From positions 1 to 57,654 of IMG/VR virus record IMGVR_UViG_3300034137_000038: a stretch of 57,654 nucleotides of DNA; one strand, written 5' to 3'. This document shows, one piece after another, positions 1 to 57,654 of this stretch. The position numbers and the translations under genes are program-made. The notes under the pieces were generated by a model, which was not told the origin of the DNA, searched no databases, and saw nothing but the letters and a program-made list of their open reading frames with translations. Source of the DNA: a virus. Numbering within the stretch: position 1 is the stretch's first letter; every line of letters starts with the position of its first letter.

Positions 1-980
1 GCTACTATGGCGCTCGCCGTGTTGGCGCTCGCTGCCGTCGTCTTACTGTTGGGCAGAGTACCGGCCACCTCAGCGGTTGCCAGGTCAACAGCGTTTGAGG
101 TCGAGCCAGAGCCGATCAGGTTGGTCGCATTCGTCGCGTTCGTTGCATTCGTCGCGTTGGTGGCCGTCGTCGCTGTCGTGGCGGTCGTCGCCGTCACAGC
201 CGTCGTGGCGTTTGCTACCGTACCCGTCACCTTTGAGCCAGCGAGCGAAGTTATCCAAGCCGGATCAGCGTATGAGCCTGAGCTATAGAGACCGTTCGTC
301 ACGGTCGAAGCATTGCCGCTCAAGGTGGCCGTGATCGTGCCTGCGCTGAAGTTGCCGGATGCATCGCGCGCCACTATCGCGCTCGCCGTGTTGGCGCTCG
401 CCGCTGTGGTGTTTGCATTTGGCAGAACCCCATTGACTTCCCCCGTCGCCAGATCAACCGCGTCTGTGGTTGAACCGACCCCGATGAATATCGAGGCCGT
501 GCCGGGGGTTGAGCCACCTGTACTGCCACCGGAAGAGACCGTGCCGACGTTATGCACCCTGATCGCAGCCCATGTCGTCGTGGCCGGTGAAGCAGGAACT
601 TGGAATGATCCGAACACAGAGAACACACCGACGGGCCGACCTGTGCTGTCGAACAGGTATGCGCCAAGCTTGGCGGTCGGATTATCCGGTGAAGATTCCG
701 TGGCGGGCACTGTGATAGCCGGGCACGATGCCTGTGTGCCTGTCACTGTGCAGGTGACTTTGCTATAGAACTTCGACGCTCGCACGTCGCTTGGGTTAGC
801 AGCGAACACGGGCTTGCCGTCAGACCTCATAAAGTTGTTGAGCGGATATATCCTCAGCTCGAAAGTCGCTGAACTGCCCTGATAATCGCCGAAGGTCTGC
901 GCGCCGATTGTGACCTCCTGCGCCGTCGCTGTAATGACAGAGGCCAACAGGAAGGCCAGTAGTAGAAGCACCCGTTTCAT
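1..980 (-). CDS. Tail fibre protein, N-terminal part with Sec signal (continues across window end)
   Basis: The frame opens at the ATG at 980 and runs off the window at base 1 without a stop. It continues in the same frame from 57651 down to the stop at 53613 when the ends are joined over their shared 3 bases, predicting about 1,672 aa. The N-terminus is a clear Sec signal (MKRVLLLLAFLLASVITA, then TAQ) with an A-x-A type cleavage site. About 150 residues of beta-rich sequence follow, then Ala/Thr/Asn repeats of the kind found in phage fibres (NATNATNATN, ASAIVARDASGNFSAG). It is the last gene of the tail module, immediately downstream of the tail-tip gene at 994-1680. A Sec signal is odd for a virion protein, so a secreted or surface-displayed role is also possible. 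Confidence 0.75.
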   Translation of the reverse strand, partial: MKRVLLLLAFLLASVITATAQEVTIGAQTFGDYQGSSATFELRIYPLNNFMRSDGKPVFAANPSDVRASKFYSKVTCTVTGTQASCPAITVPATESSPDNPTAKLGAYLFDSTGRPVGVFSVFGSFQVPASPATTTWAAIRVHNVGTVSSGGSTGGSTPGTASIFIGVGSTTDAVDLATGEVNGVLPNANTTAASANTASAIVARDASGNFSAGTITATLSGNASTVTNGLYSSGSYADPAWITSLAGSKVTGTVANATTAVTATTATTATTATNATNATNATNATNLIGSGSTSNAVDLATAEVAGTLPNSKTTAASANTASAIV

Positions 981-993
981 CTTGTATCTCCTA

Positions 994-1680
994 TCAAATG
1001 TCGAGTATGTCGTAATGGTTGAAAGCATAAGGGGAGCCTGTGCCTGTTGAGCCGCCTGTGCCCCCTGAAGCTGCGAAAGTAAAAGACTGGACTTCGGACT
1101 CCGCCCCATAGGTACCGCCAGAAGAGTGAGAGACGCGCACGTAGATCGTCTGCGCCGAAGTTTCCGTGTCGGAGCGATTGATGTTGATGACGCGCGGAAG
1201 CTGCACGCCCGTCTCCGTGTTATCTGTGATCAACTCCGTCGCGCCGGTCATGAGCGCGTTGTCTGCCACGCGCACGCGCCGCTTCCTGGCAAAGGGCGTA
1301 TAGCCGTCAATCGCCAGTTGAAGTGTGGTCTGCGTCGCAGCTCCCACCTGTGAGACCGTAGGGGCCGCTGTTTCGCGCTGGTAGAGCACAGTGAAGGAAT
1401 AAGCATCCTCAAGGTTTGAGACATCCGGCACGCCATCGGCAGTGAAGTTGATGATCGAAAAGGTAATGTTCTGGTCTACGTCCGGGTTATAAGGAAAGGA
1501 GACAGTCTGGCCGGGCACGAAGACGCCGAAGAGTTGCGCCTGGCTGGGCGGTTGCGACGCGAAGCGCCACCAGACCTGACAATAAGCGACCGGGGCCGTG
1601 CCCGCCGGATAGAAGCGAGGCTCGGCATAGGGGCGTGCTACGATATTCGCACCACCGGATGATTTAGCCAGTAAGTCCAT
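994..1680 (-). CDS. Putative tail tip / receptor-binding region protein
   Basis: This 228-aa protein has alternating beta-strand patches and a Gly/Ser/Thr-rich tail near the C-terminus, which looks like a fibronectin-like or adhesin module. I do not recognise a named family. Its ATG at 1680 overlaps the stop of the upstream gene (TAATG), which indicates translational coupling, and an in-frame start 30 bases upstream is less likely. Lying between the tail hub and the fibre gene suggests a distal tail component. It stops 13 bases before the fibre start codon. Confidence 0.55.
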   Translation of the reverse strand: MDLLAKSSGGANIVARPYAEPRFYPAGTAPVAYCQVWWRFASQPPSQAQLFGVFVPGQTVSFPYNPDVDQNITFSIINFTADGVPDVSNLEDAYSFTVLYQRETAAPTVSQVGAATQTTLQLAIDGYTPFARKRRVRVADNALMTGATELITDNTETGVQLPRVININRSDTETSAQTIYVRVSHSSGGTYGAESEVQSFTFAASGGTGGSTGTGSPYAFNHYDILDI

Positions 1681-1922
1681 TACGTTGTGAGGGTCTCCGC
1701 GTAGCCGCACAGACCATCCGCGCGGTGAAAGCTGAAACGTATAAGCGTGCCGACGGCGACCGCTAGGCTGCCAGCAGCGACGTGCCCGTTGGCATCAGAT
1801 GCGATATCGGCCAGCGCAGCCCCGTTGGTCACATCATAGACATGCACAGTCTCGCTCGGGAGCAGTGTCTCCGTTCCGTCGCGGTTATCAAGCTTCACAT
1901 CGAAGGCGGCGTAGGTAGCCAT
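1680..1922 (-). CDS. Small tail-module protein, unknown
   Basis: An 80-aa protein placed directly after the tail hub gene (stop of the hub at 1923) and coupled to the next gene. It is beta-rich (motifs such as HVYDVTNGAALADI and DANGHVAAG) and resembles a small carbohydrate-binding or carboxypeptidase-like beta sandwich only in a general way. A minor distal-tail or hub-associated role is inferred from position. Confidence 0.5.
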   Translation of the reverse strand: MATYAAFDVKLDNRDGTETLLPSETVHVYDVTNGAALADIASDANGHVAAGSLAVAVGTLIRFSFHRADGLCGYAETLTT

Positions 1923-4076
1923 CTAAATCGTCCTCACTAAATCAAACTCAATCTGATCCAGCCCCGGACGCACGCCACCAATCGGCGTAGTGCCTGGCCG
2001 CTCGCTGGGCCCGCCGCCGGGGTTGTCTTCAGCACCGCTGCCGGGCTGTGGCGGCGCTTGTGTCGAATCTTCCAACCGGTCGTAGTAATCCACCGGATAA
2101 GCCTGCGCTTCGATCACAACCTTCAGATCGGACTGGCGCTGGAAGCTCATGATGCGGAAATACTCGAAGGGCTCATCTTCGATCTCATGTGATACGACCT
2201 TGATGACTTGATACTGGTGCAGTTCGAGAGCGTAGGCGTACCATGTGGTGAAAGTGACTCTCAGGTTGTTCTTCAGGCCGCCCTGATCGAACTCTCCAAG
2301 ATCGAGGAGCAGATTACCGACACGTACAGCTTCGCCGAGATTAGTGATCCCCAGTGCAGAATATTTCTTCTCGATGACCCGTATCGAAGTATCCCCGAGG
2401 GCCTTCCCTGCTTTTAACTGCTGCGGTTGGTCGCTGAAGGTTAAAGGGCGCTCGACGTTGCCATGCGAGGCGTCCTCAAAGGTCAACACAATCTGGTTTG
2501 CTAATTCACCGTCGCTGATAGCTGATCGCTTGACGGAAGTAATCTCGGCGGTGCCCAGCTTTTCAAAGACGATGTTTCGATCAGGGCCGTAATCTGTGAA
2601 GACGGGGATGCTGTCGTCAATTACCTGGCGCTCGAGCGGCAGGACTCTCCACTTACCATGGTGCTCGAAAGGAAGCGTGAAGCGACCGAAGAGGCAGATG
2701 TCGTTGATCTGCTGCTGGGCCGTGCGCTCTGTCAACTCGGCCACAAAGGTTGAGCGAGTGCCGGTGAAATGGTTGCCGTTAGCGTCGTTGTAGCCGACCT
2801 GCTCACTGCACCAATTTGCCAGATAAATGAAGTCGCTCATCACGAAACGAACCGGATCGAGCTTATGACCCCAGCGAGGCTCACGGATCACGTCAAGCAA
2901 ACACCAAGCCCGGATGATCGTGTACTGCTCTGTGAAGGTGTCCTGATCCGTGTAGACGCGAATCTCATCCCGGCCTTCGACCGTGCATTCTCCGTTCAGG
3001 TTTCCGGGGCCATAGCCAGCGGGGTTGACGGGGCCGTAGACCGCGAAGAAATGTGCCGTCCGGCTGTAGTTGCCGATGCCGGGAGAAAAGCCCGTCCTGC
3101 CCTGCCCTCGTTCGCCTCGTCGCACGTTGAGGTGCTCGAAGCCGATCAAAGCGCCGTTGACCTTGCAGCTCGTCACTGACTTGAGACGCCCTTCGCCGAT
3201 CCTGAAGAGCACGCGCACGAAGCCCTGATCAGGGTGATTAGTATTGAACTGAGGGGTATAAGCGAGCAGCTCCAGTTGACGCGCTACGCGCGGGCCATAA
3301 TGCACGCGCAGGGCTTGCTTCAGATTAGTCTCATTGCCTTTGCTCGTAGCTAAAAGCGCCGGGCCTTTGGTCTGGTTGTTAATTAGAGATTCAATGACCG
3401 TATCGAATCCCAGGTAGAAAATGTCTGTGCCATGGCGAGCGACACACTCTGCGCGAGAGGTGGCAATCGTGGTGAAGGGCTGGCCACTGCCGTTGAGTTG
3501 ACCCGTGACGCCGCCGAGATGGCGGTCATACGGGCAATCATTCGCCAGGCATTGCTCCTGATCGGTCAGAAGCCCGCCGAAGATCACAGCATGGCATCCT
3601 GCAACGGCACGGCGACTCGGCAACGGCAGAAGAGCAGAGCGGAAGCCCGAAGCGGCGGTCGTCTTGAACATGCCGCCCCCGGCCCTCTGCGGCGTGCGCA
3701 AGTGTCCTGACCATTCCGATACAAGTAAATCAACCTGCGGAAAGTAGTAAAAAACCTCAACCTTGCTGCCTTCACCATGCGCTCTAAAGAGCCGGGAAAT
3801 TTCACGATCCCTGATCTCCGAAAAGGTAAGGGATATTTGCTCATCGGCAATGGAGCTGGTGCGATTGATCGGAAGGAAGTTGGAGCCGACCAGCCTGGCC
3901 TCAACCGTGAGGGTCAGCGCGGCATAGTCCGGCAGTTCATTGAGAGCCCTGGCCGCATAGTATTTCGTGCCGTCAGGCGCGGGCCAGTAGACAGCCACGA
4001 TCTCCGAGACCTGCGGTCTCGCAATGGCTCGCAATGCCGCAAGCTTCGTCTGGTCAGTTGTGCTCTCGATACTCAT
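1923..4076 (-). CDS. Large tail hub / baseplate protein
   Basis: The 717-aa product follows the tape measure and the gpM-like gene, the usual place of the tail hub that closes the tube and carries fibres. The N-terminal half has a beta-rich region with conserved cysteines (GCHAVIFGG, CLANDCPYD) reminiscent of DUF2163/BR0599-type phage tail proteins. The C-terminal half has hub-like strands ending in a Pro/Gly-rich linker (GSGAEDNPGGGPSERPG). Its start overlaps the stop of the gpM-like gene by 4 bases. Family assignment is by recall of pattern, so the hub role is likely but the exact fold is open. Confidence 0.65.
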   Translation of the reverse strand: MSIESTTDQTKLAALRAIARPQVSEIVAVYWPAPDGTKYYAARALNELPDYAALTLTVEARLVGSNFLPINRTSSIADEQISLTFSEIRDREISRLFRAHGEGSKVEVFYYFPQVDLLVSEWSGHLRTPQRAGGGMFKTTAASGFRSALLPLPSRRAVAGCHAVIFGGLLTDQEQCLANDCPYDRHLGGVTGQLNGSGQPFTTIATSRAECVARHGTDIFYLGFDTVIESLINNQTKGPALLATSKGNETNLKQALRVHYGPRVARQLELLAYTPQFNTNHPDQGFVRVLFRIGEGRLKSVTSCKVNGALIGFEHLNVRRGERGQGRTGFSPGIGNYSRTAHFFAVYGPVNPAGYGPGNLNGECTVEGRDEIRVYTDQDTFTEQYTIIRAWCLLDVIREPRWGHKLDPVRFVMSDFIYLANWCSEQVGYNDANGNHFTGTRSTFVAELTERTAQQQINDICLFGRFTLPFEHHGKWRVLPLERQVIDDSIPVFTDYGPDRNIVFEKLGTAEITSVKRSAISDGELANQIVLTFEDASHGNVERPLTFSDQPQQLKAGKALGDTSIRVIEKKYSALGITNLGEAVRVGNLLLDLGEFDQGGLKNNLRVTFTTWYAYALELHQYQVIKVVSHEIEDEPFEYFRIMSFQRQSDLKVVIEAQAYPVDYYDRLEDSTQAPPQPGSGAEDNPGGGPSERPGTTPIGGVRPGLDQIEFDLVRTI

Positions 4077-4480
4077 ACGGCGCGTTCTCGCCTCTGCTGC
4101 AATGAAAGCCCGGTGGAGAACAGCTTGATCATGAACATGTCAAAGCTGAGCGTGTGCTCTACGAACTTCGCCAGGTAATCCTGGTTATCTCGCGGGCACG
4201 TAATCCAGAAGCTGGAATTCCCTTCAGCTTTTCGTCTGACAAAGAAGTCCCAGAGATAATCAGCTCTGGATTCAATGGTGAAAGTGCCGCCCTGCGTAGA
4301 GCGATCGAGCACACCAGGCAGCACTTTGAATACAAGTTTCCATGCGCGCGTGCCTTCGCTCGACCCGACAAGCGCCGAATCTTCGTAGCCATCGCCGAAG
4401 CTGGCTTCGAGAATGTCGAAGCCGATCACGCATGAAAGGCCGAAGGAACCGATGACCTCTAATCTCTCGTAATCCGGCAT
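4073..4480 (-). CDS. Minor tail protein, gpM-like
   Basis: A 135-aa protein directly downstream of the tape measure gene (shared base at 4480). The pattern SFGDGYEDSALVGSSEG followed by RAWKLVFKVL matches the lambda gpM / distal tail family, where a G-D-G-Y segment precedes strands that build the ring at the tube tip. Size and position fit the family. It probably links the tape measure and tube to the hub encoded next. Confidence 0.7.
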   Translation of the reverse strand: MPDYERLEVIGSFGLSCVIGFDILEASFGDGYEDSALVGSSEGTRAWKLVFKVLPGVLDRSTQGGTFTIESRADYLWDFFVRRKAEGNSSFWITCPRDNQDYLAKFVEHTLSFDMFMIKLFSTGLSLQQRRERAV

Positions 4481-7400
4481 CAGCTCATCCCCATGTTTCT
4501 ACCCAGTTGACCGATGAAGCTGGCATCACTGGTGCTTGTCGCGAGCACGGCTGCACCCACCGCGCCGGGATTCTCTTCCGCTCCTATCGCCAGGACTTGA
4601 CCTGCCGGCATTGAGCTGATCCGTGCGATTTGCTCAGCGAGCTGACCGAGCACTCCCATGATCGCGGTCACACCGATGCTCGAAGATCCGCCGCCATTGC
4701 TCGAAGATGAGCTTTGAGAGCCACTGCTCGCAGGAACATAGCCACCATCCAGGCGCTGCACCGGCGCGCGCGGAACAACTACAGCATCGCCGCTATTGAG
4801 CGCATCCATTGCGTCAACACCGACGCGCTCTGTGGCGTTTGAATTGAGAACGTATTCGCCGCCGTCAAGGACAGCATGAACCCAATCGCGCCCGCGACGC
4901 GCAGCATCAACAAATCCTCCCGATAGTCTTCGGACAAAATTATTTTCTTTGGACGCGGCATCGCCGTACTCTTTATTGAGGGTCAGCTTGCTGTTCTGGC
5001 CTGTGCTTTCGGCATAGGCTTGAATGATTTCTTTCGAGGGCTCTAGCCTGATCGTTTCGAGCAAGTGTGCTTTCACCTTACCGCGCCCGAATGACTGCTC
5101 TCCGATAGCTTTTATTTCGGAGAGCGTTTTCATATCTTTCACATCAACGGCATACTCTCCCTTAATAGCTTCGCGCAGCTTTTTCTCAGTGCCATTGCGG
5201 AAGTGACGCCAGAGCAGAAGCCCGCCAACGACAGCACCAACAGCTACAGCAGTCCACGGATTTGTTAGCAAGGGAGTGAGTGAGCTAAACATGCTGCCGC
5301 CACCAGCCGCAGCGCCGCCCGCGCCCGCTCCACCTGCTGCCGCTCCCGCTCCGCCGGCAGCAGCACCACCGCCGCCGAAGATCATGCTCATCATTCCAGC
5401 ACTCGAGCCTGCCGTTGCAGCTCCAACGCCAGCGAAAGCATTTCCCGCCGCCGCCGCACCACCAGCAGCACCACCGCCGCCGAAGATCATATTCATCAAA
5501 CCAGCGCTTGAACTTGAAGTGGCCGCTCCAACATTGGCAAAGGCGTTTCCACCCGCAGCCCCGCCTGCCATTGCCGGGGTTGCCGCGCCACCCCCACCGG
5601 AGTTGAAAAGGTTTTTGAAGCTGTTGAAAATGTTGCTAAGAGAGAAGCCGCCGCCCTTGCCGCCGCCGTGCCCTAACATCCGATCATTCCCTTCCTCATC
5701 CTCTGAGCGCGGGTTGAACAGCGATTGCAGATATTTACTAACCTTGCTCTTAATGAATTCTTTGACGATGTTAAGGAACAGGTCAGCGAAGCCCTTCTCA
5801 ATTCGCTTGAGCATACCGATTACGCCGCCCTCGAATGAAGTCAGAGAGCTTCCTAAAATATCGCCTATGGAGTCGGAAACTTCTTTGACTTTCTCGCGGT
5901 ATGCGACGAGCGGGCGCTGCATGATTTCAGCCATCTTGTTTTGATGGCCCACTTCTTCAAGCTGCATACGCTCTCTGAATAGTGCTTCTATTTCGGCTTT
6001 TTCTTGAGCCGTTTTACCTTGAAGATTTACACTCCCCTGCGCCGCGAGAATATCTATCTGCGCTTGGCGGTTTCTTAGAATCTCACTCGCAACGTCCTGA
6101 GCTTGACGCTGTTGTTTTATGTAGGCGGGACTTGCGCCAAGCCGTTCTAGCTGGTCAATCTTCGCGTTTCCTATTGCAATCGAAAGATTGAGATTTTCCA
6201 TCTCAATGCTGCGGAGTTGGTTCGCATGTTGGCGTGCGCTCTCAATATCCTTCTGCCGCCCGGCGGCGATGCGTCGGTCTGCTTCTTCCTGAGTCGCAAC
6301 CTGCTTTTCGGTGATGCCCTTAATCTGGTCGTTGATTCGGCGGAATTCTTGGACGTTTACGTTCGCGGCATTTTCGATGCCTGCAATCATGTTTCCCGCC
6401 GCATCGTAAACCACGCCGACGGCTTCAAATAAAGCCCGCTCTTCTGAGGTCAGCGCTTCAAGGCGGCGATTGAACGCCGCCGTCTGAATATCAAGAATTT
6501 TCTTCTCTAAACCCTCTTGCGTGATGATGCGATTCTCTGCAATCGCGCGGTAGGTTTCGATTGATCGTTGATCTATACTTTCACCGATGGACAAAAGGCT
6601 CTCTTGGTGCGCGCGTAATGATTGAATCTCTGTCTTTGCCGCGTCATCATCAATCCTTTGGACGTTTCGGTTGTACTCACTGCGAGCCGCCGCCGCCTTC
6701 TCGGTCAATTCCTTAACCTGTAATTCCCTATCCCGGCCCTTTGAAAGCTTCTGCGCGGCGACAAGCTCAGCATCAACAGTCGCCAGCTTAGAATTGAGCA
6801 ACGCCTGCTCCGCCTCCTTTGATTGGCGAACAAACTCATCAAGGTTGATAGATTGCTGGTCGTATGACCTCTTGGCTGCCTCTGCGGTTTCACGATAGAC
6901 GCGCTCAGCAGTTTTCTGTTGAAGCTCCAAGCCCTTGATTGCGGCGCGCGTGGCGGCATCCTTTTCGGACGCGCCGCCCTTACCTCCCCCGCCGCCACCA
7001 CCACCGAGCCCCGCTAGATTCACGTCCCGCACAGGCCCGCCGCCCCGCATGATCTGCTCTATCTCTTCTTTTGAAAGTTTATGACCGCCAGCGGCGCGCA
7101 CGTCGCGCTCTAAGGGGTCTGCTCCTGCCGTGCGCGCAATCCAACTCCAAGCCTCTTTCGCGGTTTGTCCGGCGCGGTAAGCCCAATTAGCGATTGATTG
7201 CAGCTTGACAATCATCTCGCTTCCATTATTGGAAACCGCCTGCAACTCAGACCTGAAAGTTGCTATGTCGCCAGTGGCTAGAGCGAAGCCCGCCGAAAGC
7301 AGATGAAGCACAGAACTTGCAAGGTAAGCGATGACAACCTGCAACTGAATGAAGGGCGCTATCAGAGTAACGATGCCGCCATACAAAACCTCGCCAGCCT

Positions 7401-8811
7401 TAACCACCGCGCCGATAGAATCAATAACCCCTAACAAAGTTCGGTTTACAATGTCGCCTACTTCATCAACGCTTGAACCGCTGCGCTGTAACTCCGCCTC
7501 AAACCTGTTGATGTAAGCCAGCATCGTCGGCAGCATCTTCACTCCGATGTTGGCCGTAACGATTGAGAGCCTTGCTTCAAGCTCCGTCAGCTTGTCGCCA
7601 AAGGCATCGGCAGCCCGCGCGCCATCATTCGACATAACGAGCCCCGCGTCCTTCATCCCCTTAATGAAAGCCGGAAGGTCGCCGCCCGTCTGCTTGATAA
7701 GCGCTAAAATATCCTTGCCGCCCTTGCCAAAAAGCTGCATGGCAAGGGTCGTTTGCGCGTAGCCTTCGGGCATCCGAGAGAGTACGCGGAAGGCGTCAAC
7801 AAGCGCCGTCTCGTTGTCTTTGGTAGAGATTGCAAGGCGGTCTAAGACGGCTATCTGCTTCTTGCCGCCCTGCTCCGCCTGCCCTAAAAACTTATCGAAA
7901 TATCCGAGCCCTGTGGTAAGCCCTTCAAGGCTTCCGCCGCTCTGGTCGGCGGCCAATTTGAGAGCGCCCACAGTCTCCGCCGCGAAGTTGATCTTGCTTG
8001 AAGCGTCGTAGATTTCACCGCCGACCTTTGCGGAGTGCTGCGCGAGTTTGACAAAGCCAAGCCCTAAAGCCCCGACCATGAGCGTAAGGGTAGCGACAAC
8101 GCCAAGCCCTACCCCCACAGGCCCGGCCCATGCTCCTATCACACCGCCGAAGCTTGTCGCTTCCGCCTTCGCTGCCGTGAGGCTCTTGGTAGTGCGGGCG
8201 ATTGCGGTTTCAGCGCCCGAAGCCGCGCGCTCGGCTTGTGTAATCGCCTTCTGTGATTCACCAATTAAATTGTTTGAGTAGGTGCTAAGCCGCCGCGCCT
8301 CCTTCGCGCTCTGTGCTACCTCTTTTTCAAGTTGCGCCGGGCTGAGCCCTCGCATGTGCGACACAAGGGCGTCAACCTTTCGGGCTTCCTCTCTTTGCTT
8401 AAATTCCTCTGCCGTTAATCGCCTGATTTCTCTGGCCTGCTTTTGCTTCGTTGCGATGATTCGAGCCGATTCTTTGACAACGCTCTCCGCTTCGTGCTTT
8501 AAGCTTGCTGTAACAGAAGCGGTTGACTCCTTGACTTCTGCCGCCGCCCGCGCCGCAGACGCGCCAGAGCGCGCGTAGCTTCTATCAATCGTGATGGTAG
8601 CTTTGGCGACTTCATCCGACGCGCGAACGGCGGCGCGCACCTGAGCGTCGGATATTCCCCCTAAGCTACCCGAACCACCAAGAGCCTTTCGGGCGCTTTT
8701 TTCCGAGTCGGCGTCTATCGCCGCGAAGGCGCTCCTGATGCGCTTCACCTCGGCTAACGGCTGCGAGCCGTCCGCTTTGATGGTTAAAGCTATGAATCTT
8801 TTTCCCGCCAT
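4480..8811 (-). CDS. Tail tape measure protein
   Basis: At 1,443 aa this is the longest complete gene in the window. Long Ala/Glu/Lys/Arg-rich coiled coils cover residues 1-220 and about 620-1000, with a hydrophobic segment at about 225-257 and further hydrophobic stretches in the middle, the classic tape measure make-up. A Gly/Ala-rich region near residues 1070-1180 contains a tandem duplication (NAFANVGAATSSSSAG then NAFAGVGAATAGSSAG), encoded around 5370-5560. The C-terminus is Ser/Gly-rich. By the length rule for tape measures (about 1.5 A per residue) the tail would be near 200 nm, which is an inference. No obvious lytic transglycosylase or peptidase motif was seen. Confidence 0.92.
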   Translation of the reverse strand: MAGKRFIALTIKADGSQPLAEVKRIRSAFAAIDADSEKSARKALGGSGSLGGISDAQVRAAVRASDEVAKATITIDRSYARSGASAARAAAEVKESTASVTASLKHEAESVVKESARIIATKQKQAREIRRLTAEEFKQREEARKVDALVSHMRGLSPAQLEKEVAQSAKEARRLSTYSNNLIGESQKAITQAERAASGAETAIARTTKSLTAAKAEATSFGGVIGAWAGPVGVGLGVVATLTLMVGALGLGFVKLAQHSAKVGGEIYDASSKINFAAETVGALKLAADQSGGSLEGLTTGLGYFDKFLGQAEQGGKKQIAVLDRLAISTKDNETALVDAFRVLSRMPEGYAQTTLAMQLFGKGGKDILALIKQTGGDLPAFIKGMKDAGLVMSNDGARAADAFGDKLTELEARLSIVTANIGVKMLPTMLAYINRFEAELQRSGSSVDEVGDIVNRTLLGVIDSIGAVVKAGEVLYGGIVTLIAPFIQLQVVIAYLASSVLHLLSAGFALATGDIATFRSELQAVSNNGSEMIVKLQSIANWAYRAGQTAKEAWSWIARTAGADPLERDVRAAGGHKLSKEEIEQIMRGGGPVRDVNLAGLGGGGGGGGKGGASEKDAATRAAIKGLELQQKTAERVYRETAEAAKRSYDQQSINLDEFVRQSKEAEQALLNSKLATVDAELVAAQKLSKGRDRELQVKELTEKAAAARSEYNRNVQRIDDDAAKTEIQSLRAHQESLLSIGESIDQRSIETYRAIAENRIITQEGLEKKILDIQTAAFNRRLEALTSEERALFEAVGVVYDAAGNMIAGIENAANVNVQEFRRINDQIKGITEKQVATQEEADRRIAAGRQKDIESARQHANQLRSIEMENLNLSIAIGNAKIDQLERLGASPAYIKQQRQAQDVASEILRNRQAQIDILAAQGSVNLQGKTAQEKAEIEALFRERMQLEEVGHQNKMAEIMQRPLVAYREKVKEVSDSIGDILGSSLTSFEGGVIGMLKRIEKGFADLFLNIVKEFIKSKVSKYLQSLFNPRSEDEEGNDRMLGHGGGKGGGFSLSNIFNSFKNLFNSGGGGAATPAMAGGAAGGNAFANVGAATSSSSAGLMNMIFGGGGAAGGAAAAGNAFAGVGAATAGSSAGMMSMIFGGGGAAAGGAGAAAGGAGAGGAAAGGGSMFSSLTPLLTNPWTAVAVGAVVGGLLLWRHFRNGTEKKLREAIKGEYAVDVKDMKTLSEIKAIGEQSFGRGKVKAHLLETIRLEPSKEIIQAYAESTGQNSKLTLNKEYGDAASKENNFVRRLSGGFVDAARRGRDWVHAVLDGGEYVLNSNATERVGVDAMDALNSGDAVVVPRAPVQRLDGGYVPASSGSQSSSSSNGGGSSSIGVTAIMGVLGQLAEQIARISSMPAGQVLAIGAEENPGAVGAAVLATSTSDASFIGQLGRNMGMS

Positions 8812-8835
8812 TTATGTTAGCCGCGCCCCGCCGAT

Positions 8836-9131
8836 GAAAGACTAATCTGGAATGGGATTTAATTATTTGGAGGGGTTCCGCGTTGACGCACCCCGCCAGA
8901 ATGAGCATAGAATAATCAAGGATTTAATTACTTAGAGGGTGCAACGCCCCTGCCCAAATGAATTATATAGAGCCGAATCGCATACCTTTTTGGAGGGTGT
9001 TACGCCGCAACACCTACAGCCCCGAAACGAGCATACACGTCTCAGGAATTTAATTTTTAGAGGGTGTGAGACATTGCCCTCACGCATCTAGGGTAGGGTG
9101 TTTTGGAGTCTAATTTTTGGAGGGTGTGAGT
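8836..9131 (+). repeat. Five tandem copies of an A/T tract plus G-rich hairpin element
   Basis: Five units spaced 55-75 bases apart share a T-rich tract (TTTAATTTTT or variant) followed by a G-rich box (GGAGGGTGTGAG). Four of them can fold: GGGGT 8872-8876 with ACCCC 8890-8894; GGGTG 8937-8941 with CGCCC 8945-8949; GGTGTT 8996-9001 with AACACC 9009-9014; GTGAG 9066-9070 with CTCAC 9079-9083. The fifth box supplies the ribosome binding site of the gene at 9132. Related single copies lie at 21021-21066, 28729-28772 and, weaker, 29897-29920. The stretch between the tape measure and 9132 otherwise holds no gene. Confidence 0.7.
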
Positions 9132-9386
9132 ATGAAGAATAGAAAAACGATCATCGCAGGTATGTTCCTGCTTTTGCTGTTTGTAGTCGGATGGACTGGA
9201 TACGGGCAGAAGGCGGCAAGGCAGCAATGGGAATATAAAATGCTGTACTTGCCGGATGAATCAAGCGAAGAGGCGAGCCTGAAAACTTTGAACACACTAG
9301 GCGCGGAAGGGTGGGAGGTTATCGAGTTTCACCAAAGGGGAATTGACACCTTGAGCGGTCAATATCTTTTCAAACGATCAAAATAA
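9132..9386 (+). CDS. Exported DUF4177-like protein
   Basis: An 84-aa protein with a lysine-started hydrophobic signal (MKNRKTIIAGMFLLLLFVV) and a short mature part. The mature part carries WEYKMLY, then LNTLGAEGWEVIEF and a final YLFKRSK, the pattern of DUF4177 proteins. The start ATG at 9132 has GGAGGG 7 bases upstream; an upstream in-frame TTG at 9117 lies inside that site and is unlikely. It is transcribed against the late operon, so it is probably an accessory gene expressed from the resident element and acting in the periplasm or outside. DUF4177 function is unknown. Confidence 0.7.
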   Translation: MKNRKTIIAGMFLLLLFVVGWTGYGQKAARQQWEYKMLYLPDESSEEASLKTLNTLGAEGWEVIEFHQRGIDTLSGQYLFKRSK

Positions 9387-9406
9387 ATAAGGGGCAAAGT
9401 TCCCTC

Positions 9407-9492
9407 TGCCCCTTCCCTGCCTCGCCTTGCCGTGCTAGCCAAGCCTTACCTCGCCTGACCAAGCCAAGCCTAACCTCGCCATGCCTTGTAAA
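9407..9492 (-). repeat. GG-N3 pentamer array 1
   Basis: On the minus strand nearly every fifth position begins GG (units such as GGCAT, GGCGA, GGTTA, GGCTT), for about 80 bases. The array starts right after the stop codon of the regulator gene at 9495-9710, in the sense direction of that gene. It fills the gap between two convergent genes. It has the same degenerate period-5 design as the arrays at 11433 and 11845. Confidence 0.75.
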
Positions 9493-9494
9493 GC

Positions 9495-9710
9495 TCAACG
9501 CTTTTTCTTGCTTGCATCTTCGGTGGGCCGTCCGCCGCGATCTGGTATGAACGCTTCAACCTCGCCCCTCTTCACGAAACGGCGTCCAGCAATATCAACC
9601 GTGCTTAGCTTTGTCTGCCTAATTAAGTGATTGATGGCTTGGCGCGTTACTCCGCGAAGCTGTGCGGCCTGAGCGACTGTGAGTAGTTCGTCGGGGTCAA
9701 TCTTTACCAT
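9495..9710 (-). CDS. Excisionase-family (MerR-like) helix-turn-helix regulator
   Basis: A 71-aa DNA-binding protein. LLTVAQAAQLRGVTRQAINH is a winged helix-turn-helix of the excisionase / HTH_17 type, followed by the wing region GRRFVKRGEVEAF and a basic tail (KKKR). It is transcribed divergently from the small gene at 9835, and three similar boxes (TTGWCA...GGAAA) lie in the shared control region, so it likely regulates both promoters. It could instead act as a recombination directionality factor, but the recombinase gene is far away. Confidence 0.75.
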   Translation of the reverse strand: MVKIDPDELLTVAQAAQLRGVTRQAINHLIRQTKLSTVDIAGRRFVKRGEVEAFIPDRGGRPTEDASKKKR

Positions 9711-9717
9711 GCCTCAG

Positions 9718-9815
9718 AGTATACACAACCACTTTCCGCTTGACAAGAAATAAAACTAACTTACCTCTTGACAAACGGAAAGGGGTTCTTTATAATCCTT
9801 TTGTCAGTTGGAAAA
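9718..9815. promoter_or_regulatory. Divergent promoters with three repeated operator boxes
   Basis: The plus promoter has TTGACA (9768-9773), a 17-base spacer and TATAAT (9791-9796), a perfect consensus. The minus promoter has TTGTCA (complement of 9741-9746), 17 bases and TATACT (complement of 9718-9723). Three boxes of the form TTGWCARNYGGAAA occur: complement of 9733-9746, 9768-9781, and 9801-9814. Two of them cover the -35 elements and the third lies just after the plus start point. This fits negative control of both directions, probably by the divergent HTH protein. Confidence 0.8.
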
Positions 9816-9834
9816 CAGATAAGGAGCAAATCAG

Positions 9835-9981
9835 ATGAACAGCACAACCAACAAAACGATCATCACGATTTCAACGACGGACGCCAAGCGGGTCAACAAA
9901 TACGCCATCAAAAAGAGGGTAGAGCGAGACGCCTTCGGACGCGCTCAGGTTGCGGAGTACGTGAGGGGTATTCGCCTGTAG
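9835..9981 (+). CDS. Small 48-aa basic protein, first gene of island operon
   Basis: ATG at 9835 follows AAGGAG by 8 bases and sits 39 bases after a consensus -10 box, so expression is well supported despite the small size. The product begins MNSTTNKTIITISTTDAKRV and is rich in Lys/Arg later (AIKKRVERDAFGRAQVAEYV), possibly a small RNA- or DNA-binding or signalling protein. I do not recognise a family. A strong hairpin follows its stop codon. Confidence 0.6.
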   Translation: MNSTTNKTIITISTTDAKRVNKYAIKKRVERDAFGRAQVAEYVRGIRL

Positions 9982-9990
9982 AAGCGAAAC

Positions 9991-10025
9991 GGGACAGGCG
10001 AGCGTTTGGGCCGCTCGCCTGTCCC
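9991..10025 (+). terminator. 14-bp perfect hairpin after the 48-aa gene
   Basis: GGGACAGGCGAGCG (9991-10004) pairs perfectly with 10012-10025 around a 7-base loop. Only TT follows, so it may be a partial terminator, a processing site or a stabiliser between the first and second genes of the island operon. Confidence 0.6.
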
Positions 10026-10058
10026 TTCACACCATTTACCACTTGAGAGGGGAAAACG

Positions 10059-10436
10059 ATGCGACAAAAGTATAACACGAAAGCGTTGCCACCGCCGGAA
10101 AGTCGGCCAGTCAGCGAATTCATCAGAGAGCCCGTCAAGGAATGGTCAACGCTTCCCATCACAGAAGAACGGGCGCAGGAACTCGTTGACCTGCTCACCG
10201 ATGACCTCAACGACCACACGACGGACGCCATCATTGAGTTAATAGCGGGCATCATGCCGCAAGCGAGCCCTGACGATGAAACCGAGAGTGACAGGTGGCA
10301 AAGATTCATCGCGGGCTCTGCGGCCATCCTTCACGCCTTCCGCCACTCGTCGCGCTGTCAAAACGCGCTTGGCGACCACATCATCCACTTGAAAATCGGT
10401 AAGATTAAAGAGAAGGAAAGCGAGGGCGAGCGATGA
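10059..10436 (+). CDS. Unknown island protein, paralog A
   Basis: A 125-aa acidic helical protein with GAGAGGGG upstream of its ATG. The central block ITEERAQELVDLLTDD..IIELIAGIM resembles ISRDEAAELAETIVDY..LITLLNGIM of the next gene, so the two look like a diverged duplicate pair. The genes overlap by ATGA at 10433-10436, which implies coupled translation and possibly a hetero-oligomer. No known domain recognised. Confidence 0.6.
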   Translation: MRQKYNTKALPPPESRPVSEFIREPVKEWSTLPITEERAQELVDLLTDDLNDHTTDAIIELIAGIMPQASPDDETESDRWQRFIAGSAAILHAFRHSSRCQNALGDHIIHLKIGKIKEKESEGER

Positions 10437-10807
10437 AAGGAGACGAAGGGAAGCTTGACGCGCTCTGGCGTATGCAGCAGATAAGGGACAAAAACGACGA
10501 CTATAAAGCCATTTCGAGGGATGAAGCCGCCGAACTCGCTGAAACCATCGTTGACTATGATAACGACGTGAGAGCCCACGCCCTTATCACGCTGCTTAAC
10601 GGCATCATGTGCGTTGTATTTTCAGGGGAAGGCGGGCGCTCACTCGCGGAAGATTTGGTATGGTGCGCCACGCGCCGCGCCTACACGCTGTCGCTGCATT
10701 GTAATTACTCGCTTTCTGAATTCGCCAGCTTAGACCCTAAGAACGCACGCGACAAGCGCGTGCTGGAACACGAATACGACGAGGACGAAAAGAAGGAGCA
10801 ACAATAA
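10433..10807 (+). CDS. Unknown island protein, paralog B
   Basis: A 124-aa protein overlapping its upstream paralog (ATGA) and ending one base into the start codon of the next gene. It shares the helical core with paralog A but differs at both ends, with a strongly acidic C-terminus (EYDEDEKKEQQ) and a Cys/Trp-containing segment (EDLVWCATRRAYTLSLHCNY). Tight packing shows one operon from 10059 to 11430. Function unknown. Confidence 0.6.
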   Translation: MKGDEGKLDALWRMQQIRDKNDDYKAISRDEAAELAETIVDYDNDVRAHALITLLNGIMCVVFSGEGGRSLAEDLVWCATRRAYTLSLHCNYSLSEFASLDPKNARDKRVLEHEYDEDEKKEQQ

Positions 10808-11430
10808 TGTCAAATATAGTCAAAGCAAAAGTCACGATCAAAGGCGTCCGCCCGCTCTTACTCCATCACTTCGGGCCTGACGCTCTACCGCTTGAGAAGC
10901 AGGAGAAAACAGGAGTCGCCGGAAACGACCCCGAAGAATGGCGCAAGACCGCGCTCGTCACGAAAGACGGCCAACTCTACCTAGAGCCCACATACATCTT
11001 TGCCTCTATCAGAGACGGCGCGAAGTACACGAAGAAAGGTAAGGGCTCAATTCAATCCACAGTGGCGGCAACGCTTCAAGTCTTGGATAACGCTGTATTG
11101 ATTGACCGCCACTTTCCCGGCTTCCCTAATGGTCATGCTTTTGATCTGGCGACGGCAGAGCCGCCGCCGCGAGACAAGGACGCGCCTGTTTACTTGGACG
11201 TTCAATCTGTGAGGAATCCGACAACCAAAGGGCGCAACGTGCGCTACCGTGTCGGAGCGTCAGTGGGATGGTCTTGCTCGTTTACGATTCTCTTTGATAA
11301 GACCATCGTTGACCGAAACACCATGCAAACGGTGCTAGGCGACGCGGGCGTGCTTGTCGGCGTCGCTGACGGGCGCTCAATCGGCTTCGGGCGCTTCACG
11401 GTTGAGAGTTTTGAAGAGATTAAGTCTTGA
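10807..11430 (+). CDS. Phage-type protein with C-terminal glycine-rich loop (possibly RAMP-like)
   Basis: The 207-aa protein starts with a beta strand block (VKAKVTIKGVRPLLLHHFG), has a KKGKGSIQSTVAATLQV segment and ends GVADGRSIGFGRFTVESF. This order resembles a widespread family of uncharacterised phage proteins that end in G-x-F-G-R-F. The terminal glycine-rich loop and ferredoxin-like strand pattern recall RAMP/Cas7-type RNA-binding folds; that is my inference and needs structure prediction. It closes the three-gene operon and is followed by pentamer array 2. Confidence 0.6.
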   Translation: MSNIVKAKVTIKGVRPLLLHHFGPDALPLEKQEKTGVAGNDPEEWRKTALVTKDGQLYLEPTYIFASIRDGAKYTKKGKGSIQSTVAATLQVLDNAVLIDRHFPGFPNGHAFDLATAEPPPRDKDAPVYLDVQSVRNPTTKGRNVRYRVGASVGWSCSFTILFDKTIVDRNTMQTVLGDAGVLVGVADGRSIGFGRFTVESFEEIKS

Positions 11431-11432
11431 GT

Positions 11433-11537
11433 TTTCCCGGCACGGCAGGGCTTGGACGGGCAGGGCATGGGTTGACTTGGAATGGCCCGGCGAGGCTTGT
11501 CAGGGCTAGGTGAGGCATGGAAGGCAAGGCAAGGTTC
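11433..11537 (+). repeat. GG-N3 pentamer array 2
   Basis: About 100 bases of degenerate pentamers with GG at every fifth position on the plus strand (for example GGCAC GGCAG GGCTT GG), between the stop at 11430 and the HNH gene start at 11540. The last units (GGCAAGGCAAGG) may double as the ribosome binding site of the HNH gene. Orientation is sense to the flanking genes. Confidence 0.75.
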
Positions 11538-11539
11538 TT

Positions 11540-11842
11540 ATGCCAAAAAAGAGACAGCCAATAGAAATCTGGCGAGAGACGCGGCGCAGGGTGTTAGAGC
11601 GCGACGGCTATAAATGCGTCCGGCCATCCTGCGGCGCGCCCCTCACGGAAAAGACCGCACACATTGACCACATCGAATCAGGTAAAAATGCGACCAACGA
11701 AATGAGCAACTTGCGCTCGCTATGTCGGCGCTGCCATGTGCTGCGCGCCGACCCCCGGCACAGAGGCATGATTGCTGGCGCTCTCAAGGCCGGAATAATC
11801 GGCCCTGACTGGCGCTCGCAAGTTTGGGATGATGATTCTTGA
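11540..11842 (+). CDS. HNH endonuclease
   Basis: A 100-aa nuclease with the HNH core HIDHIESGKNATNEMSNLRS and the paired zinc-type cysteines YKCVRPSCG and LCRRCH. The N-terminal segment IEIWRETRRRVLERDGYKC is typical of phage HNH proteins. The ATG at 11540 (MPKKRQ) was chosen because the upstream in-frame start at 11510 lies in the repeat array. Phage HNH proteins often aid packaging beside terminase, but this one is far from it and between two repeat arrays, which suggests a homing or island-specific role. Confidence 0.85.
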   Translation: MPKKRQPIEIWRETRRRVLERDGYKCVRPSCGAPLTEKTAHIDHIESGKNATNEMSNLRSLCRRCHVLRADPRHRGMIAGALKAGIIGPDWRSQVWDDDS

Positions 11843-11844
11843 TT

Positions 11845-11957
11845 TTACCCGGCGGGGCGAGGCGAGGTCAGGCTGCGCGAGGGTTGGCTAGGTCAGGCGA
11901 GTCTCGGCGCGGCGAGGCCCGGCAAGTCTCGGCACGGCAAGGAGGGGCGGCTATGCC
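11845..11957 (+). repeat. GG-N3 pentamer array 3
   Basis: About 110 bases after the HNH stop with the same period-5 pattern (GGCGG GGCGA GGCGA GG, later GGCAC GGCAA GG). It is the right border of the plus-strand island; the frameshift part of the tail chaperone ends on the opposite strand at 11966. Confidence 0.75.
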
Positions 11958-11965
11958 GCCCCTAT

Positions 11966-12337
11966 TCAACCCGCCAACGCCGATGCCGCAAACATCTCGA
12001 ATATGGCCGTTACTCTGGCCTCATGCGCTCTCCTGTAGGCGGCTTCTATCTTATCCCACAAAATAACCAACTCCCATTCTTCGCTCGTTAGCTCATTCAA
12101 ATTCAGCGGCTTTCCTGAGTTGCGCTCGTCAATCAATCGTTGTATTCGATTGACGACAGCATCTTCAAGGTTTTCCTCTGCCTTTGCGGAGTACATTTTA
12201 GGGCAGACGGGGCAAAAGCCGTCCGCACCAGCCTGATAGAACTCGCAAGCTTCCTGACCTGGGCACTGCTCGTCTTCGGATACCGGGTTGTGTAGCTTCT
12301 CGAGGCGGGCCGCTATCAACTTCGAGAAGGGTTCTAT
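11966..12337 (-). CDS. Tail assembly chaperone, -1 frameshift extension (T-like domain)
   Basis: This frame has no good start of its own (only a TTG at 12319 without a ribosome binding site). It is open from the run of eight A residues (minus strand, 12344-12337) just before the stop of the upstream gene, in the -1 frame. Slippage there gives a fusion of 250 + about 123 residues, as in lambda G/GT. The extension contains a cysteine cluster (CPGQEACEFYQAGADGFCPV, then CPKM) and a helical C-terminus. It comes just before the position of the tape measure gene once the inserted island is ignored. Confidence 0.8.
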   Translation of the reverse strand: MEPFSKLIAARLEKLHNPVSEDEQCPGQEACEFYQAGADGFCPVCPKMYSAKAEENLEDAVVNRIQRLIDERNSGKPLNLNELTSEEWELVILWDKIEAAYRRAHEARVTAIFEMFAASALAG

Positions 12338-13086
12338 TTTTTTTCCTGCAACTCCAGAGCACTCGACATGTACTGCTGGATTGCCGCAGCCTTATGGTGC
12401 TTGGGTACACGTCCCCTGTAACCAGTGGCCTTCTTCTCGTCGAAGACGCGGTCGTAGAGCTTGGCGAGACGTGCCATCTTCGGCGGAATCTGCGTGTCGC
12501 TCTTTCCGAGCTTGGTGCCCTGCACGAGCCAGACCGAAGACTGAATGGCCTTGTAATCAGAGCTTTCGTCCGCGCTCGGTTTCGGGTTGCGCGGGAAATG
12601 CTCCGTATCAATCTGCTCGCCGGAGAATAGGCAGCGCACCGTGATCGAGGAAGGCTTGCGCTTTGCACCCCAAGGAATGTTAGTGAGCTTCTTGTTGCTG
12701 GTCGGCGCGATTGCTTCGCAGGCAAGCAGAGCCTCCTCGATGACGAACTGCTTTTCGTCAGGCTCAATATGATCTTGCCAGTCTGATGGCGGGTCCTCTC
12801 CGGGCTCTCCGTAACCTTCGACGCCCGTCGCAATCTCGTTGTAAAGCTCAATCGCCCCTTCGGTCGTCGCGCTCTTCGTTTCGACGGCGTTTTTAACTGC
12901 CGCCTGACCAAGCTTCACCTCGCGTCTCATGTCATAGCCGATAACGGCTTCGTCAGAGCATGGCCCAACAATATGCACGACTTCGCCAAAGCCCTCATCG
13001 GATTCAAATTTCACGGGGATGCGCTGGACGGCATCTGCGTCATAGAGCACCTGATTCTGCTCTGAGTTAACTTCATCCTGGTTCAT
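12334..13086 (-). CDS. Tail assembly chaperone (G-like)
   Basis: A 250-aa protein after the major tail protein gene. The ATG at 13086 has GGAGATC upstream; an in-frame extension to 13173 lacks one. It ends QEKK-stop on the slippery sequence G GAA AAA AAA TAG, where a -1 slip leads into the next frame. Length is greater than the lambda G protein (140 aa). Position between the tail tube and the tape measure, plus the slip site, define its role in chaperoning the tape measure during tail assembly. Confidence 0.8.
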   Translation of the reverse strand: MNQDEVNSEQNQVLYDADAVQRIPVKFESDEGFGEVVHIVGPCSDEAVIGYDMRREVKLGQAAVKNAVETKSATTEGAIELYNEIATGVEGYGEPGEDPPSDWQDHIEPDEKQFVIEEALLACEAIAPTSNKKLTNIPWGAKRKPSSITVRCLFSGEQIDTEHFPRNPKPSADESSDYKAIQSSVWLVQGTKLGKSDTQIPPKMARLAKLYDRVFDEKKATGYRGRVPKHHKAAAIQQYMSSALELQEKK

Positions 13087-13215
13087 CTGAGAGATCTCCT
13101 CAATACAAGAATTTGACCTGGCAAGTGCTTGGACCGGCGGGGACGTGCGAGCTGTTGGAGCCAGGTTCACCAATCGCGTCGCAGTACCGCCCCGCCGGAT
13201 AGAAATAGTTCTTTG

Positions 13216-14304
13216 TTAGGTATAGCTCTGGACCGTGTTGACGAGCGTGGCGGTGACAGGATTGAGCCCCGTGCCGTCGTCGAAAGGCTTCATCTTGATC
13301 TGCTGCGTGACCAGACCATTTCCGCTCGACAGCTCAACCGTTTCATACCGCACCTTCGGACAGTGGATGGTTAACTGGTGATAATAGGTCGCAGCTATAA
13401 GACCGCCCTTGAGTACCAGCGCCCAGTCAAGGGCTTTACGCGCCCTCAAAGCGGCCATTTCGTCTGATTGGCTCAAGAGGCGACTGACTTGGCTCGCCAT
13501 CAACTGTCGTATGCCGAATAAACATTCGGCTCTGATCGCACCGCTCGTGCGATCCGCGGCGCTCTGGAACTTGTCAGCGCCCGGCATGTAGCCCTCTTCC
13601 TTGAGGTGGTTGTTGTTGATGCCGAATTCCCATGATCTGAAGCGCTTGGCGGTGCCGTAGTTGACGAGGTTAGCAAGCGTACCCGCATCGCTAATCTTGG
13701 CGGTCGCTTGGCTGTTGTACAGATAGTGCAGCCCACTCTGGCGCTGCGCGAGCGCCTGCGCGACTGAGAGTCCAGACGGTTCGACGACTTTCCCGGAGCC
13801 AATGAGTTGGAATGATGTATCCACCCGTTTGGCCCCATCACCCTTGAGCGAGAGGTTATCCACGACGTTTGAGGGCAACTGGCGGTTCAAAGCCGTACCG
13901 ATTATTTCGATCAGGCTGGTTGTCGGAAGTTGTCGCGAGACAGTCGGGTCCTGCAAGGTGAAGACGTGCTGGTAGACGGTCGGCGCAGTGACCGAATTCG
14001 GCTGAGTCGTAACGACGGAACCGAATGCCAGCAGAAGAAGCCGCCCAATCATTTCGCTGGAGAGCGCGATGTTGTGCTGCGCCTCGGCGTCCCATCCTTC
14101 GAGGTACTCTTCGGTGGCGAATTCCGAGCCATGTGCGTCCTCGGCGTTATCCGAGGTCATCGGCTCGTACTTCGACATGTTCTTGTCAGTGACCTGAAGC
14201 TGCACGTAGTCGGTCGGATCAGTCGTATCCGTCGGTGTGTCGTAATCAGCCTGCGGAACACCGCTGATTAAAATCTGTCTTTGCGATTCATGAACTGTTC
14301 CCAT
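13216..14304 (-). CDS. Major tail (tube) protein
   Basis: The 362-aa product has the profile of siphovirus tube proteins: an early QILISGVPQADY strand block, a long central beta region and a C-terminal immunoglobulin-like tail. AAAGGAG precedes the ATG at 14304 by 6 bases, and the GTG at 14307 is too close. It lies between the small neck genes and the chaperone, the conserved place of the tail tube gene. Confidence 0.8.
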   Translation of the reverse strand: MGTVHESQRQILISGVPQADYDTPTDTTDPTDYVQLQVTDKNMSKYEPMTSDNAEDAHGSEFATEEYLEGWDAEAQHNIALSSEMIGRLLLLAFGSVVTTQPNSVTAPTVYQHVFTLQDPTVSRQLPTTSLIEIIGTALNRQLPSNVVDNLSLKGDGAKRVDTSFQLIGSGKVVEPSGLSVAQALAQRQSGLHYLYNSQATAKISDAGTLANLVNYGTAKRFRSWEFGINNNHLKEEGYMPGADKFQSAADRTSGAIRAECLFGIRQLMASQVSRLLSQSDEMAALRARKALDWALVLKGGLIAATYYHQLTIHCPKVRYETVELSSGNGLVTQQIKMKPFDDGTGLNPVTATLVNTVQSYT

Positions 14305-14347
14305 CACATACTCCTTTTAACTCTGGCCTGCTATTCAATCTTGCGCG

Positions 14348-14653
14348 TTACTTCTTTTTGTTTGACTTCTTCACTGCCTGCGTGTCTGTGGCCGAAGACT
14401 CGTCCACCGCATCCGTGTTCGCGGACTTCTCGGGCTCTGCGGGGACGGCTTCTTTCTTTTCCACCGGAGGAGGAGGGAGAGCCGCCGGTGCAACCTCGAA
14501 GAGTCCCGTCCGCTCAAGCGTTGGCCACTCTTCCTCCGCGACTTCGAAGGGCTGCTCGCTACGTACAAATGAGCGACGGAACTCGCCGGCACCGATGTGC
14601 GCGACGGGGGTAGTCTCTTCGGGCTTAAAACGAATCTTGATCGGGTTACTCAT
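14348..14653 (-). CDS. Small neck/tail-module protein, Pro/Lys-rich C-terminus
   Basis: A 101-aa protein overlapping the upstream gene by 4 bases. A compact N-terminal part (IKIRFKPEETTPVAHIGAGE) is followed by a low-complexity Pro/Glu/Lys tail ending KKSNKKK. Small proteins with disordered tails are common between the tail terminator and tube genes. Function unknown. Confidence 0.55.
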   Translation of the reverse strand: MSNPIKIRFKPEETTPVAHIGAGEFRRSFVRSEQPFEVAEEEWPTLERTGLFEVAPAALPPPPVEKKEAVPAEPEKSANTDAVDESSATDTQAVKKSNKKK

Positions 14654-15114
14654 AACTGTCCTTCCACTAGTTGGCCGGTCTGGTTGATAAAGAGAGGCAG
14701 ATTGACGAGCGCATGCGGGTGATTATTTGCCGTTGTGTAATCGCTTATGATCCTTCCGGGCAGGCAGTCGAGCACCCGCTCTCCAAGCGAAGCGTCCTCG
14801 CAGACTATCAGCGCAATGGCTTTGGCGATTGAAAGCGCATCCTCAAGGGCCGCGTCGAATGATGCCCCATCTTTTCTATCGCCAATCTTGACGAGAATGA
14901 TGAAGATGAGCTTTGCGTCGAACTCTTCCATCTCCTCGCCGCCAGCGCTCGGAGCTAGGCTTGAGGTGCAAGGGCCTGTCTGTATAGTTCTGTTTTTCGT
15001 GATCGCATCGTAAGAGGTGGGAAGAACATCGACGCCGTGCAGAGTCTCATCCTCTGCCGCCGCCTCGACGATCTCCTTCACGAAATCAAATCCGCTCTTT
15101 CTTACGGTCGTCAC
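14650..15114 (-). CDS. Putative tail terminator protein
   Basis: A 154-aa alpha/beta protein in a row of overlapping neck genes (ATGA overlaps at both ends). Gene order (adaptor, closure, HK97 gp10-like, this gene, tail tube) is that of tail terminators, which cap the tube before head joining. Its sequence (KLIFIILVKIGDRKDG, ALSIAKAIALIV) fits that family in general but has no single diagnostic motif. Confidence 0.6.
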   Translation of the reverse strand: MTTVRKSGFDFVKEIVEAAAEDETLHGVDVLPTSYDAITKNRTIQTGPCTSSLAPSAGGEEMEEFDAKLIFIILVKIGDRKDGASFDAALEDALSIAKAIALIVCEDASLGERVLDCLPGRIISDYTTANNHPHALVNLPLFINQTGQLVEGQL

Positions 15115-15680
15115 TCTGTCACCCCGCTTTGCGCGAGAGCGCTGCTCGCGATCATTTCAACTTCACCATCAAGCCGCTGCTCTGTTCTCTCGTCGTATGG
15201 ATTCGGCTCCATCCCGTCAGAGCGCGGGCGAACGATAAACTTCTCTCCACCATCTGCGATGTAGGACTCCCCCGCTTCCACGTTACCCACGCCGATGAGA
15301 AGGAACTTGCTCTTCCTCGGCCTGATCACTTCCCCCCGAGGCCCATGGACGCCCGTGCCGGTTGCAACTGCTTCGGCGATGTCGAAGCGTGTAGCCTTCA
15401 GTGCTACTTCCCTGGTCTTTCCGCTCGGCAGATGGACCTCACCTGAGCGAGCGGGTTTCTCCACCAGAGCCGAGGCGATGATGAGCCCTTTGAAACGCGC
15501 GCCGTCCCCATCTATCTCCGGCTTCTGGATACCTTTGCCGACCCGGCCGGGAGCCTCATCCTTCATGATCTCGACGCCACGCTCTGTGACCTGCCTGTGA
15601 GCGTCCGCCATACCGCGCTTCAGATCAGGAATGAGCGCGTCCAGCTCTGTCATATCTGCTTTAATCGTGACAGCTGTCAT
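15111..15680 (-). CDS. HK97 gp10-like neck protein
   Basis: The 189-aa protein begins like gp10 family members (TIKADMTELDALIPDLKRGM, then AHRQVTERGVEIMKDEAP), with a middle part FDIAEAVATGTGVHGPRGEV that fits the same fold. The family is found between head-closure and tail-terminator proteins. It overlaps both neighbours by 4 bases. Confidence 0.7.
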   Translation of the reverse strand: MTAVTIKADMTELDALIPDLKRGMADAHRQVTERGVEIMKDEAPGRVGKGIQKPEIDGDGARFKGLIIASALVEKPARSGEVHLPSGKTREVALKATRFDIAEAVATGTGVHGPRGEVIRPRKSKFLLIGVGNVEAGESYIADGGEKFIVRPRSDGMEPNPYDERTEQRLDGEVEMIASSALAQSGVTE

Positions 15681-16072
15681 GAGACCGGTTTCAAAACTAA
15701 TGTGTATGTGACGGCAACCTCGCCGTGGTATTGAGGCGTGACCCTCAAGATTGCATAATTCGTGTCGCCGTCGATCACTCGATCATCAATCGTCGGCATG
15801 AATTCCAGATCAATGGTGGCACATTTGAAAGTCCATTCCCGATGCGGAGCTCTCTCTTCATCAGCTTCTCTGAAGCCATCTGCCCCCGATTTAGGAAAAG
15901 GATATGTCTTATCCTTGAAGGTACCGCGTACAGGGACAACGCCATCTTCAGTCCCGTCGTTGTGTCCTTCCAGCCCGGATGTCGCGACGGCATTCCTCAG
16001 CAGCTTGATGGTGCGCCCGTAGCGCGCCATGTGCCTCTTGGCCATCAACTGTTGTGCAGTGGGGGCGCTCAT
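15677..16072 (-). CDS. Head-closure / head-tail joining protein
   Basis: A 131-aa beta protein following the adaptor gene with an ATGA overlap. Strands around YGRTIKLLRNAVATSGLEG and the segment FMPTIDDRVIDGDTNYAILR match the usual pattern of gp9/gp16-type head-closure proteins. Position supports the role; sequence alone would give moderate confidence. Confidence 0.65.
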   Translation of the reverse strand: MSAPTAQQLMAKRHMARYGRTIKLLRNAVATSGLEGHNDGTEDGVVPVRGTFKDKTYPFPKSGADGFREADEERAPHREWTFKCATIDLEFMPTIDDRVIDGDTNYAILRVTPQYHGEVAVTYTLVLKPVS

Positions 16073-16740
16073 CCAATTGCGATCCGTTTGGAGTCAGCAA
16101 GTAGAAGCCTTGCCATCTGCGGCAGGTCTTCCGGCACCTCGCCCGCACCTTTGCCGCTTGGCGCACGTCTAATTTCCGTTGCGCCCTCAACCTTTTCCAT
16201 CGTTAGACCCGGAGTGAGCATTGCCGCCGCCAAGGCGTCATTCGCCATCTTCGCCATGGTGAACCCGCACGCCACAACCACTTTCTGCGGGACACTGCTA
16301 TAGCTCAGATATGTGACTTTGACCTGCGGTTCCATCACCCCTGCGAGCATTTCAAAAACCACTTCCTCGACGCCGGCTAAGGTGGCCAATTCCAGATAGT
16401 TCTCCTGGTTGTTGACGAGTACCTGCGAGACATTAAAGGAGAATTCCTGCCCGGGCCCTGTGATGAGTTGATAGCTCTGTAGCGTCATCACTGGCGGTTG
16501 GTTGACGGAGATTCGCCGCGTATGCGGGTTCCACTGATGAGTTTCAATGATCGGGGCGGGCGAGAATTCTCGCCCGCAATACGCGTCTATGGCGCGTGAT
16601 GCCATTGCCGCGAGCGGCACAAGTTCTTCCGCCGTCTGACCTGCAATCGCCGTCTGCGCGCCGAAGAAAGCTGCGCGATCCAGAAAGGCTTGCGGGGCCA
16701 TGTAGCAATGACCCAATACTGCGTCTGAGACTAAAGACAT
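16069..16740 (-). CDS. Head-tail adaptor (gp6/gp15-like)
   Basis: A 223-aa protein with the helical adaptor signature: AAMASRAIDAYCGREF, then THQWNPHTRRI and NQPPVMTLQSYQL, followed by a C-terminal helix bundle. The family sits on the portal ring and bridges to the head-closure protein. It is the first of five overlapping neck genes. Confidence 0.75.
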   Translation of the reverse strand: MSLVSDAVLGHCYMAPQAFLDRAAFFGAQTAIAGQTAEELVPLAAMASRAIDAYCGREFSPAPIIETHQWNPHTRRISVNQPPVMTLQSYQLITGPGQEFSFNVSQVLVNNQENYLELATLAGVEEVVFEMLAGVMEPQVKVTYLSYSSVPQKVVVACGFTMAKMANDALAAAMLTPGLTMEKVEGATEIRRAPSGKGAGEVPEDLPQMARLLLADSKRIAIG

Positions 16741-16756
16741 TGAATAGCCAAACCCT

Positions 16757-17596
16757 TTACATCGCGGTCGTTCTACTCACCTCGTTCCAATTCACGCCGT
16801 CGCTCACGAACGTCACCACAAAGACCTTGCCGCTCACTGTGTCGGTGGCAAGGGTTCCTGTCGTCTTAAAGTTCGTGCCAAAGGTGATCGTGTAGGAGGA
16901 AGTGCCGGAGGTAGTAACTACGAGCCTGATGGTTCGTCCTCCCGTGCCGGTCATGGACGCCGCATTGATGGTGGCGCTCTGTGTCGGCGTATATGGAATG
17001 ACATCCCCCGCACTCGAAACGGTCGAGATATCAACCGGCGTCGTCGTCGCCAGAGCTGAAGTGACCGTGCTTTGCACGGTGGTCGTCGAAACGCTTCCGC
17101 CGGTAATCGTGTGCCCGGCGAGCGTAGACGGAATATCTGCGTCCACGAGCGCGCGGAACGTAGGCGCAGCGGCTGATCCGGTCGTCGGCCCCGCCCACAC
17201 TCGATTTGCCGATTGTGTAGCCAAGGTGATAGCCAGCGTTCCGCTTGTCGTAATTGGCGAGCCTGCAAGCGAGAAGATATTCGGCAGTGTGGCCGCAACA
17301 GATGTGACCGTGCCGCCCGATGCCGCCAGCGTCCAAGTGTTGGCCGCAGAACAACGGTAGATTCCCGGAGCCTTGATGCCGTCTGTCACAGTCAGGTGAA
17401 AAACGTTCGGCCCAGCCGCACCCGTCGGGTTACAGGTTGAAGGCAGCTTCGGGCCAACCCTCACGATGGCCGAGCGCTGCGCGTCCGATGCGGACTGCGC
17501 CTCCACGTTGGGCCGCGAGTTGAAGGCAATGACTACCGCCAGCGCCAAGAAAGTGAGCGCAAGCAATAACGTTGATATTTTCTTCATGATTCTCAT
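16757..17596 (-). CDS. Exported fibre-like repeat protein inside the head-neck module
   Basis: The 279-aa product starts with a Sec signal (MKKISTLLLALTFLALAVVI) and a likely cleavage after VEA. The mature part has tail-fibre-type repeats (GTVTSVAATLPNIFSLAGSP, ITTSGTLAITLA, ATQSANRVWAGPTTGSAAAP). It is inserted between capsid and neck genes, an unusual place for a fibre. It may be a head decoration, a second fibre or a secreted protein. The start is uncertain: ATG at 17596 is close to its AAGGGA site, and a second ATG lies 9 bases later. Confidence 0.65.
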   Translation of the reverse strand: MRIMKKISTLLLALTFLALAVVIAFNSRPNVEAQSASDAQRSAIVRVGPKLPSTCNPTGAAGPNVFHLTVTDGIKAPGIYRCSAANTWTLAASGGTVTSVAATLPNIFSLAGSPITTSGTLAITLATQSANRVWAGPTTGSAAAPTFRALVDADIPSTLAGHTITGGSVSTTTVQSTVTSALATTTPVDISTVSSAGDVIPYTPTQSATINAASMTGTGGRTIRLVVTTSGTSSYTITFGTNFKTTGTLATDTVSGKVFVVTFVSDGVNWNEVSRTTAM

Positions 17597-17636
17597 TTGT
17601 CCCTTCAGACAATTTCGACCGGGCTAAACCCGTCTC

Positions 17637-17939
17637 TTACTCGATGACTTCAACCGCGTCGCCGAAGCTTGAGCGCAGTTGCTCTTCTGTCTCTTCGTCA
17701 ACGGGTCTTGAGGTCACACAGTCATCACCGAAGTGGGTGCGGCCAAAACCACCGCGCAGTCCCGTGACGCGAAAGCGCTTGCCGCTCTTCACATCCGCCG
17801 ACGTGATCACCGCCTGCTTCGCTTCGACAGTCACCGTGGCCGTCTCCGGCGCAGGGCTATCTTGTGCATCGGCCCGCGATTCCGGCGGACCGGGTAATTG
17901 ATCGAGCGCCACTACGCCCTGTTTCGTCTTCAGTCCCAT
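17637..17939 (-). CDS. Small protein downstream of the capsid gene
   Basis: A 100-aa protein; the ATG at 17939 has GGAGACGG 7 bases upstream and was preferred over the GTG at 17954. It contains RFRVTGLRGGFGRTHFGDDC and an acidic C-terminus. It could be a decoration or head-associated protein. Family not recognised. Confidence 0.5.
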   Translation of the reverse strand: MGLKTKQGVVALDQLPGPPESRADAQDSPAPETATVTVEAKQAVITSADVKSGKRFRVTGLRGGFGRTHFGDDCVTSRPVDEETEEQLRSSFGDAVEVIE

Positions 17940-18014
17940 GAATTCCGTCTCCACAAAAGGATTGATTGAAGGCCACGGCGGTCAATGAGCCATGGCCTTC
18001 AATCAAATAGCTGC

Positions 18015-19469
18015 CTATTCGCTGATCTGCGGCACGCGAATCTTGTGCTGGAAGTTCACGGTGTGAACGACCAGACCGTTCATCAGGAACGGCACGAAGA
18101 CGCGCGAGAGCGTGTTGTTGTAGCCCGGAGGCAGTTCAAGGATGGTCGGACTGGGACTGATCAGCCACGCCATCGACATGCCCGTCAGGTCAACGACATC
18201 AATGTCCTCGACGGTCGTCGGGCCGGCGATGTTGTAGTAGCCCATGCCGTTACCCTGCGCGTCGGCAGGCACGCCGATGATCTCGGACAGATACTTGCCG
18301 GACAGGCGCAGACCGCCTCCTGAAAGGTGGAGGTCAACACCACCTTCGGGACGACTGTTGGTTATCCGGTAGAAATCTTCCAACTCGGCATCAATCGCGC
18401 CCTCGACCGGCAGAGAGCAGAAGGCAACGATGTTGCGTGCAGAACCGCCAGCGTTCCTGATCTTGCGCGCCGCCTTCTTGAGCAGCTCGCGATAGGTATC
18501 CCCCCCGGCCTTAGTGGTGCTCGTGCCTTCGCCCTTCAGTTGCGCACGCAGGCCGTCGAAGGCGTTGGCATCCGTCAGTCCCTCTTCATCGTTGAGCGTC
18601 TTCGCAGCCGTGCTCTTGTTGCCCTGAAGAATGAGGGTCTGGTTCTTCTTCGCGATGGAGGTCACTGCGCCCACGACTTCGAGGTTATTGCTCCCCGACA
18701 GGTCGAAGTTGACCATACCCGATTGCTCGACCGCCGCCGCCAGCTTCATGCCGATGCCGGTCGGCGAAACGATGATCGCGATAGGCGCACTGTCTGTGCC
18801 GAAGGTCGAATTGGAGAATGCGCCGGAGAAATCGCCCAGCGAGTTGGTCGTCTGCGCGCCGGGGATGGCCGTGCGCTTCGAGTAGGAGTGCGAGACGCCG
18901 TTGGAGCGGATGCGCTGGATGCGCTCGGCCACGGTGAACTCGCGCAGATAGATTTCCCAGAGCATCTGCTCAAGGTCGGTGCGAACCAGCGGGCCGCCGG
19001 AGCCGCCGCCCACGTCGAGGGTCTTGCGCACGGCCAGCGAGTCAGTGCCGAAAAGACCCTTGCCCGCCGCTTCGTAGAGCTTCAGGCCGCCGTGGTCATT
19101 CGTGACCGGTTGCGCGTCCTCAATCTCGCGGCCATCTTTCGCGAGCAGCACGCGGCACATCGTTTCCAGATCGTGATCCTGTACTACGTAATGACCACTC
19201 GCGTTCTTCGCTCTGATAAATGCGCGCGGGTCGTCCATGACACGGTCGGCGGACAGATGGCGGAACTCCTTGCGTTCGCGTGCCAACGTCTCAAAATTCT
19301 TCTGGAGCAGCGTCTTTGAAGCCTGCTGTATTTCCTCATCCGTCTTGCCGGTCGCGGCGGGCGGATTCGCCGGATTGGTGGCGGCCTGTGCGGCAGCGCC
19401 GCTGGCCAGTCTCTTTGTGATTGCCTCAAGACGCTCCAGCGTCGAGGGCTGTGTGTTCTCTTCTCCCAT
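18015..19469 (-). CDS. Major capsid protein (HK97 fold)
   Basis: At 484 aa it has a helical N-terminal region (LERLEAITKRLASGAAAQ, FETLARERKEFRHLSADR) that may be the delta domain, and a mature part with HK97-type features such as RTDLEQMLWEIYLREFTVAE and a C-terminal strand block ending FVPFLMNGLVVHTVNFQHKI. It follows the protease/scaffold gene, the standard order. Multiple copies build the icosahedral shell. Confidence 0.85.
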   Translation of the reverse strand: MGEENTQPSTLERLEAITKRLASGAAAQAATNPANPPAATGKTDEEIQQASKTLLQKNFETLARERKEFRHLSADRVMDDPRAFIRAKNASGHYVVQDHDLETMCRVLLAKDGREIEDAQPVTNDHGGLKLYEAAGKGLFGTDSLAVRKTLDVGGGSGGPLVRTDLEQMLWEIYLREFTVAERIQRIRSNGVSHSYSKRTAIPGAQTTNSLGDFSGAFSNSTFGTDSAPIAIIVSPTGIGMKLAAAVEQSGMVNFDLSGSNNLEVVGAVTSIAKKNQTLILQGNKSTAAKTLNDEEGLTDANAFDGLRAQLKGEGTSTTKAGGDTYRELLKKAARKIRNAGGSARNIVAFCSLPVEGAIDAELEDFYRITNSRPEGGVDLHLSGGGLRLSGKYLSEIIGVPADAQGNGMGYYNIAGPTTVEDIDVVDLTGMSMAWLISPSPTILELPPGYNNTLSRVFVPFLMNGLVVHTVNFQHKIRVPQISE

Positions 19470-19529
19470 GATTAGCGTCAGTCTCCTTAAAAAGATTTTT
19501 CTGGTTTTCTGGTTTCAGTCTTCTCTCGG

Positions 19530-20918
19530 CTAGCCGACGCTAAGCGTGCCCGCGCGCGGCAGAGGCTGGAGGCTGTAATCCTCAAGCGCCTTCACGGCGA
19601 CCTCGCTCGTAGCTTTTTCTAGCTCAAGCAATTCCGCAGCTTTCTCCGCCGCATCGAGCGCGGATGCGAGCTGCTGTGTCAATTCGGCCTTCTCTAACTC
19701 CAGAGCGGCCATCTTCGTTTCCAACTCGGCGGCTTTTGTTACGGCTTCGGCGCTCGCGGCGACTGACGCGCTCTTCATGGCTTCGTCGCCCTCGGCTTCC
19801 TTATGCGTGCATGCCGCACCGGCTTCGACGAGGCAGTCGTGCGCCTTGTCGAGCAATCCCTGATCGGCACCGCTGTTGCGCGCTCCCGCCTTGTGCGAGA
19901 GCCCGATCACGCGCGAGACCGCGTCGTAGTAGTACCAATCGTCGTAGTAGGACGAAGTGCCCTTTTCGGCAGCTTCGGCAATCTCTTCCGCGATCCACGC
20001 CTTCATCGTCGCGGCGAACTCGTCCACGGACGTGTTGGCTTCCGTGACCAGCTCCGCCTGCGCTGCGGCATCCTTGCCGCGCGCCTCGCGACGGAGCCGC
20101 GAAACAACCGACGAAAGCGAATCAACGTACATATAGAAGTTGTTCTGCTTGTCGTTGAGCACGTCGGCGAACATCGCCTTCGCGGCGCTCGCGCCCGGCT
20201 GTGCAGATTTGTTGTTTTCGGCACCCGTTATTTCCGCCATTACAGTCTCCTTAAAAGATTTTGCGGTCTGCACCCATGCCGTCTGATTGCAGGGAATGCC
20301 GACCATCGAGGATTCGATATAAAAGACTTTGGTGATCGTGCGACCGCCGTCCGCGCGCTTCTTCCATTCGAGAATGAGGACGGTGACGGAGACACCCAGC
20401 TTCAGCTTCGACTTCTGAAGCATGTTGGTGATCTGCACGGCGCGCGGGTTCTCGTCCGCACCCACCGGCGTGATCGAGAGATCAAGGCAGGAGAGCAGTT
20501 CATCCTGGCCCGCGATGGGGCTATATTCCTTGCGCCTGACGATCTCTGCACCGGCAACCTTCCCGTAGACATCCTCCGGCACGTCGTATTCATGATTGAG
20601 GAAGATCGTGGTGCCGACAGCTGCGGCCTTCATCTGCTCGATGGCTGAGAGGTCGAAGTCATCGCCGGATAGATCAATGGCGGTTGAGGAGGCTGTGACC
20701 GGAATCGTGCCGTCGGCGCTGGCGCTCTTAAACTTCGGAACATCGGTCGAGAAGAACTTGGCAACTGGATAACCGAGAGATTTCAGGAGCTTTCCGGCGC
20801 TCTTTTTCTGCGCCTTAGCCTCACGAAAAACGGCCTGCAAATCGAAGTCTTTGACCTCGAAATCAGGCGTCCAGCGAGGAATGGCCGTCGTGTGCTTATC
20901 TTCCGTCTCTTCGCTCAT
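19530..20918 (-). CDS. Prohead protease fused to a scaffold domain
   Basis: The 462-aa product has a protease-like N-terminal half. FLNHEYDVPEDVYGKV supplies the likely catalytic His (about residue 109), and LGVSVTVL the Ser (about 177), before YIESSMVGIPCNQTA, which matches the end of the U35/HK97 protease core. The C-terminal 100 residues are an Ala/Glu/Leu coiled coil typical of scaffolds (LETKMAALELEKAELTQQ). Self-cleavage during head maturation is expected. A hairpin and a repeated A/T-G element lie upstream. Confidence 0.8.
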   Translation of the reverse strand: MSEETEDKHTTAIPRWTPDFEVKDFDLQAVFREAKAQKKSAGKLLKSLGYPVAKFFSTDVPKFKSASADGTIPVTASSTAIDLSGDDFDLSAIEQMKAAAVGTTIFLNHEYDVPEDVYGKVAGAEIVRRKEYSPIAGQDELLSCLDLSITPVGADENPRAVQITNMLQKSKLKLGVSVTVLILEWKKRADGGRTITKVFYIESSMVGIPCNQTAWVQTAKSFKETVMAEITGAENNKSAQPGASAAKAMFADVLNDKQNNFYMYVDSLSSVVSRLRREARGKDAAAQAELVTEANTSVDEFAATMKAWIAEEIAEAAEKGTSSYYDDWYYYDAVSRVIGLSHKAGARNSGADQGLLDKAHDCLVEAGAACTHKEAEGDEAMKSASVAASAEAVTKAAELETKMAALELEKAELTQQLASALDAAEKAAELLELEKATSEVAVKALEDYSLQPLPRAGTLSVG

Positions 20919-20949
20919 CCGGTTATCGGCGTGTCGTTTGTGTGACCAA

Positions 20950-21000
20950 AGGGCTCCCGAGCATAAGCACGCTCACGGGCGCTCGTTGTCCGGGAGCCCT
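20950..21000. terminator. Hairpin between divergent genes
   Basis: AGGGCTCCCG (20950-20959) pairs perfectly with CGGGAGCCCT (20991-21000) around a 31-base loop. It lies in the leader of the protease/scaffold gene on the minus strand and has no T-tract, so it may be a leader structure rather than a terminator. Confidence 0.45.
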
Positions 21001-21020
21001 CTCCCTGCCCCATCGGAAGA

Positions 21021-21066
21021 AGAGACTAAACTGGAATGAAATTTAATTTTTGGGGGGTGTGAGTAA
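21021..21066. promoter_or_regulatory. Repeated A/T-G element before the head operon
   Basis: The segment AGACTAAACTGGAATGAAAT, then the T-rich tract and GGGGGGTGTGAGTA, is a near copy of 8837-8880 (differences at few positions) and shares AGACTA and the G-box with 28729-28772. In each case a minus-strand block of late genes starts just beyond it, so a late promoter or regulator site read on the minus strand is a reasonable idea. Confidence 0.5.
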
Positions 21067-21120
21067 GACGCAGGAGTGAAAATTAATTTATAATCGTAAT
21101 AATCAACTGCGGGAGGAAAA

Positions 21121-21330
21121 ATGCGAGTAGATATAGACGGTATAAGATACGTTCCTGAATCGCAGGATTCTGATGCTCAGGAGTTGAATGCTCTAAGACA
21201 GGAGCGCGAAGATGTTATGAAATTGCTTCGCAGGGTTTGTGAGGAGCATGGTGACAACAATTGGCCTGACGACCTGCATCTGTATGATGTTCTTGTGAAG
21301 CACCTCTTTATCCACTTGGATATAGAGTAG
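21121..21330 (+). CDS. Small acidic protein, unknown
   Basis: A 69-aa protein with GGGAGG just before its ATG. The sequence is helical and acidic (SDAQELNALRQEREDVMKLL, CEEHGDNNWPDDLHLYDVL). It is an isolated plus-strand gene among minus-strand late genes, and converges with 21341-21667. Likely an accessory gene; no family recognised. Confidence 0.55.
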   Translation: MRVDIDGIRYVPESQDSDAQELNALRQEREDVMKLLRRVCEEHGDNNWPDDLHLYDVLVKHLFIHLDIE

Positions 21331-21340
21331 TGACGTTCAA

Positions 21341-21667
21341 TTAATGAAGACCTCTAATCCTTCTTGGCCCGTCGGGATTACTCGGCGGCGAATTCTTTTT
21401 GAAACTGAAGTAAAGTATGACTGCGCTGTCAATCGAACTCCTGAATGTCAATACGAACCAACCTGCTTCCCTATAGCGGCGCATCATCTCACGTATCCCC
21501 GGATTGCTCAGATCAGCAGGGAGAATATAGGGGACGCTATCTTCTGGCGTATAGTTGAGCTGAAGATGAAGATCAATCTCATCCTCAAGATCATCGAGGC
21601 GTGCCTCTTCGTCAGCAGAGACAGCCCTCTTCATTAATTCCAGAATTGTGCCGGGTGAAATAGCCAT
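21341..21667 (-). CDS. Small unknown protein
   Basis: A 108-aa protein, starting MAISPGTILELMKRAVSADE and containing a DLEDEIDLHLQLNYTPED segment and a GIREMMRRYREAGWFVLTF block. It is convergent with the gene at 21121 and 117 bases from the next gene. No domain recognised. Confidence 0.5.
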   Translation of the reverse strand: MAISPGTILELMKRAVSADEEARLDDLEDEIDLHLQLNYTPEDSVPYILPADLSNPGIREMMRRYREAGWFVLTFRSSIDSAVILYFSFKKNSPPSNPDGPRRIRGLH

Positions 21668-21784
21668 CGCCTCCGTCTCAGTTAAAAACCGAAATATATA
21701 CTGGCCTCATAGTTAATCATAGATTCATATGATTTTATGATTTCAATTTAATCACCTATCGAGCTGGCCCCCTCATAATCTTGA

Positions 21785-21952
21785 TTAATTGAGGCTAATG
21801 GACATCCAGAGACGTTCATCAACGATCTGCTCAACGCTCATTTCGCTTCGACAGTCGCCACAATCGCAGACATAGCCGGTTTTCCATGCAATCTCCTGCA
21901 TCGCACCGCACACTCGGCAGTAGAGTTTAAGTCTCCGAAACCCGTTGCTCAT
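21785..21952 (-). CDS. Small zinc-ribbon protein overlapping the portal gene
   Basis: A 55-aa product with two cysteine knuckles: LYCRVCGAMQ and YVCDCGDCRS. Its ATG at 21952 lies within the end of the portal gene (overlap 26 bases). The ribosome binding site is weak and abuts the start, so coupling to portal translation is likely. This type of Com-like zinc finger is frequent in phages and may bind RNA. Confidence 0.5.
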   Translation of the reverse strand: MSNGFRRLKLYCRVCGAMQEIAWKTGYVCDCGDCRSEMSVEQIVDERLWMSISLN

Positions 21953-23360
21953 CTCCCTTGTCTTTAGCGGATTCACCATTGCCATCATCTTTGCCGCTTC
22001 CATTATTCTGCACCTCCGGTTCACGCAGTTTATCACCATCGAAGTACTGTGCGTTGATGACTGAAAGAGGTATAGGCCCCGCAGAGGTAGGGACAAGTAT
22101 CTCGTCTGCCGCAGGCATCTGCTCAATCGCGGGCAGCCCCGCTGCGCGACGTGCCTCGTTTGTGCTTAACCACGCACCGCTACCGGTTTGAATCTGCGTG
22201 ACCTCTGCGGTCTGCTTCTCGTCACGACGAGACATGATTGGGTACGAGAGCATAAGGTTATGCTCTTTGTACCTTCCGAACTTGCGCACGATCTTCGCAT
22301 TCTCCAGATCGAGTATGCGCTTCAGAAGTGCGCCAGGCCCCTCCATCGAGTTCGCGAGCATGGCCTCCGTGTTGGCTCGCGAAGAGTCAACCATCTCACC
22401 GAGCATCGCCAGCGGCAGTTGGAAGATGGCCGCGACGAGGCGCTTAAAATAGAGCTGTTTATCGAGCAGCTTGATCTCGCGCTCGGTCGCATCGAAGCGC
22501 AGGAACTTCGGGTCTTTCAATCCCCCTGCGATGGCGAAGGCTTTACGTACCGCCTGGATCTCCTGGCGCATCGCGTCTACCTGCGGCTTGTTGACCCCCT
22601 CGCCAAGGTTCAGGAGCCCGCCGGGCGTGCGATCAATGACCTGCTGCAAGAGCACGTCATCACCTTCGAGAAGAGCGCGCACGGCCAAGTCTAAGGTCTC
22701 CACATGCGATAGTCCGAGGTCGTCATACGACATCGGACGATTGACCAGTACCATGGCCATCTGGTCAGGCAGCCAGCGCTTGACCGTGCTGCCCGAGGCG
22801 TCCTTCATCTCAGCGTAGCGCGGCAGTGTCTGGTCAGTTCCGTCCCAGCCTTGCACTAAGGCGATCTTACCGGCGTCGAGCGGCCAGAGCTGGTAGGGTG
22901 TGCCGTTTCGACGGATGACCTTCTCAATGGCTCCGTGCCCGATGACGAGATAGTCTTCGACGAACTTCTCTTTGATGACGCTGTAAGAATCCCCCGTCGT
23001 GTTCGGCTCATTGAGCAGCTCTTCGATCAAAGCTTCGACGCTCGTATTGACCGGCTTTTTTAAGTCGTATGGGACGATCTGCCAATCGGCCCGCGCGACC
23101 GTATCCCGGTAGATGTCGAGCGCCGCGCGGACGACCGGTGAGTATTGGGAATAATTACGAAGCCGTCTGACGCTGCGCTTCTTGAAGAGGCGCGCCGTCG
23201 TGTCTTTGCCAGTACTCACCAGCGCGACCGCCCCTGACGAGGAGTCGAAGCCATCGCCGACGCTATGATCTCGAAGCGACTTATTGGCCCTTTCTCTAGC
23301 CGTCAGAGACGGGATACCTTGCGCTAATGCGCTTTTTACAATCGAACTTAATCTACTCAT
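21927..23360 (-). CDS. Portal protein
   Basis: A 477-aa portal of the DUF935/HK97-like type: RRLRNYSQYSPVVRAALDIY, then the beta-wing region with QLWPLDAGKIALV, RPMSYDDLGLSHVETLDLAV, and the helix QLPLAMLGEMVDSSRANTEA that lies near the channel. The C-terminus is disordered and acidic. It is the dodecameric ring through which DNA is packaged by the terminase encoded upstream. Confidence 0.9.
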   Translation of the reverse strand: MSRLSSIVKSALAQGIPSLTARERANKSLRDHSVGDGFDSSSGAVALVSTGKDTTARLFKKRSVRRLRNYSQYSPVVRAALDIYRDTVARADWQIVPYDLKKPVNTSVEALIEELLNEPNTTGDSYSVIKEKFVEDYLVIGHGAIEKVIRRNGTPYQLWPLDAGKIALVQGWDGTDQTLPRYAEMKDASGSTVKRWLPDQMAMVLVNRPMSYDDLGLSHVETLDLAVRALLEGDDVLLQQVIDRTPGGLLNLGEGVNKPQVDAMRQEIQAVRKAFAIAGGLKDPKFLRFDATEREIKLLDKQLYFKRLVAAIFQLPLAMLGEMVDSSRANTEAMLANSMEGPGALLKRILDLENAKIVRKFGRYKEHNLMLSYPIMSRRDEKQTAEVTQIQTGSGAWLSTNEARRAAGLPAIEQMPAADEILVPTSAGPIPLSVINAQYFDGDKLREPEVQNNGSGKDDGNGESAKDKGDEQRVSET

Positions 23361-23605
23361 TTGTTACCCCGTCGCTCGAAGATCATCCTTGCCGGCAAGG
23401 TGGCGAAATAAATAAAGAGATGCCATAGCAGCAAGCTCATGCTGTAGGGCCATATCAGAATCGCCACTGCTATTTGACGGTCGGAGGGAGGCTCTGTCTG
23501 CCCCTCAAGGCGCGCACCCAGCGCGCACAAGCAAGAACTGCCGATTCCTAAACATATATAGGCCGCTATGATGGCTGCGATTAAGATTGCCAATTTAAGC
23601 ATCAT
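23357..23605 (-). CDS. Small membrane protein
   Basis: An 82-aa protein with two hydrophobic segments (LKLAILIAAIIAAYICLGIG and AVAILIWPYSMSLLLWHLFI) and a basic C-terminus. It sits between terminase and portal genes with 4-base overlap to the portal gene and 1-base overlap upstream. Function unknown; a small membrane accessory or holin-like role is possible. Confidence 0.6.
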   Translation of the reverse strand: MMLKLAILIAAIIAAYICLGIGSSCLCALGARLEGQTEPPSDRQIAVAILIWPYSMSLLLWHLFIYFATLPARMIFERRGNK

Positions 23606-23868
23606 TAAAATCCTCGAAGATGGTCATTGATCATCCGATTGTGTATCCGCCTGAGATAGCTCCCGGTATTCTCGTCGGCGACTGCCCGCGAAAACTGCGC
23701 GAAGGTAATTTCAGACAGGGCTGCTGCGCTTCCTCTCAGCTCATCCTCGCCGCCGAGTTGCGCGACCATAAAGCCCGGAACCATATGGTCGCCGTCGGCA
23801 AAGCGCATCCTGACGGGCTGCTCGACCGCTGTGCTCAAGCTGAAATAGATTTCATTGGCTTCAGCCAT
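23605..23868 (-). CDS. Small unknown protein
   Basis: An 87-aa protein tightly packed between genes of the packaging module. It contains RMRFADGDHMVPGFMVAQLG and a C-terminal helix FSRAVADENTGSYLRRIHNR. Not recognised. Confidence 0.55.
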   Translation of the reverse strand: MAEANEIYFSLSTAVEQPVRMRFADGDHMVPGFMVAQLGGEDELRGSAAALSEITFAQFSRAVADENTGSYLRRIHNRMINDHLRGF

Positions 23869-23872
23869 GTAT

Positions 23873-24133
23873 TTATGCCTCCGCTATGCGAACCCAACCC
23901 CTCTCGCGCATCGCCTCTTTATCCAGTCGCTCAAACACGCTCAAGGAATCATACGATGATGGCACACCGATAATTACTAGATCGGTGATCCCCTGCTCGC
24001 CAAAGTGCTCTTTGAGTTGCGCCGCCACATTCTCAAATTGAGAGAGAGGGAGGGTGAGGTGAATTATCAGCACGTCTCCGCTTTTGACAGAGATTGCTTC
24101 ATTGATGATGACGTTTATTTTCTCTTCAGCCAT
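23873..24133 (-). CDS. Small alpha/beta protein after terminase
   Basis: An 86-aa protein whose ATG overlaps the terminase stop (ATGGCTGA). Strands and helices alternate (KSGDVLIIHLTLPLSQFENV, GITDLVIIGVPSSYDSLSVF), suggesting a small alpha/beta fold. Function unknown. Confidence 0.55.
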   Translation of the reverse strand: MAEEKINVIINEAISVKSGDVLIIHLTLPLSQFENVAAQLKEHFGEQGITDLVIIGVPSSYDSLSVFERLDKEAMRERGWVRIAEA

Positions 24134-25898
24134 TTTTCTGCACCCTCGCCAGGATTGCCTTCATGCCAGTCTGCGACGGCGCGCTCACGCCGCTCGTGCT
24201 GCCGACCGTAATCACGACGTTGTTGAAAAGGAAGTCCGGCGAGATCGCCAGCACGAAGCCGTCGCCGTCGTCGGGGGAGCGATGTTTACGTTTTCTGAAC
24301 CCCTCAACTTTAGGCTCTAAAATCTTGCAGTCCTTCCCGGATTTGTTGCGCCACTTGAATTCGCGCTCACAGAGATCTTCTTCCAGCGCCGGCGGCGGCG
24401 AGACCACCCTCAGAGTCTTCAGCGTCTCCGCTGCCTCCGCATACATTTCGGTGACGAGGTTGTAGAATTTATCGCTATAGGATGAGCCGCCGAAGTGAAC
24501 TTCATAGACCTGATAATCCGGGAATGCCTCAATGAGCTCGTCGTCCGTTTTCAATCCGTCAATAACGCCACTGCCGTAGCCGGCGTCGACGCGGATGTGC
24601 AAGGAAGTGACTCCCTCCTCTTTGAGAGCGAGAGCGACTTTCCTGATCGCCGCGATGTAGTCCGGTGTCTCCTGTTGCAGTAAATCACACGCGCACCATG
24701 CCAGGTTATTCCAATTCACGTAGACTGTTCCCTTATCCGAGCCGAAACGCGCAGCGTCGACACCAATGCGCGCTCTCGTCCTATCTCCCTCGACATGTGG
24801 ACGCTTGGTGGCCGCTTCGTAGCGCCCGACAGGAATTAACGTCTTGTCCGAGCTGTTAGGCGGCGTGATGCCGAGCACGTCCGTCATGAAGCGCGAGTTC
24901 GGCAGAAAGATCGTGCCCGCCGGACAGGGCACGCCCGCAACAATCACGTCATACGGAAGCTCGAACGTGAAATCGTCCTCCGAATGCTCATTGACGATCT
25001 GACAATCCTTCTCAAGCTTCCTTTCAACGAAGTCGCGCTTAACCGCTCCCGGGATGATCTCTTTGCCTGCAACCACGTTCGGGTGATAAAGCGTTGAAAC
25101 ACGGAATGATTGAACGTAGGAGCGCGCCTTGCACCGGTGGAACATCGAGGCGCGACTCTTCGGGTTGGCGAACATGAGGACGAGCGAGTTGCCGCCCGAT
25201 GTCATCGTCTCGATGGAGTCGAAGACGGTATCGCCGACGCCGTCGGCCTCGTCAATCAGGAACAACTGAAAAGCTTCGTGCTTTCCCTTGGTGCGCTCCT
25301 CTCCCTTGCCCAGGCCCTCGCTCACGGTACGGTGCGCGGCGAAATGCTTGGCCGTGATCTTAATCTCTTTTTCGAGGATGCGGCCTGGAAGTCCCTTGCC
25401 CTCGCGGTCGCCTCGTATCTCCGACCACAGGCCGAAGCGCGCCTGGTCGCCGCCGGGAGCGAAAGTGAAGATCGCTGATGGGGTAAAGCAGTCTAGGAAC
25501 CAATTCAAATCGCCGGACGCGGTTTTAGTTTTGCCAATACCGTTGCCTGATTCAACGCGAATCCAGTTTTTAATAATTTCGCCGGGCTTCCAACAGGTCA
25601 ACTCCTCTTCCGATAATTCACCCTTTTCAAACTTATCCTTCTCTTCCTGCTGGCGCATGACGCGCGCGCACGCTTCAAGGATTTCGACTTGTCCCGGGTG
25701 ATCGGCATCCATCCCTTTCCAGGGCGTCCAGCCCAGGAACTTCGGGATGTATTCGACAGGCTTGAATCTATATGGAAGGAAACGGTCGGTCTGCGCAGCG
25801 GGCCCGTAGAGACGCAACGCGGACTGTGCCGCCGCAGTTCTTTCCGGGCCGGGCGGCATCAGTGCTATGCGTTGCCTCACTGCATCCGGGCTAAGCAT
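24126..25898 (-). CDS. terL: Terminase large subunit
   Basis: About 590 aa. The ATPase domain has a Walker A VESGNGIGKTKTASG (about residues 115-129) and a Walker B FQLFLIDEAD. The RNase H-like nuclease carries acidic motifs GVDAARFGSDKG, RVDAGYGSGVIDG and SPDDGDGFVLAI. It drives headful or cos packaging into the prohead through the portal. The ATG at 25898 overlaps the stop of the small subunit and is preferred; an in-frame ATG at 25937 would add a hydrophobic stretch and has no better ribosome site. Confidence 0.92.
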   Translation of the reverse strand: MLSPDAVRQRIALMPPGPERTAAAQSALRLYGPAAQTDRFLPYRFKPVEYIPKFLGWTPWKGMDADHPGQVEILEACARVMRQQEEKDKFEKGELSEEELTCWKPGEIIKNWIRVESGNGIGKTKTASGDLNWFLDCFTPSAIFTFAPGGDQARFGLWSEIRGDREGKGLPGRILEKEIKITAKHFAAHRTVSEGLGKGEERTKGKHEAFQLFLIDEADGVGDTVFDSIETMTSGGNSLVLMFANPKSRASMFHRCKARSYVQSFRVSTLYHPNVVAGKEIIPGAVKRDFVERKLEKDCQIVNEHSEDDFTFELPYDVIVAGVPCPAGTIFLPNSRFMTDVLGITPPNSSDKTLIPVGRYEAATKRPHVEGDRTRARIGVDAARFGSDKGTVYVNWNNLAWCACDLLQQETPDYIAAIRKVALALKEEGVTSLHIRVDAGYGSGVIDGLKTDDELIEAFPDYQVYEVHFGGSSYSDKFYNLVTEMYAEAAETLKTLRVVSPPPALEEDLCEREFKWRNKSGKDCKILEPKVEGFRKRKHRSPDDGDGFVLAISPDFLFNNVVITVGSTSGVSAPSQTGMKAILARVQKNG

Positions 25899-26412
25899 CA
25901 GAAGTAACAGGAGTAGGAAGCTCATCACGAGAGACACCCAATAACTTTGAAAGCAATTCTAAATCGTCGACTTTATGGTCAACTTTCTGGCGGCGCCCAC
26001 CCGTCTCTTTCGCGAGGTCGTCAAGGACGCCTCTGAAAGCCTGCACCTCCGGGGAGTTGAATACTTCAAACTCGACTTTCTTTTGGTTCTTACCCGTGCC
26101 GATGATCTTGACATCATCAACGTACAGCATGTTTTCGCCGAGCAGTTCTTCTTCCATCTTTTCGGCGAGCATAGTGAGTGCTTCGACGCGGCGCTCTACC
26201 AAAGCAAATCCCCGTTTGAGCGCGCTCTGTTCCGACGCCTGCTCCAACTCCTCAATCTTTACTCCGAGTCGTTTGCGGTAGAAATCCACCTGCTGGCGAG
26301 AGACCTGGTAAGACGGACGGAACTTCTTCGCGGCTGCGTTGATCTCATCAGTGCGCATCCCTGCGGAGACTAATTCTTTCAGGTGCTCTTTTTGTTTTAG
26401 CCCGAGCCTCAT
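25891..26412 (-). CDS. terS: Terminase small subunit
   Basis: The 173-aa protein begins with a helix-turn-helix (LKQKEHLKELVSAGMRTDEI, SYQVSRQQVDFYRKRLG) followed by a helical oligomerisation part, in the order and size of small terminases. It would recognise the packaging site and recruit TerL, encoded next with an overlapping start. The 5' end overlaps the metallopeptidase gene by 65 bases. Confidence 0.75.
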   Translation of the reverse strand: MRLGLKQKEHLKELVSAGMRTDEINAAAKKFRPSYQVSRQQVDFYRKRLGVKIEELEQASEQSALKRGFALVERRVEALTMLAEKMEEELLGENMLYVDDVKIIGTGKNQKKVEFEVFNSPEVQAFRGVLDDLAKETGGRRQKVDHKVDDLELLSKLLGVSRDELPTPVTSDA

Positions 26413-26935
26413 GTTTGCGTACTTCCAGATCGTTCTCTTTTAACTCTGCTTCCAGTTCAACGATCAGCTGCTGTATCATCCGGCGCTTCCGTTCGTCACC
26501 CTTCATCAGCTTATTGATGAAATTCTCCAGCCCCTCGTTCCAGACGCCATGTCTTTCGACAATGTCGTCAAAGTCCTCTTCGTCATGCCCGACTGTAATC
26601 AGGTCGTCTAACTCGTCCTCGTAGTCGCAGTGCTTCAGCTCGTGATCTACTAAAGCGACCTTCCACTTCAACGGGCGCAAATCCCACTTCGGTTTGGTAA
26701 TCTCGATGCAGAAGAAAGATTCCGGCTCGCCCTCAGAGCCCGGTGTTGCGAGATGGGCCATGAGCCCCGTCACTTTGCGCGCCCGCCCGGCAAGCTCCCT
26801 TCCCATTTGCTTCGGCGGTTCACTCACGAAGACGTACTCGATGCGTGCGCCGGCGAGCTGCGGGTGAAACAAATCAATCAGCCTCTGAGCGATGTATCTG
26901 GCCTCGTGTGCGGGCCCATATTCTTTTCTGGGCAT
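26348..26935 (-). CDS. Putative phage metallopeptidase
   Basis: A 195-aa protein of the phage metallopeptidase type. VALVDHELKHCDYED gives the H-E-x-x-H zinc site, and the N-terminal YVFVSEPPKQMGRELAGRAR fits the family. The C-terminus is basic (KTKRAPERISLRR). It lies directly before the small terminase gene. The substrate is unknown; roles in head maturation or anti-host proteolysis are possible. Confidence 0.7.
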   Translation of the reverse strand: MPRKEYGPAHEARYIAQRLIDLFHPQLAGARIEYVFVSEPPKQMGRELAGRARKVTGLMAHLATPGSEGEPESFFCIEITKPKWDLRPLKWKVALVDHELKHCDYEDELDDLITVGHDEEDFDDIVERHGVWNEGLENFINKLMKGDERKRRMIQQLIVELEAELKENDLEVRKHEARAKTKRAPERISLRRDAH

Positions 26936-26959
26936 CTTGATTCAAAGAGCGTTAAATTT

Positions 26960-27136
26960 TCACTGCTGATTGCTGACCAGTTCGACCTGTCCATGCGTGA
27001 TAAAGAACTGTGCCCCGCAATCGTGAGGGCAAATGACAGAAGTGTCAGCCGACCAAGTGCCATCCTCGTGCTCCGTGATCTCGTGATCGTCGAGTGACAT
27101 CGAACCGCCGCAACGTGGACAAGGGATCGTCTTCAT
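26960..27136 (-). CDS. Small zinc-ribbon protein
   Basis: A 58-aa protein with two cysteine pairs, IPCPRCGGSM and ICPHDCGAQF, likely one zinc site. GGAGG lies 9 bases before the ATG at 27136; a GTG 9 bases further upstream lies too close to it. Function unknown, likely a nucleic-acid or protein adaptor. Confidence 0.6.
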   Translation of the reverse strand: MKTIPCPRCGGSMSLDDHEITEHEDGTWSADTSVICPHDCGAQFFITHGQVELVSNQQ

Positions 27137-27200
27137 TTCACCCACCCTCCATAACCGGAGTAGGAGATAACGATTAAGAAAATTTTAAATAACCAGCTTC

Positions 27201-27329
27201 TCACGACTTCTGCTCCCTCTGCGCCCGCTCCTTGTAGTAGTTATCGAGCAGTTTCCCGATAACTAAACTCAGGATGCCGATCAGAGCGACGATGACACTG
27301 GCTACACCGCTATCTAATTTCCTGCGCAT
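27201..27329 (-). CDS. 42-aa single-pass membrane protein of the lysis cassette
   Basis: MRRKLDSGVASVIVALIGIL continues with a hydrophobic run and a basic charged tail (YYKERAQREQKS). GAGGAG lies 8 bases before the ATG and the start overlaps the end of the HD-GYP gene. With the coiled-coil membrane gene and the holin-like gene upstream it forms a probable lysis or membrane cassette, similar in layout to Rz-type small proteins. Confidence 0.5.
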   Translation of the reverse strand: MRRKLDSGVASVIVALIGILSLVIGKLLDNYYKERAQREQKS

Positions 27330-27898
27330 TGAAGCTTCTCCTCTGGAATTCTGAAGAACGCTTGAACTACTCTTGGGTCGAACTGGCTCCCACTACAGCG
27401 CGTCAGCGCCGCGGCTGCCGCCTGATAGCCTAAACCTGCGCGATAGCATCGATCATTCGTAATGGCGTCATAAGCGTCGGCCACAGCCACGACGCGCGCT
27501 CCAAGGGTGATCCCTGCGCCTGCAAGGCCGCACGGGTACCCGTATCCGTCAAATCGCTCGTGATGCTGGCCGACGATATCAACGATATGGACTGGCATCT
27601 CCAGCTCGGCGAGGGCCGCTGTGCCCTCGATGACATGTGCTCGCATGTGCATGCGCTCGATGGCCGTTAATGCGGCTTCCTTCTTGAGCACAGAGTCTTT
27701 CGTGCAAATCTTGCCGATGTCGTGAAGCTGTGCGCCGTAATAGAGCGCGAGCAAAGCGCCCCGCTCAAGCTTCAACTCTCTGCCGATAAGCACAGAGACA
27801 CGCGCGACCCTCACGGAGTGATCGCGCGTGCCTCTGTCTTTCAGTTTGAGAGCGACGAGCAGGGCAGCCGTTGCCGCTCGCAGTTCGTTAGCGTTCAC
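27314..27898 (-). CDS. HD-GYP domain phosphodiesterase
   Basis: A 194-aa protein consisting of an HD-GYP domain. It has the HD pair in LHDIGKICTKDSVLK (about residues 59-60), the second His in MRAHVIEG, the diagnostic QHHERFDGYGYP (about 111-122) and DAYDAITNDR (about 141-150). All catalytic metal ligands and the GYP triplet are present, so hydrolysis of c-di-GMP is expected. The GTG at 27898 overlaps the end of the upstream gene; an ATG at 27955 would overlap it by 68 bases. It lies between membrane and lysis-type genes, which suggests that signalling of the host is altered late in infection. Confidence 0.85.
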   Translation of the reverse strand: MNANELRAATAALLVALKLKDRGTRDHSVRVARVSVLIGRELKLERGALLALYYGAQLHDIGKICTKDSVLKKEAALTAIERMHMRAHVIEGTAALAELEMPVHIVDIVGQHHERFDGYGYPCGLAGAGITLGARVVAVADAYDAITNDRCYRAGLGYQAAAAALTRCSGSQFDPRVVQAFFRIPEEKLQCAGN

Positions 27899-28181
27899 GC
27901 CCTCTCTTCTGCTCCTGTAAAAGCTTGTCCCGAATCTTCTCGACGTTTTGATCAATGCGCTCGACCGTTTTCCATCGCTCTTCTAATAATTCGCGCGTGA
28001 CAGTCTTTTCCTGTGCACGCTCGACCGCATCAATCCTGTCAGAGGTTCGAGCCTGCGAAACCCAGACGGAGAGAGCTCCGCCGATGGTGGAGAGAATTAG
28101 TGCAGCTATGATTGTTCCCGCGATCTGCGAGAATGAGAGATGCCCTGATGCAGGCGTTCTGCCCTGTACCACCTCTGACAT
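27888..28181 (-). CDS. Membrane-anchored coiled-coil protein (XhlA/spanin-like layout)
   Basis: A 97-aa protein with one transmembrane segment (IAGTIIAALILSTIGGALSV) and a charged coiled-coil C-terminus (TSDRIDAVERAQEKTVTREL). This arrangement occurs in small phage proteins of lysis cassettes. It is immediately downstream of the holin-like gene. Confidence 0.55.
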   Translation of the reverse strand: MSEVVQGRTPASGHLSFSQIAGTIIAALILSTIGGALSVWVSQARTSDRIDAVERAQEKTVTRELLEERWKTVERIDQNVEKIRDKLLQEQKRGRER

Positions 28182-28190
28182 GCGCGCTCC

Positions 28191-28598
28191 TTACTGCTGC
28201 GGAAACGCCTGATTCAAAGCGTCGCGCAACGGGACGAGGAAGCGGGCGAACTTCGGACGCCTGATCTTGTCTGCGACCAGCGCTGTCACGGTGGAGATGG
28301 CCTGATTGATGAGCAGGTCCTGCCAGCCGCTGAACACACTCGAAGATGCTGCCGCACTCAGGGCCTGCACGTTCGAACCGCCGGGAAGCGCCAGCGCCCA
28401 GTTCAGCAGATTGCCTGTCTTGACTTTGTCTTTCTGTCCCCAGAACAGGGAGTAAAGCGCCATCAGAGCGCCGATGAACTGGATGACGTAGGTGACGAAA
28501 CCTTCCTGCTGCTCAGGAGTGATCTTGCCTTTTGTGGCGAGAAAGGTGCCGATGAGTCCGAGTGCCCAGCGAAGTGCGGATGCGATTTGTGGATTCAT
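28191..28598 (-). CDS. Putative holin
   Basis: A 135-aa protein starting at the ATG at 28598, which has GGAGG at the right distance; an upstream in-frame ATG at 28706 lacks one. Two hydrophobic helices (SALRWALGLIGTFLAT and VIQFIGALMALYSLFWG) with a short charged turn (KGKITPEQQEG) fit a phage holin-type membrane protein. The C-terminal half is hydrophilic. Role inferred from topology and from neighbouring membrane genes; no endolysin gene is recognisable nearby. Confidence 0.55.
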   Translation of the reverse strand: MNPQIASALRWALGLIGTFLATKGKITPEQQEGFVTYVIQFIGALMALYSLFWGQKDKVKTGNLLNWALALPGGSNVQALSAAASSSVFSGWQDLLINQAISTVTALVADKIRRPKFARFLVPLRDALNQAFPQQ

Positions 28599-28728
28599 AT
28601 AGCCTCCGAATAAAAGATTTGGCAGGCGCAAGGGGCTTGAAGAGGCACACAGGACGACCTGAGTCCAAAATGTGATCGCCAACGCTTTGCGGTGCGGCAG
28701 CTCCATTCCGAGAGCGCCTGCTTGAGGC

Positions 28729-28772
28729 CAGAGACTAGACCAAAGAAGTAATTAATTTTTTGGGGGTGTGAG
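28729..28772. promoter_or_regulatory. Repeated A/T-G element upstream of the holin-type block
   Basis: AGACTAGACC, an A/T-rich stretch (AATTAATTTTTT) and GGGGGTGTGAGTA lie between the end of the gene at 28775 and the block of minus genes below 28706. It shares order and G-box with 8836-8880 and 21021-21066, again just upstream of a late minus-strand block. Confidence 0.5.
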
Positions 28773-28774
28773 TA

Positions 28775-29305
28775 TTAGGGAAGAACCATCGAAGACGGAG
28801 ATTTCTGCTCCGTCCAGCAGTAGACCATCTCAAATGCCCCGCGTGAGATATCCGGCCTTTGTCGCCGGCGCTCATCGATCATCCGGGTCGTAAGCATGCC
28901 TGCAAGTATCGCCTCTACATCATGCTCGGGAAGCTTCGTCTCTTCACAGAGGTCTTCGAGCGTAAGGCAGCTATAAGCCTTGAATGCTTGTGTAATGGCT
29001 TCAAGGTCTCTGTCTACCGTGCGCGTCCCTCGATTGCGAACGCTGCCAATCGCTTCGTTCAGAATATCGGCATAACCCGGATGCTTGAGTGCCAGCGCGA
29101 GCAACTCTCGTCCGAGGTCGAGCGATTCCTGATGCTGATCATTATCTCCCGCCCGCTTCCTGCACGGCTTGCATTGATTCTGCCGGCCGTCCTTTTGTTT
29201 ACGGTTCGCCTGAAAACTATCAAGCGACTTCTCCTGCCCGCATTTCGAGCAGCGTTTGAGCGTAATATTTGACGGAAGCACTTCGAGGGATAGGGATTGC
29301 ATCAT
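28775..29305 (-). CDS. Zinc-ribbon protein with C-terminal winged-helix-like part
   Basis: A 176-aa protein. RCSKCGQEKSLDSFQANRK followed by NQCKPCRK is the common phage four-cysteine zinc motif. The C-terminal part (LTLEDLCEETKLPEHDVEAI, LAGMLTTRMIDERR) looks like a winged helix. Likely a DNA-binding regulator or nuclease accessory. Start taken at 29305 (a second ATG follows directly). Confidence 0.6.
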   Translation of the reverse strand: MMQSLSLEVLPSNITLKRCSKCGQEKSLDSFQANRKQKDGRQNQCKPCRKRAGDNDQHQESLDLGRELLALALKHPGYADILNEAIGSVRNRGTRTVDRDLEAITQAFKAYSCLTLEDLCEETKLPEHDVEAILAGMLTTRMIDERRRQRPDISRGAFEMVYCWTEQKSPSSMVLP

Positions 29306-29350
29306 AAATCTATAGTGCCTGCTCCTGATGAGGAGGTGCTGAATTGAGTC

Positions 29351-29887
29351 TTACGCGCGCCGCCGCGCCCGCCTGGCCTGTTCCCGCTCGTATTCCAGCC
29401 GGGCAGCTTCAGAGCGAATCTGCCTCAGCTTGACGATATATTGCTCGAAAGCACCACGTGGAAGGAGAGAAAGCTGTAATTTCAACTCCGTGGAGACATC
29501 CGTCTGATCCCGTGCGATCGTAATCAGCGCGCCACTCGCCTCCAGTTCCGGAAGACGCGCCTCCTGCGATGGTCGAAGCTTCCCGTCTCTGTCCTTACAT
29601 TCAATCGCCCAGAACCGCCCCGTGACCGGCACAAGGGCCGAGATGTCTGGCCAGCCGTCGGGATAGCAGAGTTGGCGCGGACCTTTGACCGTCTGAAGGG
29701 TCATCGAGTCTGTAACCTCGGCGATCACGTTCGAACGGAGTAGATATTTCAAGATCACAGAGCGGATTTTCGATTCCGGGACATCCAGCGCGCGCAGATC
29801 CGATGGAACAGCGCGAGTCCTTCGCCTGTCCTCCGGAAATAGCCCGCCGCTGAAAGTGCGCCCCGTCATCCCTTGCTGCTTATACAT
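29351..29887 (-). CDS. VRR-NUC domain nuclease
   Basis: A 178-aa protein. GWPDISALVPVTGRFWAIEC followed by KDRDGKLRPSQEARLPELEA gives the D...E-x-K nuclease core, and GALITIARDQTDV the final strand of the VRR-NUC fold. The C-terminus is a basic coiled coil. VRR-NUC proteins cut branched DNA and would act in replication or in processing DNA before packaging. No ribosome binding site is evident before the ATG at 29887. Confidence 0.8.
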   Translation of the reverse strand: MYKQQGMTGRTFSGGLFPEDRRRTRAVPSDLRALDVPESKIRSVILKYLLRSNVIAEVTDSMTLQTVKGPRQLCYPDGWPDISALVPVTGRFWAIECKDRDGKLRPSQEARLPELEASGALITIARDQTDVSTELKLQLSLLPRGAFEQYIVKLRQIRSEAARLEYEREQARRARRRA

Positions 29888-30070
29888 AAGCGGGGAGATT
29901 TATTTTTTGAGCCTGTGAGTAAGCAGGCCGGGGCATGCGAGGCGAACCTGACTTAACCAAAAGAAACAGAGCAAATAACAGGGTTAGGCGGGAAGTTCCA
30001 TACCACTATAGGAATGGAGCATCAGAACTCCTGCGATGCCAGCGTTCAATCAAGTATTGATGAGAATTCA
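29888..30070. other. Intergenic region with weak copy of the A/T-G element
   Basis: Contains TTTATTTTTTGAGCCTGTGA (29897-29920 area), similar to the repeated element but with a changed G-box. A short hairpin CCTG...CAGG overlaps it. No gene was seen here on either strand. Confidence 0.4.
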
Positions 30071-30280
30071 TTAAAAGATTCTACGATCTCCTTCTGATAT
30101 AGGGCGGAATGCGATATACCAGTCTAAAGAATTTGAACCGCTCTCATAAACACATGCCCCCTTGATTCGAGCAAAATCTATCCAGCGAGCAATTGTTGCT
30201 TCAATACTGTTGCACTTCCTTGGAGGATCTTCGTCAAACTGCTCGCAGATAATCCTTATGGTTTCAACTGGATTGTCCAT
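30071..30280 (-). CDS. Small unknown protein
   Basis: A 69-aa protein whose ATG at 30280 lies within the end of the zinc-ribbon gene (overlap 17 bases). Sequence begins MDNPVETIRIICEQFDEDPP and contains IEATIARWIDFARIKGACVY. Not recognised. Confidence 0.5.
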   Translation of the reverse strand: MDNPVETIRIICEQFDEDPPRKCNSIEATIARWIDFARIKGACVYESGSNSLDWYIAFRPISEGDRRIF

Positions 30281-30536
30281 TTTCAGAATCCGTAGAGATT
30301 TCTTCAATGTGAGATAAGATGAAGACATCCCACCATTGCCGGCCACAGTTCTCGCACTCTGTACGCTGGCGCACCATCTTTTTGTCGCCATCATCAACCA
30401 TCTCGAACTCGAACCTATGGGGCGGGACAATTTCTTTGCCCCCGCAGTATGGGCACATCTGACCTTGTATGCGTGCGTAGCTCCGCTGGTCAATTTCAGT
30501 AATTTCACCGTCACCTGATGCCATCTCATCCACCAT
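30264..30536 (-). CDS. Zinc-ribbon protein
   Basis: A 90-aa protein with QMCPYCGGKEIVPPHRFEF and TECENCGRQWWD, one four-cysteine zinc ribbon of the transcription-factor kind. It overlaps the upstream gene (ATG inside its last codons). Phages often encode such small ribbons near early genes. Confidence 0.6.
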   Translation of the reverse strand: MVDEMASGDGEITEIDQRSYARIQGQMCPYCGGKEIVPPHRFEFEMVDDGDKKMVRQRTECENCGRQWWDVFILSHIEEISTDSENGQSS

Positions 30537-30807
30537 ACATCGATTGATACTTCATATTTCTTGCCTCTTCGGGGTGCGCGTAAACAATCCCGTGAATCTC
30601 GTCGAGGATCACTTCACCCGGCTTGAACATTCGGTGATACTCCGTGCGCGTGCCGAACCTCTTGAGCCATTTCTTTTGCCAGCGGCGGCTACTTTTTCGC
30701 TTGTGCCGCTTGACCTGAACCTCTACGCGAGAGAGCGGCACTTCGATTATCTGAAGGCCACCCAAGGCTTGGGCAGGAAAGGGCTGGAAGCCTGGATTGT
30801 CAGCCAT
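30526..30807 (-). CDS. Small basic protein, unknown
   Basis: A 93-aa protein; GGAGG lies 6 bases before the ATG at 30807 (MADNPGFQP). A strongly basic middle (VKRHKRKSSRRWQKKWLKRF) precedes GEVILDEIHGIVYAHPEEAR. This looks like a nucleic-acid-binding phage protein without known function. The stretch 30830-30976 before it shows no confident gene. Confidence 0.55.
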   Translation of the reverse strand: MADNPGFQPFPAQALGGLQIIEVPLSRVEVQVKRHKRKSSRRWQKKWLKRFGTRTEYHRMFKPGEVILDEIHGIVYAHPEEARNMKYQSMYGG

Positions 30808-30976
30808 TACCATCCTCCGCAGCGTCAAATTCCGTCAAAGTGGCGACTGGCTTCATCCGGTAGGAGTCCCTGCGATTTTGGCTCCGGTGAGAGGTGCATA
30901 CGCCGGAAAAGCTTTCGCCTGCCGGCAAATTGAGCCAGATGCTGGGATCCTACGAAATATGCTGGAAATGAATCGT

Positions 30977-31198
30977 TTAAGCAGCTTTTGATCTTCGCAC
31001 TGTGTCAAGCTGCTCAAGGTGCTGCTTGACCTTCTTGACGAACTCCAGCGTGCCCGGCGCGAATGCCTGGACAGTATTGCCGCGCTGCGAGTTGGCCGCT
31101 TGCCCGTCTTCGACATATTTGACCAGATCGCGAACATCGCACTCGATTTCCAGCAGTTCTGAGAGTTCCGTCTCGATCAGTTGTGCTTTATGAGGCAT
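30977..31198 (-). CDS. Small helical protein, unknown
   Basis: A 73-aa protein (MPHKAQLIETELSELLEIEC, then FVKKVKQHLEQLDTVRRSK) predicted mostly helical. It is separated by 150 bases from the next gene. Unknown. Confidence 0.5.
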   Translation of the reverse strand: MPHKAQLIETELSELLEIECDVRDLVKYVEDGQAANSQRGNTVQAFAPGTLEFVKKVKQHLEQLDTVRRSKAA

Positions 31199-31328
31199 AA
31201 TCCCTCCTACGTCAGGTTAGGAAACATGAATTGACACGGGGAGTTGGTCTTGATTATTCTTCAAGACGTGAGGGGATTCTGAGGCGGCGCATGTGGCGTG
31301 CGCCGAGTGAAGGTTATCCGAACAATAC

Positions 31329-31364
31329 TGAGCGCGCTGTGGTGATGTAGCTACAGGGCGCTCA
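31329..31364. terminator. Hairpin downstream of the AAA ATPase gene
   Basis: TGAGCGC and CTGT (31329-31340) pair with ACAG and GCGCTCA (31353-31364) with one mismatch, below the end of the AAA gene and the 30-aa frame. It may end that transcript, although no T-tract follows on the minus strand. The rest of 31199-31420 shows no gene. Confidence 0.4.
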
Positions 31365-31420
31365 TTGATTTTAGAATTACCATATACCACTCCCTTTTAG
31401 CCATCGAAGAGAGCCGCATC

Positions 31421-31513
31421 TTAGTATCTGCGTCGCAAAGCTGCGCGCCGTCGAGCTCGACGGTCGCGCCACGTGCGCCACCAATTTCTAAATGATGATA
31501 GCCAGTTGAACAT
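31421..31513 (-). CDS. Possible 30-aa basic Trp-rich peptide
   Basis: ATG at 31513 follows the AAA gene stop by 12 bases, with AAGAAAAG before it. The product is unusually basic and aromatic (MFNWLSSFRNWWRTWRDRR) and ends in Arg-rich sequence. It could be a membrane-active or nucleic-acid-binding peptide, or a chance frame. Confidence 0.3.
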   Translation of the reverse strand: MFNWLSSFRNWWRTWRDRRARRRAALRRRY

Positions 31514-31525
31514 GAAAGTCTTTTC

Positions 31526-32851
31526 TTATGCTGCGCGCTCGTCCTCTTCCGCCACTGACCGCGGGGCTTGTTGAGATTCCCGTGCAGCGAGCAGCGCGGC
31601 TGAAGGATTTTGTTTATGATCAACCAGTATCTTCTGGACTGTGGACATGGCCACCTCTCGATCACCCAGTGCATCGGCAAAACTATTCGTCAGGCTGGCC
31701 TCAGCCTGCGGGTAAAAACGCTTGAACAGACGCTCACATTGTTCGCGCGTGGCATGCTTGAATTCGATCTTCACATCCACACGCCCATCTCGGATCAGTC
31801 GACTATTTAGGCGGTCGAGATGATTCGTCGTCATAAAGACCATGCAGCCCTCCCGGGCCGTAATGCCATCGAGAGCCTGTAATAATCCTTGAAAGGTCAC
31901 GCTGTGGTATGAATCCGCGGAGATAACCCGCTCACCGCTGACAGCAGCATCCACTTCTTCGATCAGGACTATGCTGCCTGGAGGTACGGCGATCAACAAT
32001 TCATTGAGCCGCTCATCGGTCATCATCGTCCCGCCCACATTGAGAATATAGAGGGGGATATTGAACTCATGAGCGATGGCTTCGATGATCGAAGTCTTGC
32101 CCGAGCCCATGACGCCGTGCAGCAGATAGCCGCGCCGGTAAGGAATGCCGAGCGAGCCGTACCATTGGCGTGATTCAAGGAACTCCCGCACGTCCTCAGT
32201 CAGTTTCTCCAGGATAGAGCTGGGGAAGACGAGGCTTGCGAAGGTGCGCCGGTTGATCTTTGCCAGCCGGACCCATTGGCCGTAGTTTGAACTGTATATC
32301 TCGCAGCGGCCCCGCGTGGCATCAATCGTGCATTGGCGCGCCGCCTCTAAAAGCTCGCGCATCCGCTCCTGGCGACGACCGAACATGCGGATATGAAAAT
32401 ATTCAATCACGGGCCCGCGCAGAGCTTCCTGAGTGGCCTCCATCGCATCCTTGCGTACTCGCCAGAGCCAGACTCGGCGGCCACGGAATCGGAAAATATG
32501 ATGTCCGGGCGCTGGGGTGAAGAGGATGCGTGGGACAATGCGTTGCGTGGAATTGTGTGGCGTGTGTTGATTGAGCGCCCGTTCCTCGCTGTGCTTCATC
32601 TGGGCCGTGAGCGACCGACAGCGTAGGCTATAAGGATGCTTATCCAAAAACAGGGCGACACTGTCAAAGAGCGGATCGTTATTTATGATGTCAACTTGAA
32701 TGATTATCTGGCGCTTGAGCCATGACCAAAACGCCCTCGGTGTGTTCCGACTCAAGGCGACGAGGCTGGTAGTGATGATGAGTAGAATGCCGCCTGAGAC
32801 GATCTGGCTTTCAAGTGTCTGGCGGAGATGCGCAATAAGTTGCTGCCACAT
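31526..32851 (-). CDS. BCS1-type AAA ATPase with N-terminal membrane anchor
   Basis: A 441-aa protein. A transmembrane helix at about residues 16-34 is followed by a BCS1_N-like region (residues about 50-215, with VWLWRVRKDA) and an AAA module. Walker A is HGVMGSGKTS (about 245-254), Walker B SIVLIEEVDAA (about 293-303). The MTTNHLDRLNSRLIRDGRVD block (about 340-359) matches the hallmark of BCS1. In mitochondria BCS1 translocates folded Rieske protein across the membrane; the role in a phage is unknown. The ATG at 32851 has GAGGAA upstream. It follows the helicase gene by 44 bases. Confidence 0.85.
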   Translation of the reverse strand: MWQQLIAHLRQTLESQIVSGGILLIITTSLVALSRNTPRAFWSWLKRQIIIQVDIINNDPLFDSVALFLDKHPYSLRCRSLTAQMKHSEERALNQHTPHNSTQRIVPRILFTPAPGHHIFRFRGRRVWLWRVRKDAMEATQEALRGPVIEYFHIRMFGRRQERMRELLEAARQCTIDATRGRCEIYSSNYGQWVRLAKINRRTFASLVFPSSILEKLTEDVREFLESRQWYGSLGIPYRRGYLLHGVMGSGKTSIIEAIAHEFNIPLYILNVGGTMMTDERLNELLIAVPPGSIVLIEEVDAAVSGERVISADSYHSVTFQGLLQALDGITAREGCMVFMTTNHLDRLNSRLIRDGRVDVKIEFKHATREQCERLFKRFYPQAEASLTNSFADALGDREVAMSTVQKILVDHKQNPSAALLAARESQQAPRSVAEEDERAA

Positions 32852-32895
32852 TTCAAATTTCCTCGGAGGAGCTTGACCGCTCTCTAAATAAAGCA

Positions 32896-34392
32896 CTACT
32901 GGTGAACATTAATCTTGAATCCCTTTTCTACTAACCCGTGAAGCCGCTTCCCGTATTGATCAAACTCTTCCCTGGTCATAATGATGTCGTGCTGGGTCGA
33001 AGCATCGGAGTGAAGGAGTCGGCCTGTCCGTTGCAACTCCTGCCTCCGGGAACCGAAGAGGAAATCGGCCTCGATGATGTGTTCCAGGTCATTGATCGAG
33101 ACGCCTTCATCCATCACGCGCGAGGCGACAAAGGCTTTGCTTGCGCGCGCCACGTCCATCCGCTTCGAAGTCCCCCCATGCACATGAGGGAGAGAAAACC
33201 GCTTGGCGATCTGCGTCCCGAAGTCAATGGAATCGGCGAAGATGAGCGTTTTTCTACCCGGATGATAGAGGTCGCCGATTTTGATGAGCTTCGAGGCTAG
33301 TGAAGATACGATCCACACGTCCACCGTATGAAAGTCTTTACCGAGGATGGCGATAAGAGATTTCCAGTCCTGGCCGATCGGATATCCCGTCAGCGCGATA
33401 ATGTAATTGGTGCGCCCGTCTTCGCGGTAGGGCGAAGCAGAGAGGCCCATCCGGTATTTCGTCTTGAGGGTGGCGAGCTTGGAGAAAGTGGTCGCCGGCA
33501 GCCGGTGGCATTCGTCGAAGAGCACCATCTGAAATTCACTCTTCCGCACTTTTTCGTAAGCGTTGTAGGTGACGACCTCGAGGTCTCCGCTACTTACCCT
33601 GTAGAGCAATTCGTTAAATAGACGCGGAGCATGCTCTTTTAGATAACCCTTCCACTGATCAACCAGCGTGCGCGTCGGCACGACGATCAATTTTCTCCCC
33701 TTAATCGAATCCAGTGCGGCCATCGCGAGAAAGGATTTCCCGGCACTGGTCATCCAGAAGATGCCGACGGCTCCTAGCCGCATGAACTCCTTGTAAGCGT
33801 CACCCTGGAATTCATATTTACCCTCGAAGTTGAATTTGACCTCGGGTGATCTCTTGTCGGCCTCGGCAACGGGGCGGGGTACAAAAGGGAGATAGCCATC
33901 TTCGATGAGCTGAGCGAGAAGCTGAAACTCTTTTCCGCGAGTAATGACGCCGGAGTCAGAGCGCAGGCCGGAGAGATATGATTTGTAGTGCTCGGCGACA
34001 GGCTTGTCCTGGCGGTTAAAGAGGAGCTTGCCGTCCAGTACCTGAAGATCACCCGGAGGCTTTTCCAGCCCTGTCGCGGCTCTCAGGTCTTCGGGCACGT
34101 CTCCGAGCCAGAGCGTATAGCGGTTAATGAGAAAGAGGTTGTAAGAGGCCGTCGCACGCTCAAGCCAGCCGACGGAGAAATCCACGAAGCGAGGCACGAC
34201 GCAATACCACTCGTGGCCGCGCTTCGGAACTAATACATAAGGCTCTTTGAGAAACGCTGTAAAGTCGGCCTCTTTAAGCTGAGGATAGTGTGCGGACGCC
34301 AGCGCCCGCGCGCGCATCCGGGCCAGGCGCAACTCTTCTTCAGCTTCATTCAGGAGCGATTGTGCGTAGGAGATTTTTTGGTAGAGTTCCAT
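32896..34392 (-). CDS. SF2 helicase, XPB/UvsW-like
   Basis: A 498-aa helicase. Motif I is atypical, MTSAGKS (about residues 214-220). Motif Ia VPTRTLVDQW, motif II LFDECH (about 291-296), motif III LSASPY and motif VI QRTGRLLH are all present. The N-terminal 190 residues form an extra domain, as in XPB-like or UvsW-like enzymes that remodel branched DNA. A role in origin opening, recombination or fork repair is likely. It is in one operon with the BCS1-like gene. Confidence 0.85.
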   Translation of the reverse strand: MELYQKISYAQSLLNEAEEELRLARMRARALASAHYPQLKEADFTAFLKEPYVLVPKRGHEWYCVVPRFVDFSVGWLERATASYNLFLINRYTLWLGDVPEDLRAATGLEKPPGDLQVLDGKLLFNRQDKPVAEHYKSYLSGLRSDSGVITRGKEFQLLAQLIEDGYLPFVPRPVAEADKRSPEVKFNFEGKYEFQGDAYKEFMRLGAVGIFWMTSAGKSFLAMAALDSIKGRKLIVVPTRTLVDQWKGYLKEHAPRLFNELLYRVSSGDLEVVTYNAYEKVRKSEFQMVLFDECHRLPATTFSKLATLKTKYRMGLSASPYREDGRTNYIIALTGYPIGQDWKSLIAILGKDFHTVDVWIVSSLASKLIKIGDLYHPGRKTLIFADSIDFGTQIAKRFSLPHVHGGTSKRMDVARASKAFVASRVMDEGVSINDLEHIIEADFLFGSRRQELQRTGRLLHSDASTQHDIIMTREEFDQYGKRLHGLVEKGFKINVHQ

Positions 34393-34421
34393 TTATCCTA
34401 AATTCATCTTTGATGAGACTG

Positions 34422-34877
34422 TCATAGAGTCAAAGAGAACATACCGTTTTCACGTCCCCTCGAAACCAACCCGCGCCGCTCCAGCGCGCTGATATGCTTT
34501 GCAATCGAAGCCTTTGAGCGGATGCCGAAATGGCGAGCAATCTGCATATATGTGGGTTGGTGCCCTTTCCTTTCAATGAAGCCTCTGATGTATTCGAGAA
34601 TTTCTCTCTGTCGTTCGGTGCGAGGGATGCCCTTTTTGACGAGATCATCTCCAGCTTCAACTTCAGTAGTTTCCGGTACCAATCTAAATAATGGACCCGG
34701 AAGTCGAAACGGCTGGTGACATTTCCGGCAGTAGACCTTCCCTTTCGGCCCGATGTACTTAACATCTTTAGGACTCCACCCCTGCGAGCCGGGATGATGC
34801 GGCGAGTGCTGAAGCGTCTCGCATCCGGGGCACGAGATCGTGACGATCAGGTCCTTAATCTCGAACTGAGCTTTCAT
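34422..34877 (-). CDS. Zinc ribbon fused to LexA-type winged helix
   Basis: A 151-aa protein. N-terminal cysteines ISCPGCETL and VYCRKCHQPF make a zinc ribbon. The C-terminal half is a LexA DNA-binding domain (RTERQREILEYIRGFIERKG, then TYMQIARHFGIRSKASIAKH). The LexA protease domain is absent, so it cannot self-cleave and would be a DNA-damage-independent regulator, possibly one that competes for SOS-like boxes. Confidence 0.75.
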   Translation of the reverse strand: MKAQFEIKDLIVTISCPGCETLQHSPHHPGSQGWSPKDVKYIGPKGKVYCRKCHQPFRLPGPLFRLVPETTEVEAGDDLVKKGIPRTERQREILEYIRGFIERKGHQPTYMQIARHFGIRSKASIAKHISALERRGLVSRGRENGMFSLTL

Positions 34878-35170
34878 TGCTTCTTCGCTGGCGGAGCAGC
34901 TCGCTTCTTGGAAGGTTTCCGTTTTATCCGCCGCCCGTCGGTTCTGTAGCCGCGCGCAACATCATCGCCGATGGCGATAGCTTCCTTGGCTTTCAGCCCT
35001 CGCTCACGTGCCGCCACGTATGCCCCAATGGCTGCGGTCTCGACGGCTTCATCCCACATCCTGCTGCCGAGCCGTTCCAAGGCACGCTGGTCGCAAGGCA
35101 CGCCGGAATTAACAGCATCAAATAGTTTCGCGCGATGTTTGCGCCACCAACTCTGAAACGCAATGCTCAA
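34874..35170 (-). CDS. Small basic protein, unknown
   Basis: A 98-aa protein with a helical core (LGSRMWDEAVETAAIGAYVA) and a Lys/Arg/Pro tail (RIKRKPSKKRAAPPAKKQ). The stop overlaps the start of the LexA-like gene (ATGA), so they are co-translated. It may be a DNA-binding partner. Confidence 0.5.
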   Translation of the reverse strand: MSIAFQSWWRKHRAKLFDAVNSGVPCDQRALERLGSRMWDEAVETAAIGAYVAARERGLKAKEAIAIGDDVARGYRTDGRRIKRKPSKKRAAPPAKKQ

Positions 35171-35186
35171 AATTATTCCCTCCCGA

Positions 35187-35429
35187 TCAACCCACTAGTT
35201 CAGGCCCACTATCCGCCGCGGCGAAAACTTGTCGTCGGCCGACGCCTGATCTGAGTCTGACCATGCCCGCGATAAAGCGAGAGCATGGACCGTGTCCATA
35301 GCCCGAGTGCCTGACTCTCCAGCGCTTGACCAGATCAGTACTGGACTGCCCGCTGGAGGTGAGAGTGACGGCGAGATGTGCGCCGCAGCGGCAGTACAAC
35401 TCACGTTTTCTCTTTTGTTGTTGCTTCAA
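35187..35429 (-). CDS. Small cysteine-containing protein, unknown
   Basis: An 80-aa basic protein beginning MKQQQKRKRELYCRCGAHLA, with cysteines that might form a degraded zinc site. It overlaps the upstream gene by 4 bases. Unknown. Confidence 0.45.
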   Translation of the reverse strand: MKQQQKRKRELYCRCGAHLAVTLTSSGQSSTDLVKRWRVRHSGYGHGPCSRFIAGMVRLRSGVGRRQVFAAADSGPELVG

Positions 35430-35797
35430 TTATTCTCCTTCGAAGGTGACACCCATTCGTGACGAGTGCGCATGCGTCGCCGAAACTCGACACGGCCTCG
35501 CAACATTCTGGTCTTGACGGGGCAATCACAACTTGTCAGCACACGAGGTGCGGTCGTCGTGCTTATCACGCCCTTCGCCGGGTCTTTGAAAACCAGAGTG
35601 ACCGTGTACTCTTCACGGGTGCAAACAAGCCCGTGTCCCCACTGCACCCTGCCCTCTGCGTCAAGATCGAGCACGAAGGCGATGCCGCTCTCGTCGCTGG
35701 CCTCGATACAGTCTTCCAGCAGCTCGCCGTCGAGATAGACTTCCCATTTCAATGACTCAGGCATACCCGCGTGTATGCGCATCCGATTCCCTTCCAT
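35426..35797 (-). CDS. Unknown beta-rich protein
   Basis: About 118-123 aa; start either at 35797 or at the ATG at 35782, which has GAAGGGA close upstream. Beta strands (KWEVYLDGELLEDCIEASDE, GLVCTREEYTVTLVFKD) and a conserved Cys cluster (LTSCDCPVKTRML). Not recognised. Confidence 0.5.
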   Translation of the reverse strand: MEGNRMRIHAGMPESLKWEVYLDGELLEDCIEASDESGIAFVLDLDAEGRVQWGHGLVCTREEYTVTLVFKDPAKGVISTTTAPRVLTSCDCPVKTRMLRGRVEFRRRMRTRHEWVSPSKENN

Positions 35798-35806
35798 CGT
35801 TTGAAC

Positions 35807-35867
35807 GGGGAGGCGGGAGCCCCTGTTGCCGGGCTTAGAACACCGGCGAGCCCGAGCCCGCCTCCCC
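35807..35867. terminator. Long GC-rich hairpin below the recombinase gene
   Basis: GGGGAGGCGGG (35807-35817) pairs perfectly with 35857-35867; the 39-base loop can form a further stem. It lies between the recombinase stop (35961) and the next minus gene, so it may end the recombinase message or act as a structured leader. Confidence 0.5.
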
Positions 35868-35960
35868 TTAGATTGATTTTACCGATAGGCAAGAATGCCC
35901 TTTTGTTTTGTAATAGGCGGGCTTCCTCCTTTTCTTTTTGTGTTGTTAGAGCAAAATCAA

Positions 35961-37055
35961 TTAGTTGATACGGCTCCTGAGCTGAGCCTTCCAACCCCCG
36001 CCGCGCTTGGTGCGCTTGCGACGCTTGGATTTGCCACTGGGCGGGCGAAACGGCACTCGCATCTTTTTGGCTGCACGCTTGCGCGCGGCATCTCCGCCCG
36101 AGCGGATGTAGCCTTGCGTCGTCTGCACGTAGACGTGGCCGAGAAAGTCCCGCACGAGCTCAATGTCTTTGCTCTCCTTATGAAGGTGTGTGGCGGCGCT
36201 GCGCCTCAGGTCGTGCGCGGAGAAGTGAGCACAGCCCGCTTCCTCACCACGGCGCTGCAAAGTTTTGTAGATGGCTGCGGCACTCAGCCCCCTCTCTGTG
36301 TGAATGCCACCGTGCCTGTCTACGGGACACAGCAATGGGCCGGGCTCGTTCCCTCTCAGACGAAGCCAGAGGTTGATGCACCGGCGCGCCCCCCCATCCA
36401 GGAAGTGAACCGTGCGATCCCGTTCGCCTTTGCCGTGAACTCTCAATTGATGCGAGCGGGGCGTCCAGTCCGAGAGGTGCAAACGAATACTCTCGCAGCA
36501 CCGCAGGCCGCCACCGTAAAGGATGGCCAGAAGAGCCGCATCGCGCGCGCCGGCAGCGGTCGCGCTCGCGCGGTCACAGATGCGAAAGAGAGCACTGATC
36601 TCAGAGACGGAGAGTGCGCGTCCGGGCCTGACCAAGTGATTGCCTCTCACTCCTTTGACATCCCGGATTTCTTCCAGTTCCTGAACCGACATCTGGTTGA
36701 GACGCCAGGCGCGGCGCGCCACCTCTTTGAGAGCCGAAAGCGTCGAGTTGATAACGCTCGCAGCATACTCTTGGAGCAGGAGCCGGTTGCGCACGTGCTC
36801 GACGGCCGGAGCACGCAGCGCTCGCCAGTCGTAGTCCATGATGGTTGCCTGATCCTCGCCCACGAGGATGCGCGCGGCCCTCTCCAGGTTGACCCGTTGA
36901 CCGCGCTTGCCGCCTTCGGCCAAGTAGTCGAGGTAGGCGTTGCAGGGGGCGAAAGGATGGTTCGAGGGAAGTCCCGCGGGGCTCGAATGGACGAGGTGCA
37001 GCACGCCCATCTGGGAATCTTTTTCGAGGGTGATGTGGCCTGTTTTAACGCTCAT
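35961..37055 (-). CDS. Tyrosine recombinase (XerC/integrase family)
   Basis: A 364-aa recombinase with the full catalytic set: Arg in GGGLRCCESI (about 185), Lys in VHGKGERDR (about 209), H-x-x-R in SAHDLRRSAAT (about 281-284), His in FLGHVYVQTT (about 307) and Tyr in QGYIRSG (about 316). The N-terminal SAM-like domain begins near residue 35. GGAGC precedes the ATG at 37055. A 34-bp palindrome with lox-like geometry lies 145 bases upstream. It could integrate the element or, as with Cre of P1, resolve dimers of a plasmid form. Confidence 0.88.
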   Translation of the reverse strand: MSVKTGHITLEKDSQMGVLHLVHSSPAGLPSNHPFAPCNAYLDYLAEGGKRGQRVNLERAARILVGEDQATIMDYDWRALRAPAVEHVRNRLLLQEYAASVINSTLSALKEVARRAWRLNQMSVQELEEIRDVKGVRGNHLVRPGRALSVSEISALFRICDRASATAAGARDAALLAILYGGGLRCCESIRLHLSDWTPRSHQLRVHGKGERDRTVHFLDGGARRCINLWLRLRGNEPGPLLCPVDRHGGIHTERGLSAAAIYKTLQRRGEEAGCAHFSAHDLRRSAATHLHKESKDIELVRDFLGHVYVQTTQGYIRSGGDAARKRAAKKMRVPFRPPSGKSKRRKRTKRGGGWKAQLRSRIN

Positions 37056-37199
37056 CCATTTGCTCCGAATTTTTGCAGCCTCAAGCCCTGGATTTCAGCC
37101 CCATCTGACGAGTGACGAGTGACAAGTGACAAGTCGTTTCACACAATGAAAATCAGCCCGAAGCCGCCGGAGGGGGGCGCTTGCCCGCCCTTTTTGCGG

Positions 37200-37233
37200 C
37201 TAGGTAATGACAATGTGTTTTGTCATTACCTAG
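37200..37233. other. loxP-like palindrome: 14-bp arms, 6-bp spacer
   Basis: CTAGGTAATGACAA (37200-37213), spacer TGTGTT, and a perfect inverted copy (37220-37233). The asymmetric 6-bp spacer and A/T-rich arms resemble crossover sites of tyrosine recombinases (loxP has 13 + 8 + 13). No T-tract follows. It lies just upstream of the recombinase gene. An operator for that gene is the alternative. Confidence 0.6.
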
Positions 37234-37277
37234 AAAGGGTGCTGACAAGACGTTTTTTCAACACCCAAACGGAGGCT

Positions 37278-37832
37278 CTAAACCGGCCTCAAATGAGTAG
37301 GCGCCTCGCGCTCCGCCGGGCTTGCCGCCGCCACTTCGTGACTCGTCAACAGCCACCGCTTGAGTTGTCCTAGTTGATGAGCCAGACCGCCTGCACCCAA
37401 CTCCACCGCACACCCTACAGGCTGCCAGCGCGTTACCGGCACTGCCTGCTTGTACGTTTGACCGCCGTAGACGAAGGCGCGCTCCGGCCTCCAGAGCTGG
37501 CAATGATGCTTGAGCTTTTGCACCCACTCGTCGCGCCTCGCTTCAGCTTGCGCCGGAGTCAACTTCTCGTCATGGCACTCGATCAGTGTGGCCCAGGGTA
37601 TCGGGCCATACTTGGCCGAGACGATCATCACATTCAAATAGGGTGCTGCAAGCGAGCTTCCTTCACGACCTCGATACACAGTACCCATCGCGTCGTAAGC
37701 CTCTTTCAGTTCGGCGACATACTTTCGCACGACGCGAAATGCCGGGCCGTCAAATACCTTGAAAGCGGGTTGCTTTTCAGCGCACAGCACCTGCCGCTCC
37801 GCGCTGCTCATCACCAGGAGTCTTTGTATCAT
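37278..37832 (-). CDS. DUF6884/YaaA-like protein
   Basis: A 184-aa protein starting at the ATG at 37832, which follows GGGGGAGGGG. SAERQVLCAEKQPAFKVFDG, LNVMIVSAKYGPIPW and RAFVYGGQTYKQAV match the pattern of DUF6884-type proteins, relatives of YaaA found in phages. Such proteins are thought to act on nucleobases or DNA, but the reaction is not established. Its start lies within the preceding gene. Confidence 0.65.
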   Translation of the reverse strand: MIQRLLVMSSAERQVLCAEKQPAFKVFDGPAFRVVRKYVAELKEAYDAMGTVYRGREGSSLAAPYLNVMIVSAKYGPIPWATLIECHDEKLTPAQAEARRDEWVQKLKHHCQLWRPERAFVYGGQTYKQAVPVTRWQPVGCAVELGAGGLAHQLGQLKRWLLTSHEVAAASPAEREAPTHLRPV

Positions 37833-38412
37833 TGCCCCTCCCCCGTAAAATCTCATCCACCTTTTTCTCTCCAACTCCGTGCCGTCGGTACAACTCTCTG
37901 ATCGCTCGATCTTCCTCGTTAAATTTCTCAGAGAGTGCTTCAGGAGAATTAAGACGCGTCTGCTCCGACGGTGAAAATTCGAGCGTGAAGAGATTCTGAT
38001 TCGTGACCGGAAAGATTTGAGCTTCAGGGTGTAGCTTCTCGCGGGCACTACTAAATCCCAAGTTGTTCTCAAAAGGAAAAATCTGCGGAATGCCATCACT
38101 CAAATGCAGACCATGGCGTCCGGCTATCTCGTCAATCTCCGAGCGGTCATCCGCCTGAAAGATCAGAATGCCCCACATACACTTCGCCCATAGAACGTGA
38201 ATCATCTGCATGAGCGAATTCGCCGCCGTGTGCGGTCGATACAGCTCCCATTCGACCGTGGCGGCGAAAATGCGTGCGCCGGCTCTCATCGGAGAGATCA
38301 GCATCGCCACCGCCTGCAAGTCCTGGTCGCGCAGCTTCTCGGAAATTTCTTTAACCGTCGTATCGTAATATGGCCTGCCGTTGTGGGTCTCATAGAACTC
38401 TTTTATGTTCAC
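37777..38412 (-). CDS. Unknown alpha/beta protein
   Basis: A 211-aa protein; MNIKEFYETHNGRPYYDTTV, LQAVAMLISPMRAGARIFAA, and a segment GILIFQADDRSEIDEIAGRH. It overlaps the DUF6884 gene by 56 bases, so the two are likely functionally linked. The family is not recognised. Confidence 0.55.
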   Translation of the reverse strand: MNIKEFYETHNGRPYYDTTVKEISEKLRDQDLQAVAMLISPMRAGARIFAATVEWELYRPHTAANSLMQMIHVLWAKCMWGILIFQADDRSEIDEIAGRHGLHLSDGIPQIFPFENNLGFSSAREKLHPEAQIFPVTNQNLFTLEFSPSEQTRLNSPEALSEKFNEEDRAIRELYRRHGVGEKKVDEILRGRGNDTKTPGDEQRGAAGAVR

Positions 38413-38477
38413 GTGGGCTACCTCGAAAGCGAATATTTAATTCACAATCCTATTGTTGAGCGTCTTTCATGGAATAC

Positions 38478-38573
38478 TCATTTTGAGTTGTCGGTAATCA
38501 CTCCGTACGAATACAGAAGGAATGCCACGATCACTGACGCGACTAACTCCCAACCGGGTCCCGTCTCATTCAC
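38478..38573 (-). CDS. Possible 31-aa single-pass membrane peptide
   Basis: A GTG at 38573 with TGAGG 7 bases upstream opens a frame with one hydrophobic helix (WELVASVIVAFLLYSYGVIT). Small phage membrane peptides of this form exist, but chance cannot be excluded. The surrounding 38413-38606 shows nothing else. Confidence 0.35.
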   Translation of the reverse strand: MNETGPGWELVASVIVAFLLYSYGVITDNSK

Positions 38574-38606
38574 CTCTACACCTCAACGCTGCTCATGCAA
38601 GGCTGT

Positions 38607-38876
38607 TCACTGTGGCTCTTCTCTCTTCCTTTGCAGGTCAAAAACTTCATGAGACGTACGAATCTTTCCGCGATAGTAATAGCGATCATCGTCGCCGTCG
38701 GTAACGAAGTCTTCGTCAATCTTAATGATGCCGTCCAAGCGCGCTATCTCGACGAGTGAATGCAGCGACATGCCGATTGAGGTCGCATCTCCGCGACGGC
38801 GGGCAGTGCGCGCCAGCGATGCCAAGCGATTGTCTGGAATCTCGAAGGTTTGAGGAACGTAAACTTTAACCTTCAT
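38607..38876 (-). CDS. Unknown small protein, possibly ribbon-helix-helix-like
   Basis: An 89-aa protein; GAGG precedes the ATG at 38876. Begins MKVKVYVPQTFEIPDNRLAS and contains ARRRGDATSIGMSLHSLVEI. The strand then helices might form a small DNA-binding fold. Unknown. Confidence 0.5.
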   Translation of the reverse strand: MKVKVYVPQTFEIPDNRLASLARTARRRGDATSIGMSLHSLVEIARLDGIIKIDEDFVTDGDDDRYYYRGKIRTSHEVFDLQRKREEPQ

Positions 38877-38942
38877 CAGAACCTCGCAGGAAACTTCGGT
38901 TTTCAAACCGAAGAGGAATGCGTAGCCACTGCGTGCAGGCTT

Positions 38943-39128
38943 TCAACTTCGCGCCTCTTCGCGCCGTGCCATTCGCGCGAGCAAGCGCACGTAATCACCA
39001 AAAGGGTTGACATCCTTAGTGCGAAACAAATCAATGCTGCGCCGCCCTTGACGCAACCCCGTGTAGCAGGCATCACACACGTCGTACTCGTTCAGAACTT
39101 CTTCGCGCTTACATAGCGGACAATGCAT
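38943..39128 (-). CDS. Small zinc-knuckle protein
   Basis: A 61-aa protein with HCPLCKREE and DVCDACYTG, one four-cysteine site, then a basic helical tail (YVRLLARMARREEARS). GGAGG lies upstream of the ATG. One of at least eight small zinc-ribbon genes in this element. Confidence 0.6.
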   Translation of the reverse strand: MHCPLCKREEVLNEYDVCDACYTGLRQGRRSIDLFRTKDVNPFGDYVRLLARMARREEARS

Positions 39129-39183
39129 TGCTCAACCTCCGATAATTTCTGTAGAAGCCCCTTCTTTGAAGTCGGGGAGCTAT

Positions 39184-40296
39184 TCACTGACAAAACTCCT
39201 TGAGCCTCGGATACCCGCTATGTTCGACACCATCGAGCCAGCGTCCCGCTTTCTTTTTGCCTGCGAGGACATACTCAATGCCGTGAAAAGTTTCGACCGG
39301 AACATTACGGCAGGAGGAACAGAAATCCTGCATGAGGCCCTCACGCTCTATCCAATTACAGCCACCCTCGCAAGGATTATTTTCAGTACAGCCGCAGGCG
39401 ACGCACGCCGGGCCGTCATCACCTTCAGGCGGATCAGCCGAGCCGTCCAGTGGTTTCCACTCTCCCCACTGTTTATCGAAGAACTCCATTCCGAAGAGAG
39501 CGCAAAAATCGCGCACGCCGCGAGCCCACTGGGGAGACATGGCTCGCGCGCGCCGCGGGCTTCGGAAATAACTCTCTCCACCAAGGAGCACACCCTGAAT
39601 GCGTCGCGCATGAGGAGTATCCCAGTGCGCGGTGGGGCCGATTGTGTAGGGCCAGTTACGGATGACGGACAATTCAACAGGCGCGATCAGCGGCTCCAGC
39701 GATAGCAGCCGTACCTCGAAGGGACAATCGAGAAGATGAGGGGCCCGCTTCTCCAGATACTTTTGATTACCCGCGCTCACGGCTACATGCACATGCCGGA
39801 ACTTCTCGGCGAAAACTTTACTCGACCAACCGCGTTCATTCCGGTAGAGCTTAACGAAGCGCGCCAGCTCATCGGCATGTTTGGTCAGGAACTGGTAGAT
39901 GTGCATGTTCTGCGCGAGCATCTCGTCAAACACTCTGCTCCTCATCTCGTAAGTGATGAGAGGTATCCCCGCTCTCTTGATCGGCAGCATTAGGTCGCTC
40001 ATTGATTCGACGAAGATATTTCGCGGATGGCCGCGCCAGCGTCTGGGAAGGTCGAGGTTGACGAGCTCGAAACGGATGTGCTCAAGGTTAGCCGCGATGT
40101 AAGCCAGGCCGTTGCCGACCCATAGATTCATCCCTTCGGCGTAGCAACGCAGGCAATCATCTCCCGCCTTAATGCAGAAGTGCCCGCGACGCTCGGGCTC
40201 GACATCAGTTCGGAACGCAGCGAGCGGATTCCAGGTCGCGCCCTCAGTGCCGGTGATCTGGTCGCGCGTCCACTCGATCGGGGTTCTAGCTCCCAT
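39184..40296 (-). CDS. DUF5131 (phage Gp37/Gp68) family protein with extra Cys-rich domain
   Basis: A 370-aa protein. The opening TPIEWTRDQITGTEGATWNP and CIKAGDDCLRCYAEGM give the family's cysteine cluster, which resembles an iron-sulfur site, and IFVESMSDLM and QFLTKH fit the TIM-barrel-like core. A second cluster near the C-terminus (ACVACGCTENNPCEGGCNW, DFCSSC) is an additional zinc-type insertion. The family is frequent in phages with unknown function, sometimes next to three-Cys-motif partner proteins; no such partner is seen here. Confidence 0.8.
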   Translation of the reverse strand: MGARTPIEWTRDQITGTEGATWNPLAAFRTDVEPERRGHFCIKAGDDCLRCYAEGMNLWVGNGLAYIAANLEHIRFELVNLDLPRRWRGHPRNIFVESMSDLMLPIKRAGIPLITYEMRSRVFDEMLAQNMHIYQFLTKHADELARFVKLYRNERGWSSKVFAEKFRHVHVAVSAGNQKYLEKRAPHLLDCPFEVRLLSLEPLIAPVELSVIRNWPYTIGPTAHWDTPHARRIQGVLLGGESYFRSPRRARAMSPQWARGVRDFCALFGMEFFDKQWGEWKPLDGSADPPEGDDGPACVACGCTENNPCEGGCNWIEREGLMQDFCSSCRNVPVETFHGIEYVLAGKKKAGRWLDGVEHSGYPRLKEFCQ

Positions 40297-40320
40297 GATT
40301 GATATAGCGCCCCTCTCTTC

Positions 40321-40626
40321 TCAAGCTCGCGCTTCGACCCTCGAAGCACGAGGCCATTTTTCAAGTTCCGCAGTACGCGCCCGCTCGGCGCGAGAAGCGC
40401 AGCTATCCTCCAGTCGAATGCGAGCGCGCAGCATCACCTGGCGCGAACCCTTGATGATCTTTCGCTCCCCAACTTCATCTACATGCACGGCGATGGGCCG
40501 CACTCCGGGTCTACGTTGCGCGCCGTTGATTTGAGTGTAGGATTCTCCGACGAGCACAACCTTCCGACCGCAGCCACCTTTTTCAGTGCGGCAGAAGTAG
40601 ACATATTCTTTAGGGTGTTTCCGCAT
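40321..40626 (-). CDS. Small unknown protein with zinc-like pair
   Basis: A 101-aa protein starting at the ATG at 40626. EYVYFCRTEKGGCGRKVVLV holds a cysteine pair and the C-terminus is Arg/Glu-rich (RARIRLEDSCASRAERAR). Unknown, possibly nucleic-acid binding. Confidence 0.5.
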   Translation of the reverse strand: MRKHPKEYVYFCRTEKGGCGRKVVLVGESYTQINGAQRRPGVRPIAVHVDEVGERKIIKGSRQVMLRARIRLEDSCASRAERARTAELEKWPRASRVEARA

Positions 40627-40647
40627 GGCTAAATTCCTTTCGTGCAC

Positions 40648-40839
40648 CTATTCGGGCTGGCGCACGCCTACCATTCGCTTGCGCTTTGGTTGCAAACCAA
40701 GTCGCTCGCGCAAGCCCGCGCAAGCGTTCAGTTCACGCTCCGGTATGCAGAGCGCGCACACCCACTTGCCGTCCGCGTCTCGCATGTGCAGGCGCTCCGA
40801 TCCTTTGCTACACACTTCACATTTGAACCGCTTGGACAA
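40648..40839 (-). CDS. Small zinc-ribbon protein with TTG start
   Basis: A 63-aa protein; the TTG at 40839 is chosen since GGAGG lies 7 bases upstream, while the upstream ATG lacks a site. Two cysteine pairs (KCEVCSKGS, WVCALCIPE) form a ribbon. Function unknown. Confidence 0.55.
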   Translation of the reverse strand: MSKRFKCEVCSKGSERLHMRDADGKWVCALCIPERELNACAGLRERLGLQPKRKRMVGVRQPE

Positions 40840-40884
40840 TGCGTCCCCTCCTCTAATCATCATTCGAAACGGTAATGATCTTGC

Positions 40885-41115
40885 TCATGCTTCCCCCCGC
40901 TCGCTCCTCGCTTGCCCGCGGCAGCCGCGGCATCTCTTTGGCGGATTCTTAAATCCCTTCTCTTTGAAGAACTGCTGCTCGCGCTCCGTCCAGATAAAAT
41001 CAGATGTGCATTCGACGCAGCGAATAAACTGGTCAGAAAATGGTTTCTTATTTTCCTCGCGCGCCTTTCGTCGGTGGCGGACATGATCGCTCAAGTGTTT
41101 ATTCTTAGGCGCCAT
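40885..41115 (-). CDS. zf-trcl-type zinc-ribbon protein
   Basis: A 76-aa protein. IRCVECTSDFIWTEREQQFF then GFKNPPKRCRGCR matches the probable zinc-ribbon family (zf-trcl). It overlaps the end of the replisome organiser gene by 11 bases. Confidence 0.7.
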   Translation of the reverse strand: MAPKNKHLSDHVRHRRKAREENKKPFSDQFIRCVECTSDFIWTEREQQFFKEKGFKNPPKRCRGCRGQARSERGEA

Positions 41116-42025
41116 AGCTATCGCTCCAACTCTTCGGCTCGCGGCCAGTGCGTTGGCCTATCTCATCCACACAATGCGTGCAGGGACGAGCGCCTTTACC
41201 CTGAACCACCTCCGATTTCGCTCCGAAGCATTTGGAACAGGGAGCATCAGTGAACTCGCGCTTCGGTGGCTTCGGACGTTTCATCTCCTCGATCTCGCCG
41301 TCAGCAGTTCCCTCCTGATGAAGTTTGCGAGCGAGCCCGCCAACGTTTTCGATCAACCTGCCCGACACAACCTTTCCTTGCTGCTTCCAGATTTGGACGA
41401 GAACAAATGCGTCGTCGAACGGGAATCTGGAAAAGACATTTTTTCCACAGCACCCACAGCACCGGTCCGCGCTAGCGGGCGCTGTGTCTGCCTCTGTGTG
41501 TGCCTCTGTCTCTGCTTCTGTCTCTGTCTCTGTGCTAGCAACTTGATAGCAAGTTGCTAGCACTTTGCTAGCATCGCCGGAAGCCGATGTCCCGACGGCA
41601 CTTACACCTTGATCACCCCCCTGAGCATCCCCAGCCGGTAGTGGAAGTTGCTCCCCAGGCCCAGGCTCCTGCAATCGAGGCTGCCAGGGCTCCAGAAACC
41701 CAAACCTGATCAGCGCCTCGAAGTCCACCGGTTCCTGCGCACCGATTCGAGAGGCGACCCAGGTCGAGTCGAAGGGGATTTTGTTTTCAGTCTTTGACGC
41801 CAACCATGTGAGCGCCAACGCGTGAAACTTCGTGGCGTCAGGCAACTGCTGGAACTCATAATCTTCAAGCTGCTCGCCATAGAGTTTCACCCAAGGAGGG
41901 TTGCGATCTTTGTAATGCTGGTACTTCCGCAGATCACGGATTTGTAAATACTTCGATTGAGTTTTCTGACGCGGTGTCTCGACCGGCGCCAGGTGTCTTT
42001 TCTGTTCTGCGGATTGATCAGACAA
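41105..42025 (-). CDS. Phage replisome organiser-like protein
   Basis: A 306-aa protein. The N-terminal block KYLQIRDLRKYQHYKDRNPP followed by WVKLYGEQLEDYEF is the signature of phage replisome organisers, a winged helix that binds the origin. A low-complexity linker (TETETEAETEAHTEAD), encoded by a GACAGA-type microsatellite near 41480-41540, separates it from a zinc-type C-terminus (RCCGCCGKN, CSKCFGAK, PCTHCVDE). It probably recruits the host replicative helicase during phage replication. Confidence 0.75.
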   Translation of the reverse strand: MSDQSAEQKRHLAPVETPRQKTQSKYLQIRDLRKYQHYKDRNPPWVKLYGEQLEDYEFQQLPDATKFHALALTWLASKTENKIPFDSTWVASRIGAQEPVDFEALIRFGFLEPWQPRLQEPGPGEQLPLPAGDAQGGDQGVSAVGTSASGDASKVLATCYQVASTETETEAETEAHTEADTAPASADRCCGCCGKNVFSRFPFDDAFVLVQIWKQQGKVVSGRLIENVGGLARKLHQEGTADGEIEEMKRPKPPKREFTDAPCSKCFGAKSEVVQGKGARPCTHCVDEIGQRTGREPKSWSDSYGA

Positions 42026-42044
42026 GCGCAGCTACCTTCCCTGG

Positions 42045-42269
42045 TTAATCGAGCATGATGAATGACCAGCTCCGTCGGTCAGGAGCGATCAAAAGCGGGA
42101 GACCAAATTCTTTACTGCGGTCAGGCGGATGATCGCGCGCATGCGTGTGCTCGTCAGGAGAGTCGTGTGTTATTGCGGGAGTGCGTGGGGCCTGCACTGG
42201 GCTCCCTTGGGGTACGGCCCCTGATGAATTTCTGTTGTCAGGGGCCGGGTTCGTTGCTATAGTGGACAT
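42045..42269 (-). CDS. Small unknown protein
   Basis: A 74-aa Pro/His-rich protein (STIATNPAPDNRNSSGAVPQ, HTHARDHPPDRS) without recognisable fold, possibly disordered. Support comes only from position in the operon. Confidence 0.3.
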   Translation of the reverse strand: MSTIATNPAPDNRNSSGAVPQGSPVQAPRTPAITHDSPDEHTHARDHPPDRSKEFGLPLLIAPDRRSWSFIMLD

Positions 42270-42372
42270 GGACTCAGGTTCTCCATTTCAAAGGTAGTAG
42301 GCCACTCAGACGTTTTCGCAGGCGACGAGTGGCCTTTCGTTTTACAAGCGATTCAATAATTACGAATCATCG

Positions 42373-42618
42373 TCATTGACTCTCCACTTCACTGGTTTGC
42401 TTAATGAAAGAAAAGTAAGCGTCGCCAGCAGCGATTATGATTTCCGATTCAGTCTTGCCGCCTTCAATCGCTTCCAGGGCTGCACGCCTCGCGCGATAAA
42501 AGCCCGCCTCCTGATTCACCCGTTGCGTGACAGCTAGCAACGTGATCCGCTTCGCCTTGATGGTGAGAGCCGTGGCTCTTTCAACAGGGCTTTGATCACG
42601 TTTTGTTCCCATGGACAT
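42373..42618 (-). CDS. Small helical protein, unknown
   Basis: An 81-aa protein (VERATALTIKAKRITLLAVT, AALEAIEGGKTESEIIIAAG) that is mostly helical. First gene of the leftward operon after the control region, so it could be an early regulator. Unknown. Confidence 0.45.
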   Translation of the reverse strand: MSMGTKRDQSPVERATALTIKAKRITLLAVTQRVNQEAGFYRARRAALEAIEGGKTESEIIIAAGDAYFSFIKQTSEVESQ

Positions 42619-42786
42619 TTACATTTACCCTGAATGAAAAAAACTTTCTGTCTTACGGAAGAAGGGGCCGAGCATTTGCTATCCACTCGCCCCATTGCCC
42701 CGATGCCGTCCTAAACCCGTAACCGGCGGGCCTCGCCGTCTTCACCCCTACGGGCACACTCGAAACAAAACTTCATAGCCCACATA

Positions 42787-42852
42787 GAGCGGGCGAGCAC
42801 TCGTAACTCGCCCGCTCCGCGCGCGGCAGTCGTCGCCCCCAACGACTGCCGC
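42787..42852. terminator. Two strong hairpins in tandem
   Basis: GAGCGGGCGAG (42787-42797) pairs with 42807-42817, and GCGGCAGTCGT (42823-42833) with 42842-42852; both have perfect 11-bp stems. They lie in the 324-base gene-free region 42619-42942 between the Cro-like gene and the leftward operon, where transcription might be stopped or controlled by antitermination. A further repeat CCCGTA/TACGGG lies near 42714-42753. Confidence 0.55.
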
Positions 42853-42908
42853 AAACTTGAGGTTGAGATAAGTGAAACATTTGATTGACCGGTAATTTAG
42901 TGCTTTGG

Positions 42909-42934
42909 TAGTATCATCCCTGATAGTATTACGC
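42909..42934. promoter_or_regulatory. Operator-like site shared with 45636-45660
   Basis: TATCA-TCCC-TGATA sits at 42912-42925. The following CTGATAGTAT (42920-42929 reading) is the exact reverse complement of ATACTATCAG at 45651-45660, and TATTACGC occurs at both loci. One regulator may bind at both places. Confidence 0.5.
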
Positions 42935-42942
42935 TTGCAAGG

Positions 42943-43161
42943 TCAGGAATTGGCAAGTGCCGTGATTTCCTGAATCTCAAGCACTTTCTCCTCGACCAAT
43001 TCGCCGAGTCGTTTAGCGATTTTTCTTAACAATCTCGGGTTAGGACGGAGTTGATTAAGCACTTGAGAGACAGCGCTCCGATCCTCTTCGAGGTCGCGAG
43101 CAATGGCCGTCGCGTTCGTTCCCAAAATCGCCATCAATGCATTGGTTTCACTGACCGTCAT
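42943..43161 (-). CDS. Cro-like helix-turn-helix protein
   Basis: A 72-aa protein with a helix-turn-helix (ATAIARDLEEDRSAVSQVLN) and a helical C-terminus. It is divergent from the CI-like gene at 43256, the layout of a lysis-lysogeny switch. Its promoter has TTGACA (complement of 43223-43228), 17 bases and TACCAT (complement of 43200-43205). Confidence 0.7.
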   Translation of the reverse strand: MTVSETNALMAILGTNATAIARDLEEDRSAVSQVLNQLRPNPRLLRKIAKRLGELVEEKVLEIQEITALANS

Positions 43162-43178
43162 GGTGTATTCTTCCTCAA

Positions 43179-43228
43179 GTAACAGGTGTTACAACTGCGA
43201 TGGTAGCCATAATGTCGAAAACTGTCAA
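43179..43228. promoter_or_regulatory. Switch control region between Cro-like and CI-like genes
   Basis: Contains the perfect palindrome GTAACA-GG-TGTTAC (43179-43192), just downstream of the -10 box of the Cro-like promoter, and the -35 box TTGACA on the minus strand. An operator for one or both regulators is likely. Confidence 0.65.
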
Positions 43229-43255
43229 TCACTTTTTAGACGAAACGGGGAAACA

Positions 43256-43726
43256 GTGACTGTTGGAGAGCGCTTAATCGAAGCTTATAAAGAGTCGTTG
43301 GGCACGGAAGATAAGAAGATTATTGCGAAATATCTGGGCTTCGAGACGGACAAGGCTGTTTACAAAGTAATTAATGGCGAGCGGGAATTAAACTTCGATG
43401 CGCTTATAAAATTCAGGAATTCTACGAAACGTTCCATAGATTGGCTGCTCACTGGTGAGGGCCCGGATATAACTTCAGCGGTCGAATCGGAGCAGGAGGC
43501 CCGCATCGATCTCGACGAAAGTGAGACCATCTTCATTCAGGGCCTGGCAGAGGTTGAAGGGAAAGGATTTGATGAAGTAGTTCGCGAACTTGTGATTGAG
43601 GCACTCCGACAAAGAAGCTCCACTCTCTTTACAGACTACCGCCAACTCGATCCAGATCAACTCGAATCGTTACTTAAACAATTATTGAAAGTTAATCACA
43701 ATGGGGGAGGAAGGAAAACTGCTTAA
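43256..43726 (+). CDS. CI-like phage repressor
   Basis: A 156-aa protein starting at GTG 43256. VGERLIEAYKESLGTEDKKI, IAKYLGFETDKAVYKVINGE and RSIDWLLTGEGPD match the N-terminal DNA-binding domain of phage CI repressors (the SIDWLLTGEG ending is characteristic). The C-terminal part is a short helical region and not the usual self-cleaving protease, so SOS cleavage is not expected. It ends by a 4-base overlap with the convergent TPR gene. Confidence 0.75.
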   Translation: MTVGERLIEAYKESLGTEDKKIIAKYLGFETDKAVYKVINGERELNFDALIKFRNSTKRSIDWLLTGEGPDITSAVESEQEARIDLDESETIFIQGLAEVEGKGFDEVVRELVIEALRQRSSTLFTDYRQLDPDQLESLLKQLLKVNHNGGGRKTA

Positions 43727-45099
43727 TCCGCCGAGCCCTTATCCTTTACATCGGACAGGAGGGTGACGGGATGAGGTCTCTTTTTCGTCACTGACTTCCT
43801 CATGATGATACTACGTTTACGAGGTTTGACTTCCGTGCGTTTATTTAGCAAACCCGAATGTCTTCCATTATTAACCATAACCGAGAAAGCCTGCTGAGTT
43901 ATACCAAGGCGCAGCGCTGTTGGCGTAGGCTTACCCTCGCAAGCAGTTAATGCTTCAACGATCAACTTTCGTTCAAAGAGTAAAACCTCTTCCTTGAACG
44001 GAAGGCCCGCTGGCACGTAGATCGCTTCGCTCAACTCCTCAAACATCTGAATAGCAATTTTAGATCGCTGCTCAAGCGTTACGTATTCTGCTGCTAATTG
44101 AAAAGCGTGCTTATACACCTCGAATGATTCAGCGAAGCGTCGCAGCTTGGCTAGAGATTGAGCTTGTAACTGTAAAGACTCCACCGCCTCAACGAACTCC
44201 CCTGCATCTTCAAATTGTTCAGATGCACTGCGCGCTAAAGCTTCGGCCTCAGAGTATTTTTGTTCTGCTAAATAGATGCGAGCCTGTGAATCATCAACAT
44301 GGACGAGCGCACCTTCATCCTTTAATGCTGTGAATAATATTCTGGAGCGGGTTATGTGGGCATGCGCTTCGGTGAAATCCGAGGCTGTCATGCATAACAG
44401 TCCTAAATTGTTTTCCAACCGAGCTAGATAGCGGGTGTGCCCGGCTTGTTCCAAATGTACCCGGCATAAGAGAAACTCATCGTAAGACTGTTTCAAATTT
44501 CCGGTGTTCTTCGCAACAAGACCGGCTTCATTATGAAGGGTCGCCTGAAGAGTATGGCTGCCGCTCGCTTCGACGAGCTGCTTTATCTCATTCAGGACGT
44601 TGAGTGCCTCACCATACCGCCCCTGTGATCTCACAACCAAGGCAAGGTTTAGCTGTGCCCACAACCTGGTTCCGTTTGAAATCTCCTTAATGCGATCAAT
44701 AGCGCATTTGAGACGTACCTCCGCTTCAGGTAATGAGCCCTGCCGCCAGTACATAATCCCGAGCGTGCTTTCTGCCTCGGCTGCATATTCCGGTTCATTG
44801 AGCTGGATATATCGATCAAAAGCTGCGGTAACAATATCCTTGGCTAATTCCTGAAGGTTGGCTTCTTTGCGTGCGCTGCCGATCCACCCAGTCAGAGAGC
44901 CTGCGCGTAATAAAACTTGCGCCGCCGAAACAGGATTCAGCTTCTCTATCCTGGGCCAGTGACCCGCGCCTTTCCAAAACTCCACGAGTTCCTCAACTGC
45001 TAAATCATATTCACCTGCCCGCTCTTGATTCAGAGCTTTTTCACAGGCGTCTGTCGCTCGCTTGTCAATCGCATTTGAAGAAGGTGTTCTGACTGGCAT
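43723..45099 (-). CDS. TPR-repeat regulator with C-terminal Fis-type HTH
   Basis: A 458-aa protein. At least six TPR-like repeats cover residues about 20-360 (for example AEAESTLGIMYWRQGSLPEA, NLALVVRSQGRYGEALNVL, LHNEAGLVAKNTGNLKQSYD, LENNLGLLCMTASDFTEAHA). FERKLIVEALTACEGKPTPT followed by ALRLGITQQAFSVMV is a Fis-like helix-turn-helix, then a basic tail. TPR plus HTH is the design of peptide-sensing regulators of the RRNPP group, although there the HTH is N-terminal. It is divergent from a small secreted peptide gene and shares its control region. Convergent overlap with the CI-like gene allows mutual interference. Confidence 0.8.
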   Translation of the reverse strand: MPVRTPSSNAIDKRATDACEKALNQERAGEYDLAVEELVEFWKGAGHWPRIEKLNPVSAAQVLLRAGSLTGWIGSARKEANLQELAKDIVTAAFDRYIQLNEPEYAAEAESTLGIMYWRQGSLPEAEVRLKCAIDRIKEISNGTRLWAQLNLALVVRSQGRYGEALNVLNEIKQLVEASGSHTLQATLHNEAGLVAKNTGNLKQSYDEFLLCRVHLEQAGHTRYLARLENNLGLLCMTASDFTEAHAHITRSRILFTALKDEGALVHVDDSQARIYLAEQKYSEAEALARSASEQFEDAGEFVEAVESLQLQAQSLAKLRRFAESFEVYKHAFQLAAEYVTLEQRSKIAIQMFEELSEAIYVPAGLPFKEEVLLFERKLIVEALTACEGKPTPTALRLGITQQAFSVMVNNGRHSGLLNKRTEVKPRKRSIIMRKSVTKKRPHPVTLLSDVKDKGSAD

Positions 45100-45143
45100 G
45101 AAGCTGCACCCTATACCTTTGATTTGACTTAGGTAATGCGCCT

Positions 45144-45221
45144 TACAAGAAAACTTGTAGAGGCCGGTTTCTTAACCTATGATGAGGACGACAGTTCTTA
45201 CTCCCACCATTCCGAAACCGG
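45144..45221. promoter_or_regulatory. Control region of the TPR regulator and peptide genes
   Basis: A perfect palindrome TACAAG-AAAA-CTTGTA (45144-45159) overlaps a -35 element TTGTAG (45155-45160), which is followed after 17 bases by TATGAT (45178-45183) pointing to the peptide gene. A second inverted repeat CCGGTTTC (45164-45171) / GAAACCGG (45214-45221) brackets the leader. Confidence 0.6.
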
Positions 45222-45229
45222 AGCCTTTT

Positions 45230-45424
45230 ATGAACAAAACAAAAAGAGCCGCTATAACTCTGGCGTTGTTGGTAATCATGGCCGTCTCTACACAGGCCGG
45301 TGATATGGGTATGCCAGGTGATGAGTCGCCGACGGAGCCAACAACAACGAGCGCGCCCTCGACAGACATCACGCTGATAGATTATCTGGGCATTATCATC
45401 AGCATCGCGACGAGCCAAATCTAA
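45230..45424 (+). CDS. Small secreted peptide precursor
   Basis: A 64-aa product with a typical Sec signal (MNKTKRAAITLALLVIMAVS, cleavage expected after TQA). The mature part is GDMGMPGDESPTEP with a Thr/Ser/Pro linker and a hydrophobic C-terminus (LIDYLGIIISIATSQI). GGAG lies 6 bases before the ATG. It lies divergent to the TPR/HTH regulator and is followed by a strong hairpin. It is a candidate signal peptide precursor; a small membrane or envelope peptide is the alternative. Confidence 0.65.
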   Translation: MNKTKRAAITLALLVIMAVSTQAGDMGMPGDESPTEPTTTSAPSTDITLIDYLGIIISIATSQI

Positions 45425-45454
45425 GGCTCAGCTTTCTATGATTCAACTGTGGTG

Positions 45455-45479
45455 GCCGCTAACTATGCTGGTTGGCGGC
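45455..45479 (+). terminator. Hairpin after the peptide gene
   Basis: GCCGCTAAC (45455-45463) pairs with GTTGGCGGC (45471-45479) with one G-U pair and a 7-base loop, followed by GCAGTTT. It probably ends the short peptide transcript. The stretch to 45630 shows no convincing gene. Confidence 0.6.
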
Positions 45480-45635
45480 GCAGTTTAAGTGTGCCCGCCG
45501 TCGGGGGGCGGAAGATTGAGAAACTGAGGAAACGCTCGCATCTTAGCCACAGTTTCTGTGAAAAGGCAATAAGCAAAGATCTTTGCCTGATAACCTTAGA
45601 CACCGGATTTTGCGATTCGGATACTAGCAAAGACA

Positions 45636-45683
45636 ATACTATTACGCAAGATACTATCAGAGAAGCCATGCTATTTGTATAAT
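45636..45683 (+). promoter_or_regulatory. Promoter and operator of the HTH gene at 45691
   Basis: A consensus -10 box TATAAT (45678-45683) ends 7 bases before the ATG at 45691, so the message would be almost leaderless. Upstream are ATACTATTACGC (45636-45647) and ATACTATCAG (45651-45660), which recur near 42909-42934 in reverse orientation. Confidence 0.6.
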
Positions 45684-45690
45684 GCGAGGC

Positions 45691-45927
45691 ATGGTCACGA
45701 TTGATATTCCTGGGGCCGCTGAGAAGCGCGGGATTAAAAACTCGTATCAGTTGATGAAGGCCATCAACTCGGCAGGTGGGGCGCAAGTGGATGCGGCTAC
45801 TGCCTCTCGCTGGTGGAAGTCCAAAAGCATGACGATGATCAGCACGACCACCATTGATACGATCTGCCACTCCCTCAAATGCAAGCCAAGCGACTTCATC
45901 ATCTACCAGGCAAACGTAAAAAAGTGA
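45691..45927 (+). CDS. Cro/C1-type helix-turn-helix regulator
   Basis: A 78-aa protein. Residues SYQLMKAINSAGGAQVDAAT, SRWWKSKS and TTTIDTICHSLKCKPSDFII form an XRE-type DNA-binding domain of the HTH_26 kind. The ATG at 45691 is used because the one at 45682 lies in the -10 box. It is convergent and directly adjacent to the gene ending at 45928. Confidence 0.7.
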   Translation: MVTIDIPGAAEKRGIKNSYQLMKAINSAGGAQVDAATASRWWKSKSMTMISTTTIDTICHSLKCKPSDFIIYQANVKK

Positions 45928-46218
45928 TTACCTCACGACTTCCCTTCTCTGTTCAATACGCTGCCAGATTTGCTCACGCATCATTCTATTTCTCGCCGCT
46001 CGCTGCTCTGCCCTCTTAGTACGGGCTGTGGCTTTGCGCTCGCTCGGGCTCGGGAGATGATGTGGATCATCAACAGGCAGTGCGTAGAATCCCTCTACCC
46101 CTGAATCTACACTTACTCTTTTTGCACCGTGGAGAAGTCCTCGGCATCTGCACCTGCACCTTGATTCTTTGGCGTTTTCACAGTTGACGATTTCAGCATG
46201 TGATAGGGTTCGTGGCAT
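45928..46218 (-). CDS. Small Cys-rich basic protein
   Basis: A 96-aa protein with the motif NCENAKESRCRCRCRGLLHG, which I recall from uncharacterised proteins of phages and actinobacteria, followed by a long Arg-rich helix. Function unknown. Confidence 0.5.
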   Translation of the reverse strand: MPRTLSHAEIVNCENAKESRCRCRCRGLLHGAKRVSVDSGVEGFYALPVDDPHHLPSPSERKATARTKRAEQRAARNRMMREQIWQRIEQRREVVR

Positions 46219-46259
46219 CTGTTCGGCTCCTTCGTGGCTTAATGATGAAAGGATATATA

Positions 46260-46369
46260 CACCCCTCTGTAAAGAATAGCAAGAGAAAATGTGCGTACCA
46301 CTGTAAATATTTATTGCGTTGCTGATAGTTCTGTGCGATAGTGCCCTCCGTGTTGATTACAGAGGGGTG
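46260..46369. repeat. 13-bp inverted repeat flanking an A/T-rich stretch (candidate parS or operator)
   Basis: CACCCCTCTGTAA at 46260-46272 has a perfect inverted copy at 46357-46369, 84 bases apart, upstream of the HTH-ParA genes. The interval contains an A/T-rich stretch (ACTGTAAATATTTATTGCG). Partition sites and operators often lie here, before parA. No gene is present in 46219-46404. Confidence 0.5.
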
Positions 46370-46404
46370 CAGGTGAAAATGTCAGGACAAAAAGGACTCC
46401 AACC

Positions 46405-46608
46405 ATGACCGCGAGACAATTTGCTGCCGAGATGAACGTTAACTACAGAACAGCTCTCAACTGGCTCGACGCGGGGCTGGTGCCTGACGCTGAATACATT
46501 TCATCTCCGATTGGATCTTACTGGGAGATTCCTGCAACAGCACTGAAGATGGAACGCCCGAAGCCTGGGCCAAAGAGGAAAATCAAACAACCGGAGGCTG
46601 CACAATGA
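46405..46608 (+). CDS. Small HTH protein before parA
   Basis: A 67-aa protein, [20 protein letters not shown] then [16 protein letters not shown], of the MerR/excisionase helix-turn-helix type with a basic tail. It overlaps parA by ATGA. It is likely the repressor of this operon and may take the role of the centromere-binding partner. Confidence 0.65.
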
Positions 46609-47405
46609 AAGTGATCGCCATCGCTAATCAAAAAGGAGGCGTCGGAAAAACCACAACGGCGGTCAACCTCGCTGCGGCTCTGCAATCACAGGGGCGAAAG
46701 GTGCTGGTGCTCGACCTTGATCCCCAGGCGACAGCCACACGCTTTCTTCTCGACCGCTATGGCACAGACGGGGAGACGGTTTACGACGTACTGATGCACG
46801 GCAAGCCTTTGTCAGAGGTTATTCTCAAGACTCCCGTCGGCATTCCCGTCGCTCCCAGCAACTTCAATCTGGCGTCCCTCGACCTTGACCTCAATAGCGC
46901 CTTAAACCGCGAGCACAGGCTGGCGGATGCATTGGAAGAGGTCACAGGCTTCGACTATGCCCTGATTGATTGTCCGACCTTTCTGGGCTTCGCCAACATC
47001 AACGCATTCGCCGCCGCTCAGAGTGTGCTGATCCCCATAGAGTGCGCGCCGGAATCATGGGAAGCGGTTCCCTATCTGATGAATACCCTCAGAAAGATCA
47101 TCGTCCAGCTCAAACATCCATTAACGATCTTTGCGCTGCCGACTTTTCTTGAACGGACGAATATTGCACGGGATATCCACACGGAGATTTGTGCGCACTA
47201 CGAGGCGTACACTCTTTCGCCGATCAATAAGAACGTCCGTCTGAAAGAAGCGTTCAACGCGCGCAAGCCGATTATTCAATACGATCCGGCAGCATCAGGA
47301 ACAATGGACTATCTCAGGGCTGCAAAGGAGATCATCAGTGGACACGAAACCGAAACGGAGATACGGCGCAATCAGGAAGGGCGAGGAAACAGCGGCAGGA
47401 ACTAA
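46605..47405 (+). CDS. parA: ParA-type partition ATPase
   Basis: A 266-aa protein. The deviant Walker [20 protein letters not shown] (residues 8-26), switch [14 protein letters not shown] and switch [14 protein letters not shown] are all present. There is no N-terminal HTH, as in type Ib ParA. It positions plasmid copies in the cell before division and indicates an extrachromosomal prophage state. Confidence 0.9.
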
Positions 47406-48471
47406 CCAGGAAGTATTCGACAAGTTTTTCAAGAATGACGGCTCGGACACTTCCCTTCCCATGCAAACGCGCGTTGCCGCGGCTGAGCGGGAAAGTAGTA
47501 CCACGGGTACTACCACCCCTACCCCTACTACCACCCCTACCCCTTCGATACCGATTGCGCCAGTCAGAGATTTCACGCGTTTCGCTAATTCAATCGTGCG
47601 AGATGGAGTCACCGGCGGGCTCTTCACTGGTAAGAGCAAACAGGTTTATGACTTTCTATATTCGCAGACGCGTGGGTACATCACCCCCCGCCGATCAGTG
47701 CGCATTCCGATGGACCGCCTGCGCGTCGGCGCAGGGCTCGGATCAGACAAGTCGCTGCGTTCAATCCTCCAGCGGCTCAGTGCGGTCGGCTTGATAACCA
47801 TTCGTGAGATCGGCGGCACGCAGGGCGGCAACGATTTTACAGTCTTCTTACCTGAAGAGATCGAGGGAGAGCAGGCGACCCCTGCTACCACGGGTACTAC
47901 CACCGCTACCCCTACCACCACGGGTACTACTTTCGACCACGGGTACCCCCCGCAGAAAGCAGTAGGGGTAGCGGTGGTGGATTCTACCAGTGGTAGCAGG
48001 GGTGCAAATATTGAAAGCGTTGAAGGTTCCGCGCCACCTAATACTTTCTTTAATACTACAGAAAGAAAGAATGATGATGATGACGCGACAGCGCTGGCCG
48101 GGTTGAATGAAGTGCTCAAACAAGTTGCAAAGGAGATTACTGGCAGGGAATTATCGCCGACGGAATCTGATCGCTGGCGAGAGCTTGGAGAGGTGCTGGC
48201 AGCCGAACTGAAGATCGCAGCCGGACGCACCACGGTCTCTTCAGTCCCTTCTTTTCTGGCTGAGCATCTGCGCCGTCGTCTCTGGAAAGTGGACAAGCGG
48301 CAGGCGCGCGCAGAGGGCATGGAACTTCCCGACGAAGCTATGAAGACTGCACCCACAGTAGACGCCAAGCAGTGCCCGGATTGTGCAGGCTCAGGCTGGC
48401 ATTACCCGGACGGAATGGAAAAGGGCGTCAAGAAATGTCGGCATGAAAACTTGAGCAGTGAAGGGAAGTGA
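47338..48471 (+). CDS. Plasmid replication-type winged-helix protein
   Basis: A 377-aa protein starting at GTG 47338, with AAGGAG 7 bases upstream and overlapping the parA end by 68 bases. A winged helix lies at residues about 95-170 ([40 protein letters not shown]), flanked by Thr/Pro-rich linkers. A C-terminal helical part ends with a zinc-like pair ([16 protein letters not shown]). It resembles initiators or accessory replication proteins of plasmids. Iteron-like repeats lie within the gene, reminiscent of the lambda O gene. It could instead be the ParB-like partner. Confidence 0.6.
47495..48001. repeat. Iteron-like repeats inside the replication-type gene
   Basis: ACCACGGGTAC occurs at about 47500, 47887, 47917 and 47936. 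TACCACGGGTACTACCACC is shared by the first two sites. At 47495-47513 GTAGTACC and GGTACTAC form an 8-bp inverted pair. An inverted run of GGTAG/GGTGG units lies at 47973-48001. The repeats encode the Thr/Pro linkers of the protein but also look like binding sites for an initiator. Confidence 0.6.
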
Positions 48472-48626
48472 AAGAGCTGTAGTCTGCCGCGTCTGATAAA
48501 GTTCTTTTCACTGCTATGGGCTTTGCGACATAAATGACAGGCGGGGAAAGATTCGGAAAGGGTAAACTCTCCTGAGCACTGAATGGTCAGCGGCTTCGAA
48601 ATTTTTCACCTCAGGAGATGATTATC

Positions 48627-48836
48627 ATGGCAACAGAGACCACATTTGATCAGGCGATTAATGATTTGGATATGGCAGCCGGAGAGGTTCTCAAACACCT
48701 TGCGGGTGGTGAATGGCCGGACGAGATGCCGGAAGATTTACCGCCTGCCGCGCAAAGCATGTGGAGGGCCTGCAAGCAAATCCAGATTGAAATGTCGACT
48801 GAAGACTTTCAGGAATACCAATCAGACAGGAGTTGA
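48627..48836 (+). CDS. Small acidic protein, unknown
   Basis: A 69-aa protein; GGAG lies 9 bases before the ATG at 48627. Begins MATETTFDQAINDLDMAAGE and is acidic and helical (PEDLPPAAQSMWRACKQIQI). The region 48472-48626 upstream has no gene. Function unknown. Confidence 0.5.
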   Translation: MATETTFDQAINDLDMAAGEVLKHLAGGEWPDEMPEDLPPAAQSMWRACKQIQIEMSTEDFQEYQSDRS

Positions 48837-48937
48837 GACGGTCGTGTCTAACCCTCCTTATCTGAAGCTCTCAAACTACCGCGTACAACTGCCACCTCAA
48901 ATAAATTCGGGGGAGAACGGCGTGAAGAAGTGTTTCC

Positions 48938-49588
48938 ATGAATGATTACCTGTTTAGGATCGGAGAACCCGACGGCCTGCACCTCTATTTCAATGTGGCT
49001 GCCAATTCACGCAGCGAGGCAGTCCAGATAGCCAATGAAGATATAGCTGAGGAGCGTGAGAGCTCACATCTCTATTTCAGCCTTCGTGTCCCGGATGCTG
49101 ACCTGGTCATCAATACCGACTTTCGTGTTACAGAAGAGATGATCGTCGAAGAGGCGCCGGCTAATCGCGAGGTGTTATTCAGGGCTCACAAGTACCTCTC
49201 CGAGCAGGGCTATGAATACGGCGGCGACGAGAGGGATCTATGGCATGACAGGGACCCCGACTTCACGAAAGCTATCTACACGGAGGACGGGGAGGGAATT
49301 TACGGGCTCTTCAAAGTGCATGCGTATTTCGAACATAACATCAATAATTACACCTTTCGGGTGGAAGCGATTTTGTACCCGGTAGGCGGGGCACGAATCG
49401 CCGAAGGGGAAGGGAAGCTGAGATACACTGTCGACTTTCGCGACCGGCAGCTCTACACGACACTGGACGAGTTACCGTTGATACTTGGATTTTATGAAAG
49501 TAAGTTTGAACTCCTGATCAATGCACTAAGGCAGGCGGATCCTCTTGACGGTTTACCACTCGATTATTCAAGGCCGGATAATACTTAG
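48938..49588 (+). CDS. Unknown alpha/beta protein
   Basis: A 216-aa protein with MNDYLFRIGEPDGLHLYFNV, a helix SRSEAVQIANEDIAEE, and further strands (LFKVHAYFEHNINNYTFRVE). No known domain was recognised. It lies between the replication and mobilisation genes and may belong to either module. Confidence 0.5.
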   Translation: MNDYLFRIGEPDGLHLYFNVAANSRSEAVQIANEDIAEERESSHLYFSLRVPDADLVINTDFRVTEEMIVEEAPANREVLFRAHKYLSEQGYEYGGDERDLWHDRDPDFTKAIYTEDGEGIYGLFKVHAYFEHNINNYTFRVEAILYPVGGARIAEGEGKLRYTVDFRDRQLYTTLDELPLILGFYESKFELLINALRQADPLDGLPLDYSRPDNT

Positions 49589-50039
49589 GTCTGATTATCT
49601 GAAGCTCACTTTGACGCGCGCTTGCGCCTGATTTCTTTCTTCCCGAACAGCATTCCAGACATTTATTTTGACCCCTCTTTCTCTCCTCTTATTTCCACTT
49701 TTTGACCTGCACCTTTTTCTTCTTCAGACATAATAAAGCTCCGGACTTCATCTCACTCACATAGCAGATTTCCCACTGGCTCTAACCTTATATCCATCCA
49801 TAACAAGCAAAAATACTGACCCCAAAATAGAAATAAAGCTGGCTGTAATTAGCTCGAATATCTGATGGCTCGGTGCTTTTCATACAGGTTTGTAGTTGGC
49901 AGGCTTCGTGATGCAAAAATATAAGCATTGACGATCTGTAATAATATCTATACGCTTGAAATTGACTGAAGCGAGCAGGATTTCTGCTTAGCGAAAAGTC
50001 ACCCCGCTCAAACTCACAAAATCCAACAGGAGCAATTGC
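49589..50039. other. Gene-free region upstream of mobC, candidate origin of transfer
   Basis: About 450 A/T-rich bases without a gene on either strand. AGCAG (49974-49978) and CTGCT (49984-49988) make a small hairpin about 50 bases before mobC, within GCGAGCAG...CTGCTTAGCG. In MOBP systems oriT lies next to mobC. No known nick sequence was recognised, so this is by position only. Confidence 0.4.
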
Positions 50040-50396
50040 GTGGCTAAATATGGCCGCCCCCGTCTGCCCGAAAGCGAGCGCAGAGAAGCGGGAGCCCTTC
50101 ACATCCGGCTCAACAAGGAAGAGCGACAGATCATCGAAGAGAAAGCGTCTTCTGCCGGCGTGACGCCCCACGAGTGGGCGCGCGCGGCGTCGCTGGAGCG
50201 CGACCCTCCGCCGCGCAAAATCATCCCCGAACTGAATCGCCAAGCTTGGCTGGAAATGGCCCGGCTGATGGCCACCTTGAACGGCGCGATCTGGCGCTTC
50301 CAGCCCGGTGGGGAAGAGTCCGTCAGGGAGGCCGTGGAGGCTGTCCGGCAGGAGTTGGCCGCGGTCAGAAATCAGCTGATCGGAGGCTCATCGTGA
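50040..50396 (+). CDS. mobC: MobC-like relaxosome protein
   Basis: A 118-aa protein, GTG at 50040 with AGGAG 7 bases upstream. GALHIRLNKEERQIIEEKAS followed by AGVTPHEWARAASL is a ribbon-helix-helix type of the MobC family, then a helical C-terminal part (LNRQAWLEMARLMATLNGAI). It helps the relaxase open DNA at oriT. The GTGA overlap at 50393-50396 couples it to the relaxase. Confidence 0.8.
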   Translation: MAKYGRPRLPESERREAGALHIRLNKEERQIIEEKASSAGVTPHEWARAASLERDPPPRKIIPELNRQAWLEMARLMATLNGAIWRFQPGGEESVREAVEAVRQELAAVRNQLIGGSS

Positions 50397-51763
50397 TCGG
50401 CAAAATAACGGGGGGCGCGAGCTTCGCAGGCGCTCTGGAATACCTGACGAAGATCAAAGAGCCGAAGCTGCCTGAAGAGAAGGAACCGTACCGGCAGAAG
50501 CTCAAGGAGGCGAAGCTGTCGCCGGGCGAGCACGCGCCGCCTTTCGAGGCCGGAGAGCGCCACCGGGTGATCGGCGGCAACATGTCGGGGCTGACCAGGG
50601 AGGAGCTTCAGAAAGAGTTCGAGGCCATCTGCGGCCAGCGGCCAGACATAGAGAAACCGGTTCATCACGTCTCTCTGAGCGCGGGCGAGAACGACCGCCT
50701 GAGCGTCGAGCAGTGGCAGGAGATTAGCGAACGATACATCCATGAGATGGGATTCAAGGATGCCCCATACGTCGTCATCCAGCACCGTGACGGGGCCCAC
50801 GATCACGTCCATATCCTGACCTCGCGCGTGGATGTCAACGGCCATGTCGTCAGTGACTGGCAGAGCAAGCAGCGGGCGGAAAAGGTGCTGCGCGGCGTCG
50901 AGCGCGACTACGGGCTGGAGCAGACGAAGTCGAGCACGGAAGTCGAGCGCGCGGCCCCGAAGCGCGGCGAGATTGAAGTCTTCAACCGGACACGCGAGCT
51001 ATCGGCCAGGATGGAAATGCAGAGCCATGTCGACCTTGCCCTGCAAGATAATCCTTCCGCCACGGCGTTCATCGAGCGCTTGCAGAATTCCGGCATCGAG
51101 GTCGTCCCTTACGTGCAGGACTCCGGCCTCATGACCGGTATCAGCTTTCGGAAAGGGAAGGAGCTGATGAAAGGTTCCGACCTCGGGCGCGGCTTCTCCT
51201 GGCCTGCGCTTCAACGGCGCGGGCTGGACTACCAGCCGGAGCGGGATCGCCCGGCGGTCGAAGCCGCCAGGGAACGCTCGGCGCTCGAGGAGCACGCGCA
51301 GCCAACTGGCCCGTCCACTGTGGAGCGAAACTTCGGCGACGCGGTGAGAGATATAGGTGAGCGGACAGGGCAATACCTGATCGATCAGGCCAACCCGTTG
51401 AGACCTCTCGAAAATCAGGTGAGAGCCATAGAGGTGACGGGCCGTGCCCTCGTCGACGGCGTGACGGCTCTCAGGGACACGCTCTCCAGACAGTCTGACC
51501 CGGCGCAGCCTCAGAGGGCGGCAGGGCCTGAGCCTGACGGTCGAGACTCGATCCAACGATTGCAGCAGACCACTGGGCTGGAGACGGCCAGAGATGGCCA
51601 GGGCGCGCTCGAACACCTCAACGAGATCGCCGGGCCGCAGCGCCCGGACTCCGCTGAGCCCTCTCTCGAAGACTCACTGACCCGGACACCCGGCATGACC
51701 CCTTCACAGGAGATTGCAAACGAGGAACACACCATCGAACAGGCAATCGAATTTATACTCTAA
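50393..51763 (+). CDS. mobA: MOBP-type relaxase
   Basis: A 456-aa protein starting at GTG 50393. MIGKITGGASFAGALEYLTK holds the likely nicking Tyr (residue 17). GGNMSGLTREELQKEF and KPVHHVSLSAGENDRL fit motif II. YVVIQHRDGAHDHVHILTSR carries the H-x-D-x-x-H-x-H metal site (about 131-140). About 40 extra residues lie between the Tyr and GGNM. The C-terminal half is a linker region without a primase. The protein would nick oriT and pilot the strand through a helper type IV secretion system; none is encoded here. Confidence 0.88.
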   Translation: MIGKITGGASFAGALEYLTKIKEPKLPEEKEPYRQKLKEAKLSPGEHAPPFEAGERHRVIGGNMSGLTREELQKEFEAICGQRPDIEKPVHHVSLSAGENDRLSVEQWQEISERYIHEMGFKDAPYVVIQHRDGAHDHVHILTSRVDVNGHVVSDWQSKQRAEKVLRGVERDYGLEQTKSSTEVERAAPKRGEIEVFNRTRELSARMEMQSHVDLALQDNPSATAFIERLQNSGIEVVPYVQDSGLMTGISFRKGKELMKGSDLGRGFSWPALQRRGLDYQPERDRPAVEAARERSALEEHAQPTGPSTVERNFGDAVRDIGERTGQYLIDQANPLRPLENQVRAIEVTGRALVDGVTALRDTLSRQSDPAQPQRAAGPEPDGRDSIQRLQQTTGLETARDGQGALEHLNEIAGPQRPDSAEPSLEDSLTRTPGMTPSQEIANEEHTIEQAIEFIL

Positions 51764-51774
51764 AGGAATTATCA

Positions 51775-52773
51775 ATGAGCAGTAACCTTCAATTTTTTTC
51801 AGATATCAAAACCCAGCTCTCCGAGCTCACGAAACAGGTCGCAGCAGTGCAGACACAGCTGTCGGCCAAACAGAATGGCTCTCTCAGCACAGAGGCTATC
51901 GGCGCGCTCCTTGCACGTGAAGGACAAATCACGAGGGAAGATTTCGCGGGCAAGCTGGCCGCACTGATCACTCCCTACATTGAGCAGGTCGTCCGGCGCA
52001 TCGCGGATATGGATTCGAAGCAGACCGAGCTGGAGGCTTTCTTCAAACAACATGAAGTGGCCGTGCGCTCTACCACGAGCGAGCTGGATGCGGCTTTCGT
52101 CAAGATGCGAAAGGAAACTGCCAAAGACTGGAAGGCCCAGCGCGAGCAGGTGCAGGCAGACTTGGGACATCTTGACGAGTTCGTGAAGTGGCTCCTGCCG
52201 CAACTGGAGAAGAACGCGAAAGACAACGTATTGGCGGTCGCCAAATGCACGAGCGCAGTCGCAGCCTGTGAGGCACTCTTAGTCAAGATCACGAAACCGG
52301 TAGAGCAGAGCATCCAGCACCTGGACAGGATTTACACTCAGGGCGAGACCGTCATTAACGAGGCTGCGGAGCGGCTTCGCAAGACGTACGCGCGCCTGCG
52401 CGAGCCCATCTTGTGGCGAGTCACCTACACTTTGGCCGCCATGTTTCTGATGCTCGTTTTAATGAGCGGCTTTATCTTCTGGCGCACACGGGCGGCGATC
52501 AATACCAACTGGCAGGAAATGACCGAGCATAGCGAACAGCAGAAGCAGGAGATGAAGGGCTTGCTGGAGCAGAGCCTCAAGGAGGCCAGGGAGTCTCAGA
52601 TTGATGGCGAAATCAAAGTTAAAATGTGGGATAGCATGCTCAAGAGTTTATCGCCGCAGCAGCAGGAGGAAGTGATCAGGAAATACCGGGAGCTGGTCAG
52701 TATTGCCGAACGGAAGCGGATTGACGATCAGATGGGCGCGAGCTACGAGCAGATGAATCGGAAAAAGAAGTAA
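51775..52773 (+). CDS. Membrane coiled-coil protein of the mobilisation operon
   Basis: A 332-aa protein 11 bases after the relaxase. Long coiled coils at both ends surround one transmembrane helix at about residues 220-240 (TYTLAAMFLMLVLMSGFIFW). It resembles MobB/TraD-associated membrane helpers in layout. It may bring the relaxosome to the secretion channel. No named family recognised. Confidence 0.55.
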   Translation: MSSNLQFFSDIKTQLSELTKQVAAVQTQLSAKQNGSLSTEAIGALLAREGQITREDFAGKLAALITPYIEQVVRRIADMDSKQTELEAFFKQHEVAVRSTTSELDAAFVKMRKETAKDWKAQREQVQADLGHLDEFVKWLLPQLEKNAKDNVLAVAKCTSAVAACEALLVKITKPVEQSIQHLDRIYTQGETVINEAAERLRKTYARLREPILWRVTYTLAAMFLMLVLMSGFIFWRTRAAINTNWQEMTEHSEQQKQEMKGLLEQSLKEARESQIDGEIKVKMWDSMLKSLSPQQQEEVIRKYRELVSIAERKRIDDQMGASYEQMNRKKK

Positions 52774-52784
52774 GTGTCGTATGA

Positions 52785-52816
52785 AGAATTATCAAATTAC
52801 GTAATTTGATAATTCT
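52785..52816. other. 32-bp perfect palindrome
   Basis: AGAATTATCAAATTAC (52785-52800) is followed directly by its exact reverse complement (52801-52816). It stands 12 bases after the last mobilisation gene. No T-tract follows. It could end transcription, bind a regulator, or be a recombination or resolution site. The rest of 52774-52978 shows no gene. Confidence 0.6.
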
Positions 52817-52978
52817 GTGTTGCTTACTTGTAGAAATACTTGAGCGTTTGTGTTTCCCCATCAAACATAACTGTTATTATCGGACGCAAATAGTTGACAG
52901 CAAAAGACTTAGAGGAATCCTTACTTACTTACACGAGTGGGCAGATTCATTATGCACGCCTATCTGCTTGGTAACGTC

Positions 52979-53419
52979 CTACTTAACCACGCAGTCCTTC
53001 AGCTCGACATTTAGACTTTTTCCATCCACAGTCCCCTGCACTGTGGCAGAGCCGCCTTTTCTCAATCGAGCGACCGCACTCTTCTGTGAGTCATCAACAA
53101 AGCATTGGACGCTGACGATAGACATCTCCTTGCCCTTGAGCGTGACAGAGGTTGAGCCCAGCACGGTATCAATTGATTCAACTGTGCCGGTAACAAGCAC
53201 GACCTTACCGTTATATCTGTCATCGGCGGCAACCTCGTTCTCGTCATAAGCGGTGGCCAGCGCCAGAGCCGTGACTGTGATTGGAGAGGCTGATGGCGAC
53301 GGGCTGCTGGATGAGCCGGAACTGCCCTGCTTATTCTCTGGCAGCTTACAGCCGAGGACGAGAGCAAGCCAGATGATCAAAATAAGAGAGAGGTTGTGAA
53401 GTGGAGATTTGTGGGTCAT
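52979..53419 (-). CDS. OB-fold lipoprotein (tRNA_anti-like)
   Basis: A 146-aa lipoprotein. The signal LSLILIIWLALVLGC ends in a lipobox with Cys at about residue 24, then a Ser/Pro linker. The mature part has ALATAYDENEVAADDRYNGK, KVVLVTGTVESID and KSLNVELKDCVV, the tRNA_anti-like OB fold. Such lipoproteins encoded by prophages can alter the cell surface or block superinfection, which is an inference here. Confidence 0.75.
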   Translation of the reverse strand: MTHKSPLHNLSLILIIWLALVLGCKLPENKQGSSGSSSSPSPSASPITVTALALATAYDENEVAADDRYNGKVVLVTGTVESIDTVLGSTSVTLKGKEMSIVSVQCFVDDSQKSAVARLRKGGSATVQGTVDGKSLNVELKDCVVK

Positions 53420-53553
53420 GGACGTTCCTTTGGAGTCAGGTTTTCCAAGAGCAATCCGAGCATACAGCTATTTAGGCCGATCTTAAAGCTCACGGAATTA
53501 CTCAAGTACTGAGAAAGCCCCGCATTCCCTGCCCCCAGTTTACATTGCGTACA

Positions 53554-53605
53554 CCAGATAGAATTCCGCCCATGAGCTTGTTTCATTGGGCGGAATTCTA
53601 TCTGG
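53554..53605. terminator. Hairpin with 19-bp perfect stem after the tail fibre gene
   Basis: CCAGATAGAATTCCGCCCA (53554-53572) is exactly inverted at 53587-53605, 8 bases past the fibre stop codon on the minus strand. It is the natural end of the late transcript. The remainder of 53420-53612 shows no gene. Confidence 0.65.
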
Positions 53606-53612
53606 GTGATAA

Positions 53613-56600
53613 TTAATTGGTCTTGTAAACTGCGTTGATGTTGATAGTTGATGTGTTGGTGAAGGCAGCGTCCGTTAATGCAGTCGCCGTACCATTGTTA
53701 TTGGCGTAGAGGTTGACTGTAGTCGTAGCAGAGGGCGTTGTCTGCCCGAACGTCGTGCCTGTGTAAGACGCGCCGTAGATGACCACCTCGACCGGTTGGA
53801 AGCGATTCGACGAAGAAGTCGCCGCAACCGGCAGTCCGGTCAAAGTGGCCGTCCCTGTTGATGAGCCTTTGTTAGACAGCAGCATGTAGGCATCAACGTA
53901 AACAAGGTCGCCAACACGCGTGTACTTGCATACCTGTGCAGTGTAAGTCAGCCCCGTGCTTGCGCCGCCGAACTTGAGCGAGATCGTGCATGATCCTTCA
54001 TCATAGTTCGCGAGCGATGTTCCCCCAAAGTTTATCGAGGTGGCTGCGGCGGCTCCGAGGGTTGGAGTTACCAGAGTTGCGTTGTTTGCACGGACGAACC
54101 CGCCGCCATCGCCCGTCTCGTCACTGACCACGCCCGCAAGTTGTGCGCTGGTAGTCGCAGCAAACTGCCCCAGTGTGCCGCTCGTCGCGCCGTAAGTGGT
54201 CGTATCAACAGAGAGCGTGCCGTCACTGCCTGAAGTCTTCACAAATCCATTGCTCGTCAGGTTCGAGAGCTTCGCTATATTCTGCGTCGTGTTGACAGTG
54301 ACCGTATTGGTCGAGCGTGTCAGCCCCGTCGAGAATGTTAACGGGACTTCGTAAGCGCTCGATGCCGTGTAGGCCGCGCTGCCGAGCGTACCGCCTGCTC
54401 CGACGTTCAAGGTCGAACCGTCCGTCCCCGCGATAGTCAGGGTGTTATTGACCGTGAACGTCTTGGCACTTGTCAGGTTGAATGTGCCCGTCGTTGTCGT
54501 GACCGTCAGGCCGTTGTAGGTCTTTCCGGTCAGAGCGGAAGTGATGCGGCCGTCGGCCAGAGTGCCGCTCGAAATGTTGCTCGCATTCGTCGTATCAACA
54601 TTGGCGACGTTGCCTAACCCGACATCGCCTTTGACTATCCCGGTCGGCGTGGTGATGTTTGGCGAGTTGCCGAATACTACTGAACCGGTTCCGGTCTCAT
54701 CAGAGATGGCTCCGGCAAGGCCCGAGCTATCCGTCACGCTGGAGACAACGCCGGTTGTCGTCGTAACCTTCATTAAGCCGGTGGAGAGGGTTGATAGGGC
54801 CTGCTCTCCTGAGAGCGTGGCATCCGGGACTTGAGTAATATATGTGGCATCCGTAGGCGCTCCACTTCCACCGCACGTCGTACCGGCATCAACAAAATTT
54901 CCATCAGCGTCTGTTTTTACACAGTTGTCGGGGGTCAGAGTGCCCGTCGTCGTCGCGATCTTCGTAGAATTACCGGAGATGGAATCAAGGGTAGAACCAT
55001 CCAACACGAGGGAGGGAGTAACAACCGACGTGCCGAAGTAGCCGGTGCGAGGACGATTGGCCGAACTTTGCCCGATGTCAACCGCATCGTCATCCGACGC
55101 TCCAAAATAGTCGTCAGTAACTATCCAACGATTCAGGCCGCTGGTGCGAAAATAAAGAGACCCGCCGACGTTCGCCGTCCCGATTGCGATGTCTCTGGTC
55201 GTTCCAGAGCCCGCCGCGCGCGCCATAATTTCGTAAGGTGTGCCATCACCAAAGGCATTGATGTCGAGCGTTTCAAAGTTGTCCGCATCATAGTACCGTC
55301 CATAGACGTGAACATTATTCCCGAGGAGTGTGCCGGGCCGCATATCCCAACTACGGTCGAAGCTGCCAATGGGAATCCCACCCACTCCGAAATATATGCC
55401 TGAGTTTGAAAGGTAGGACGCAGATGTAGCGGTGGTTGCTTGAATAGCGCCGGAGCCAACAACTCTGAGGACGCCGGAGCTTGTCACCTCAATGCCGTTG
55501 CCGCCGCTCGCCGTTGCTTTGAACGGGTTGATGGCCGAGCTTGAATTAGCTACGGCGGAAATCATGTAGCCCGTTCCCGTATTGTTATTTGTGTCCCGGA
55601 CAGCAAACAAATCAGCTGACGCGCCCGTTGCCCCGCCCCATGTCATAGTGATTTTGTTCGCGCCCATCGAAGGTAGAAAATCGCTTGTCGGGTTCGCGAG
55701 CTGATCCAGTCGGACGGAGGCGTAAGTCTGCGCGCCGGTCAGGAAAGTATTCGCCGAGGCCGTTCCACTTCCGAGTCGTGCGGTCGCAATCGTTCCACTG
55801 CCGATTGCGGCAGCATCGAGCGAGCCGCCGCCTGCGGCGTTCTGGTGATTGTGGGTTGCATTGACGAAGCTGGCGATAGTCGGGGTGATGATGGTTGGGG
55901 TGTCGTTCCCCATGAGCAGCCCTGTACCTGTCTCGTTTGTGATCGAAGCCAGAAAGTTCGCGCTCGTATCAGAGAGACCATAACCTGAGAAAGTTGTTGG
56001 GTTAGTTCCCGCCGTCACTCTGCCTTGTGCGTCGGTCGTTACGCTTCGATAGGTGCCAGCCGTGCCGGTGTTCTTGAGCGTCGTCGCTAGCGCGCCGCCC
56101 GCAGTCGTGATGTCACCGGTGAGTGCTGGAAACCTTGCAGCCAGAAGCAGACTACCAGCGTCGAGGCCCGCATAGCCGCTCGCCGCATTCTTGTTTGCCG
56201 TATTTTCGTAAGTGGTCGTATCAACAGAGAGCGTGCCGTCACTGCCTGAAGTCTTCACAAATCCATTGCTCGTCAGGTTCGAGAGCTTCGCTATATTCTG
56301 CGTCGTGTTGACAGTGACCGTATTGGTCGAGCGTGTCAGCCCCGTCGAGAATGTCAGCGGGACTTCGTAATCACTTCCCCCCGACGCCGAAGAAAAGCCG
56401 CCACTGCCATTGCCTTTTAAGATCGAGGTGCCTGAAGTCGCCGGTGCGTAGTCTGTGCCCGATACGGCAGCAGTAAAGGCGGAGGTGCCGTTGCCTTTGA
56501 GGAGACCGGTCAGTGTGGCCGCGCCAGAGCCGCCTTGAGGAACAGGAAGGATGCCAGCGACTTCTGCTGTTGCCAGATCAACAGCGTTCGAGGTCGAGCC

Positions 56601-57654
56601 TGAGCCGATTACGTTCGTCGCATTCGTCGCATTGGTTGCGTTCGTCGCCGTTGTTGCGCTTGTGGCCGTTGTGGCCGTCGAGGCATTGCCGCTCAATGTA
56701 GCCGTGATCGTCCCGGCTGAGAAGTTGCCCGATGCGTCGCGCGCGACAATGGCGCTCGCGGTGTTGGCGCTCGCCGCTGTTGTATGCGTGTTCGCCAGCA
56801 CGCCATTGACTTCTGCTGTTGCTAGGTCTACAGCACCTGTCAGGGAACCAGAACCTATTACATTTGCCGCGTTCGTCGCGTTCGTCGCCGTTGTTGCGCT
56901 GGTGGCCGTTGTGGCCGTCGAAGCATTGCCGCTCAAGGTGGCCGTGATCGTGCCCGCAGAGAAGTTGCCCGATGCGTCTCTGGCTACTATGGCGCTCGCC
57001 GTGTTGGCGCTCGCTGCCGTCGTCTTACTGTTGGGCAATATCCCATTGACTTCGGCGGTCGCTAAATCCACAGCCCCTGTCAGAGAGCCAGAACCGACTA
57101 AATTAGTGGCATTGGGCGCTGTACTACTAAAGGAGAGCGTTGACACGTTAGAGACCGGCGCGGAGGCCGTCATCATCTGCCCTTCTGTCGGCTGGATATT
57201 CGGAAGAAGGTAGACCGTGGAAGTCGTGACAGAGGGAGGGGCTGATAGCCCTACATAGTTTGAGCCGCCGCCGCTTGTGTCCTGAATGAACCTTATCTGA
57301 GCGGCTGAGCCACTATTGCCGAGAACAAAATTCCCGCCCGAATACTGAAAGAGGGATTCGGCAATAGTGGTTGAGCCCGCCCCACCTGTGAAGTATGGGA
57401 AGCGATTCGTCAGGATCGTCGTCGTGACGGTCGCCTTGCTGTTCAGCTGAGTTTGAGCATTTGAAGAGAGCCCGGCGATATTCAGAAAGTCTGTTGCGCT
57501 GGGAGTGGATTCGCCTTTGTAAGCGTTGGCGCTCGTAGCTGTAGTCGCGTTCGTCGCCGTTGTTGCGCTGGTGGCCGTTGTGGCCGTCGAAGCATTGCCG
57601 CTCAAGGTGGCCGTGATCGTGCCCGCAGAGAAGTTGCCCGATGCGTCTCTGGCT
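53613..57654 (-). CDS. Tail fibre protein, repetitive body and C-terminus
   Basis: The main part of the fibre whose start is at 980. It is built from near-identical repeats (ASAIVARDASGNFSAG, GNASTATTATSATTATNAT, VIGSGSLTGAVDLATAEVNG, LTFSTGLTRSTNTVTVNTTQ). One block of about 160 bases near 54187-54351 recurs almost unchanged near 56209-56368. Residues near the middle (around 55100-55600) carry an unrepeated section. The C-terminus (SCTISLKFGGASTGLTYTAQ) looks like a receptor-binding tip. The window breaks inside the repeat block, so the number of units may be wrong. Confidence 0.85.
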   Translation of the reverse strand, partial: ARDASGNFSAGTITATLSGNASTATTATSATTATNATTATSANAYKGESTPSATDFLNIAGLSSNAQTQLNSKATVTTTILTNRFPYFTGGAGSTTIAESLFQYSGGNFVLGNSGSAAQIRFIQDTSGGGSNYVGLSAPPSVTTSTVYLLPNIQPTEGQMMTASAPVSNVSTLSFSSTAPNATNLVGSGSLTGAVDLATAEVNGILPNSKTTAASANTASAIVARDASGNFSAGTITATLSGNASTATTATSATTATNATNAANVIGSGSLTGAVDLATAEVNGVLANTHTTAASANTASAIVARDASGNFSAGTITATLSGNASTATTATSATTATNATNATNATNVIGSGSTSNAVDLATAEVAGILPVPQGGSGAATLTGLLKGNGTSAFTAAVSGTDYAPATSGTSILKGNGSGGFSSASGGSDYEVPLTFSTGLTRSTNTVTVNTTQNIAKLSNLTSNGFVKTSGSDGTLSVDTTTYENTANKNAASGYAGLDAGSLLLAARFPALTGDITTAGGALATTLKNTGTAGTYRSVTTDAQGRVTAGTNPTTFSGYGLSDTSANFLASITNETGTGLLMGNDTPTIITPTIASFVNATHNHQNAAGGGSLDAAAIGSGTIATARLGSGTASANTFLTGAQTYASVRLDQLANPTSDFLPSMGANKITMTWGGATGASADLFAVRDTNNNTGTGYMISAVANSSSAINPFKATASGGNGIEVTSSGVLRVVGSGAIQATTATSASYLSNSGIYFGVGGIPIGSFDRSWDMRPGTLLGNNVHVYGRYYDADNFETLDINAFGDGTPYEIMARAAGSGTTRDIAIGTANVGGSLYFRTSGLNRWIVTDDYFGASDDDAVDIGQSSANRPRTGYFGTSVVTPSLVLDGSTLDSISGNSTKIATTTGTLTPDNCVKTDADGNFVDAGTTCGGSGAPTDATYITQVPDATLSGEQALSTLSTGLMKVTTTTGVVSSVTDSSGLAGAISDETGTGSVVFGNSPNITTPTGIVKGDVGLGNVANVDTTNASNISSGTLADGRITSALTGKTYNGLTVTTTTGTFNLTSAKTFTVNNTLTIAGTDGSTLNVGAGGTLGSAAYTASSAYEVPLTFSTGLTRSTNTVTVNTTQNIAKLSNLTSNGFVKTSGSDGTLSVDTTTYGATSGTLGQFAATTSAQLAGVVSDETGDGGGFVRANNATLVTPTLGAAAATSINFGGTSLANYDEGSCTISLKFGGASTGLTYTAQVCKYTRVGDLVYVDAYMLLSNKGSSTGTATLTGLPVAATSSSNRFQPVEVVIYGASYTGTTFGQTTPSATTTVNLYANNNGTATALTDAAFTNTSTININAVYKTN

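Follow-up and report, generated by a model that had tools for sequence, protein, structure and literature searches.

The window analysed here is the whole stretch of 57,654 nucleotides from a virus that makes up positions 1 to 57,654 of the IMG/VR record IMGVR_UViG_3300034137_000038. On its minus strand, an open reading frame (ORF) of 458 aa (43723-45099) encodes a candidate peptide receptor, predicted to be cytoplasmic, in which a TPR superhelix is followed by a C-terminal Fis-type HTH. The repeats match the Pfam family TPR_12 (E 4.5e-14), and the AlphaFold2 model of the protein (pLDDT 91.6) places helical TPR repeats at residues 10-360 (44020-45072, minus strand), with pLDDT above 95 across most of the domain. 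Set apart from them is a separate helical HTH unit at about residues 368-420 (43840-43998, minus strand). The Pfam match of this unit to HTH_8 (Fis) is weak in the window protein (E 0.012), while 50 of 59 aligned close relatives, the short class, contain HTH_8 at E<0.001. Together, the Pfam matches of the relatives and the model confirm the C-terminal HTH and hence the domain order that a preliminary description of this DNA had distinguished from that of arbitrium and Rap-Phr systems. A sigma54 AAA+ domain is absent from the window protein according to Pfam.

Among the best matches in a fold comparison of the model are LGN (Z 28), the Rap protein of phage phi3T with its pheromone (Z 24.8) and NprR (Z 23.7), and the model fits such peptide-binding TPR proteins. 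However, other, unrelated TPR folds score as high as Rap and NprR, and since TPR superhelices match many of these, the likeness alone shows no function. AimR is absent among the matches listed, which excludes nothing. TPR proteins of the HaaT and FxSxx kinds gave weak NCBIfam hits that reflect generic TPR similarity, and a link to RiPPs was dropped.

Head to head with the regulator lies a 64-aa ORF (45230-45424, plus strand) with an ATG at 45230 and GGAG upstream, and the coordinates of both genes agree with those first described. The small ORF reads as an exported peptide precursor, and relatives have a divergent exported ORF as well. It begins with MNKTKR and a hydrophobic stretch that leads to STQA^GDMG; a Sec signal peptide is predicted at residues 1-23 (45230-45298, plus strand) by our own heuristic scoring rule and by eye, with the AxA^G[ED] pattern found in relatives. 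Directly after the predicted cleavage site stands the candidate signal, the mature N-terminal motif GDMGMPG (45299-45319, plus strand), which occurs as a single copy here, unlike in the many relatives that repeat it. The precursor ends in a hydrophobic segment, DITLIDYLGIIISIATSQI (45365-45421, plus strand). Between the two genes, the palindrome TACAAG-AAAA-CTTGTA noted in the preliminary description is perfect and lies at 45144-45159, with 45 nt separating it from the start of the regulator gene and 70 nt from that of the peptide gene.

The pair is set in an immunity region. A CI-like repressor gene (43103-43726, plus strand; PHROG repressor E 7e-7) runs tail to tail with the regulator gene, and the overlap of the two convergent genes, also remarked on at the outset, amounts to 4 nt. 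Pfam support for the CI-like ORF is weak (HTH_3 0.06), its true start is probably near 43250, and its product is 31% identical over 145 aa to a CI-like protein of viral contig L184 that matches Pfam Phage_CI_repr. Divergent from it, a small HTH gene in Cro-like position (42943-43161, minus strand) matches HTH_3 at E 0.0011, which falls below the curated cut-off. Downstream of the peptide gene lies an HTH_26 (Cro/C1-type) gene (45682-45927, plus strand; Pfam 9.9e-10) similar to L184 positions 1210-1464. Repeated GATACTAT/ATAGTATC boxes occur at 42905-42935 and 45617-45663 of the window and at about 1494-1522 of L184, upstream of the HTH_26 genes and to the left of the Cro-like gene, and are perhaps the operator of HTH_26 or CI. 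The region is adjoined at 46605-48471 by a ParA-like partition gene (46605-47405, plus strand; PHROG ParA 9.8e-54) and, downstream of it, an ORF of 377 aa. Because the window ORFs scanned included no recognisable integrase, the virus may be a phage-plasmid. Elsewhere in the window, a 1330-aa ORF (53613-57605, minus strand) contains strings of Ala/Thr/Asn-rich repeats and has no PHROG match.

Single-protein searches with the window regulator gave no match in viral contigs or in phage and plasmid collections, and a first scan of genome contigs found no relatives. A fragment, and then small alignments, used as the query reached three viral contigs (L002, L004 and L005) and five MAG contigs of Acidobacteriota, whose titles read Acidobacteria, Pyrinomonas, Pyrinomonadaceae and Blastocatellia. 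Regulator relatives are present in 10 of 396 Acidobacteriota genomes searched, and in the family to which one of the 10 belongs 59 of 99 genomes hold at least one and often several, where copy numbers are lower bounds as the completeness of the genomes is not given. With fetched loci included, 146 non-redundant regulators were assembled, mostly from one Acidobacteriota family; the relatives are located in Acidobacteriota and in viral contigs.

The pair recurs widely among these relatives. A divergent exported small ORF lies within 630 bp upstream of 121 of 141 regulators, as detected by a heuristic rule that asks for a basic N-terminus, a hydrophobic stretch, a cleavage site of small residues and a polar continuation. 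Applied downstream of the same genes on the opposite strand, the rule finds such an ORF in 2 of 108 cases, and in shuffled regions in 30 of 705 (4%). The pairing is therefore not due to chance. The true share is higher than 121/141, because loci missed by the rule include further peptides recognised by eye, for example upstream of L022, L165 and L175. Each of the viral relatives found later (L184, L185 and L186) also has an exported peptide ORF, as do the distant homologues L199 and L200 in genome G424 and a third locus, L198, where the reading frame of the regulator is disrupted. Had relatives lacked a secreted peptide nearby, this would have counted against the pairing proposed in the preliminary description; about nine in ten have one. 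At one locus, L178, three exported peptide genes stand in tandem upstream of a single regulator. No papers on such TPR-regulator/peptide pairs in Acidobacteriota were found in the open-licence literature.

The precursors share an order of parts: a signal peptide ending in AxA, a mature start with the consensus G-[D/E/N/..]-[M/I/T]-x-[T/P/..]-[G/P], a linker rich in Pro, Ser and Thr, and a C-terminus that is hydrophobic. Of 124 precursors, 48 contain at least one further copy of their own first seven mature residues (at least 5 of 7 matching), against 0.54 expected when the remaining precursor sequence is shuffled; this count is conservative, because the cleavage rule misplaces the mature start in some precursors (e.g., L080, L098 and L122). 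Examples of tandem copies are GDIGVG four times (L082), GDLGTD five times (L033), GNITSR five times (L147) and GETTSPPC twice (L146). Among 83 pairs of identical motif copies, 270 of 606 codons differ, where 388 would be expected if codons were independent. Some copies are thus recent; many are old, with their amino acids retained at the protein level, since codons differ between copies of identical residues. By their sequences, the precursors have the anatomy of multi-copy pheromone precursors. The preliminary description had placed the signal in a C-terminal peptide; the repeated N-terminal mature motif is the likelier candidate, instead of or besides the C-terminal peptide.

The domain to which the peptide is tied can be read from relatives with other outputs. 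In 63 long relatives, a receiver domain is present in 41, a sigma54 AAA+ domain (Sigma54_activat, with the Fis HTH) in 19 and HisKA-HATPase_c in 7. Six kinase relatives inspected one by one all have the order TPR-HisKA-HATPase-receiver, with repeat-rich divergent peptides upstream. The peptide partner is kept while the output of the TPR domain varies between Fis alone, Fis with a receiver, sigma54 AAA+ with Fis, and HisKA-HATPase-receiver, and since the peptide stays while the output changes, the constant pairing is that of peptide and TPR domain. Within the short class, similarity between motifs correlates with similarity between TPR domains when the HTH is controlled (partial r 0.18, permutation p 0.0005) and does not correlate with HTH similarity when the TPR domain is controlled (partial r 0.004). 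This would tie the motif to the TPR domain rather than to the HTH, but is suggestive only, because a short, noisy HTH block biases the comparison towards the TPR domain. Either the N-terminal motif or the C-terminal hydrophobic segment may be the signalling part, because the latter also tracks the TPR domain (partial r 0.42, against -0.006 for the HTH).

A different function for the small protein would be that of an effector, such as a bacteriocin-like, membrane-active or surface peptide, with the TPR regulator as a dedicated controller that senses something else. The C-terminal segment of nearly all family precursors is hydrophobic and often amphipathic, as it might be in such an effector, and the several paralogues per genome would suit diversified effectors. 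Yet the mature peptides, by inspection, are not cationic, and a non-systematic look noticed no third conserved gene, for example for immunity, beside the pair. Tandem copies of the N-terminal motif, together with a TPR pairing that persists across four output types, fit a ligand better, and we regard an effector as unlikely.

Palindromes are enriched between regulator and peptide genes, where an arm score of at least 9 is reached in 16% of cases and in 0.9% of shuffles. The family operator T(A/G)CAAG-N4-CTTG(C/T)A occurs with at most one mismatch in 20 of 126 regulator-peptide intergenic regions, whereas the rates are 0.12% in shuffles and 0.96% in stretches elsewhere in the loci. The consensus was drawn up with the window in view, and 19 of the 20 matching regions belong to other loci. 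The palindrome of the window matches this operator and is its sole match with 0 mismatches in the 57.6 kb. L004 and L005, and likewise L160 and L161, have different palindromes at the same intergenic place, which would be in keeping with a joint divergence of operator and HTH. Across the family, sigma54 -24/-12 promoters were sought before the peptide genes and proved not to be a general feature. The exceptions are L031, L144 and L147, all of the TPR-histidine-kinase class, in which a sigma54-like element, TGGCACG-N3-CTTGAA (11 of 12 positions), precedes the start of the peptide gene by about 120-130 nt.

A shared operator would also serve a purely cytoplasmic feedback, in which the regulator senses the unexported precursor and so reports the export capacity or envelope state of its own cell. 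Autoregulation of this kind would work without secretion, the regulator itself is predicted to be cytoplasmic, and the module comes without a re-import gene. The repeated motif, however, is strongly retained directly after the signal-peptidase site, which suggests that the exported and cleaved form matters; we hold this feedback to be even less likely than the effector.

Among the phage copies, L184 stands closest to the window. This 39 kb viral contig carries a Pfam Phage_integrase gene and repeats the gene order of the window: HTH_26, peptide, TPR-Fis regulator and then CI (Pfam Phage_CI_repr), the last tail to tail with the regulator. The two regulators are 34% identical and group at support 0.99, while the remaining viral copies lie elsewhere in the tree. 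The 14-mer ACAAGAAAACTTGT, the core of the window palindrome, is found exactly in both intergenic regions, at the peptide promoter in L184, and L184 has a second operator copy of ACAAGAAAACTTGT upstream of HTH_26-integrase. An independent viral case is L186, in which a TPR relative (3821-5347, plus strand) without the Fis HTH has a C-terminus that weakly matches Peptidase_S24 (0.0083), with an HTH_3 gene as its neighbour; the protein may be a split repressor that senses through its TPR domain.

The host of the window phage can be approached through a phage-like contig in a genome from the Acidobacteriota family that holds most of the relatives. It encodes relatives of the window TerL (64%), portal and head proteins and of two other virion-region proteins; the 40 kb read of the phage-like contig in genome G424 gave no match to the window regulator. 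Given this contig and the affinity of the regulator, that family is likely the host range of the phage, which supports the diderm host suggested at the outset. A host peptide with the motif GDMGMPG was not found, the two matches in 119 genomes being GroEL tails; in the genomes searched from the probable host family, no peptide carries the exact motif.

These copies bear on whether the pair acts in lysogeny or is cargo only, a moron that takes part in the signalling of the host or interferes with it, which would be compatible with peptide sensing. The term lysogeny switch, used in the preliminary description, is supported only in part. The module is mainly chromosomal and was captured by phages several times, and such separate acquisitions suit cargo, as does the pair in L004 and its relative L005, which adjoins a gene that reads by sequence as portal-like, with no repressor; not all phage copies are therefore immunity-linked. 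Against cargo stand the placement beside cI and HTH_26 that the window shares with L184, the common operator position, the L184 operator before the integrase operon, the joining of sensor and Peptidase_S24-like end in L186, and a phage motif that the host-family peptides searched do not share. Cargo alone has some weight but falls clearly short of an even chance; lysogeny control by the window module falls somewhat short of one.

The reading that we favour, and consider moderately probable from the sequences compared, is that of a peptide-sensing regulatory pair captured from Acidobacteriota and built into a phage immunity region. Of the locus as first interpreted, the sensing part is strongly supported by the comparative evidence, and peptide sensing by the following route is rather likely. 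The small gene would give a precursor exported by Sec, from which signal peptidase would release a product starting G-D-M-G-M-P-G, and a short signal would probably be trimmed from it. The signal would have to re-enter the cytoplasm across two membranes, perhaps via an oligopeptide permease, and would then bind the groove of the TPR superhelix and alter the action of the C-terminal Fis HTH at the intergenic palindrome, so that the regulator controls transcription of its own gene, the peptide gene or both. The sign of regulation, the processing and the role of the peptide as ligand are presumed here, as are re-import and lysogeny control. In the phage, the regulator is tail to tail with the CI-like gene, and its state therefore probably feeds into lysis/lysogeny or prophage maintenance, through control of the neighbouring HTH genes or convergent transcription into cI. 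In the window the operator occurs once, so that a direct operator effect on cI or HTH_26 would be only a possibility there.

The recurrence of the pair in Acidobacteria points to a previously undescribed peptide signalling family outside Gram-positive bacteria. More broadly, and as a tentative proposal that we see as almost evenly poised, Acidobacteriota may have a large family of peptide quorum-sensing systems in which TPR receptors of the cytoplasm, whose outputs can be exchanged, are each paired with a Sec-exported pheromone precursor of their own that often holds several copies of the signal. In this diderm phylum, phages would have drawn on the family independently to build lysogeny switches that resemble arbitrium. 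If so, linear-peptide signalling by TPR receptors would extend to diderms, in abundant and poorly studied soil Acidobacteriota, dozens of candidate signals could be made synthetically, and arbitrium-like control would have arisen again from a different regulator. It also becomes testable whether GDMGMPG is a private phage channel or the channel of the host.

In arbitrium, the receptor acts on aimX, which lowers cI, and the receptor and peptide genes stand in tandem; the window pair is divergent instead. The arbitrium system of Bacillus phages (AimR-AimP-AimX; PMC7790227) has in common with the window a phage-borne receptor with a DNA-binding domain, an adjacent exported peptide gene and a link to a cI-type repressor, but HTH type and domain order differ, and the present family is mainly chromosomal. 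In Phr3T and Phr105, of two phage Rap systems of Bacillus subtilis, one exported precursor likewise contains several copies of a short pheromone and has a TPR receptor as partner (PMC11343458), whereas here tandem motifs after the signal peptide (48/124) are widespread throughout a family from another phylum. NtrC-type sigma54 activators share Sigma54_activat and the Fis HTH with the 19 long members named above, but the AAA+ domain is missing from the window protein and from roughly half of the family, and the sensor is a TPR superhelix. With RRNPPA systems (Rap-Phr, NprR-NprX, PlcR-PapR and Rgg-SHP), the family shares a self-contained pair of a TPR receptor and an adjacent small Sec-exported propeptide (heuristically detected here beside 121/141 relatives), many paralogues, carriage by phages and, for Rap phi3T and NprR, a similar superhelix, although LGN and other TPR folds score as high. 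In RRNPPA regulators, which are known from Bacillota, the HTH is N-terminal, and the surveys of linear-peptide signalling with TPR receptors consulted here are restricted to that phylum (PMC9765709; PMC10075063). In contrast, the window regulator has no N-terminal HTH or three-helix bundle and its TPR domain is N-terminal rather than C-terminal, the hosts are Acidobacteriota so that the family does not show the occurrence in Bacillota and their mobile elements typical of RRNPPA, the candidate signal is an N-terminal mature motif, often in tandem, and the sensor occurs in fusions with receiver, sigma54 AAA+ and histidine kinase domains as well. Ultimately, the regulator family would work similarly to RRNPPA and arbitrium systems but is not an RRNPPA member, because its HTH is C-terminal and Fis-type and its phylum is diderm.
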